Part shown: positions 1 to 39,016 of the stretch, in pieces | Numbering within the stretch: position 1 is the stretch's first letter | How the letters are laid out: the number at the start of each line of letters is the position of its first letter | IMG/VR virus record: IMGVR_UViG_3300033571_010538 | Span: 1 to 39,016 of that record | Strand: one strand, 5' to 3' | Length of the DNA stretch: 39,016 nt | Origin: a virus | Made by a program: the position numbers and the translations under genes | Notes under the pieces: generated by a model | Told to the model about the DNA's origin: nothing | The model's database searches: none | Seen by the model: the letters and a program-made list of their open reading frames with translations, nothing else

Positions 1-1
1 A

Positions 2-415
2 TTTATCACTAATTTCCAAAGACTCTCCAAATCAGTCCAAAATAGACTTACAATTGAAAATGATGATAAGGCATCTATGTATTCCGTTAAAGATTTAATG
101 TATATCCACGAACAAACAGGTATTCCAATTGTATTTGATTATCATCATCATCAATTTTGTACAGGCGGATTAACAGAAGAAGAAGCACTTAAATTAGCAG
201 CAACAACTTGGCCAACAGGTATTACACAAGAAGTACATTATTCAGAATCAAAAGCATTACATGAAAACAATCCAAAAGAAAAACCACAAGCTCATTCAAA
301 ATATATCAATAATTTACCAAATACATATGGGTTAGATATTGATATTATGTTGGAATGTAAAGCAAAAGAGCTTGCGTTATTAGAAGTAAGAAACCTATAT
401 GGTATAAACTATTAA
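2..415 (+). CDS. uvdE: UV damage endonuclease UvdE, 3' part (5' end outside window)
   Basis: The frame is open from base 2, so this is the C-terminal ~137 residues of a longer protein; the first internal Met codon is at 77. UvdE enzymes are TIM-barrel, metal-dependent endonucleases that nick DNA 5' of UV photoproducts and start an alternative excision repair route. Visible family blocks, in order, are LTIENDD (metal-binding Glu), VFDYHHH (Asp and His ligands), EVHYSES, and AHSKYI (further His ligands), followed by an acidic helix containing MLECKAKE. Their order and spacing match the metal-site region of the family as I remember it. It lies 14 bases before the deformylase gene, in the same orientation, in what looks like an accessory block. 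A phage copy would repair UV lesions in phage DNA. The identification is strong, but the N-terminal half cannot be assessed. Confidence 0.88.
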   Translation, partial: FITNFQRLSKSVQNRLTIENDDKASMYSVKDLMYIHEQTGIPIVFDYHHHQFCTGGLTEEEALKLAATTWPTGITQEVHYSESKALHENNPKEKPQAHSKYINNLPNTYGLDIDIMLECKAKELALLEVRNLYGINY

Positions 416-429
416 ATATAATACATAAT

Positions 430-1065
430 ATGAAATTAATCATAAATAAACAATCAAATGGATTACCAAATCCACAATTTACAAAGCATCTAAAAAATAA
501 AGTACCCAAATCAGAATTAACACAATTTGAATCAGATATACTTAGAGATACGCTATTTGCCGCATTAAATGGTATGGGTGGATTAGGATTATCCGCTAAT
601 CAGATAGGTGTAGCCAAACGAGCTTGTGTAATTAAAATCAATGATGAAGAATTATTTTTATTAAATCCATATATAACGGAACGTTCTAATGATGGGTTTT
701 TGTTTTATGAAGGATGTCTTTCTATTCCAGATACAATAAAAAAGCCAATTAGAACCATTCGCTCTAATAAAATTGTCGTAATGACTGATAATTTAGGTGA
801 ATTAACATTCGAAATAAATCCAGATAAAGATAGGGAATCCGATAAAGTATCCACCGAAACTATGAAAACGGTTATAGTTCAACATGAAATTGACCATTTA
901 GACGGTATTACGATTAAGGATAGAATTTATACAAAAACCATTAATAAAAATCAAAAATATGGTAGAAATGATAAGATAATAATGAAATCATCGGATGGTG
1001 AACTAATTGAAGTAAAATACAAAAACTCAAATGAATATTTTTTAAAAGGATACGATGTAGTTTAA
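430..1065 (+). CDS. def: peptide deformylase
   Basis: This 211-residue protein carries all three deformylase motifs: GLGLSANQ at residues 51-58 (motif 1, GxGxAxxQ with Ser for Ala), EGCLS at 94-98 with the metal-binding Cys96, and QHEIDH at 151-156 with metal ligands His152 and His156 and catalytic Glu153. The enzyme removes the formyl group from the N-terminal Met of new proteins in the cytoplasm, using Fe2+ or a similar metal. An insertion of about 15 residues (NPDKDRESDKVSTE) lies before the third motif, and the C-terminus extends about 50 residues past it, so it is longer than the short deformylases known from marine phages. All catalytic residues are present, so activity is likely. Start: ATG with an A/T-rich leader and no Shine-Dalgarno. 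It is followed after one base by the next gene. Confidence 0.93.
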   Translation: MKLIINKQSNGLPNPQFTKHLKNKVPKSELTQFESDILRDTLFAALNGMGGLGLSANQIGVAKRACVIKINDEELFLLNPYITERSNDGFLFYEGCLSIPDTIKKPIRTIRSNKIVVMTDNLGELTFEINPDKDRESDKVSTETMKTVIVQHEIDHLDGITIKDRIYTKTINKNQKYGRNDKIIMKSSDGELIEVKYKNSNEYFLKGYDVV

Positions 1066-1066
1066 T

Positions 1067-1303
1067 ATGGAAATTATAATAATATTTTTAATTATATGTG
1101 TAGCATTTGGAATATACGTAATTATAAATCTTCTAAATAAATTAGAAAAAACCGAAGATTATATAGAACAACAAGAAAAAAATATAATAACATTACTGGA
1201 GACATTGCGGGTATTAGATTCTAAGCAAATGTTTGAGAAGGATGATGAAGTGGGTTCTCTATTTGTACAAATAAAGAATATCATTGAAAATTTTAAACAG
1301 TAA
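1067..1303 (+). CDS. small membrane-anchored protein, function unknown
   Basis: This 78-residue protein starts with one strongly hydrophobic segment (about residues 3-23, rich in Ile, Leu and Val). A charged, probably coiled-coil segment follows (about 24-55, with Leu/Ile spacing and many Glu and Lys). The C-terminal block contains FEKDDEVGSLF, then an amphipathic end. The short N-terminus suggests a single-pass inner-membrane protein with the bulk of the chain in the cytoplasm. It lies one base after the deformylase stop and six bases before the sigma factor start, so the three genes are probably co-transcribed. I do not recognise a characterised family. A late-transcription co-factor such as T4 gp33 was considered because of the position, but the membrane segment argues against it. 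Confidence 0.7.
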   Translation: MEIIIIFLIICVAFGIYVIINLLNKLEKTEDYIEQQEKNIITLLETLRVLDSKQMFEKDDEVGSLFVQIKNIIENFKQ

Positions 1304-1308
1304 TAAAA

Positions 1309-1998
1309 ATGGCAAGAACGCGAGTAAAACGAATGTATTTTACCAAAGATACAGAAGATGCGATTATAGAATATAATAAAACAGATAATCAACTTATAAA
1401 GGATAAAATATATAAAGATAGAATCCAACACTCTTTTGAAAAATTAGCTGAAATAGTATATAACAAATGGAAATTTTCATATTTCGATGATGAGCCGAAA
1501 GATGTAATGCGAGAAGTTATCGCATTTATGATTGAAAAGATTCATATGTATAAAGAAGGAAAAGGAAAAGCATTTTCATACTTTACTATTATAGCAAGAA
1601 ACTATCTAATCCTAAATAACAATTCAAACTACAAACGATATAAAGATACCGATATAATATCATCTTTACCCGATAATTGGGATACGGAAAATAATTGGGA
1701 AGAGGAAGCTCGTAACGATGATTATAAATCATTCAATGATAGAATGTTAGAATATTGGGATGTTCACTTAGAAAACTTTTTTCAAAAAAAACGTGATATA
1801 CAAATCGCAGATGCTGTATTAGAACTATTCCGTAGAGCAAATTACATAGAAAGTTTCAATAAAAAATCATTGTATCTACTTATTAGAGAAATGACGGGAT
1901 ATTCTACTCATTATATAACAAAAGTTGTCAATAAGATGAAAGAAAGGCAGCTTGAGCTCTATAATGAATTTGATAGAGAGGGTGACATAAAAATTTAA
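1309..1998 (+). CDS. T4 gp55-like RNA polymerase sigma factor for late transcription
   Basis: The 229-residue protein has a sigma-70 region 2-like segment at about residues 82-113. There a Lys/Gly-rich turn is followed by AFSYFTIIARNYLI and a basic stretch, the usual core-RNA-polymerase-binding and -10-recognition block of T4 gp55 and its relatives. The C-terminal part (about 185-220) contains IREMTGYSTHYITKVV, which reads like a helix-turn-helix comparable to a reduced region 4. The role would be to redirect host RNA polymerase to phage late promoters. T4 gp55 is shorter (185 residues) and lacks a clear region 4. Candidate target sites are the ATATTTATA motifs listed separately. The start is an ATG in AATAAAAATG, six bases after the upstream stop. 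Family assignment rests on motif appearance only. Confidence 0.72.
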   Translation: MARTRVKRMYFTKDTEDAIIEYNKTDNQLIKDKIYKDRIQHSFEKLAEIVYNKWKFSYFDDEPKDVMREVIAFMIEKIHMYKEGKGKAFSYFTIIARNYLILNNNSNYKRYKDTDIISSLPDNWDTENNWEEEARNDDYKSFNDRMLEYWDVHLENFFQKKRDIQIADAVLELFRRANYIESFNKKSLYLLIREMTGYSTHYITKVVNKMKERQLELYNEFDREGDIKI

Positions 1999-2061
1999 AA
2001 TAACACTACTATTGATTTTTAATAAATTTATAATTATATCATATAGTATAACTAATTCAAA

Positions 2062-2466
2062 ATGAGCGCAGAATTTAAATTATTTGATGGTAAAAATCTA
2101 TCATCTTTATTCAAAGATATTTACGATAACCAGCAAGTAAAAAAGAAAAATATTTCGGAGATGATTGAATCACTTCGAAAAATGATAAAAAATGTAGGAG
2201 AAGCAACTATACTTGCACCGATTATTAGGGATTTGATTGATACATCTGTTAAGAATGATGACCACTTAATTAAACTCGCAACTATTGCACAAAGATTAGC
2301 CGCAGCCGAATCTAAAGGTATTGGAGAAGATGGGTGGCTTAGTGATAATGAAAAATCACAATTACTCAATGAATTAGAAGATACAATTTCTTCAATTGAT
2401 AAAAAAAATGAAGAAAAGATAGATGATATTCAGTTAGAAATAGAAGATATTAAATCCAAATTATAA
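2062..2466 (+). CDS. hypothetical protein, helical and acidic, start of virion module
   Basis: This 134-residue protein is predicted by eye to be almost entirely helical. The C-terminal third (about residues 95-134) is rich in Glu, Asp, Lys and Ile with coiled-coil spacing. The middle contains an Ala-rich helix (IAQRLAAAESKGIGEDGWLS). It has no signal peptide or membrane segment. Its stop overlaps the ATG of the hub/spike gene by one base, so the two are very probably translated together. A chaperone or assembly factor for the hub is a reasonable guess from position but is not shown by the sequence. The 63 bases upstream contain AAATTTATA at 2024-2032, a weak relative of the candidate late promoter. 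Confidence 0.65.
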   Translation: MSAEFKLFDGKNLSSLFKDIYDNQQVKKKNISEMIESLRKMIKNVGEATILAPIIRDLIDTSVKNDDHLIKLATIAQRLAAAESKGIGEDGWLSDNEKSQLLNELEDTISSIDKKNEEKIDDIQLEIEDIKSKL

Positions 2467-3698
2467 TGGGCAATATACAATCATATTTGGCAACAGTTGT
2501 TACAGTCTATCCAATAGATTCGGATTTTCCTGTATATGATAGTAAGGATAACGCCGATTTAATATCCGTTTATAACGATAACAAAGATTTTTCAAAGTCT
2601 GATGCCAGATTTTATGGAGCAATAAAGTATTCACATGAGAATATGACTACTAAATTATATGCATATCCATTTGATAAGAACAACTTCACAATGCCAATTG
2701 AAGGTGAAACCGTATTAATATTAAAACTTGATAATGGAGAAGTATTTTGGCTACCATATTCGAGAACTCCATATCCCAATTACAGAAGAGACTACTCGAT
2801 ATTTTCAGCTAACCAACCAACTAATACAACTTTTCCATCCGATAAGAATAAGGGTGGTATAATATTCCGTAATACAGTAAGTGCAGGTGGAAACACTACA
2901 CAATCCAACACAAATAATTCTACAATCAAATATAGGATAAATGAACGAATTAAGTTTTTAAAACCGAAGCAAGGTGATACTATTATAAGTGGTAGAGTTG
3001 GTAACACTATTAGATTCAGCGAATTACATTTAACCGAAGATGGTAAAACCTCATCACCTGCAATATTTATTAGAAACAAACAAAATCCCGAATTAGATTC
3101 CAAAGAAATTAGTGAATTAGTAGATGAGGATATCAATAAAGATGGAACATCCATTTATATTACATCTAATAAAGTAAAAGTTCCATTTAAAGAAGAAATT
3201 AAAAAGGATAAAATCGCATTTAAAGAATTCCCAAATTCAAAAGATTTAAGTGGAGACCAATTATTTGTAAATTCCGATAGAGTTGTATTATCATCAAAGG
3301 CTAATGAATTTATTATTTTTGGAAAAGGAAATACCGGAGTTATTACAGATGGAAATTTTTCAATAGATGCGGAGGAAGATATATATTTACACACCAATAA
3401 TAATGTAACAATACATTCGGCTGGAGCAAATCAAATATTTTTAAACTCAGAAAATGGTAAAATTTATTTAGGTAAAAATGTAAATGAAGGTGGAGCTGGT
3501 TCGGATGTTCAAAAAATGGTATTGGGTGGTGAATTGGTAAAATTGATGGGAGAATTAATAGATGCCATAACTATGCAAGTATATGCAACTTCTGCTGGAC
3601 CAACACAAGCTGGCCCTGCTAATATCGCAACATTTAAGAAGATAAAGGGTAAATTAAATACATTATTATCTGCTAAAAATTATTTAAGTAAATCGTAA
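2466..3698 (+). CDS. gp5-like baseplate hub/tail-spike protein
   Basis: The 410-residue protein resembles the T4-type gp5/gpV spike family. The N-terminal ~180 residues are beta-rich, and GDTIISGRVGNTIRF (about 169-183) is typical of the OB-fold region of phage hub proteins. Residues 260-340 are repetitive beta strands with an NFSIDAEEDIYLHTNNNVTI-type pattern, suggesting the start of a triple-stranded beta-helix needle. The C-terminal ~80 residues are helical and Gly/Ala-rich. At the tip of the tail tube this protein would pierce the outer membrane. No lysozyme domain (T4 gp5 has one between OB-fold and helix) can be seen, and there is little room for one. It overlaps neighbours by one base at each end, indicating translational coupling. 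Family assignment is moderately sure. Confidence 0.7.
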   Translation: MGNIQSYLATVVTVYPIDSDFPVYDSKDNADLISVYNDNKDFSKSDARFYGAIKYSHENMTTKLYAYPFDKNNFTMPIEGETVLILKLDNGEVFWLPYSRTPYPNYRRDYSIFSANQPTNTTFPSDKNKGGIIFRNTVSAGGNTTQSNTNNSTIKYRINERIKFLKPKQGDTIISGRVGNTIRFSELHLTEDGKTSSPAIFIRNKQNPELDSKEISELVDEDINKDGTSIYITSNKVKVPFKEEIKKDKIAFKEFPNSKDLSGDQLFVNSDRVVLSSKANEFIIFGKGNTGVITDGNFSIDAEEDIYLHTNNNVTIHSAGANQIFLNSENGKIYLGKNVNEGGAGSDVQKMVLGGELVKLMGELIDAITMQVYATSAGPTQAGPANIATFKKIKGKLNTLLSAKNYLSKS

Positions 3699-4930
3699 TG
3701 TCTTGGACAATATTTAAAATAAATGTTTTAAAATCTATGGTAACTTTCCAATTCGGAAAGGATTCCGATTCGTTTGCGGAATTTTATGCAAACGAATATG
3801 ATAAATGTATGAAACGTGGTGGTGATATGATATATGGTGTTCCCGTAATCAATGGAAATGTGGTTGGTATGGCTAATGTCATAAAACGGGCGTTAAAAAA
3901 AGGACAGGCTAGTAACGGTGAGAATTTTAATATACTTCAAGAAATATGTCCGGCTGCATTTGATGCATATTGGTTAGGCGCGGAAATGGCACCACTACCA
4001 AACCCACTATTAAGGCCATTGGGATGGCAGTCAACTCCACCTGCGCCAAGTACAATTTTGAACATAGGGCCCAATCCCATAACATTAGCCAAATCAATAG
4101 TATTAAATGCGGCCGAAGTTGCTGCTACAAAAATATTAGTAGAGACATTGAAAGAGCAGATAGTAAATATAGTAGGCGTTGGTGATATCAACGTTTACGA
4201 TACGATACAGAAAATTTTAAAAAAAGAAAAAATTGATGAAAAGATATCCAAACATCCTGCAATTATAGCAGGTAAATTATTAGTTGAAAAATATAATCAA
4301 GCTAAAAAGAAAAAGCCATCAATCGGTTCTCAATTTAAAAAATCAATAAAGATTCCTTTTCCAGAATTACCAAAAAAGAAAAAAATAATTGAAAAGCTAA
4401 CTACTAAATTATTAGACGAGGCAATGGAACAATTAAAAGAACAACTTATAATTCCAATTGAAGAAATAATATTAGCGCCAATTATATCATATGTTCAAAC
4501 AGTCGTAGAAATTTCTAATAATATTCCAAATCCAAAACCAACAAAAGAACAGATAAAACAATATCTTAAAGATACTATAAATGGAGTAATGCCTGAAATT
4601 CAATTACCAAATATTAACATACCAAAAATACCAACAAAAGAGGAATTTCAAAAAATGATAGATGAAAAGATTCCAACAAAAGAGGAATTGATGGCAACTG
4701 CATTGGAGTTGATTACCGGTAAAATACCAAATATACCTAATATACATTTCATACGACCCACATTACAATTTAGTTTTCAAACGAATATACTGATTAATCC
4801 GTTTGTAAATTTAGCTAAAACTCACTTACTTGGAGTAGGTGGAGTAATGACGGTCATGGCACAATATCCACCACCATCCCCACCTGCACCTGCTATAATA
4901 AATTGGAATGGATATAAAATCATAGGATAA
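3698..4930 (+). CDS. baseplate-region structural protein, unknown family
   Basis: The protein has 410 residues and begins at an ATG overlapping the previous stop. The N-terminal ~110 residues look globular. The middle (about 130-290) is helical and Lys-rich (KKKKPSIGSQFKKS, PKKKKIIEKL). A short internal repeat follows around 307-330: IPTKEEFQKMIDEKIPTKEE, in which IPTKEE recurs. The C-terminus is Pro-rich (AQYPPPSPPAPAI). Its position between the hub/spike gene and the gp25 gene, with matching orientation and coupling, points to a hub or wedge component or an assembly factor. No homologue is recognised. It is followed by 40 bases that contain a promoter-like motif. Confidence 0.62.
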   Translation: MSWTIFKINVLKSMVTFQFGKDSDSFAEFYANEYDKCMKRGGDMIYGVPVINGNVVGMANVIKRALKKGQASNGENFNILQEICPAAFDAYWLGAEMAPLPNPLLRPLGWQSTPPAPSTILNIGPNPITLAKSIVLNAAEVAATKILVETLKEQIVNIVGVGDINVYDTIQKILKKEKIDEKISKHPAIIAGKLLVEKYNQAKKKKPSIGSQFKKSIKIPFPELPKKKKIIEKLTTKLLDEAMEQLKEQLIIPIEEIILAPIISYVQTVVEISNNIPNPKPTKEQIKQYLKDTINGVMPEIQLPNINIPKIPTKEEFQKMIDEKIPTKEELMATALELITGKIPNIPNIHFIRPTLQFSFQTNILINPFVNLAKTHLLGVGGVMTVMAQYPPPSPPAPAIINWNGYKIIG

Positions 4931-4942
4931 TTTAATATTTCA

Positions 4943-4951
4943 ATATTTATT
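4943..4951 (+). promoter_or_regulatory. candidate late promoter element (ATATTTATT variant)
   Basis: ATATTTATT differs in the last base from the recurrent intergenic motif ATATTTATA. It lies 19 bases before the ATG at 4971, in a 40-base gap between virion genes. The same variant also occurs inside a coding region (about 3063), so alone it is weak. Assignment to the phage late sigma factor is inference. Confidence 0.4.
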
Positions 4952-4970
4952 ACTAAACATATATAACATT

Positions 4971-5465
4971 ATGGATTCAAAATCAATTGTAGGCTTGATT
5001 GAAAAAGTCGTTAGAGGCGAAGTCAAACAGCAAGTTAAAGAAGAATTAGCTAAGTTGATAAAATCGGGCGCCATTACATTAAATTCTCAAAGAAAATCGC
5101 CAACTACTTCTTTGAAGCGGGTATCCGAAGTTGCTACTAAATCGATTAAAAGGCAACCCAACGTATCGGCTAACCGTCCTATCACGAGAGAATATGCAAA
5201 AGACCCAATGATAAATGAAATTTTGAATATGACACAACCATTCACATCCGACCAAAGAAAAGAATCGGCACAATCAGTTGGTAGTGTATTAGATATGATG
5301 CAACCACAAATGGAAGTAGATTCGGATGGATGGGAAACTATGGATTATAGAGGCGAAAATGTTCCGACAAATATTCCAAATTTTCAACCAACGGGCGATG
5401 CATTGCAAGATGCAACTATTAAAGCTCTTACTAGAAACTATTCGGAATTGGTTTCCAGATTTTAA
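4971..5465 (+). CDS. hypothetical protein, possible baseplate assembly factor
   Basis: The 164-residue protein starts with an amphipathic, charged helix (IVGLIEKVVRGEVKQQVKEE). A basic, Ser/Thr-rich, probably disordered segment follows (about 40-70). Short conserved-looking patches come next (INEILNMTQPFTS, SVLDMMQPQ, DSDGWETMDY), and the C-terminus is helical. The two patches with a similar L-N/D-M-T/M-Q-P core (ILNMTQP and VLDMMQP) may be an internal duplicate of a short linear binding motif. There is no membrane or enzyme signature. It precedes the gp25-like gene by 41 bases and has its own promoter-like motif. Low complexity and repeated short motifs would suit a scaffold or chaperone, but that is a guess. 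Confidence 0.6.
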   Translation: MDSKSIVGLIEKVVRGEVKQQVKEELAKLIKSGAITLNSQRKSPTTSLKRVSEVATKSIKRQPNVSANRPITREYAKDPMINEILNMTQPFTSDQRKESAQSVGSVLDMMQPQMEVDSDGWETMDYRGENVPTNIPNFQPTGDALQDATIKALTRNYSELVSRF

Positions 5466-5492
5466 TACATTTATATGTATTATTCAAAATAT

Positions 5493-5498
5493 AAAGGA
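5493..5498 (+). promoter_or_regulatory. Shine-Dalgarno-like site before the gp25 gene
   Basis: AAAGGA ends eight bases before the ATG at 5507. It is the clearest Shine-Dalgarno-like sequence I saw in the window; most other genes have only A-rich leaders. It supports the chosen start. Confidence 0.45.
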
Positions 5499-5506
5499 TT
5501 TAAATA

Positions 5507-5938
5507 ATGGCAATAGAACTTGGCAGGGTTAACGTTACCGATTTAACGCAAAATAATTATAAAATACTTGGAATCGGAATCAATAGAAGTTCTGATTCAA
5601 ATGGAATTTTTGCTGTAAATTATACAACGTTATCTCAAGCTAAAGATAATTTAAGAAATTTAATATTAACCAAAAAGGGTGAAAGATTGATGCAACCTGA
5701 ATTTGGATGTGATATTTGGAAAATTTTATTTGAGCCAATGGATAATATAGAAACTTCAATTGAAAATTCAATTTTAAGTGCAGTTTCGATTTGGTTGCCA
5801 TATTTGAGTATAAACGAAATAATATTTGATTATAATGATAATGATATCGATAATAATCGTATAGCATTAGATATTAAATTTTCATTACAATCGAATCCAT
5901 CGTTATTGGAATCGATACAAATAAATGTAGAAAAATAA
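5507..5938 (+). CDS. gp25-like baseplate wedge protein
   Basis: The protein has 143 residues, close to the usual 130-150 for the T4 gp25/GpW family. The core block NLRNLILTKKGERLMQPEFG at residues 49-68, followed by CDIWKILFEPMD (68-79), is the family hallmark. The later ILSAVSIWLPYLSINEI fits the second conserved helix and strand. gp25 forms the inner baseplate wedge with gp6 and gp53 and helps nucleate the contractile sheath at the baseplate. The gene lies one base before the gp6-like gene, the same pairing as in many contractile-tail loci. The name 'gp25-like lysozyme' in databases is historical; no lysozyme site is apparent. Confidence 0.9.
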   Translation: MAIELGRVNVTDLTQNNYKILGIGINRSSDSNGIFAVNYTTLSQAKDNLRNLILTKKGERLMQPEFGCDIWKILFEPMDNIETSIENSILSAVSIWLPYLSINEIIFDYNDNDIDNNRIALDIKFSLQSNPSLLESIQINVEK

Positions 5939-5939
5939 A

Positions 5940-7964
5940 ATGGCAATAAATCCTATTAAAAAAACTTTTGGAACTAATAGAACTTTAAATTATGTGGGAA
6001 AGGATTTCGATTCTTTCAAACAAAATCTTATAGATTATACTAAAACTTATTTTCCTAATACATATTCGGATTTCAATGAATCATCTCCTGGAATGGTATT
6101 CATCGAACAAGCGGCTGCATTAGGTGATGTTTTGGCATTCTATCAAGACACACAGTTAAAAGAATCGATGTTAGCACATGCTACGGAACGTAAAAACGTA
6201 TTAGCATTGGCACAATCAATGGGATATAAACCAAAAGTTACATCACCTGCCATAACAACATTGAATGTATATCAATTGATACCTACAAAGGGTGCACCCG
6301 ACTATGAACCAAATGAATTATACTATCTTAAAATAAAAGATGGTATGGAAATCCAATCATCAACTAATAATGAAGTTGTATTTAGAACAATTGATACAGT
6401 CGATTTTAGTAATCCCGTTGATAGAGAAGTTGAAGTATATGAGCGAGATAGTAATGGAACTCCATTGCAATATTTAATCACTAAACGTGTAAAAGCAATA
6501 TCGGCGAGAGAATTATCGACTACAATTTCATTTGGTGCATACGATGAATATCCAACGGCTAATTTAAGCGATACTAATATAATCCAAATAACATCAGTCA
6601 CAGATATCAATAATAATGTAAAATATTACGAAGTTCCATATTTGGGACAAGAAAGTATATTTGTAGAACAACCCAATACCGAATCTAATGCTGGGCAATT
6701 GAGTATGTCATCATCTACCGTTCCATATATTTTAGAAGTTCAAAAAGTTCCACACAGATTTTCAACAAAAATAAATTCGGATGATACTATGACACTACAA
6801 TTTGGTAGTGGTGATGTATTGTTAAATGATGAAGTAATTTTGCCAAATTTAAAAAATGTAGGATTAGGATTAGCTAATTCTATTAGTAGATTGAATCAAG
6901 GAATTGACCCATCTAATTTTTTAAAAACAAATACATTTGGAATAGTTCCGGTTAATACTCAGTTACTTATAACTTATTTAGTCGGCGGTGGAATTAGTTC
7001 TAATATAAATCAAGGAGATTTAACGACAATTAGTAGATTGGAATTTGAAGAAGATTTACTATCATTCAGTAGCGATGCCGAGTTAAATAATTATAATGCT
7101 ATAAAGGCAACAGTAGCAGTTGAGAATTTAGAATCAGCAGTTGGTGGTAGAGGAGTTGAATCGATTGAAGAGATTCGTCAAAACGCATTAGCTATGTTTG
7201 GCTCACAAAACAGAGCAGTTACCAGACAAGATTATACAGTTAGAGCATTATCTATGCCAGAAAGATATGGTAGTGTTGCAAAAGTATATGTTAGTGCGGA
7301 TGGAGAGATTGATGATAATTCACCCGCATCTATATTAGCATCACCCAAAAATATAGCAGAATTTGTTGGAGTCGTTGAGGGATTGCAAAATAAATCTAAA
7401 TCGGAGATACACACTCAATTAGTTAAATATCTTTCTCAAAAATCTACATCAATTGCCGCATCAAATAATCCGTTTGCAATTAATATGTATGTATTGGGAT
7501 ATGATGTTAATAAAAAATTAACTCAAATAAACCAAGCAGTTAAGCAAAATCTAAAAACGTATTTAGCGGAATACAGAATGCTAACCGATAGCGTTAATAT
7601 TATAGATGGATTTATTGTAAATATAGGAGTTGATTTTGAAGTAGTATGCTATTCAAATTATAATAAACGGGAAGTTGTTGCAAATTGTTTAATTGAAATT
7701 CAAAATCATTTCAATATAGATAATTGGACATTCAATAAACCAATCAATATTTCTGAAATTGAATTAATATTAGCAAATGTAGATGGTGTTATGAGTGTAC
7801 CATCCGTAAAAATATACAACCTATGCGGGGGAGATGGAAACTATTCATCAAATGCATATAATATAGAGGAAGCAACTAACGGTAAGATTATATATCCGTC
7901 ATTAGACCCTTGTATTTTTGAAGTAAAATATCCAAATAAAAACATAAAAGGACGCTCATTATAA
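5940..7964 (+). CDS. gp6-like baseplate wedge protein (baseplate J family)
   Basis: The protein has 674 residues; T4 gp6 has 660. The N-terminus has the typical order of blocks: RTLNYVGKDFDSFKQNLIDY (about 14-33), an FNESSPGMVFIEQAAALGD stretch (about 47-65), and LKESMLAHATERKNVLALAQ with SMGYKPK (about 73-99). The middle has the AVGGRGVESIEEIRQNA and VTRQDYTVRALSMPERYGSV motifs shared by J-like wedge proteins. gp6 dimers join neighbouring wedges into the baseplate iris ring that opens on infection. The gene follows gp25 after one base and precedes the next gene after one base, so it sits in a tightly coupled wedge operon. Confidence 0.9.
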   Translation: MAINPIKKTFGTNRTLNYVGKDFDSFKQNLIDYTKTYFPNTYSDFNESSPGMVFIEQAAALGDVLAFYQDTQLKESMLAHATERKNVLALAQSMGYKPKVTSPAITTLNVYQLIPTKGAPDYEPNELYYLKIKDGMEIQSSTNNEVVFRTIDTVDFSNPVDREVEVYERDSNGTPLQYLITKRVKAISARELSTTISFGAYDEYPTANLSDTNIIQITSVTDINNNVKYYEVPYLGQESIFVEQPNTESNAGQLSMSSSTVPYILEVQKVPHRFSTKINSDDTMTLQFGSGDVLLNDEVILPNLKNVGLGLANSISRLNQGIDPSNFLKTNTFGIVPVNTQLLITYLVGGGISSNINQGDLTTISRLEFEEDLLSFSSDAELNNYNAIKATVAVENLESAVGGRGVESIEEIRQNALAMFGSQNRAVTRQDYTVRALSMPERYGSVAKVYVSADGEIDDNSPASILASPKNIAEFVGVVEGLQNKSKSEIHTQLVKYLSQKSTSIAASNNPFAINMYVLGYDVNKKLTQINQAVKQNLKTYLAEYRMLTDSVNIIDGFIVNIGVDFEVVCYSNYNKREVVANCLIEIQNHFNIDNWTFNKPINISEIELILANVDGVMSVPSVKIYNLCGGDGNYSSNAYNIEEATNGKIIYPSLDPCIFEVKYPNKNIKGRSL

Positions 7965-7965
7965 T

Positions 7966-9030
7966 ATGCACAAATTTATAACATCCACATACGATGCCAG
8001 TATTTACTTACAACAGCCAGAGCAAAACGCTGGTAGAGATGAGATATTGGAAGTCGGCAAACTATACTATGGCTCTATAAAAGACATAGCAAGGAGCTTA
8101 ATTAAATTCAATATAGATACATTGGAAATACCAAGTGGTTCTAAAATTTATTTAAATCTCAAATCAGCCAATGCCGAAGAAATTCCATTAGAATATACTA
8201 TATACGCTAATGCGGTTTCACAAAGTTGGTCTATGGGAACTGGCACTAAATTTGATAATATAACATCGGATGGAGTGAGCTGGAAATATAGAAACGGAAT
8301 TGATACTTGGCAAGATAACACAATAGGGGGTTCAGCTATATTTGCAGCAGGAACGACTGGTTCTGCGAATGCGGAGGGTGGTACATGGTACACTGCATCA
8401 CAATCATCTCAATCATATAATTATGAAGAATCGGATATTAGAATGGATGTGACCAACATTATAAATCTATGGAGAAGTGGTTCTATTACAAATAATGGAT
8501 TTATTATCAGACATGGATTAAATAATGAAGCAGATACATTGGATTATGGTGTATTGAAATTCTTTTCAAAAGAAACAAATACAATATACGAACCAAAATT
8601 AGAAATAGTATGGGATGATAGTACATTTGTCACCGGTAGTTTATTACCAACAACAGGTTCAGCGGAAGAAGGATATAAGGTAGTTTTAACTAATTTAAAA
8701 ACAAAATACCCAACGGATTCCACCGTTAAGATACGAGTTAAATGTAGAGATTTGTATCCATTGAAATCATTTGGGACAACATTCGAATACGACCAATCAA
8801 AATATTTACCAGATGGTTCGGCCTATTATCAATTAGAAGATTATAGAACGGGAGAAATAATATATCCATTTGGAGATTATACTAAATTGAGCTGCGATAC
8901 TACATCGAATTATTTTAATATGAGCTTAAATACATTACCAATTAACAGAGTTTATAAATTAAAAATTAAAATAGTTGAGAATGGGATATCTACTATTATA
9001 GATGATAAATTAACTTTTGAAATAATATAA
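7966..9030 (+). CDS. virion protein with DNRLRE-like beta-sandwich domain
   Basis: In this 354-residue protein the first ~220 residues resemble a DNRLRE-type beta-sandwich. They start with an FITSTYDASIYL strand and a LIKFNIDTLEIPSGSKIYL block. A Trp-rich loop and the pattern DIRMDVTNIINLWRSG--NNGFIIRH follow, as in carbohydrate-binding modules of secreted proteins. The rest (about 230-354) is beta-rich and may be an additional sandwich domain. The position right after gp6, where T4 has gp7 and gp8, suggests an outer baseplate component that could contact surface glycans. Domain recognition is from motif appearance, and the structural role is from context. Confidence 0.6.
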   Translation: MHKFITSTYDASIYLQQPEQNAGRDEILEVGKLYYGSIKDIARSLIKFNIDTLEIPSGSKIYLNLKSANAEEIPLEYTIYANAVSQSWSMGTGTKFDNITSDGVSWKYRNGIDTWQDNTIGGSAIFAAGTTGSANAEGGTWYTASQSSQSYNYEESDIRMDVTNIINLWRSGSITNNGFIIRHGLNNEADTLDYGVLKFFSKETNTIYEPKLEIVWDDSTFVTGSLLPTTGSAEEGYKVVLTNLKTKYPTDSTVKIRVKCRDLYPLKSFGTTFEYDQSKYLPDGSAYYQLEDYRTGEIIYPFGDYTKLSCDTTSNYFNMSLNTLPINRVYKLKIKIVENGISTIIDDKLTFEII

Positions 9031-9031
9031 A

Positions 9032-10174
9032 ATGACTGGATTAGAAGCAATAGCACAAAAATTGGAAGAAAAGCGAAAAACGGACTTAGAATCTATACTA
9101 AGTATTTCCGGCTCACAATCTATTGCTAAAAATCAATACAATGTTACGGTAATAGATGAGAATAATATCGCATCATCTTTACTTTTTAAAGAATTAATTA
9201 AGCCGAAGTATGATGAGGTTGAGCTCGTAAAAGCCATCGATTTAACCGTAAAAGAGCTTAAACCAAATATACCAACATCAAATTTAGAATTAGTTCCAAA
9301 ACCATTATATGATGAGGTAGTTATTCAAAACGAAGATTTGAGAAATCAAGTTGCAAGTTTGACTTTGGATGTTGATACACTAACTACAACTATAAATGAT
9401 TTAGAATCACAAGTTCAAACTGAAATAAATAATAGGTTGGGAATTGAGCAATCAAACGATGCATTGGTAAATCAGCTAACTACATTAACACAAACTATTG
9501 ATGACTTCACAAGTCAAATACAATCTGCACTTCAAAAATCCGTAGAAGAGGGAATTCTTAGAGCATCTTTACAATCGCAAAATACCGGATTTAAAGCACA
9601 GATACAGGCATTGATGAAGCAAATTGATTCATTAAATTCAATCATAGAAGGATTGCAATCTCAATTAGGAGCAGTTCAAACGCAACAAGCGATTGTACAA
9701 GGAACGCAATCGCAAGCTATGGCATCCAGCGCAGACGTACTTAATGATGTGGCAATTGTTAAATTCGAACCAAGAACAGATTTTAATAAACCAATAATTT
9801 GGGCAAGATTTAGTTCAAAGGGAAATTCTATGTGGAAAAATGGACAATCCATCACAATAACTAATAATGATAAAACTCCAATAAAAGTAGAACTAGTATC
9901 AAAGAATCCAATTAATCCCACAGGACCTGCATTTTATAAAATACCTGAAAGAACTTTTACCGTATCGCCTGGCAGTAGTAAGAATATAGAATTTGAATTA
10001 AATTATAATGCAACGTTAATGTTTGACTCACGTGATAAAACGCCCGGAGGGAGTAGTAAAAGTGTAGAATATATGGATGGAGAACTCAAAGTAATAATAA
10101 CGAGAGAAAACGGAATTAGTAAAACTAAAACTTACGCAACTGGATTTGGTAAATATCATCCAGATTCATACTAA
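9032..10174 (+). CDS. virion protein with long central coiled coil
   Basis: The 380-residue protein has three parts. An N-terminal ~90 residues includes two similar YDEVEL/YDEVVI patches. A long coiled coil (about 95-235) is rich in Gln, Leu, Asn and Ser with regular Leu/Ile spacing (VASLTLDVDTLTTTINDLES and onwards). A C-terminal beta-rich domain (about 240-380) contains IVKFEPRTDFNKPIIWARFS and SPGSSKNIEFELNY and looks like an Ig-type sandwich. This build, a rod with a terminal domain, fits a trimeric short fibre or baseplate pin. It is separated by one base from the upstream gene and six from the downstream one. No specific family is recognised. Confidence 0.6.
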   Translation: MTGLEAIAQKLEEKRKTDLESILSISGSQSIAKNQYNVTVIDENNIASSLLFKELIKPKYDEVELVKAIDLTVKELKPNIPTSNLELVPKPLYDEVVIQNEDLRNQVASLTLDVDTLTTTINDLESQVQTEINNRLGIEQSNDALVNQLTTLTQTIDDFTSQIQSALQKSVEEGILRASLQSQNTGFKAQIQALMKQIDSLNSIIEGLQSQLGAVQTQQAIVQGTQSQAMASSADVLNDVAIVKFEPRTDFNKPIIWARFSSKGNSMWKNGQSITITNNDKTPIKVELVSKNPINPTGPAFYKIPERTFTVSPGSSKNIEFELNYNATLMFDSRDKTPGGSSKSVEYMDGELKVIITRENGISKTKTYATGFGKYHPDSY

Positions 10175-10180
10175 TAAATT

Positions 10181-11425
10181 ATGAGTATTAGAAAATATAC
10201 AAACTTCGAATTAATTGAGGCAAATTTAGCAAATCAAGGGCAGTTTTTGCAAGAAAATGATAGATTTATAATCAATCAAAGTCAAATCGAAAATACTGAT
10301 TTTGGTGAATGTAGGCACGATGTAATGGAAGTGTCGGTCTACGATGTCAACAGCAATTTATTACCAATTAAAAGTGGTAAAAATGTTGCATACATTAAAA
10401 CGGGAGATATAAAAAATTATCTATATAACATCACAAATAATGTAGGACATCGTGAGTTGGCGATTGATATTGAAAAACTCCTAAATGATTTAGGATTTAC
10501 CAATGGCATTTTAAAAGTTAATATAAATTTTGTAAGAAATAAGATTGGTTCGGAAAATGAATTTAGAAAAGTATGGATACATGAAATATCTCCATCGCGA
10601 GAAGAAATTAGAATATTGCCATTGAAAGCGACGGATACTAATATTAGTAAATTGACAAGCGATGAGTTTATAAATGTAAACAATTTAAGTAAAGATTTTA
10701 AATACTACAAAGAACATATATTGAATACATTGGATTCGTTGCATTACTCATATCTAGCATCTATAACAAATTTGCTACTCAATCGGTTTGGTAACGATTT
10801 TAAGGTAGTTTTGCGTAAAGATTTTGGATTGTCGGATTTTGATGGATTTACCGAACGAATATTTTTAGATTTCAAAACTAGCATAAGATATTGGTTAACT
10901 AATAGGGAATATGATATATTGCAATCCAATTATGGAACACCATCCGTAATTAGATTTGAAGATTGTGAGGCATACGAATTTACATCATTATTGGCGGATA
11001 TGCAAAGTATTTTACGAAAATGTATAGAAAAACATACTCCTACATTAAAACGAAGAGATATTTCTATAAAAACTTTACCAAAAGAATTTGAAATTACACA
11101 ACTTCAAAAAGAATTAAAAGATTTGGTGGGTAATATTTCTATAAATGAAACAAAAGTTAGAAATGTATATAACCCAGAAAATGTTGACTTAACGGTAACT
11201 GGCGTCACCAACACACCAGTACGAGTAATACCGGTACGAGTAATTCCAATCGAGTCCCCAGAAGTAGCACCACCGAATGTAGTAGAAATATTAGACCCAC
11301 CGTCGATGGAGTCGTGGATAGATTCAAATGCACGGAGCGGAGATAATATTACGACCCCATGGCGGGGCCAAACCGGCTTTGACCCTGAATTGCGACCAGA
11401 ATTTGATAGGGAAAATATACAATAA
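10181..11425 (+). CDS. baseplate-region structural protein, unknown family
   Basis: The protein has 414 residues. The N-terminal half mixes beta strands with a VSVYDVNSNLLPIKSGKNVAY-type opening. The middle (about 165-300) is helical with conserved-looking aromatic patches (DSLHYSYLASITNLLLNRFG, IRFEDCEAYEFTSLLADM). The C-terminal ~75 residues are Pro/Val-rich and probably extended, with a short tandem repeat PVRVIPVRVIPI (DNA about 11216-11250, in which GTACGAGTAAT recurs). It is followed by a 23-base gap with an ATATTTATA motif. Location in the wedge/fibre block implies a virion protein. I cannot name a T4 equivalent, although gp8 or gp7 positions would correspond. Confidence 0.58.
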   Translation: MSIRKYTNFELIEANLANQGQFLQENDRFIINQSQIENTDFGECRHDVMEVSVYDVNSNLLPIKSGKNVAYIKTGDIKNYLYNITNNVGHRELAIDIEKLLNDLGFTNGILKVNINFVRNKIGSENEFRKVWIHEISPSREEIRILPLKATDTNISKLTSDEFINVNNLSKDFKYYKEHILNTLDSLHYSYLASITNLLLNRFGNDFKVVLRKDFGLSDFDGFTERIFLDFKTSIRYWLTNREYDILQSNYGTPSVIRFEDCEAYEFTSLLADMQSILRKCIEKHTPTLKRRDISIKTLPKEFEITQLQKELKDLVGNISINETKVRNVYNPENVDLTVTGVTNTPVRVIPVRVIPIESPEVAPPNVVEILDPPSMESWIDSNARSGDNITTPWRGQTGFDPELRPEFDRENIQ

Positions 11426-11426
11426 G

Positions 11427-11435
11427 ATATTTATA
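11427..11435 (+). promoter_or_regulatory. candidate late promoter element ATATTTATA
   Basis: This is an exact copy of the recurrent intergenic motif, located right after the stop of the 414-residue gene and 13 to 22 bases before the possible starts of the next gene. A TAAATTTG at 11444-11451 would also fit a Bacteroidota -7 element, but no matching TTTG lies at the right distance upstream. Confidence 0.5.
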
Positions 11436-11448
11436 ATAAATAATAAAT

Positions 11449-13224
11449 TTGGTAATAGTGGAAAATGATAACTTTGCATACATCTCGCCAACGGATTCAA
11501 ATGAAATAACTAACAAAGAAATTTCAATATATTTGGCATCCGATAACGGAGACGTGGAATTTTTAGAAAATGGAGAGTCAAGGGGATATGGAATAAGTAC
11601 TACTATCAGATACTCGCCTGCCACTACATTCAATTCACCAAAAAGATATGAAGTAGTTAAAAACGGACATAAGGCGACTAAATATTATCAATTATCAATT
11701 TCATCCGTTAGCCCAGCCCAATCAAACTCGATTGATGCTTACGAGCAATTTCTTTTACAAGAATACGATTTACAATCGGATGGGACATATGTTGAAGGTA
11801 ATACTAGACGTTTGGATACGGGAAAGGTAACGTTAATATTCGAATTAATCAATAAATTACCAACAATTCCTGTAATCGATTCCCCACCCGATATCGATTC
11901 CTCAATTGAATATGAAGTAGCATTTTCATCAAATTTTAGAGAAGAGTTGGCAAATAATGTAATATTAAATTACACTATATTTGCAAAAGATGGAATAATT
12001 TCGGATAGTGGAGTCGTATCATTAGCCGATGGTAATGTTATTCGAACAATAAATGGAAACAATTTAGATGGTAGGGTAGATTTTAAAATAGATTATATCA
12101 ATAAACCAAATGAATATAATTTATTAAATATATATCAAACATCAAATACCAAGCTTCTAGCGGAGAATAAGAATAGTGGATTTGATTTTACCAAATGGAA
12201 TACGCAGAATTCTGCATTTTCAGTACCGGCCGAACAACTTAAATCGGGCATAGCCGTTGTAGTCTTTTTCGAAAAAGTGATACAAGCCGCTAGACCCATA
12301 ATTAATTTAAATACTACACAATATAGTGTACAAGTTAAAGATTCCGATTTAGAAAGAGAAGTAAATATACCATTCAATACAGCTAACGCTGATACGGTAA
12401 GAGTTTATATCGATGGTAAAGAGGGAACGATAGTAATTCCTGCATCAAGCGGAGTTGCAACATTATATTTTCAGAAAGATTTTTCGGAAATATACGGAAC
12501 TAAAAAAATAGTATTAGTTGCGGAAAGTAATGTATATGGAGTAGGTGATTCTGTTATCGCATTAATCACATTTGTATCTGTAAATGATTTTCCATCAATT
12601 ACAGAAATATCATATAGTGATACAATCGATATACCATCATTTTCAGATTTTAATATTGATTTACAATACGAATATACATCATTCGCATCTTCTACCGTAG
12701 ATGTTTATTTGAAAATAAAAGATGGCAGCAACATGCCATTATTTCAAAATTTAAAACCAAACGGAAGTTTTTCTATAAATTTAAAAACTTTAAGAGATAC
12801 GTATATAAATTGGGCAGGTAGTGATAATGTAACATTGATATTCAATCCATATAACCGAAGTGGAGCTGAGGAATTAATAGGCAATGCATATGAGATACGC
12901 ACGAGTCTAACGCTACCGATATTTCAGTTGGATGAAGATATATTCACAACTGCTATTTTCGAATCATTCGTAGACGTATTAACAATAATTGAACCTGAAA
13001 AAGAAAGTAAGTATTTAACTCATTTAGCCAATTTCGATAATAATGACCAAATTCTAATTTCAAATTGGGAAAATGATGATTGGACATTATCAAAAAAAAG
13101 TATCGATGTTTTAGGGAATACTTATGTTAAGCCGGAGGATGAAGTTAAAGCGATTATATTAAAATTATATACAGCGTTACCACCAAACGTTTCAACTAAT
13201 TCTACATTTTGGATTACAAAATAA
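11449..13224 (+). CDS. large virion protein, Ig-like domains, non-ATG start
   Basis: The protein has about 591 residues. No in-frame ATG lies between the upstream stop codon (11437-11439) and the conserved-looking start of the protein. Translation therefore begins at TTG 11449 or, more plausibly, GTG 11458 (VENDNFAYISPTDSNEI). The chain is beta-rich throughout, with several ~100-residue segments that resemble Ig or fibronectin-like folds (for example around IPFNTANADTVRVYIDGKEG and SFSDFNIDLQYEYTSFASST). No membrane segment, signal peptide or enzyme motif is seen. The stop codon is immediately followed by the ATG of the 1064-residue gene. A baseplate or fibre-attachment protein is inferred from context. 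Confidence 0.6.
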   Translation: MVIVENDNFAYISPTDSNEITNKEISIYLASDNGDVEFLENGESRGYGISTTIRYSPATTFNSPKRYEVVKNGHKATKYYQLSISSVSPAQSNSIDAYEQFLLQEYDLQSDGTYVEGNTRRLDTGKVTLIFELINKLPTIPVIDSPPDIDSSIEYEVAFSSNFREELANNVILNYTIFAKDGIISDSGVVSLADGNVIRTINGNNLDGRVDFKIDYINKPNEYNLLNIYQTSNTKLLAENKNSGFDFTKWNTQNSAFSVPAEQLKSGIAVVVFFEKVIQAARPIINLNTTQYSVQVKDSDLEREVNIPFNTANADTVRVYIDGKEGTIVIPASSGVATLYFQKDFSEIYGTKKIVLVAESNVYGVGDSVIALITFVSVNDFPSITEISYSDTIDIPSFSDFNIDLQYEYTSFASSTVDVYLKIKDGSNMPLFQNLKPNGSFSINLKTLRDTYINWAGSDNVTLIFNPYNRSGAEELIGNAYEIRTSLTLPIFQLDEDIFTTAIFESFVDVLTIIEPEKESKYLTHLANFDNNDQILISNWENDDWTLSKKSIDVLGNTYVKPEDEVKAIILKLYTALPPNVSTNSTFWITK

Positions 13225-16200
13225 ATGGCTAACCCATTAGTTGAAACTATCATATTAAATGAGCAATCCGAAATTAGCTGCCCACCAATAAAGGGCCCAA
13301 ATTTCAATTTAGATATAGATTATATAACTGGAAATTCGACAAATTTCGAATCTCTGGATAGTATGATTTTAAGTGGTTCAACTTCATCCGCACAACTCGT
13401 TACTACATATTTGAGCTCTTCTATAATTAATATGCAAGAGTTGAATATAGAATATGCTAGTGGTTCTACATATTTATGGAATAATTTTACACATTTTAGT
13501 TCAGCAAAAGAACGTGTTGAAAATTTTGCATATAAAGTTCAATTAATAGAGAGATACGAAGAATTAATTGTAAGTGCATCTACGAATTACACAGGTATGA
13601 TGAGTGGTTCATATACATCATCCATATCTTCGTTGCAAGAAGTAGACAAGCAAATAATAAAGAAAAATACTATATTATCCGGCTTCGATGGATTTGAAAA
13701 ATTCTTATACACATCATCTTCATTATATACTACAAATGATACCAATTCCGTAACTTGGCCGTATGATGAAGTTGGTAGAATTTCATCTAACAATTCCGCA
13801 GTCATATTACCTTGGTATAATAATATCATAGAATTGGCAGAATCATATGATATAGAAAATCCCAATTGGCTTAGAAACAATATCCCACAATATATTGTAA
13901 ATAACGATGAAAATGAAAGTTTATTACTATTCATATCAATGATTGGGCACCATTTTGATAATATATATTTTCATACAAAATCCATAGAAAAAAGTAGAGG
14001 ATTGGGATACCGTAGTAAAGATATTTCCGATAAGATACTATTTGATGTATTGAAATCATTTAATTGGGATGCTAAGAATTTAGAATCTGATAGTAAACTA
14101 TGGCAATATGCGTTTGGAGTAGATTCAAATGGAAATCAAAAGACTGCCAATCCAGCCAAAACGCGCACATCGGAAGTTTGGAGAAGAATAGCAAATAATT
14201 TACCATATTTACTAAAACATAAAGGTACGAGGCGAGGCGTTTACGCATTGTTGGCTTGCTATGGGATACCATCATCCAATCTTTCAATTTTAGAATTTGG
14301 TGGACCAGATGTTACAACCGGTCCTAAAAGTAAATTGATATATGATACAATTACTACTGTTCTAAATTTCAATGATACTACATCCGTTTCAATGGATTGG
14401 AGAACTACCGATAAAGGCAACAAACCAAAGACTATTGAATTATTTGTTAAACCAGCATACCCATCAATGCATACTTTAATTAGTGGAAGTGGGTGGAATG
14501 TAAAATTAAGTGGTTCTACCGATAGTGAGTATGGTGCAGTAATTTTCAATTATAGTGGTTCTGCGAATATTACAACTACATCTTTACCAATATTTAATGG
14601 TAAATTTTTTGGTGTAGCAGTAAGTTCCGGCTCGAATGGATTGAAACTAGATGTAAGACAAGTTCAAAAGGAAAAGACTATATTTGAATATTCAAATACT
14701 ATAACAGCATCGGTAAGTAATTGGAATAATGGGAATACATTAAAGTTAGGTGGAAATTATAGTGGTAGTGTAGATGAGTTCAGACTATGGTCGGAAGTAT
14801 TGAATACCGATGTATTTTATGAACACGCTTCATTTCCAGAAATGATTAATGGTAATAGTATTTCAGCATCGACTAGCGATTTGTATTTTCGTTTAGATTT
14901 CGAATATCCTAAAAATTTACATGAGATAACTCCACTTATAAATGTAGATGCAAATACGTACTTTGGAAATGGATATACTAGAAATGATTTAGAACGTGGG
15001 GAATTTTTACCAATGTATTCAAATAATTCAAGTCCATTACTATATGCAACCGCAGAAGGGTTTCCGTTTGTAGGAGAGTATCCATATCAATTTGAAGTAA
15101 TTGATAGAAATGCGATATTAAGTATTCCAAACATCGGTTCTAGTCGATATTCTACCGATAAAGTTAGATTTGAATCACAAACATTGATTGGCGATTTATC
15201 ATCCAAACATCGTTCGACTGTAAAGGTAATCGAACAATCATCAAATGATTCCAATCGGGTTGGATTATGTTTTTCTCCGACGAAAGAATTGAATATTGAT
15301 ATTGCAAAATCTTTAGGTGGAGTTAATTTAGATAATTTTATCGGAGACCCATCGGATGATTACAAATCGAAGTATAGTAAATTGGATGGATTACGAAATT
15401 ATTATTTCCAAAGATTCACTGGTAGAAATATTTATGAGTATATAAATTTAATCAAACTATATGAGAAATCTATGTTTGAGGATATTAAGAATATGCTACC
15501 AGCTAGAGTCAAAGCTACCACTGGATTACTGATTGAACCACATATTTTAGAAAGAAGTAAGATAGAGCATAAGAAACCATCCGGAGATGAATATCAACAT
15601 GAAACAAACATAAAATATTCAGATACCACATTTACATCAGCCGATAATAATCAGTATAATGCGATTATTGATATGGATTTAAATGAGAGAGTTGTAGCCG
15701 AATCTAACCAATACCAAGCCACAATACATACCGCATCACTGGAAACTATAACAGCAGAGGATTATCAAAATACAGCTAATATAAATTATTTTGATGATAT
15801 TGTATTTACATCGCAGTATTATCAAACGGAAGCTATTATAGATGCGGGATTGGATGAAGTTGGATTATTATTTAAAATAGATACAGATGATGAGTATTTT
15901 ACCACAGTAATCGGTGAAAGCGAATTGGAAAATATTGGATTTGGTATTTATGCCGAAAATGGACACGCTATTAGAACATATTTTGACCCATATAATCGAA
16001 GAGTAAAAGAGAGAATCAAAATAGATTTAATTAAAGAAGAGAAAATAAAGACTACATCCAAATATAACATTGTGGTGGATGGTATGGGAGACCCAAGAGG
16101 CGGATTCGAACCCACATCTTCTATTTATTATGAAACTAAATTAAATATACAACCATATTCCAATTCAAAAGTTATAAATGCGGGAGTGGGAAATATCGTA

Positions 16201-16419
16201 GAAGTAACACCGGTATCCGGTTATCTACCAACTCATTATAGATATACAAATGATTTAACTAACGGACTGCAGAATAGTTTTTTTAGAGGATGTAAAAACA
16301 CAGCAGCGACCACATTGGACGGTTCATCTCCAATTGAATCATTCATATCCAATCCGAATACATTAAAGGTAAATGTAGCAGGAAGAAACGCATCAGAACC
16401 TATATTGGAAGTTGAATAA
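13225..16419 (+). CDS. large baseplate/fibre protein with LamG-like domain
   Basis: This 1064-residue virion protein has an N-terminal ~300 residues that are Ser/Tyr-rich and helical in part. A well-defined block follows at about 315-360 (VWRRIANNLPYLLKHKGTRR then GVYALLACYGIPSSNLSI), resembling the P2 gpI-type or gp7-like baseplate proteins of large myoviruses. Residues ~385-535 look like a laminin-G/concanavalin-type sandwich: a TIELFVKP strand, GSVDEFRLWSEVLNTDVFYE near the end, and alternating strands between. The C-terminal third contains an approximate repeat of about 30 residues (about 795-885: blocks around YNAIIDMDL, YQATIHTASL, NTANINYFDD and TEAIIDAGL). LamG domains often bind sugars, so a host-glycan contact is possible. 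Gene position supports an outer baseplate role. Confidence 0.65.
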   Translation: MANPLVETIILNEQSEISCPPIKGPNFNLDIDYITGNSTNFESLDSMILSGSTSSAQLVTTYLSSSIINMQELNIEYASGSTYLWNNFTHFSSAKERVENFAYKVQLIERYEELIVSASTNYTGMMSGSYTSSISSLQEVDKQIIKKNTILSGFDGFEKFLYTSSSLYTTNDTNSVTWPYDEVGRISSNNSAVILPWYNNIIELAESYDIENPNWLRNNIPQYIVNNDENESLLLFISMIGHHFDNIYFHTKSIEKSRGLGYRSKDISDKILFDVLKSFNWDAKNLESDSKLWQYAFGVDSNGNQKTANPAKTRTSEVWRRIANNLPYLLKHKGTRRGVYALLACYGIPSSNLSILEFGGPDVTTGPKSKLIYDTITTVLNFNDTTSVSMDWRTTDKGNKPKTIELFVKPAYPSMHTLISGSGWNVKLSGSTDSEYGAVIFNYSGSANITTTSLPIFNGKFFGVAVSSGSNGLKLDVRQVQKEKTIFEYSNTITASVSNWNNGNTLKLGGNYSGSVDEFRLWSEVLNTDVFYEHASFPEMINGNSISASTSDLYFRLDFEYPKNLHEITPLINVDANTYFGNGYTRNDLERGEFLPMYSNNSSPLLYATAEGFPFVGEYPYQFEVIDRNAILSIPNIGSSRYSTDKVRFESQTLIGDLSSKHRSTVKVIEQSSNDSNRVGLCFSPTKELNIDIAKSLGGVNLDNFIGDPSDDYKSKYSKLDGLRNYYFQRFTGRNIYEYINLIKLYEKSMFEDIKNMLPARVKATTGLLIEPHILERSKIEHKKPSGDEYQHETNIKYSDTTFTSADNNQYNAIIDMDLNERVVAESNQYQATIHTASLETITAEDYQNTANINYFDDIVFTSQYYQTEAIIDAGLDEVGLLFKIDTDDEYFTTVIGESELENIGFGIYAENGHAIRTYFDPYNRRVKERIKIDLIKEEKIKTTSKYNIVVDGMGDPRGGFEPTSSIYYETKLNIQPYSNSKVINAGVGNIVEVTPVSGYLPTHYRYTNDLTNGLQNSFFRGCKNTAATTLDGSSPIESFISNPNTLKVNVAGRNASEPILEVE

Positions 16420-16425
16420 TTTTTA

Positions 16426-16469
16426 ATATTTATAAGAAATAACAGATTTTAAAAATATTTATATTTATA
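16426..16469 (+). promoter_or_regulatory. triple ATATTTATA cluster, candidate strong late promoter
   Basis: Three exact copies of ATATTTATA lie in a 69-base gap: 16426-16434, 16455-16463 and 16461-16469, the last two overlapping by three bases. The nearest ends 19 bases before the ATG at 16489. It is the densest occurrence of the motif and sits before an abundant-looking virion gene. Confidence 0.55.
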
Positions 16470-16488
16470 AACAAAGAATAATAAAAAA

Positions 16489-17112
16489 ATGGGATACTTA
16501 TCGAACACAGATTTGACAGTTGATGCAATTCTAACTAAAAAAGGTAGAGAAAAACTCGCAGCAGGTCAAGGATTAAACATCACACAATTTGCATTAGCAG
16601 ATGATGAAATAGACTACTCACTTTATGAGCCAGCACATCCATTAGGTTCAGCTTACTATGATTCAGCGATACGAAGTATACCTGTATTAGAAGCTAATCC
16701 GGATGAAACACAGGTTATGAAGTATAAATTAGTAACTTTGCCAAAAAACACAACTCGTATTCCAATCGTAGAGTTCGGTGTTCCTAATATATCCGTAAAT
16801 CAGAGAAGTGGGGAAGTAGCACTTTCACCAACCACATCCCCAGCTGGAAACAGACGGATGGGATATACACTCATATTAGCTAATAAAAATGCCGGTGATA
16901 TCGTTGGAGAAGGAGTTAGCACAGATGTTGGAACAGTTCCAATATTCATTGGAGATGATGTATCTGCAACAGCTGCCGTATCAAAAGGATTGACTTTTAA
17001 ATTTATACCAAATCCATCGTTAACTTCGACTATCAGAACGACTATAACCGTATATGGTAACGAAACAGGTGGTTCACAAACAATTCCAGTAACCATAACA
17101 TACGTTCAATAA
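16489..17112 (+). CDS. virion structural protein of the 'TKKGREKLA' type
   Basis: This 207-residue protein begins with LSNTDLTVDAILTKKGREKL, followed by GLNITQFALADDEIDYSLY. That N-terminal pattern recurs in structural proteins of many large marine and Bacteroidota phages as far as I can recall. The remainder is beta-rich with no Cys. The N-terminal block likely mediates docking to the particle. The gene has a triple promoter-like element and an A-rich leader (AATAATAAAAAAATG), suggesting high expression, so a major virion component such as a tail or neck decoration protein is plausible. The exact position in the virion is not known to me. Eight bases separate it from the next gene. Confidence 0.65.
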   Translation: MGYLSNTDLTVDAILTKKGREKLAAGQGLNITQFALADDEIDYSLYEPAHPLGSAYYDSAIRSIPVLEANPDETQVMKYKLVTLPKNTTRIPIVEFGVPNISVNQRSGEVALSPTTSPAGNRRMGYTLILANKNAGDIVGEGVSTDVGTVPIFIGDDVSATAAVSKGLTFKFIPNPSLTSTIRTTITVYGNETGGSQTIPVTITYVQ

Positions 17113-17120
17113 TATAAACT

Positions 17121-18383
17121 ATGGCATTAATTAGAGATAATAGAGGACAGCTCTTAGCAAGTAATCTATCACAATATTTAGCAGGAGCCGCTAATACAGC
17201 AGGAACTCCCGTTGACACAAACGAATTAGTTAGAATCTTAAATCAATTTTTGGGAGAGGGAGAGCAGATTAGTTCCGATTTAACAACCGTAACCAACGGA
17301 ATTTATAAAAAATTTGGAGCAATTGATAAGGTAACAAATCGAACAGAAATCGTAACATCGGGGATATGGAGCGGTGACGCCGGCTCTTTAACCGTAAATT
17401 CCACATATACATCATCTACCCAAATAGCAGATATAAGTGGTAAATACTACATCGATGTATATAATGAGTTGATTTCAGATGATGCATCCGAAGTTCAATT
17501 TTCAATCGCATATGGAGATGTGGATGGATTTGGCGCACCTACATTACAACAAACTGATACATCTACATTACCAAGCAAAGCAACGTATAGCCAATATGCT
17601 AATATATTGCTAGAAAGTGGAGATTCGTATTTTAGCGTATATAATGGAACTACTGCGGGTGGGTTGGATTTGAGAAACTTTTATGCAATAAACATAAATA
17701 GGGCTAGATACAAAGAAAGATTAGACCCGGGTAACATATCAATAAGTTTATCAGGTTCATTAAGAACCATTACACTAATAGATGATAGTGGTGGAACTGA
17801 TGAAAATGTAACTACATCCGGTAGAGTTTACAATTTAGTATCGGGTTCATTGAATATTGGTTCATCATTGAATTCTACAATAAATTCGCCAACCGCATCA
17901 AATGGACAAGGTTGGGGATTATTTTATCCAGATATGGGTATTGTGTTATTAAATCCAGCTGCATTGAGTGCATCGGTTGATGTAAAATTAGCACCAGCAT
18001 ATGGTTCGCAGACCGATGTGTATCACAATAATTCATCAAGCGGGTCTACATATACGGCAAATTCGGGTTCAATAATGTTGTTGAAATCATTAGCAGGTGG
18101 TGCGGATTTCCAAGTCCGTAGAACTGAAAATGTATCAACTTCACATTACTTTGTAAGAGCAAATAATAGAGAATTTAATTTTTCAAATAATCCAACATTT
18201 GTTGTAACCGGTTCTACTGGAGAATTCATCAATAGTTCATTCAATAGAGACCCTAAAGTGTATATCACAACGGTGGGATTATATGATGATGCAAATGAAT
18301 TATTAGCAGTAGCAAAAACATCACAGCCCGTTGTAAAATCATTCGATAGAGAAATAGCTATAAAGGTCAAATTAGATTTTTAA
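17121..18383 (+). CDS. virion structural protein with C-terminal 'TVGLYDDANEL' domain
   Basis: The 420-residue protein has an N-terminal helical part (about 1-80, with IRDNRGQLLASNLSQYLAGA). A long Ser/Gly/Thr-rich beta region follows, and then a C-terminal ~70-residue domain containing NREFNFSNNPTFVV, YITTVGLYDDANELLAVAKT and QPVVKSF. The same C-terminal block occurs in the next gene, so the two are paralogous in that domain and may occupy equivalent docking sites. It lacks any catalytic signature. It ends 22 bases before a rho-independent terminator, so it closes a transcription unit. Confidence 0.65.
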   Translation: MALIRDNRGQLLASNLSQYLAGAANTAGTPVDTNELVRILNQFLGEGEQISSDLTTVTNGIYKKFGAIDKVTNRTEIVTSGIWSGDAGSLTVNSTYTSSTQIADISGKYYIDVYNELISDDASEVQFSIAYGDVDGFGAPTLQQTDTSTLPSKATYSQYANILLESGDSYFSVYNGTTAGGLDLRNFYAININRARYKERLDPGNISISLSGSLRTITLIDDSGGTDENVTTSGRVYNLVSGSLNIGSSLNSTINSPTASNGQGWGLFYPDMGIVLLNPAALSASVDVKLAPAYGSQTDVYHNNSSSGSTYTANSGSIMLLKSLAGGADFQVRRTENVSTSHYFVRANNREFNFSNNPTFVVTGSTGEFINSSFNRDPKVYITTVGLYDDANELLAVAKTSQPVVKSFDREIAIKVKLDF

Positions 18384-18405
18384 AAAAAACTTATAATTGA
18401 TACAT

Positions 18406-18429
18406 AACCCCCTTTAATGGGGGTTTTTT
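18406..18429 (+). terminator. rho-independent terminator
   Basis: CCCCC (18408-18412) and GGGGG (18419-18423) form a perfect stem with a six-base TTTAAT loop. The flanking AA/TT pairs extend it, and six T's follow (18424-18429). It lies 22 bases after the stop of the 420-residue gene. Its GC-pure stem stands out against the AT-rich background. It is the only convincing intrinsic terminator I found. Confidence 0.9.
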
Positions 18430-18438
18430 GTTAATTTG

Positions 18439-18447
18439 ATATTTATA
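18439..18447 (+). promoter_or_regulatory. candidate late promoter element ATATTTATA directly after terminator
   Basis: An exact motif copy starts ten bases after the terminator T-run and ends six bases before the ATG at 18454. If it is a -10-like element, the transcript would start at or next to the ATG, giving a leaderless or nearly leaderless mRNA. Confidence 0.5.
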
Positions 18448-18453
18448 TATGAT

Positions 18454-19392
18454 ATGTTAAAACAGATACCAAAATCGGATATTAGTATTAGGCCGTTTAA
18501 GGCTTATAAGGAATGGAGTTTCGATAATACTTCATTAGAAATAGATACGTTGGAGGCCAATGTATCATCATCTGTATTATCTGGACTATATCCTAAAAAT
18601 ACCATTTATGGTCAATTGCGAGCTCAATTTTATTATGATTCCGGCGATAATCCAATATTGAGAAGTGGATATAAGAGTAACGTATATGATGATTCCACAT
18701 CAAAAGAAAGATTATTGGATGAATCGGCTAAAATAATATCAATTCCAATTACGTATATAGGAGAAGGAATACAACGAGGTTCATTGGTATTTATCGATGA
18801 TGTGAATTTGGAAACGGAAGAAATTTATACAGATGATTCATTTGGAAATTTACAAAATGATAATGGGATACGAGTTGGCAATGTATTTTACAATCAAGGG
18901 TTAATAGTATTTACCAGAACATTGGAAAACATACTACAATCGCAATGGAAATTGAATTATAAATCAACTAAAACAATTTATGAAAATGAATATTTAATAG
19001 TTGTAAATGAAGATGAATTCAATATATCACAAAATCCATCAGCAATTGTTGAAGTTGGAAAAGTTGATGAATATATAACTACAACTGATAATAAAATTTT
19101 TAAAACAACGCCAATAACTGGTACAAAATATATTAAAAAATTATCAACACTGGATAATGGAAATATATTAGATTATAGATATAGCGGCTCAATAGGAGCA
19201 ATTAATGCGGGATTCGAGCACTATGACTTAAGTGGCTCAGTTGACTCAACAGGCTCATTTCTAGCCCCCTACATTACAACCATAGGACTATACGATGATG
19301 CCGGAGATTTGGTGGTAGTTGCCAAATTACCAAAGCCAATTAAATCCGAACCACAGATACCTGTAAATTTTATTATTCGTTTTGATACTTAA
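18454..19392 (+). CDS. virion structural protein, paralogue of upstream gene in its C-terminus
   Basis: From the ATG at 18454 the protein has 312 residues; an in-frame TTG at 18436 exists but overlaps the promoter-like motif and is less likely. The start MLKQIPKSDISIRPFKAYKE is followed by a beta-rich body. An EDEFNISQNPSAIVEVG stretch and a C-terminal block, YITTIGLYDDAGDLVVVAKL, closely resemble the end of the 420-residue protein. It sits in its own transcription unit after a terminator. Shared ends suggest duplication and divergence of a tail-fibre-attachment or decoration protein. No enzyme motif is visible. Confidence 0.62.
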   Translation: MLKQIPKSDISIRPFKAYKEWSFDNTSLEIDTLEANVSSSVLSGLYPKNTIYGQLRAQFYYDSGDNPILRSGYKSNVYDDSTSKERLLDESAKIISIPITYIGEGIQRGSLVFIDDVNLETEEIYTDDSFGNLQNDNGIRVGNVFYNQGLIVFTRTLENILQSQWKLNYKSTKTIYENEYLIVVNEDEFNISQNPSAIVEVGKVDEYITTTDNKIFKTTPITGTKYIKKLSTLDNGNILDYRYSGSIGAINAGFEHYDLSGSVDSTGSFLAPYITTIGLYDDAGDLVVVAKLPKPIKSEPQIPVNFIIRFDT

Positions 19393-19395
19393 CTT

Positions 19396-19404
19396 ATATT
19401 TATA
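19396..19404 (+). promoter_or_regulatory. candidate late promoter element ATATTTATA
   Basis: An exact motif copy lies in the 28-base gap before the small gene at 19421, ending 16 bases before its ATG. The spacing resembles that at 16461-16469 and 24416-24424. Confidence 0.5.
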
Positions 19405-19420
19405 TTAAACAAAAAACATT

Positions 19421-19633
19421 ATGGCAACTATTTTAGAATTATACAAAGCAGCTCAGTCATCATTAGGTGTAGATAAAATATCATATGCAGCTGGTGAAAA
19501 TGCAAAAACTCCATATACTACAAATGATTTGAAAAAAGCAGATGCGCAAGTATTAACTGCCGATAAATTTAAATCTGGAAGAGGTGGAATATTGAGTGAA
19601 AAAAAATATTCAGATTATACTAATAAAAATTAA
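19421..19633 (+). CDS. small hypothetical protein
   Basis: This 70-residue soluble protein begins MATILELYKAAQSSLG and is Lys-, Ala- and Ser-rich. It has no membrane segment and no Cys or His pairs. The ending (FKSGRGGILSEKKYSDYT) may be flexible. Its stop is directly followed by the ATG of the endonuclease gene, so the two are probably co-translated. It also has its own promoter-like motif. I do not recognise a family. It could be a small virion component, given the structural genes upstream, or an endonuclease partner. Confidence 0.55.
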   Translation: MATILELYKAAQSSLGVDKISYAAGENAKTPYTTNDLKKADAQVLTADKFKSGRGGILSEKKYSDYTNKN

Positions 19634-20041
19634 ATGGCTAAATTGGTTACAAAACAAATGAAATCCAAATGGGTTGCTGCAAAGTATGGATTTAAATCGG
19701 GATTAGAAGAAATAGTTTCGAATCAGATTGCTGGTAATGGCATCGATGTAAAATATGAATCCGAAAAACTCATATATACAATACCTGCCACACAGCATAC
19801 ATATACTCCAGATTTCATATTACCAAACGGAATTATAATAGAAACTAAAGGTAGATTCGTTATAGCCGATAGAAAGAAGCATATTTTAATAAAAGAACAA
19901 CACCCGGAATTAGATATACGATTCATATTTACCAATTCACGGAATAAATTAAATAAATCTTCAAAAACCACATACGCCGATTGGTGTAATAAAAATGGAT
20001 TTATATATGCCGATAAATTAATACCACAAGATTGGTTCTAA
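19634..20041 (+). CDS. T7 endonuclease I-type Holliday junction resolvase
   Basis: The 135-residue protein matches phage T7 gp3 (149 residues) over nearly all its length. The catalytic set of T7, Glu20, Asp55, Glu65 and Lys67, corresponds here to Glu25 (in SGLEE), Asp60 (HTYTPDF), Glu70 and Lys72 (IIIETKG). The following DRKKHILIKEQHPELDIRF and ADKLIPQDW stretches are also family features. The enzyme is a homodimeric, metal-dependent nuclease that resolves four-way and branched DNA. It lies directly upstream of the primase and the Mre11/Rad50-type gene, in a recombination/replication cluster. T4 itself uses a different resolvase (gp49, endonuclease VII), so this may be a functional replacement. 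All four catalytic residues are intact. Confidence 0.93.
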   Translation: MAKLVTKQMKSKWVAAKYGFKSGLEEIVSNQIAGNGIDVKYESEKLIYTIPATQHTYTPDFILPNGIIIETKGRFVIADRKKHILIKEQHPELDIRFIFTNSRNKLNKSSKTTYADWCNKNGFIYADKLIPQDWF

Positions 20042-20045
20042 AATA

Positions 20046-20077
20046 TTTGGAAATATCAAATAGTTTTCGTATATTTG
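20046..20077 (+). promoter_or_regulatory. Bacteroidota-type promoter before the primase gene
   Basis: TTTG (20046-20049) and TATATTTG (20070-20077) are separated by 20 bases, matching the known Bacteroidota consensus TTTG/TTG with TAnnTTTG. The -7 element ends four bases before the ATG at 20082, so the transcript may be leaderless. A small dyad, ATTTG (20045-20049) and CAAAT (20057-20061), overlaps the -33 part and could be an operator. Confidence 0.65.
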
Positions 20078-20081
20078 GGGT

Positions 20082-21023
20082 ATGGTAAGTAATAATAATA
20101 AGAATAGGGTAACAAATGTCCTTAGTAATTCAATGGGAACATATCTCACATTGAAAGGAAATGAGTTGGCGTTTCATTGTCCATTTTGTAATCATCATAA
20201 ACCAAAGATGCAAGTCAACATTGACACTCAAAAATGGCATTGCTGGAATTGTAATAGTGGTGGAAAAAAATTAACATCATTACTTCGTAAATTGGATGTA
20301 GATTCCAAAACTATAACCATTATTAGAGAAATATACGGTGATAGCGCTTGGTCAACCCAAAAAGATGATTCCGATACGAAAGTATTCATTCAACTTCCAA
20401 AAGAATTCATTAGTCTATCCGAAGAGCCAAAGGGATTTAATCCTGAATATAAGCATGCAATGTTCTATCTCAACCAACGAGGTATTGGTATAAAAGAAAT
20501 CATCAAATATAATATTGGATACTGTAAAGAGGGATTATATTCGAGACGAATATTAATTCCATCGTATGATTCAAGCGGACAACTAAACTACTTCGTATCC
20601 CGTTCGTATTATTCAGATGAAAAAATGAAATACAAAAACCCACCAATTAGTAAAAATATAATTGCATTCGATTCTCAAATAAATTGGAATGAACCAATTA
20701 TTCTATGCGAAGGTGCGTTTGATGCTATAACAATAAAACGAAACGCTATACCATTATTAGGAAAGTTTCCATCTAAACAATTAATGGAAAAAATATTTAT
20801 GAGTAGAGTTACTGATATTATAATTTCATTAGATAACGATGCAATAAACGATGCACTCAAAGCTGCGGAATATTTCAGAAAGCAAGGAATCAGTGTTAAA
20901 ATGATGTATTTAAGAGATAAGGATGCAGCTGACATGGGATATGTAAAATTTCACGAAGAATTAAAGGCAAGTAAAGTATTTTCAAGCGAAGAATTATTAT
21001 TGAATAAAATAAATAGTTTATAA
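20082..21023 (+). CDS. DNA primase, CHC2 zinc finger plus Toprim domain
   Basis: In this 313-residue protein a zinc ribbon is formed by Cys33 and Cys36 (HCPFC) with Cys54 and Cys57 (HCWNC). The short NxHHKPKMQV segment between them is typical of phage primases. The Toprim core is seen as IILCEGAFDA with Glu210, and SLDNDA with Asp251 and Asp253, plus RDKDAADMG near the end. The enzyme makes RNA primers for lagging-strand synthesis and would work with a replicative helicase outside this window. Function is comparable to T4 gp61. The ATG at 20082 is preferred because the residues before the zinc ribbon (RVTNVLSNSMGTYLTLKG) look conserved; an internal Met18 is an alternative. It is transcribed from a host-type promoter, fitting early expression. 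Confidence 0.9.
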   Translation: MVSNNNKNRVTNVLSNSMGTYLTLKGNELAFHCPFCNHHKPKMQVNIDTQKWHCWNCNSGGKKLTSLLRKLDVDSKTITIIREIYGDSAWSTQKDDSDTKVFIQLPKEFISLSEEPKGFNPEYKHAMFYLNQRGIGIKEIIKYNIGYCKEGLYSRRILIPSYDSSGQLNYFVSRSYYSDEKMKYKNPPISKNIIAFDSQINWNEPIILCEGAFDAITIKRNAIPLLGKFPSKQLMEKIFMSRVTDIIISLDNDAINDALKAAEYFRKQGISVKMMYLRDKDAADMGYVKFHEELKASKVFSSEELLLNKINSL

Positions 21024-21043
21024 ACTAATATAAATCATAACGT

Positions 21044-24000
21044 ATGGGTAAGTTAAAGACCATATTTCATATTGCAGATATACATATCCGTAATGTGCAA
21101 CGGCATATCGAATATAGACAAGTATTTGAAAAAATGTTTGAAGAAATTCGAAAAAGAGGAACAGATAATTCTATTATATATTTAGCAGGTGATATTGCAC
21201 ACGCTAAATTGGAATTATCACCTGAATTGATTAGGGAAATTGGTTGGTTATTTACAGAATGCTCGAAGCATTGTAGAACAATTCTTATAGCAGGTAATCA
21301 CGATTGCAATATGAATAATTCAGATAGATTGGATGTGTTAACACCAATTGTCGATGCATTGAATTTGCCAAATTTTCACTATCTAAGAGATACACAAGTA
21401 CATACCATCGATGATGTCGATTTTGGAGTATTTAGTATTTTTGATAATAAAGATAATTGGCCAAAAGCAAATACTTTATCTGCAAATAAAAAAATTGCAC
21501 TATTTCACGGGCCGGTTGATAACTCCACTACCGATATTGGATATGTGGTATCTTCCAGACATTTCACAACAGATATGTTTGATGGATATGACCTTGCGTT
21601 ACTCGGTGATATACATAAACGACAGATTATGATATCGGAGAGCGGGTGCAAGGTAGTATATGCAGGCTCGCTCCTGCAGCAGAATTTTGGCGAAACAGTA
21701 GATAAACATGGATTTCTTGTTTGGGATTTAGATTCACTTGAATATGAAGAAGTTGATATTATCAATGAATATGGATACTATACATTGGATGTTGATAATG
21801 GCGTAGTTCCAATTGTAACGGATATGCCTAAGAAACCTCGTTTAAGAGTTCGTTTATCCAATACTGATACGTCCGATACAAAGAAAGTAATTACTGAAAT
21901 TAAAATGAGATATGGTGTTGAAGATTTTACAATTATCAGAACCGATTCATTTAATAAGCAAAAGACAGGAAATCGTTTGTCTAAATTGGACTTTGAAGAT
22001 GTAGCTGATGTGAATTATCAGAATACATTAATAAGCGATTATGTACAACGTATGATGCCGTTTACAACCAAATCCGATTTGGATGGGTTAGATATTATTA
22101 ATAGAGATATTAATAGTAGAATTGTGCAGGAAGAAATCCATAGAAACATTCATTGGAAACCAATTAAGTTTACATTTAGTAATATGTTTTCGTATGGAGA
22201 AGATAATAAAATTGATTTTTCTAAAGTAAGTGGATTGATGGGATTATTTGCCCCAAACGCAGCGGGTAAATCATCATTATTTGATGCAATTTCATTTTGT
22301 TTATTTGATAAGTGTAGTAGAGCATTTAAAGCACAAAATATATTAAACAATCGTAAGAGTGATTTTGAGTGCCAATTACACTTCCAAGTAGATGGAATCG
22401 ATTTCCATATTAAGAGAACGGCAAAAACCATTAATAAGGGGAAGAATGTAAAGGTAGATGTGCAATTTTGGAAAGAAGAGAGTGGAATTACAACTTCTTT
22501 AAATGGTACGGAACGTAGAGATACTAATGTGGTAATTGAGCAATATGTTGGTAAGTATGAAGATTTTGTATTAACGGCATTATCGTTGCAAGGTAATAAT
22601 TCTATATTCATCGATAAATCCCAATCAGAACGTAAAGATTTATTAGCTCAATTTATGGGGTTAAATATATTTGATAAATTGTATGAAACCGCTATTGAGG
22701 ATAATAAGGAAGTATCGGTATTGATTAAGAATTTTAAGAAAACCGATTTTACATCCGAATTGGCTGAAAAAGGATTAGAAAAGCAAACTAAAAAATCCGA
22801 ATTAAGAGGTTTGGAAAAAGCCTTAGAAAGTAGAACAATAGATGTAACCGATTTATCTGATAAAATATTGGGATTAACAAAAGAGTTAGTGCCGGTAGAT
22901 GGTAATTTGGATTTAGAAACTTTGGAAAAGAAAAAGAACGATATTGGTAGAAATATATTACATGTACTTTCCGAAGAGAAAAATAAAAAAGGAAAATTAG
23001 ATGAATATACCGAAGCTATATCTCAATTCTCACAATCTATTCAAAATAATAAAATAATCAATGGTAAACCAATTGAAGATGCCAAACGAGAATGGGATGG
23101 ATATAAGAGTGAGATTAATATTACGGAACATCAAATTGAATTATTAGAACAATCGATTAAAACAAACAAAGAAAAACTTTCACATTTGGAGGAACATGAA
23201 TATGACCCGAATTGCAAGTTTTGTATGAACAATATATTCGTTAAAGATGCATTGGAAACGAAATCGAAAGTAGAAGAGCAAGAAGATAGATTAATCGAAT
23301 TGGGTAACAAACACCAATCCTTAATTCAGCAGGCATCTTACATTTCCGATGTAGAAGAACAATGGGAAACGTTGATAGAGTTAAACGCCAAATATCAGAA
23401 AGTAATTGTTTTCAAAGAAAAAACTATTTTAGAATTAAATGGATTCACAACTCAACAACAATTATACGATACTCAGTTGGAGAAAGTTAAAGCTGATATC
23501 CAAAAGTATCACGATAATGAAGATACCATTAAACGTAATAAACAAATTGAAACGGTAATTAATGGGTTAAATAAAACCAAAGGTGAAATTGAATCCGAAA
23601 TCAAATCAATTAACAAAAATATTGCTGTGCTTAATGGTTCTATTTCTTCATTAGAATCGTTTGTAGAGGGTATAAAGTATAAGATGGATGAAGTTAAAGC
23701 CCTAGAGGAAAAGAATCGATTATACACCTATTACTTGGATGCTGTTAAGCGTGATGGAGTTCCATATGAATTGATTTCAAAAGCAATGCCAGTTATTGAA
23801 AATGAAATTAATAATATACTTGCACAAGTCGTAGATTTCAGTATAGTAATGGATATAGATGGTAAATCGATTAATGCTAAAATTGTCTATGAAGACCAAG
23901 AATGGCCATTGGAAATGTGTAGTGGTATGGAAAAATTCGTAAGTGGATTGGCAATTAGAGTGGCTTTAATAAATATATGCAATTTACCAAGACCAAACTT

Positions 24001-24190
24001 TTTAGTAATAGATGAGGGATTTGGAACTATGGATGCAAATAATTTATCATCGTTATTTATGATGATGCAATATTTAAAAACTCAATTTGATTTTATTTGG
24101 ATGATTTCACATTTAGAACAGATGCGTGATGTGGTAGATGGTTTAATAGAAATTAAAAAAATGAATGGATTTAGTAAGATTGATTACTAA
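21044..24190 (+). CDS. fused SbcD/SbcC-type recombination nuclease (gp47-gp46 fusion)
   Basis: One 1048-residue chain joins both subunits of the Mre11/Rad50 complex. The N-terminal ~340 residues are a metallophosphoesterase with DIH (Asp12, His14), AGD (Asp50), GNHD (Asn85-His86), GDIH (Asp189, His191) and AGSLLQQNFGE. An ABC/SMC ATPase follows: Walker A GLFAPNAAGKSS at 400-411, long coiled coils, a Cys-x-x-Cys zinc hook (DPNCKFCMN, Cys724 and Cys727), signature CSGMEKF from 959, and Walker B FLVIDEGFGTMD from 986. In T4 these are separate genes 47 and 46, which process DNA ends for recombination-dependent replication. No stop or frameshift separates the halves. It follows the primase after 20 bases. 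The 3' end overlaps the opposing ribbon-helix-helix gene by 20 bases. Confidence 0.93.
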   Translation: MGKLKTIFHIADIHIRNVQRHIEYRQVFEKMFEEIRKRGTDNSIIYLAGDIAHAKLELSPELIREIGWLFTECSKHCRTILIAGNHDCNMNNSDRLDVLTPIVDALNLPNFHYLRDTQVHTIDDVDFGVFSIFDNKDNWPKANTLSANKKIALFHGPVDNSTTDIGYVVSSRHFTTDMFDGYDLALLGDIHKRQIMISESGCKVVYAGSLLQQNFGETVDKHGFLVWDLDSLEYEEVDIINEYGYYTLDVDNGVVPIVTDMPKKPRLRVRLSNTDTSDTKKVITEIKMRYGVEDFTIIRTDSFNKQKTGNRLSKLDFEDVADVNYQNTLISDYVQRMMPFTTKSDLDGLDIINRDINSRIVQEEIHRNIHWKPIKFTFSNMFSYGEDNKIDFSKVSGLMGLFAPNAAGKSSLFDAISFCLFDKCSRAFKAQNILNNRKSDFECQLHFQVDGIDFHIKRTAKTINKGKNVKVDVQFWKEESGITTSLNGTERRDTNVVIEQYVGKYEDFVLTALSLQGNNSIFIDKSQSERKDLLAQFMGLNIFDKLYETAIEDNKEVSVLIKNFKKTDFTSELAEKGLEKQTKKSELRGLEKALESRTIDVTDLSDKILGLTKELVPVDGNLDLETLEKKKNDIGRNILHVLSEEKNKKGKLDEYTEAISQFSQSIQNNKIINGKPIEDAKREWDGYKSEINITEHQIELLEQSIKTNKEKLSHLEEHEYDPNCKFCMNNIFVKDALETKSKVEEQEDRLIELGNKHQSLIQQASYISDVEEQWETLIELNAKYQKVIVFKEKTILELNGFTTQQQLYDTQLEKVKADIQKYHDNEDTIKRNKQIETVINGLNKTKGEIESEIKSINKNIAVLNGSISSLESFVEGIKYKMDEVKALEEKNRLYTYYLDAVKRDGVPYELISKAMPVIENEINNILAQVVDFSIVMDIDGKSINAKIVYEDQEWPLEMCSGMEKFVSGLAIRVALINICNLPRPNFLVIDEGFGTMDANNLSSLFMMMQYLKTQFDFIWMISHLEQMRDVVDGLIEIKKMNGFSKIDY

Positions 24191-24350
24191 TTTTATCAGC
24201 TCGTAGAACCGCCACTTTAGGATTAGTAGAACCTATATGTTTTTTGATTAAATTTTCAATCAAACTTCCCATTTTAAACCCATGTTCTTCGCAATATCCT
24301 TTGAGAAGTTCGTGGGTTTCTTTTTTTATCTGCACCATTGAATATTTCAT
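24171..24350 (-). CDS. ribbon-helix-helix (Arc/CopG-like) DNA-binding protein
   Basis: A 59-residue protein on the minus strand starts at ATG 24350 and ends with TAA at 24171-24173. The sequence reads as one beta strand (KYSMVQIKKET), a first helix (HELLKGYCEEHG), a turn with KMGS, and a second helix (LIENLIKKHIG), the standard ribbon-helix-helix order. The strand would insert into the major groove as a dimer. The C-terminal ~20 residues are basic and probably flexible. It is the only minus-strand gene I could support. It converges on the recombination nuclease gene (20-base overlap) and diverges from the giant fibre gene, whose upstream region it shares. It may regulate the fibre gene or itself. 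Assignment rests on fold pattern alone. Confidence 0.75.
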   Translation of the reverse strand: MKYSMVQIKKETHELLKGYCEEHGFKMGSLIENLIKKHIGSTNPKVAVLRADKISNQSY

Positions 24351-24415
24351 AACTTTAGATTTCTTTAGTTTTTATTAGTTTTCTATATATAACTATGAGA
24401 TAATATTTTTTATGA

Positions 24416-24424
24416 ATATTTATT
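24416..24424 (+). promoter_or_regulatory. candidate late promoter element before the giant fibre gene (ATATTTATT)
   Basis: ATATTTATT ends 17 bases before the ATG at 24442, the same spacing class as other motif copies. It lies in the divergent region between the minus-strand ribbon-helix-helix gene and the fibre gene, so it could be controlled by that protein. The last base departs from the exact motif. Confidence 0.42.
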
Positions 24425-24441
24425 GAAAAGATATTCCACAA

Positions 24442-27400
24442 ATGGCTCTAATTAAAAAAACTTTGTTTCCCGAAAATTTAGATAAATATACTACATTTAT
24501 CAATGATACGGATATAAATAGTAAATATTTCAAGATAACTGAATTACCTGATACATTTACTGGCGGTAAAAATGCATTCCTTATAGCGGGTTCAAGTGAA
24601 TTAGTAGCGGATACCGTAGTAAAAGTTGAAATAAAAGATGCGGCTGGGAATATCATATATTATGAGCCAGGAGAAGGTAGGATGTATTCCGAAATAAATG
24701 GTGAACAATTTATAAGTGAATACTATGAGGGAGTTTCAAAAGTTGTAGCAGTTTACATTTATCCCGATACTACGGCATATGGGCCATGCACAATTACTAT
24801 ATTAGGTGAATTGAGTTCATATTATGATTCAGACGGATTACTATCAACTATACCGCTTGACTGGCAAGGAACGTATAATGTAAAATGGCAAAAAACGGTT
24901 AATGTAAATCCAACATTACCAAATACTACCAAAATTCGTTTTTATAAAAGACCTACGGTTACAATTAATGAAATATTATCGCCAATATATCAAATTGATT
25001 CCGAGGCTGGGTTAAAAATTAATACCGGAATCAACCAATCATTTGCGGATATAAGAATTTCAAATTTAGAAACATTCGCAGGTGATGTAAAGCGGGTTAA
25101 GGTATTTAGAACATCGACTGGAGATATTTCCGATTACGATATGATTCAGGATATTTTGGTTGAATCAAAAGAGTTATTAATCACATACGATTTATCTAGC
25201 AGCGTAATTGGAAATACGGGTACTTTTACATCGGAAACATTAAAGCAATATTGGAATACGGGTTCATTACAAGCAACCTTAACAACGGATAAAGTAGAGA
25301 GTGGATTAAAATTAAATGGTAGTGGAAATCTAAGATATTCATCATCTCTACAATTAAAATCCACAAATACATACGAAATAAACTTAGATGCGTTCTATTC
25401 ATCTTCAACCGATAGTAATATAGGAATATATCTTAGTGGTTCGGATGGAGGCGATGTATTGGTAGGTTCATTAAATGGTATATCTCCTACTAAAAATTTA
25501 TTAGATACAACCATACCATTTAAATTAGATTCTGATTTTGCAAGTGCATCATTATATTTTTCACAATCAAATGGCGAATGGCATTTAGGAAATATTAGCT
25601 TAAAATTATCAGAAGATACGGCATTTTCACCCGATGCCATATCATTCATAACGTCTATGCCCAACGTTGTTAGTAATCAGGATTTTAATTTTAAATTTGA
25701 ATTCTATGATGTGAATAGCAATTACGTTCCCGTATTAGTAACTGGAAGTGCTAGCTTTGTAGGAGGCTCCACAGCTATTACCAAATTATTAACATTTGAA
25801 TCGGATAGGACAGCATTTAGGTTTAGTACGGGTTCGTACGCAAACCCACCCAGTCAATTTGTAAAATTTAAAACCACACGTACAAACTTTACAGGGTCGG
25901 TGGTATATTCAAGTGCATCGTTTGACACGAATGGTAATTATATTGAACCTAGTTCATATGCGGGAGCATATCCAGGAGCGTTTCAAATTCAAAATGATAA
26001 TGAAGCACTTTTGAGTGTTGCAAATTTCACAGGAAGTATTAATACGGTATTGGTCGGTACAATTACATTTACTGCTTCATGTGAAGGATTTGAGGAATAT
26101 GAAACGATTTATAGATTTGAAGATGGTGATAATGCGCCTGGACTATTCGTAACATCAAATGCCAATCAATTCATTTACAAAGCAACCGATTTATCCCTTA
26201 ATCCTGCGGGTCAAATTATAACAATCGAAGCTAAACGTAAAAACTTAGCATCAGCAACAACTCCATTAACTGTAAATTCGGGAAGTGGAAAACCTCCATT
26301 AACATTTGTGTCTACAAACGCAACAAATGGAGTAGATACATACACATTAGCAGGAACTACATATCCATATGGAACGGGAGAAACTAGATATTTCATTTCA
26401 GGTTCAGACCAATTTGGAAATGAATTTTCAGATACAATAAAAATAACTCCTGTAAAAATATTAGATGGATTATCTGCAACACTTACAAATGATAACGCAT
26501 CATTACCAGCACTTTCAACTGGGTTTGTAGCAAGCGGTTCATTTATATTCACATCGGGTTCAGTAAATGTAAAAGTTGGAAACGAAACAATTGTATTCGA
26601 TGATGATAACGATGGCAATAGAGCAAACAACACATTTGCTATAACAAATTTAAGTGGGATAGGGTGTACGCCAAACGTATCAAATCCATCTACAAATGGA
26701 TATGGTATAACAAATTTATCAGATGATTCTGGTTCATTAGATATAACAATTAGTTATAAAGATGGAGCAGGTGACACGACTTCTATTATTAAAACGGCAA
26801 CTTACACAAAAAATAAGAAAGCAGCACCGGTATTAGAATTTGTAATTGGTAATAATAACCAATCGGTTACTGCGAAATCGACAGGTGAGCAAATCGATGC
26901 ATTTGTAAATGCAACCTTTACGGTGAATGAATCATATAATGGAGTAACTACACAAAAAACATTTACACCAACATCAATTACGGCAACTAATTCGTATAGT
27001 GTCGGTAATGCCAATGCGACATCATTGATACTACCGAGTATGGCTAATGGAACTAATTCAGTAGATATATCCGTAACAGGTACGGTAGTTGATTCGGAAA
27101 ATGTAACAAGATTTGTTTATGGGAGTATATCATTATCAAAAGTTCAAAAAGCCGCTCCGACAGTCGATGTATCCGCATCTCCGCAAACCCAAGTTGTATT
27201 AGGCACAAATGGGACTGGTTATACGGGAATACAATATAGGTATTTAGCGCAAACTTTTCAGGAGGAAAATTGCCAATTAACGGGAGGACAATCGTATAAT
27301 GTTTGGTCTTATCAAGATGTTGGAGCTGGGTATTATGTTATAAATGCACTAAATGGTGAACTAATTGGGGTCGGAAACTGGTATTTAACCCCATCATCTC

Positions 27401-30400
27401 ATGAAGATTATACGACTAAAATTGACATAATAACTCCATTTGGTTGTGGAACACAAACGACAACTACAACACAATCGCCGGTAATAACTCAACTTGAAAC
27501 GGCTGTATTGCAAGATGTAGTAATAAGTGCGCTAGAGGGCGAGGTAGATAGATTTGTGTCAGCCGCAGTTACAAGTTCAGTAGGACTCACCGATACCCCA
27601 CTAATCGAAGGTAATATCATAAAAATGTCGGATACTAGGATTGCGGTAAGTGATGCACGTGTATCGGTAAATGTAACATATACGGATAGTGAGGGTACAA
27701 CGCGAAATCAATTAATTATAATAAGAGCATCCACCTCATTGACAATAGAATTGCAAGAAGTAGGTGAACTCATAGAATACAACGTATCATCGGCATTTAA
27801 AATTGCAAATTTGAATAGTGCCACTGCAAGCCTATACCGAGCAACTGCGAGTTTAAATGCCGCAACCGCAAGTTTTAGTAGTTCAATCGGATGGTTGAAC
27901 ATTGCAACTGCGAGTTTGAACCAATACACTCAATCGCAAGATAGTAAAAATCTAACGCTATCATCGGTAACTGCGAGTTTGAACCAATACACTCAATCGC
28001 AAGATAGTAAAAATTTGGTATTATCATCAGTTACCGCAAGTTTATACCTATCAACTGCGAGTTTGAATTCGGCAACCGCAAGTTTATACCGAGCAACTGC
28101 GAGTTTGAACCAATACACTCAATCGCAAGATAGTAAAAATTTGGTATTATCATCAGTTACCGCAAGTTTTAGTAGTTCAATTGGAAGTTTGAATACCGCA
28201 ACCGCAAGTTTTAGTAGTTCAATCGGAAGCTTGAATACCACAACCGCAAGTTTTAGTAGTTCAATCGGAAGGTTAAACTCGGCAACCGCAAGTTTAAACT
28301 TGGCAACCGCAAGTTTTAGTAGTTCAATCGGAAGCTTGAATACCGCAACTGCGAGTTTAAACTTGGCAACCGCAAGTTTTAGTAGTTCAATCGGAAGCTT
28401 AAATTCAAAGACTGGCTCATACGCAACTACGGGTTCAAATATATTTACTGGCAATCAAACAATCACAGGTTCACTATTCATAACACAAAACTTAATAGTA
28501 CAAGGTTCTTCATCAATTCAAAATATTAGTTCTTCTACATTAAACATTGGAACTAATATTATAACAGTTGCGGTAAATCAACCGGCGGTTAGATTTGGTG
28601 GATTGGCTGTAATTGATAGTGGTTCAGCCGGTGGTTCTGGCTCATTCTTATACGACTCTATGCAAGATGAATTTATATTTGTTCATAGAGGAAATGGGAC
28701 TAATGTAACATCATCTCACTTTGTATTAGGACCGGAAACGTATGATAATTTAGGAAACGAAATATATCTTACAAATAATATATTACCAAAGGGAACAGGT
28801 AAAGAACATATAGTTGATTCGCAGATTTTCGATAATGGTTCACGAGTAGGTATTGGGCAAACCAATCCTTTATTAAGTTTAGATGTTTCGAACATATCAG
28901 GTAACACTTATGGAAGACCTTCAATAGGAGGTAGGAGTGCGGATGGTACTTTGTGGGGGTATATGCTTGCTCCAATAAACGGAGGAACTTTTTTCGATTT
29001 TGTTAGGTCAAATAATTTAGGATTAAGATTTGCAACTGAATCAAGTTTAGGAAGTGGTACATTTAGTACTCAAATGTTTATTAGTAGCGGTGGTAATGTT
29101 GGGATTGGTACGACAAGTCCGACGCTTGGACGGGTTCATGTAAATGGTGGTAATATCGGAATAGAGCATTCAAGTGGCCAAGGATTGGTTTTATATAACA
29201 ATTCTGATGAAAACCGGGCAGGGTACATTAGCATAACCGGAGATGGTGATTTTTCAAATAGGTTTGTAAATATAGGCTCTACAAGTACAGCTTATGGGTT
29301 TAAGTTTATAAATGGGGCAGGTACGCATATAACCGTTTTAAACAACGGCAATGTCGGCATAGGAACACCAACTCCGACTGCGAAGCTTGAAGTTAACGGA
29401 ACAGGTTTTTTTAGTAATAGTGTTACAATTAGTTCTGCTGGATATGTTCAATTATTAATTGACCAAACTGATTCAGCGGCAGTAGCTCATGGCATTACGT
29501 CAGCTTCGGCCAGAGCGTTTGTGAATGTATCAAACGATGGCGTAGGACATGTTACAGGAACTTCTGCTTATGCTTTTCTTTTTAACGGCGTTGAAAGGGC
29601 AAGATTAACGTCCGATGGTAGTTTGGGTATAGGTACAACATCTCTAACGGGCATCAATTTCCGTAGTAGCAAACCAATTACCGGCTCAGCTAGTGGATTT
29701 GGTATTCTACAAGACGGAACAATAGGCTCAGATATAACAACATCCGCATCATTAATCCAAGCTAACGTATCACAAGTCGCAGGTGTTACAACTCCCAATG
29801 TTTACACATTTATAGCAAATCAAGGAACGGTATCCGGTAGTATAACAAATTTACATGGATTTTATGTAAATAGCAATATGGTTTCGGCGACCAACAGTTA
29901 TGGATTTAGAGGACTAATTCCAAATGCATCTAACCGTTGGAACTTATATATGGATGGTACAGCACCAAATTACATGGCAGGTAGTTTGGGTATTGGAACA
30001 ATAAATCCAGCAAGTCAATTGCATATATCCGGAGAGGCACCAATTCAAACAATTACAGCAACCAACGTGTCAAGTGGGCTTAGACTTAATATTACTGGAC
30101 AAACCGGAGGATATGCACACAGAATACAAAGAGATGGTGTTACTATTCAAGCTACTTCCGTTACTGGTAATGTAGGCATAGGAAATGACTTTACCGCAGG
30201 TGCTAACCTCTTAATAAGTAAAAATATTGAAGGTTCTATCGCTCCATCTGCAATAGCTGTCACCGGAATTGTTCAATCAGGCGTAACGCAAGATACAAGA
30301 ATATTCCAATCAAGCCCTAACGTTGTAGCTGGTCATACTTTACCAAACTTGTATCACTTTATAGTATCTCCAGCTACAACATATACTGGAACTGTAACTA

Positions 30401-33400
30401 CGCAAACAGGGGTTTATATTCAATCCAATTTAACTGGGGCAACTAACAATTATGGGCTAAGAAGTTTAATACCAGCGGTATCTGGCGCAAATCACTGGAA
30501 TTTGTTCATGGATGGTACTGCACCAAATCACATGGCAGGTAGTTTGGGCATTGGTACAACAACTTTAACCGAAAGGTCTTTAGGGATAAGTAAGCCAATT
30601 ACAGGAGCAAGTACCGCATACGGAGTATTTCAAACTGGACAAATACAATCAGATGTCACTGTCGAATCTTTCGGATTTAGGAATCTTTTAAACACCGCAG
30701 CAGCATCTTTTAATTTAGGTAATTATTTTCACTATGCCGCAACGTCAATAGCGTTTGGTACAGGTAGTACAATAGGAGGTCAAACTGGTTTTTTTGCAAA
30801 CGCATCATTAACCGGAGCGACTAATAACTTTGGCTTTAGAGGATTGATACCTGCTGGGACTGGAAGATGGAACTTATACATGGATGGGACTGCTAATAAT
30901 TACATGGCAGGTAGTTTGGGGATAGGAACTTTAGGTCTGACCGGTTTAAATTTTAGAAATAGTAAAACAATAACTGGGGGAGGAAGTGGATTTTCATACG
31001 GAAACTATTCAGATGGACAAATTCAAAATGATGTTACAGGTGCAGCTTGGTATTATAGAACACAAGCATCGACTCAAGCTACATCATTTACATTGCCAAG
31101 TTTACTTCATTATCATGCTGCACAAGGTACAATAGGGGCAGGTAGTGATGTAACCACTCAAACTGGATTTTTAGCAGATGCCACATTGATTGGAGGAACT
31201 ACAAATATTGGATTTAACGGAGCTATACCAGCTGCGGCGAATCGATGGAATGTATATATGAGTGGAACTGCTCAAAACTATTTTAATGGTAGTGTGGGAA
31301 TAGGGGTAACAGTTCCTGTAACTAAGTTAGATGTACGAGGACAAGTTTCAGCAGACTTAGGGACTTTAACAAATCCCGCATATTCTTTTGTTGGAGATTT
31401 GAATACGGGATTATATAGTCCAAGTGCGGATGCTTTGGCATTAGTTACGAATGGCGCAAATCGGATTCATGTTGATAATGTCGGTAATGTTGGAATAGGA
31501 GTGATGGCTCCAACTCAAAAATTGGAAATTCATGGAGGGAACGATGTAGGTATTTCTATCTTTAACACTAATTCTAATTATTGGGATATTACAAATGGTT
31601 TGAACGGAACTCTTAATTTCATAAGAGGAAGGTCAAATAACTTCATGCAGATAAACCAATTTGGCAACGTTGGAATTGGAACGGTAGCCCCAACAGAGAG
31701 GCTCCACATATCGGGCTCAATCCTACAAACAGGTTTTAATACGGGACTAGCCTATGCAGACGCAACGGGAAAATTGATACTTGCCACAGCGGCAAATGTA
31801 AACACACTATTAGGTAATGATAGCCTAACGACCAACTATGTACCAAAATGGAACGGAACAGCTTTTACTAATAGTCAGATTTTCGATAATGGTACTAATG
31901 TGGGGGTTGGTACGACAAGTCCTATTCAATCAATTCATTTAAGAAAAGAAAGTGCAGTAGCTGTTAGTGCATCTTCAATAACAGGGAGTACACTTGCAGG
32001 CACGTTAATAAGTAACTTGGATATATCTGCTAATATTGGTGCATCAATTGCGTTTCAATTAGGTGGCACAGGTACTGCCTGGGCTTCGATTGCGGCAACA
32101 AGACCTAGTGCTAATAATTCACACTTGTCTTTCTATACAGAATTAGACGACGTGTTTTCTGAAAAGGTACGAATACTAAACAACGGAAACGTGGGGATTG
32201 GGACGGAAACACCTACAAGGGCTTTACAAATACAAAATAGCGGTAGTAATTTATTTTCCGTTCAACGTACTGGATATGATGCGTGGGGGTTTCTTCAATC
32301 AGTAGGTACAGGTATTCACTTCCATAACTATACAGATTCAAGGACTGATATGTATATAGATGGTAGTGGTAATATTGGTATGGGTACAACAATCCCAGCT
32401 ACAAAACTTCACATCCAAGCAGGAAATGCTAATCAATTACGTTTAGACAATTCGGGCGAGCGATATACAGAAATAGATTATTATAATAGCGGTTCTTTAA
32501 GAGCGGCTACTTATTATGATAACACCGCTAATGAATTTGTCCAAAGAACACTTACTACCGCCAGTATTGGATTTGATACCAATTTGATACGAAGGATGAC
32601 AATCAGTAGTAGTGGGAATGTGGGCATAGGAACGGCAACGCCAACTCAATTATTACACGTTAACGGAAACACTCGTTTAGGCGAAAGAATAGAAATGCAG
32701 CCATCAAGGCGTATCGGCGCAGGATTAGATTTTGGCAATGTAGCAGAAGCGGGAAGTGGATATTTGGAGCTCTACAATTCAGGTACAGGGGATACAAGTT
32801 TAGTAAACACAACCAATTTTGCGTCAATAACATTACATACTAACAATACCGAAAGATTGAGAGTATTACATAACGGCAACGTAGGGATTGGTATAACAAC
32901 TCCTTCGCAATCTCTTCATGTGTTTACCGCAACTCCATACCAAATACAAGTACAACGCTCAGGTGTAGCAAGTGCGTTGATTGGGGTTTCGGCACAAACA
33001 GCTAATAGTACAGGAGATTTACTGTTTGAAGCCACACAAGCAAGTCAAGGATTTGTATTCAGGTCAAGAGACTCGGGCAGTGCGTTGATTAACTCTTTGG
33101 GAATAGATAGGAACGGAAACGTGGGTATTGGCATTTTTAACCCCACAACTAAGTTAGACGTACGAGGACAAGTTTCGGCAAACATAGGGACTTTAGCAAA
33201 TCCCGCATATTCGTTTGTTGGAGACCTCAATACAGGATTATATAGTCCAAGCGCAGATACTTTAGCATTAGTTACAAATGGTGTTAATAGGCTTAATGTA
33301 TCTAACGTAGGAGATGTACTTATTGGTTCGGCTGCTGGTGTCAACTCTTTAATGGTAAGTAAAAACATTACTGGCGGTGCCGATGTATCGGGTATTAGGA

Positions 33401-35607
33401 GTAGTGGTCAAATACAAAGCGATGTAACGGGTAGTGCTTTTCTTTTTAGAGCAATAGTAAATCAGGCCAGTGCGTCATTATCTACTTTAGTAGTATATGA
33501 ATCCAATGCAGGTACTATTTCCGGAACAGGTACAAATTTTATAAATTATAGAGCCGCAGCTACTTCTGCTGGATTTACAAATGTGTATGGATTTCAAGGT
33601 ACGATTTCGTCTGGAACAAGTAGGTGGAATTTATACATGGACGGCACTGCTAATAATTACATGGCAGGTAGTTTAGGGATTGGAACTACGGCTTTGGCTG
33701 GATACAATTTATATGTAAACAAAAATATAACAGGTGCCGTAATTAGTTATGGAATAAGAAGTGATGGGCAAGTACAATCTGATGTAACTTCACAAGCAAG
33801 GTATTTTCAAACTCTTGCTTCGGTTGCCGCTAATACGTCAGCATTGCCACTTTTAACTCATTATAACACAGCACAAGGCACTTTTACTGGAAATGTAACT
33901 ACCCAAGCTGGATTTTTATCAGATGCTTCATTAATAGGAGCAACTAATAATTATGGCTTTAGAGGCAGTATACCTGCTGGAACTGGACGTTGGAACACAT
34001 TTAATGATGGTACAGCCCAAAACCACTTTAGAGGAAATGTAGGAATAGGAGTAGACTCAACTATTCCTTTAACAGCGTTAGACGTACGAGGACAAGTTTC
34101 AGCAAACTTAGGTTCTTTAACAAATCCTGCATATTCGTTTGTTGGAGACTTAAACACCGGCTTATATAGCCCAAGCGCAGATGCGTTGGCATTAGTTACG
34201 AATGGTGTAAATCGGATTCATGTTAATAATGTTGGCAATGTAGGTATTGAAACTGCAACTCCAAGTAGTACATCGAAATTACACGTTAACAACGTAGTTG
34301 GATTTTCTGTAAGGTTTCAAAATACTTATTTTTCAAATACGGTAGAATCAAATACAAACTTTGCAAGAGGGGGTATATTTAACAACGCTGAATATATTGA
34401 CGAAGGCGGTGCAACTAAAATTTGGAAGATTAGAGCCATTGGAGCAAATGATGCAGCAGGAATACTGTTTGGAAATAGTGGAACTTTAAATTTTATTTCT
34501 GTTCCAAACGTAGAAAATGTCGATAGGTCTTTAACTCATGCTCAATTATTGTCAAATGCAAGAATGACAATTTTGGCAAGCGGATTTGTAGGCATAAACA
34601 CAACAACACCAGCCACCATACTAGATGTACGAGGACAAGTTTCAGCAGACTTAGGGACTTTAGCAAATCCTGCATATTCTTTTGTTGGAGACTTGAACAC
34701 AGGATTATATAGTCCAAGTGCAGATACTTTGGCATTAGTTACGAATGGCGTTGCGAGGGTAACTATTAGTAATGTTGGGTTTATGTCAGTCGCGGGTTCA
34801 GGTAGTTTTACGGGCGATATAACGGTAAATCAGACAACAATTGGAAGGGGTGGTGGAAATATATCTGGCAATACAGTAGTCGGCCAGAGTGCAGGATTCA
34901 ATAATACTACTGGAAATCAAAATTCATTCTTTGGGTTTACAGCAGGTATTACGAATACCACTGGACAACGTAATTCATTCTTTGGACTAAACTCTGGATA
35001 TTTCAATGTAACTGGAAGTAACAATGCATTTTTCGGAACGGAAAGTGGGTTATCAAATGTTGGAAGTAACAATATATGTATTGGAGCTAGCGCTGGAGCG
35101 AGTCTAACCGGTGGTAATGATAATACTATTATTGGTAGAATTGTTGGAACGGCTGGACTTAGTGGGACTATAATCATTGGAGCAGGAACTACTGAAAGAA
35201 TTCGTGTTAGCTCAGCTGGTGTTATGTCGGTCGCAGGTTCTGCTACATTTACCGGAGATGTAACGGCTAATACATCGGATAAACGATTAAAAGATAATAT
35301 ACGTGTTATTGATAATCCATTGGAAAAGCTGTCAAAAATCAATGGTGTATATTTTAATTGGAATGATGCCGCTAAAGATTTGATACATAAATCCGATGAT
35401 ATTGAAGAAGTTGGATTTTTGGCACAAGAAGTTCAATCAGTATTACCTCATATAGTAAAACCCGCACCATTTGATATAGATGTATTGACCGGTGAATCTA
35501 AAAGTGGTGAAAACTATTTGACAATACAGTATGAAAAAATAGTTCCACTATTAGTTGAAGCTATAAAAGAATTAAAAAAACAAGTTGACGAATTAAAAAA
35601 TAAATAA
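24442..35607 (+). CDS. giant tail fibre/adhesin (3721 residues) with C-terminal S74 chaperone domain
   Basis: Regions in order are as follows. Residues 1-1120: beta-rich with many Ig-like segments and a short Thr run (TQTTTTTQSP). About 1124-1323: heptad-repetitive Ser/Ala/Thr-rich rod. About 1340-3450: repetitive shaft with many NVGIGT units, six copies of a GFRGLIP--RWNLYMDGTA--YMAGSLGIGT module and four near-identical LDVRGQVSA modules. About 3472-3586: YadA-head-like repeats (NSFFGFTAG, NAFFGTESG and similar). 3612-3721: Peptidase_S74 intramolecular chaperone, SDKRLKDNI, whose Ser3612 and Lys3617 match the Ser-Lys dyad of endosialidase tail spikes. Self-cleavage before Ser3612 would release about 110 residues after trimer folding. 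It would be a homotrimeric fibre binding the host surface. No interruption of the frame is seen across 11 kb. Confidence 0.88.
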   Translation: MALIKKTLFPENLDKYTTFINDTDINSKYFKITELPDTFTGGKNAFLIAGSSELVADTVVKVEIKDAAGNIIYYEPGEGRMYSEINGEQFISEYYEGVSKVVAVYIYPDTTAYGPCTITILGELSSYYDSDGLLSTIPLDWQGTYNVKWQKTVNVNPTLPNTTKIRFYKRPTVTINEILSPIYQIDSEAGLKINTGINQSFADIRISNLETFAGDVKRVKVFRTSTGDISDYDMIQDILVESKELLITYDLSSSVIGNTGTFTSETLKQYWNTGSLQATLTTDKVESGLKLNGSGNLRYSSSLQLKSTNTYEINLDAFYSSSTDSNIGIYLSGSDGGDVLVGSLNGISPTKNLLDTTIPFKLDSDFASASLYFSQSNGEWHLGNISLKLSEDTAFSPDAISFITSMPNVVSNQDFNFKFEFYDVNSNYVPVLVTGSASFVGGSTAITKLLTFESDRTAFRFSTGSYANPPSQFVKFKTTRTNFTGSVVYSSASFDTNGNYIEPSSYAGAYPGAFQIQNDNEALLSVANFTGSINTVLVGTITFTASCEGFEEYETIYRFEDGDNAPGLFVTSNANQFIYKATDLSLNPAGQIITIEAKRKNLASATTPLTVNSGSGKPPLTFVSTNATNGVDTYTLAGTTYPYGTGETRYFISGSDQFGNEFSDTIKITPVKILDGLSATLTNDNASLPALSTGFVASGSFIFTSGSVNVKVGNETIVFDDDNDGNRANNTFAITNLSGIGCTPNVSNPSTNGYGITNLSDDSGSLDITISYKDGAGDTTSIIKTATYTKNKKAAPVLEFVIGNNNQSVTAKSTGEQIDAFVNATFTVNESYNGVTTQKTFTPTSITATNSYSVGNANATSLILPSMANGTNSVDISVTGTVVDSENVTRFVYGSISLSKVQKAAPTVDVSASPQTQVVLGTNGTGYTGIQYRYLAQTFQEENCQLTGGQSYNVWSYQDVGAGYYVINALNGELIGVGNWYLTPSSHEDYTTKIDIITPFGCGTQTTTTTQSPVITQLETAVLQDVVISALEGEVDRFVSAAVTSSVGLTDTPLIEGNIIKMSDTRIAVSDARVSVNVTYTDSEGTTRNQLIIIRASTSLTIELQEVGELIEYNVSSAFKIANLNSATASLYRATASLNAATASFSSSIGWLNIATASLNQYTQSQDSKNLTLSSVTASLNQYTQSQDSKNLVLSSVTASLYLSTASLNSATASLYRATASLNQYTQSQDSKNLVLSSVTASFSSSIGSLNTATASFSSSIGSLNTTTASFSSSIGRLNSATASLNLATASFSSSIGSLNTATASLNLATASFSSSIGSLNSKTGSYATTGSNIFTGNQTITGSLFITQNLIVQGSSSIQNISSSTLNIGTNIITVAVNQPAVRFGGLAVIDSGSAGGSGSFLYDSMQDEFIFVHRGNGTNVTSSHFVLGPETYDNLGNEIYLTNNILPKGTGKEHIVDSQIFDNGSRVGIGQTNPLLSLDVSNISGNTYGRPSIGGRSADGTLWGYMLAPINGGTFFDFVRSNNLGLRFATESSLGSGTFSTQMFISSGGNVGIGTTSPTLGRVHVNGGNIGIEHSSGQGLVLYNNSDENRAGYISITGDGDFSNRFVNIGSTSTAYGFKFINGAGTHITVLNNGNVGIGTPTPTAKLEVNGTGFFSNSVTISSAGYVQLLIDQTDSAAVAHGITSASARAFVNVSNDGVGHVTGTSAYAFLFNGVERARLTSDGSLGIGTTSLTGINFRSSKPITGSASGFGILQDGTIGSDITTSASLIQANVSQVAGVTTPNVYTFIANQGTVSGSITNLHGFYVNSNMVSATNSYGFRGLIPNASNRWNLYMDGTAPNYMAGSLGIGTINPASQLHISGEAPIQTITATNVSSGLRLNITGQTGGYAHRIQRDGVTIQATSVTGNVGIGNDFTAGANLLISKNIEGSIAPSAIAVTGIVQSGVTQDTRIFQSSPNVVAGHTLPNLYHFIVSPATTYTGTVTTQTGVYIQSNLTGATNNYGLRSLIPAVSGANHWNLFMDGTAPNHMAGSLGIGTTTLTERSLGISKPITGASTAYGVFQTGQIQSDVTVESFGFRNLLNTAAASFNLGNYFHYAATSIAFGTGSTIGGQTGFFANASLTGATNNFGFRGLIPAGTGRWNLYMDGTANNYMAGSLGIGTLGLTGLNFRNSKTITGGGSGFSYGNYSDGQIQNDVTGAAWYYRTQASTQATSFTLPSLLHYHAAQGTIGAGSDVTTQTGFLADATLIGGTTNIGFNGAIPAAANRWNVYMSGTAQNYFNGSVGIGVTVPVTKLDVRGQVSADLGTLTNPAYSFVGDLNTGLYSPSADALALVTNGANRIHVDNVGNVGIGVMAPTQKLEIHGGNDVGISIFNTNSNYWDITNGLNGTLNFIRGRSNNFMQINQFGNVGIGTVAPTERLHISGSILQTGFNTGLAYADATGKLILATAANVNTLLGNDSLTTNYVPKWNGTAFTNSQIFDNGTNVGVGTTSPIQSIHLRKESAVAVSASSITGSTLAGTLISNLDISANIGASIAFQLGGTGTAWASIAATRPSANNSHLSFYTELDDVFSEKVRILNNGNVGIGTETPTRALQIQNSGSNLFSVQRTGYDAWGFLQSVGTGIHFHNYTDSRTDMYIDGSGNIGMGTTIPATKLHIQAGNANQLRLDNSGERYTEIDYYNSGSLRAATYYDNTANEFVQRTLTTASIGFDTNLIRRMTISSSGNVGIGTATPTQLLHVNGNTRLGERIEMQPSRRIGAGLDFGNVAEAGSGYLELYNSGTGDTSLVNTTNFASITLHTNNTERLRVLHNGNVGIGITTPSQSLHVFTATPYQIQVQRSGVASALIGVSAQTANSTGDLLFEATQASQGFVFRSRDSGSALINSLGIDRNGNVGIGIFNPTTKLDVRGQVSANIGTLANPAYSFVGDLNTGLYSPSADTLALVTNGVNRLNVSNVGDVLIGSAAGVNSLMVSKNITGGADVSGIRSSGQIQSDVTGSAFLFRAIVNQASASLSTLVVYESNAGTISGTGTNFINYRAAATSAGFTNVYGFQGTISSGTSRWNLYMDGTANNYMAGSLGIGTTALAGYNLYVNKNITGAVISYGIRSDGQVQSDVTSQARYFQTLASVAANTSALPLLTHYNTAQGTFTGNVTTQAGFLSDASLIGATNNYGFRGSIPAGTGRWNTFNDGTAQNHFRGNVGIGVDSTIPLTALDVRGQVSANLGSLTNPAYSFVGDLNTGLYSPSADALALVTNGVNRIHVNNVGNVGIETATPSSTSKLHVNNVVGFSVRFQNTYFSNTVESNTNFARGGIFNNAEYIDEGGATKIWKIRAIGANDAAGILFGNSGTLNFISVPNVENVDRSLTHAQLLSNARMTILASGFVGINTTTPATILDVRGQVSADLGTLANPAYSFVGDLNTGLYSPSADTLALVTNGVARVTISNVGFMSVAGSGSFTGDITVNQTTIGRGGGNISGNTVVGQSAGFNNTTGNQNSFFGFTAGITNTTGQRNSFFGLNSGYFNVTGSNNAFFGTESGLSNVGSNNICIGASAGASLTGGNDNTIIGRIVGTAGLSGTIIIGAGTTERIRVSSAGVMSVAGSATFTGDVTANTSDKRLKDNIRVIDNPLEKLSKINGVYFNWNDAAKDLIHKSDDIEEVGFLAQEVQSVLPHIVKPAPFDIDVLTGESKSGENYLTIQYEKIVPLLVEAIKELKKQVDELKNK
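27811..28410 (+). repeat. heptad-based repeat block in the giant fibre
   Basis: Coding repeats are phased in multiples of 21 bases (seven codons). A 46-base unit encoding a TASLNQYTQSQDSKN stretch is exactly repeated at 27906-27951, 27969-28014 and 28095-28140. A second unit encoding SFSSSIG begins near 27871, 28165, 28207, 28249, 28312 and 28375, with the last five spaced 42, 42, 63 and 63 bases. This suits a trimeric coiled-coil rod whose length can change by repeat gain or loss. Confidence 0.85.
31327..31467 (+). repeat. fibre shaft module, copy 1 (LDVRGQVSA type)
   Basis: This is the first of four near-identical ~140-base segments encoding LDVRGQVSADLGTLTNPAYS, then FVGDLNTGLYSPSAD and LALVTNG. 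Other copies start at 33154, 34078 and 34621. They differ at few residues (D/N, L/I, T/S, T/A, A/T). Confidence 0.85.
33154..33294 (+). repeat. fibre shaft module, copy 2
   Basis: Second copy, encoding LDVRGQVSANIGTLANPAYS and FVGDLNTGLYSPSAD. The DNA differs mainly at third codon positions from copy 1, so it is not a very recent duplication. Confidence 0.83.
34078..34218 (+). repeat. fibre shaft module, copy 3
   Basis: Third copy, encoding LDVRGQVSANLGSLTNPAYS. It directly follows a GTGRWN--GNVGIG module, as copy 1 follows the corresponding AANRWN--GSVGIG module, so larger composite units seem to have been duplicated. Confidence 0.83.
34621..34761 (+). repeat. fibre shaft module, copy 4
   Basis: Fourth copy, encoding LDVRGQVSADLGTLANPAYS. 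It ends shortly before the YadA-head-like region and is the last shaft module before the fibre tip. Confidence 0.83.
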
Positions 35608-36704
35608 TGCCACTACAATCATCAGGTCCAATTAAAATGTCAGAAATAAAAGCTTTCTTGGGCTCTTCATCGAACTCACTACGAGTATATAGTGCTGCAG
35701 CAAAAGCGGCTACTGGTGATGCAAAATTTGATACTCCTGATAGCCTCAGTGAGTTTTATTCATATGCCGGTGCAACAACAACGACCACATCAACTACCAC
35801 GACAACAACTACCACATTGCCACCTATAACATTTGTAAGCGTTGTTGGAAGCTGTATTATGTATGAAGGAAGTGGTAGAATTGTAATTACAGTATCGGGT
35901 GGAAGTGGTCAATATCAGTATAGTATTGACAATGGTGTAAATTTTACATCAACTACAACAAATACTACTCAAACATTTAATAATTTAAATGATGGCAACT
36001 ATGATATAAAAGTAAAAAGTGTAACTGATGATATCATTTATACATATAGTTCGAATCCGATTGTCATTAATTGCTTACCGGTATTGGGTGGTTCATTTAC
36101 AAATAGTTGTGATAGTAATGGTGTAGGAACTATTTTTATTACAGCAACCGGTGGTAGTGGTAATTATAGTTATAGAATTAGAAGAACATCCGATAATACA
36201 GATACCACATCCGGATTTAGTGTATTTACCGGATTAGATTCATTTGGTACATACAATGTATATATAACCGATACAACGTATTCAAATGAAATCTACATTG
36301 GACAGGTAACATTTAATTGTACTACAACAACTACAACTACAACTTTACCTCCGTTGAGTATAGCAAATAGTGGAGTAACTTGCTTTGGCAATGTTGGTTC
36401 GTTTACATCAACTATTTCAGGAGGTAGTGGAACATATAGTCGGATTGTAATAGCAACTTCGCAGGCGAATGCGAGTAATGCAGTTGTAAATGGACCATAT
36501 AATTCAGTTTCATCTAATCCATATTCTTGGAGTAATATATCAAATGGAACTTGGTATGTTGCAGTAATGGATTCTAATGGAACTGTTTCGGTACAAAATA
36601 CTGGAGTAGTAGTAAATTGTACAACAACAACTACAACTACCACCACAACAACTGCGGCACCAACGACAACGACAACAACAATTTCTGGAGGACCAATTCA
36701 ATAA
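35607..36704 (+). CDS. virion adhesin with SprB-like domains and poly-threonine linkers
   Basis: This 365-residue protein overlaps the fibre gene by one base. The N-terminus (LQSSGPIKMSEIKAFLGSSS, then SLSEFYSYAG) resembles the virion-docking segment common at the start of large-phage tail proteins. Three beta-sandwich repeats of ~90 residues follow, each with a VSGGSGQYQYSI-like strand and an F-N-L--G-Y turn as in SprB/PKD-type adhesion repeats. They are separated by Thr linkers: Thr57-Thr70 (one Ser inside), Thr239-Thr246, and Thr339-Thr349 plus Thr353-Thr358 around AAP. Paired Cys near domain edges may form disulfides. Thr codons are mixed (ACA, ACT, ACC, ACG), so the runs look maintained at protein level. 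Likely a fibre-tip or accessory adhesin, possibly O-glycosylated. Confidence 0.7.
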   Translation: MPLQSSGPIKMSEIKAFLGSSSNSLRVYSAAAKAATGDAKFDTPDSLSEFYSYAGATTTTTSTTTTTTTTLPPITFVSVVGSCIMYEGSGRIVITVSGGSGQYQYSIDNGVNFTSTTTNTTQTFNNLNDGNYDIKVKSVTDDIIYTYSSNPIVINCLPVLGGSFTNSCDSNGVGTIFITATGGSGNYSYRIRRTSDNTDTTSGFSVFTGLDSFGTYNVYITDTTYSNEIYIGQVTFNCTTTTTTTTLPPLSIANSGVTCFGNVGSFTSTISGGSGTYSRIVIATSQANASNAVVNGPYNSVSSNPYSWSNISNGTWYVAVMDSNGTVSVQNTGVVVNCTTTTTTTTTTTAAPTTTTTTISGGPIQ

Positions 36705-36749
36705 TTTAAAATATAATATATATAATATAGATAATACATCAAATAGGTT

Positions 36750-37691
36750 ATGAAAACATTAAGATATATATGCGCACAACCCGCAACAACGTATTATAGT
36801 TGGCAGGTCGAAGTAATGATAAATAATTTTATGGAAATGGGTATAAGCCCAAATCATATAGATATTGTATGTTGGAAGCAAGACGGATTTATTCCCGATG
36901 ATTGGATTAAATTAGCAAACGCATATCCATGTAGATTTGTATTCTACGATGATACACGTAAAACCAAACACTACATTTCATCAATACGTCCAAACATTTT
37001 AAAACAACATTGGACACGCTTTCCAGAACTAAAAGATGAAGCCATATTTTATCACGATTGTGATATTATATTTACTAAACCAACGCATCAATGGATTACA
37101 TCCGAAATGATAAATGATACCAATTGGTATGGCTCGGATACTCGTTGGTATATTGCACACTCATACATAAAAGGTAAAGGACAGCAGATAATTGATAGAA
37201 TGTGTGAACTTATGGACTTACCAGAATCCTTAATAATTGATAATGAGATGAATGCTATTGGTGCTCAATATTTAATGAAAAATATAAATTATGAATTTTG
37301 GGATAGAGTAGAAACTGATTCTGAATTACTTTATAGGAATATTACCGAATTAAATAATCAAATTAAACAAACAACGCCAACGTATCACGAACTTCAAATT
37401 TGGTGCGCGGATATGTGGGCAGTTCTTTGGGGAGCATGGCGATTGGGATATAATACAGTTTGTCATCCAAATTTTGATTTTAGTTGGGGAACTTCTACGC
37501 AAGATGATTACCATAAAATGAATATTATGCACAATGCCGGTGTAGTAAATTCTATGAGTGGGTTATTTTATAAAGCAGAATATATAAATAAATTACCCTA
37601 TAATGAAAATTTGGATATCAAAGAAAATACTGCTAGTTGGCATTATTGGAATTGGATACACAGCACATCAAAAAAATCGATATTAATATGA
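36750..37691 (+). CDS. glycosyltransferase-like protein (GT-A type, DxD)
   Basis: The protein has 313 residues. A Rossmann-like N-terminus (LRYICAQPATTYYSWQVEVM) is followed by the block AIFYHDCDIIFTKP, whose Asp103-Cys104-Asp105 is a typical DxD motif for metal and nucleotide-sugar binding. The C-terminal half contains many Trp and His (LQIWCADMWAVLWGAWRLG, FDFSWGT, ASWHYWNW), suiting an acceptor or sugar pocket. There is no signal peptide or membrane segment, so it acts in the cytoplasm of the infected cell. The YYSWQ pattern recalls protein O-glycosyltransferases of the hydroxyproline arabinosyltransferase/serine galactosyltransferase group, but that is recollection only. The upstream neighbour carries poly-Thr linkers, a possible substrate. 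It follows after a 45-base AT-only-like gap and precedes a radical SAM gene by 16 bases. Confidence 0.65.
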   Translation: MKTLRYICAQPATTYYSWQVEVMINNFMEMGISPNHIDIVCWKQDGFIPDDWIKLANAYPCRFVFYDDTRKTKHYISSIRPNILKQHWTRFPELKDEAIFYHDCDIIFTKPTHQWITSEMINDTNWYGSDTRWYIAHSYIKGKGQQIIDRMCELMDLPESLIIDNEMNAIGAQYLMKNINYEFWDRVETDSELLYRNITELNNQIKQTTPTYHELQIWCADMWAVLWGAWRLGYNTVCHPNFDFSWGTSTQDDYHKMNIMHNAGVVNSMSGLFYKAEYINKLPYNENLDIKENTASWHYWNWIHSTSKKSILI

Positions 37692-37707
37692 GTAAAAGTT
37701 ATAGATT

Positions 37708-38736
37708 ATGACAATAAAGGAACAATTTAACACATATAAAATACATCAAATGCAATTAGACCCGTTTGGTGTGTGTAATGCAAAATGTTGGTTCTGCCCA
37801 GTAAAATACAAAGGAAATCCAACGGAAGGTAAGGAAGTGATGAGTGTTGAACTATTAGAAAAAATAATTAAAAATCTTATCGATGAAAGAGACAAAGAAG
37901 ATGGGTTAGTGCATAAACATTTTGGAGGATTTTATACAGCACATTACAACGAAATTCTTCTATATCCGCACTTCGAAGAATTATTACAAATCTGCCAAAA
38001 ATATAGATTATGCTTTATGGTGTTATCGAATGGAGTTCCGTTGACTCCTCAAAAAGTTGATTTAATAAAAAAATATTCCGGAGTGGTTAACGGTATATGT
38101 TTAAATATTCCGGCATTTGAACCTGAAATTTGGAGTTTGAGAAGTGGTATAAACATAAAGCAATTTGATAAGTTAATATCTAATATTACTTATGTGATGG
38201 AGCAATTACCGCATATGGTTCAAAATAAATCATTTTCAATTCAGGTAAATGGGTCTAATCATAATTCATTCAGTGATAGAGGTGGTTGGTTAGATAAAGG
38301 GGCCGAATTTCCTGTTGATATGGATTTAGACCCTATTAATGGTGAACTCGCTCAGCAGTTTAATAAAGCAAAAGAATTGTTTCCCGATTTACAAATATTT
38401 GATGTACCATCTTTAATTGATAGAGCTGGGTTATTAGACCATATAATGACTAACAAACAAGCAATAAAAAGAAATCTACAAAGAGGTGATGAGACTAAAA
38501 AAGTAATTGGGTGTGGTAATGGTAGAGAGGTTGGTGGAAGACCGGTTGGTTGGATTCACGTTAACGCAGCAGGTAAGGCATTTCTATGTTGTAATGATTA
38601 TGATATGGAAGTTCAGTTTGGAGATTTTAAAACTCAAGAACTAAAAGATTTTTGGGGAAATGAAGAACATCAACTGAAAGTACAAGAATCATACGATACA
38701 ATTTGTAGAAGTTGTGCTTCTGCTATTTTTGAATAA
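37708..38736 (+). CDS. radical SAM protein with SPASM-like C-terminus
   Basis: In this 342-residue protein the cluster motif Cys23-x3-Cys27-x2-Cys30 (FGVCNAKCWFCPV) binds the [4Fe-4S]-SAM centre, and the following barrel shows LQICQKYRLCFMVLSNGVPL and NGICLNIPAF. The C-terminus has further Cys residues at 269, 294, 295, 333 and 336 in a context (GWIHVNAAGKAFLCCNDYDM, then FGDFKTQELKDFW, then CRSCASA) that is typical of SPASM-type auxiliary cluster domains. Such enzymes often modify peptides, proteins or sugars by radical chemistry. The substrate is not evident. The gene follows the glycosyltransferase after 16 bases and shares its orientation, suggesting a two-gene modification unit. It is full length for the family. 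Confidence 0.88.
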   Translation: MTIKEQFNTYKIHQMQLDPFGVCNAKCWFCPVKYKGNPTEGKEVMSVELLEKIIKNLIDERDKEDGLVHKHFGGFYTAHYNEILLYPHFEELLQICQKYRLCFMVLSNGVPLTPQKVDLIKKYSGVVNGICLNIPAFEPEIWSLRSGINIKQFDKLISNITYVMEQLPHMVQNKSFSIQVNGSNHNSFSDRGGWLDKGAEFPVDMDLDPINGELAQQFNKAKELFPDLQIFDVPSLIDRAGLLDHIMTNKQAIKRNLQRGDETKKVIGCGNGREVGGRPVGWIHVNAAGKAFLCCNDYDMEVQFGDFKTQELKDFWGNEEHQLKVQESYDTICRSCASAIFE

Positions 38737-38764
38737 TTAAAAAATAAATACTTATTAAAACACA

Positions 38765-38798
38765 AAAGTTATGATATCGTTAAAGTTATGATATCATT
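38765..38798 (+). repeat. 17-base tandem direct repeat, possible operator
   Basis: AAAGTTATGATATCGTT (38765-38781) is followed at once by AAAGTTATGATATCATT (38782-38798), one mismatch in 17. Each contains the palindrome GATATC. It lies in the 97-base gap before the last gene, 23 bases ahead of an ATATTTATA motif, a fitting place for a regulator site. Confidence 0.6.
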
Positions 38799-38821
38799 CT
38801 AATACTTTATACAATTTTAGT

Positions 38822-38830
38822 ATATTTATA
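38822..38830 (+). promoter_or_regulatory. candidate promoter element ATATTTATA
   Basis: An exact copy of the intergenic motif, ending three bases before the ATG at 38834 and 36 bases before the in-frame ATG at 38867. If it acts as a -10-like element, the downstream ATG is the more likely start. Confidence 0.48.
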
Positions 38831-38833
38831 GGT

Positions 38834-39016
38834 ATGATTATACTAAACGAAATAAATATAGAAAAAATGACTAAAACCGTAGTCATATACTCAGGTCGTT
38901 TTCAACCATTTCACAAAGGACATTATGCCGCATATCAAAAATTAGTATCTAAATTTGGGGTTAATAATGTTTATATTGGCACATCGAATAAAACGGATAG
39001 TGTGAAATCCCCGTTC
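38834..39016 (+). CDS. cytidylyltransferase/NadM-like nucleotidyltransferase, 5' part (continues past window)
   Basis: The frame is open to the last base of the window. From the second in-frame ATG (38867) the protein reads MTKTVVIYSGRFQPFHKGHY, which contains the GRFQPFHKGH motif of the HxGH nucleotidyltransferase superfamily. The family includes nicotinamide-nucleotide, pantetheine-phosphate and glycerol-phosphate nucleotidylyltransferases. The motif binds the nucleotide phosphates. Large phages often carry NadM-like members for NAD salvage, but other substrates are possible and the decisive C-terminal part is missing. The first ATG (38834) would add 11 residues (MIILNEINIEK) and would leave almost no mRNA leader. 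The gap upstream holds a tandem repeat and an ATATTTATA motif. Confidence 0.8.
   Translation, partial: MIILNEINIEKMTKTVVIYSGRFQPFHKGHYAAYQKLVSKFGVNNVYIGTSNKTDSVKSPF

Follow-up and report, generated by a model that had tools for sequence, protein, structure and literature searches.

What is accomplished by three adjacent genes that follow the giant fibre gene of a virus and encode a poly-threonine protein, a glycosyltransferase (GT) and a radical SAM enzyme (RSAM)? The window, i.e., the whole stretch of DNA analysed here (39,016 nucleotides), comes from a 39-kb linear virus record; baseplate and replication genes are located upstream of the fibre, which identifies the virus as a tailed phage. 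The answer developed below draws on what was computed in this analysis: the order of the genes, the Thr runs in their products, the folds and sequence motifs, the co-presence of GT and Thr tag, and a GT-RSAM fusion. The three genes most probably form a virion glycosylation cassette, with RSAM as an optional tailoring enzyme (probability about 0.78).

The locus and its poly-threonine protein

The original prediction described a protein with three Thr-only linkers, followed by a DxD glycosyltransferase-like protein and, after 16 bases, by a radical SAM enzyme; open reading frames and sequence agree with this description. The three reading frames lie in a row on the plus strand, the first overlapping the stop of the fibre gene with its start (TAATG). 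The features are:

24442..35607, +, 3721-aa fibre with a C-terminal Peptidase_S74 chaperone domain and one Thr5 run at residue 1006
35607..36704, +, 365-aa SprB-repeat protein, proposed glycan acceptor (ORF call and Pfam)
35775..35816, +, Thr region 1, residues 57-70, T5-S-T8 (sequence)
36321..36344, +, Thr region 2, residues 239-246, T8 (sequence)
36621..36680, +, Thr region 3, residues 339-358, T11-AAP-T6 (sequence)
36750..37691, +, 313-aa GT-A glycosyltransferase, PHROG 4417 (PHROG E=5e-61; AF2; Foldseek)
37056..37064, +, DxD motif D103-C-D105 of the GT (both Asp invariant in 67 sequences)
37530..37532, +, His261 of the GT, possible third metal ligand (invariant; metal role by analogy with GT8 enzymes)
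37708..38736, +, 342-aa radical SAM enzyme with a twitch/SPASM-like C-terminus (Pfam; AF2; BtrN profile match)
37774..37797, +, CX3CX2C SAM-cluster motif of RSAM, C23, C27 and C30 (invariant in 42 sequences)
38512..38715, +, auxiliary-cluster Cys 269, 294, 333 and 336 of RSAM (invariant in 42 sequences)
38705..38723, +, terminator-like hairpin where the RSAM gene ends (by pattern alone; two such hairpins, with 1.8 expected)

A search of positions 35000-39016 against Rfam gave no match. The Thr runs of the 365-aa protein comprise 5, 8, 8, 11 and 6 residues and are written in mixed codons (ACA, ACT, ACC, ACG), hence they are not a simple DNA microsatellite; when the protein's own residues were shuffled 20,000 times, no shuffle contained four runs of at least six Thr, and both results together rule out a chance microsatellite as their source. 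Pfam recognizes two SprB repeats (E=2.7e-7), and tblastn against INPHARED found no match to the protein. The term 'adhesin' is only a label; the place beside the fibre suggests that the protein is part of the virion. The giant fibre, put forward earlier as an alternative target, would be a weak candidate for a second acceptor, with its single Thr5 run.

The glycosyltransferase and its tagged neighbours

Over its full length (residues 5-306 of 313) the GT matches PHROG 4417, a family of 'unknown function' (E=5e-61), and no model in Pfam or NCBIfam matched. Structure prediction and comparison, proposed at the outset as a check, bore out the assignment: the AF2 model, built on an alignment of 67 relatives, displays a GT-A fold (pLDDT 97.6), and the top PDB matches by Foldseek are GT-A enzymes, among them UGGT, WbbM, the blood-group enzymes GTA/GTB, LARGE1, glycogenin and LgtC (E 1e-6 to 1e-5, TM 0.4-0.5 for the best). 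D103, D105 and H261 are invariant among these relatives, and H261 is a possible third metal ligand, by likeness to GT8 enzymes. The protein thus has the GT-A fold with the DxD motif of the GT8/24/6-like class of retaining enzymes, which it shares with UGGT, glycogenin, LgtC and GTA/GTB, but it differs from these enzymes in its low identity (about 10%), the absence of a family match at the sequence level, and the acceptor. A weak similarity of the Arstotzka protein of phage P68 to the C-terminus of the GT (E=0.12) received no support from the family profile and was discarded.

A survey of gene neighbourhoods had been set beforehand as a test that could refute the prediction. Loci were fetched by similarity to the GT or RSAM only, viral clusters at 90% identity served as the counted unit, and a Thr run was defined as five or more residues. 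GT and poly-Thr were found to co-occur: a Thr run is present in the next gene upstream of the GT in 61 of 75 viral clusters and in the next gene downstream in 0 of 78 (Fisher 2e-29), against a background of 124 in 2631 genes. Longer cellular homologues of the GT (about 480-830 aa), which reside in Bacteroidota chromosomes without the tag, have an upstream Thr run in 1/27. In Firmicutes prophages the upstream gene encodes a tail-tube protein (PHROG 88, 238, 6686, 14018) or a major head protein (PHROG 840, 10, 29, 247), with poly-Thr at its end ranging from a few to some tens of residues. As the tagged proteins are unrelated, it is the tag, and not the protein, that the acceptors have in common. 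Among cultured phages, the module is carried by Enterococcus phages phiFL1A, with the tag on its tail tube, and VPE25 and vipetofem, with the tag on the capsid, as well as by Lactobacillus phage Semele; at the stop of the vipetofem capsid gene there is an apparent -1 frameshift. By sequence, the C-terminal pattern on capsid and tail-tube proteins fits the Firmicutes relatives, and the acceptor candidate of the window is a linker-bearing protein of the fibre region.

The strongest test follows tag and GT within single families of acceptors. The 38 relatives of one tail-tube protein (L411) include 9 with both tail and GT and 25 with neither, and no mixed case; absence of the GT refers here to the stretch read, and four tailless loci are too short to be judged. 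Along these lines, 19 of 35 relatives of a capsid protein (L441) have both and 14 neither, and one is too short; in the remaining locus, L514, the GT is present and the Thr tail lies in another frame owing to a frameshift in the capsid ORF. Fisher's test gives p of about 1e-8 for each family, before correction for relatedness. In the converse direction, poly-Thr10 ORFs were picked by DNA pattern alone; among the matches listed, the GT is directly next in 10 of the 75 viral ORFs that have a downstream gene, so that many poly-Thr proteins occur without such a GT. There are also loci with the GT and no Thr run within the 3 kb upstream examined, namely a freshwater subgroup (about 20 loci) as well as L239-241, L087, L100, L103 and L058. 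Because tail and GT come and go as a pair on unrelated structural proteins, they look like a portable module for virion O-glycosylation, and the GT would very probably transfer sugar to Thr hydroxyls. Of the earlier suggestion that both enzymes act on the poly-Thr protein, the pairing of GT and poly-Thr finds strong support in gene order, joint presence and absence, and the unrelated nature of the tagged proteins; for RSAM, recurrence and fusion support a partnership with the GT.

An optional radical SAM enzyme

RSAM exhibits both features of its superfamily, the CX3CX2C motif and the fold (AF2, pLDDT 94.3), and scores above the Pfam cut-offs for Radical_SAM (1.8e-10) and SPASM (1.7e-7). The latter match is in line with the SPASM-like Cys pattern noted originally, but the 42 aligned relatives conserve, besides the three SAM-cluster Cys, only four auxiliary Cys, in place of the seven of a full SPASM domain with two auxiliary clusters; for this reason, a one-cluster 'twitch' domain fits better. 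With BtrN and other twitch/SPASM enzymes (EpeE, DesII, BlsE), RSAM has the SAM-cluster motif, the fold and the auxiliary Cys in common. In contrast to them, it has a GT as neighbour or fusion partner and a poly-Thr gene close by, outside any antibiotic or peptide cluster. A tblastn search of INPHARED with RSAM returned no match.

Among 40 clusters of RSAM relatives, this GT is fused or within two genes in 10; in others the enzyme found there is GT60-like or GT32-like, and in several no GT is recognized (L109, beside ribonucleotide reductase, L131 and L134). Some of the distant RSAMs next to GT60-like or GT32-like enzymes also have poly-Thr genes upstream. The GT60 polypeptide GlcNAc-transferases (PF11397) thus occupy the same place beside distant RSAM relatives, some of them near poly-Thr and 2OG-oxygenase genes, but are not homologous in sequence to the GT of the window. 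In L093-L099 and L119, GT and RSAM are fused in one reading frame of 665 aa, preceded by a poly-Thr gene in L093-L096, L098 and L099. A second GT-like gene intervenes between GT and RSAM in L022 and L044, recognized by Pfam as Mannosyl_trans3 in L044 and by similar sequence in L022, and L050 has a gene of the same size at this position. Recurrence beside the GT and fusion in one clade thus support RSAM as an optional third part of the module, in which it probably participates.

What RSAM would act on is a finer question, and the attached sugar is favoured slightly. Should it instead modify the Thr peptide itself, e.g., by epimerization or cross-linking, with the GT still glycosylating Thr, the longer uninterrupted Thr runs that accompany it would find an explanation: the longest run has at least 11 residues in 14 of the 15 clusters with RSAM and in 3 of 37 without (p=1e-6, clusters having a Thr run). 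On the GT tree this association is suggestive only: four independent pairs are well supported, and on average none of them runs against it (p no lower than 0.125). The fold neighbours of RSAM are a mixture of sugar- and peptide-acting enzymes, the latter including CteB, EpeE and SuiB. On the other hand, among solved structures the profile search ranks BtrN first, which is an aminocyclitol dehydrogenase (E=1e-14, vs 5e-4 for YydG), NCBIfam peptide-maturase models all score far below cut-off, the candidate substrate next door is, for a RiPP maturase, a protein of 365 aa, and varied GTs partner RSAM even at loci where no Thr run is seen. Action on the peptide is therefore rather unlikely. RSAM might also be a hitchhiker in a variable region, functionally unrelated to the GT, as its absence from 41 of 60 GT clusters and the other contexts of its relatives would allow; the in-frame fusion, the recurrent adjacency and about eight changes of RSAM presence on the GT tree, at least four of them on well-supported branches, make this improbable.

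Proposed virion glycosylation and its implications

Returning to the cassette, the GT is envisaged as a metal-dependent GT-A enzyme that would use its DxD motif in moving sugar from a nucleotide-sugar donor onto Thr hydroxyls in the homopolymeric segments of the protein encoded just upstream, so that dense mucin-like O-glycan patches would arise on a particle surface protein. RSAM, where present, would tailor the same segment, most likely at the attached sugar, alternatively at the Thr residues. Shielding, altered binding or protease resistance may be the benefit. The broader proposal, that in a widespread phage system a Thr tag singles out proteins of the capsid, the tail tube and the fibre region for O-glycosylation by a dedicated GT, with RSAM tailoring glycan or Thr in some lineages, is advanced tentatively, at a little under even odds.

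A quite different role would be the modification of host surface polysaccharide by GT and RSAM (superinfection exclusion), their place beside tail genes being incidental. The same reading was given to GTs of pelagimyophages located in their host-recognition region, which also has variable radical SAM cassettes (PMC7029224), and both the longer cellular homologues and the GT loci without a Thr run are compatible with it. It leaves unexplained, however, why Thr tails of capsid and tail-tube proteins are gained and lost with the GT, and why the Thr gene is strictly upstream, and is thus very improbable. That poly-Thr is a flexible linker only and the GT modifies phage DNA is scarcely credible: DNA-modifying enzymes exist among phage GTs (PMC12619734), but the idea gives no reason for gain and loss linked to capsid tails, and the GT-A fold resembles that of protein- and glycan-acting enzymes.

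Virion glycosylation by phage GTs is already known. According to the account of Freeman et al. 2023 in PMC12619734, mycobacteriophage virions are glycosylated by phage-encoded GTs, with glycans at the C-termini of capsid and tail-tube subunits, as would hold for the Firmicutes relatives. In mycobacteriophage Che8, however, neither the capsid nor the tail-tube protein ends in a Thr run and the GTs lie a long way off, at the genome's 3' end, whereas the present system has homopolymeric Thr on its acceptors, the GT next door and RSAM as an option. The GT profile found no match at E<=10 among Che8 ORFs in the stretches read, and no Mycobacterium record is among the tblastn matches of the GT. On these tests Che8 was rejected as a relative, and the system is set apart from the Che8 genes compared by its tag, by the place of its genes and by sequence. 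No prior description of poly-Thr with a phage GT was found in the open-access literature searched; the poly-Thr/GT form thus appears, provisionally, to be undescribed.

The findings offer a function for a widespread phage protein family, PHROG 4417, annotated as 'unknown'. Virion glycosylation would become predictable from sequence, by a poly-Thr tail followed by this GT, in phages of Enterococcus, Lactobacillus, Listeria, Bacillaceae and Bacteroidota, which bears on how phages are recognized, how stable they are and how visible they are to the immune system. If true, the optional radical SAM step would represent a new kind of virion chemistry. In hundreds of relatives, Thr tags on capsid and tail proteins accompany the GT, an association that suggests a sugar-coating route that may be used by many phages.

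A poly-Thr tag in the −1 frame of the major head protein

Three phages or prophages, from Enterococcus (L165, the vipetofem locus), Listeria (L437) and Lacticaseibacillus (L445), have the capsid tag, a run of Thr proposed as an O-glycan acceptor, out of frame: it occupies the −1 frame from the major head protein's stop onward, with the following sites:

L165, ~5686: site GCAAAG-TAA
L437, ~3068: site TCAAAG-TAA, hairpin 3′ of it
L445, ~5905: site C-CCA-AAA, hairpin 3′ of it

The position of the tag at the head-protein stop, together with these sites and the hairpins, suggests a programmed frameshift, by which only a fraction of the capsid subunits would carry the tag. The annotated gene vipetofem_10 (L165 5694-5852, minus strand), described as a poly-Val protein, probably just reads the Thr-tag sequence in antisense. 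In another locus, L443, the acceptor candidate upstream of the glycosyltransferase ends in a Ser-rich tail (SASESVSASES) instead of poly-Thr.

Surroundings of the radical SAM gene and its relatives

In the window, the radical SAM gene is followed by:

38766-38805: near-repeat AAAGTTATGATATC, two copies

Next comes a cytidylyltransferase/NMNAT-like gene, incomplete at the contig end. A 206-kb phage contig holds two relatives of the radical SAM enzyme (L109, L115), each adjoining a ~760-aa gene, which in L109 looks like a ribonucleotide reductase; no glycosyltransferase was recognised beside either relative. In L126, L114 and L160, GT60-like polypeptide GlcNAc-transferases adjoin a radical SAM gene, and some of these loci also contain a poly-Thr gene together with genes for 2OG-Fe oxygenases. 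The three loci possibly represent a parallel protein-glycosylation cassette.
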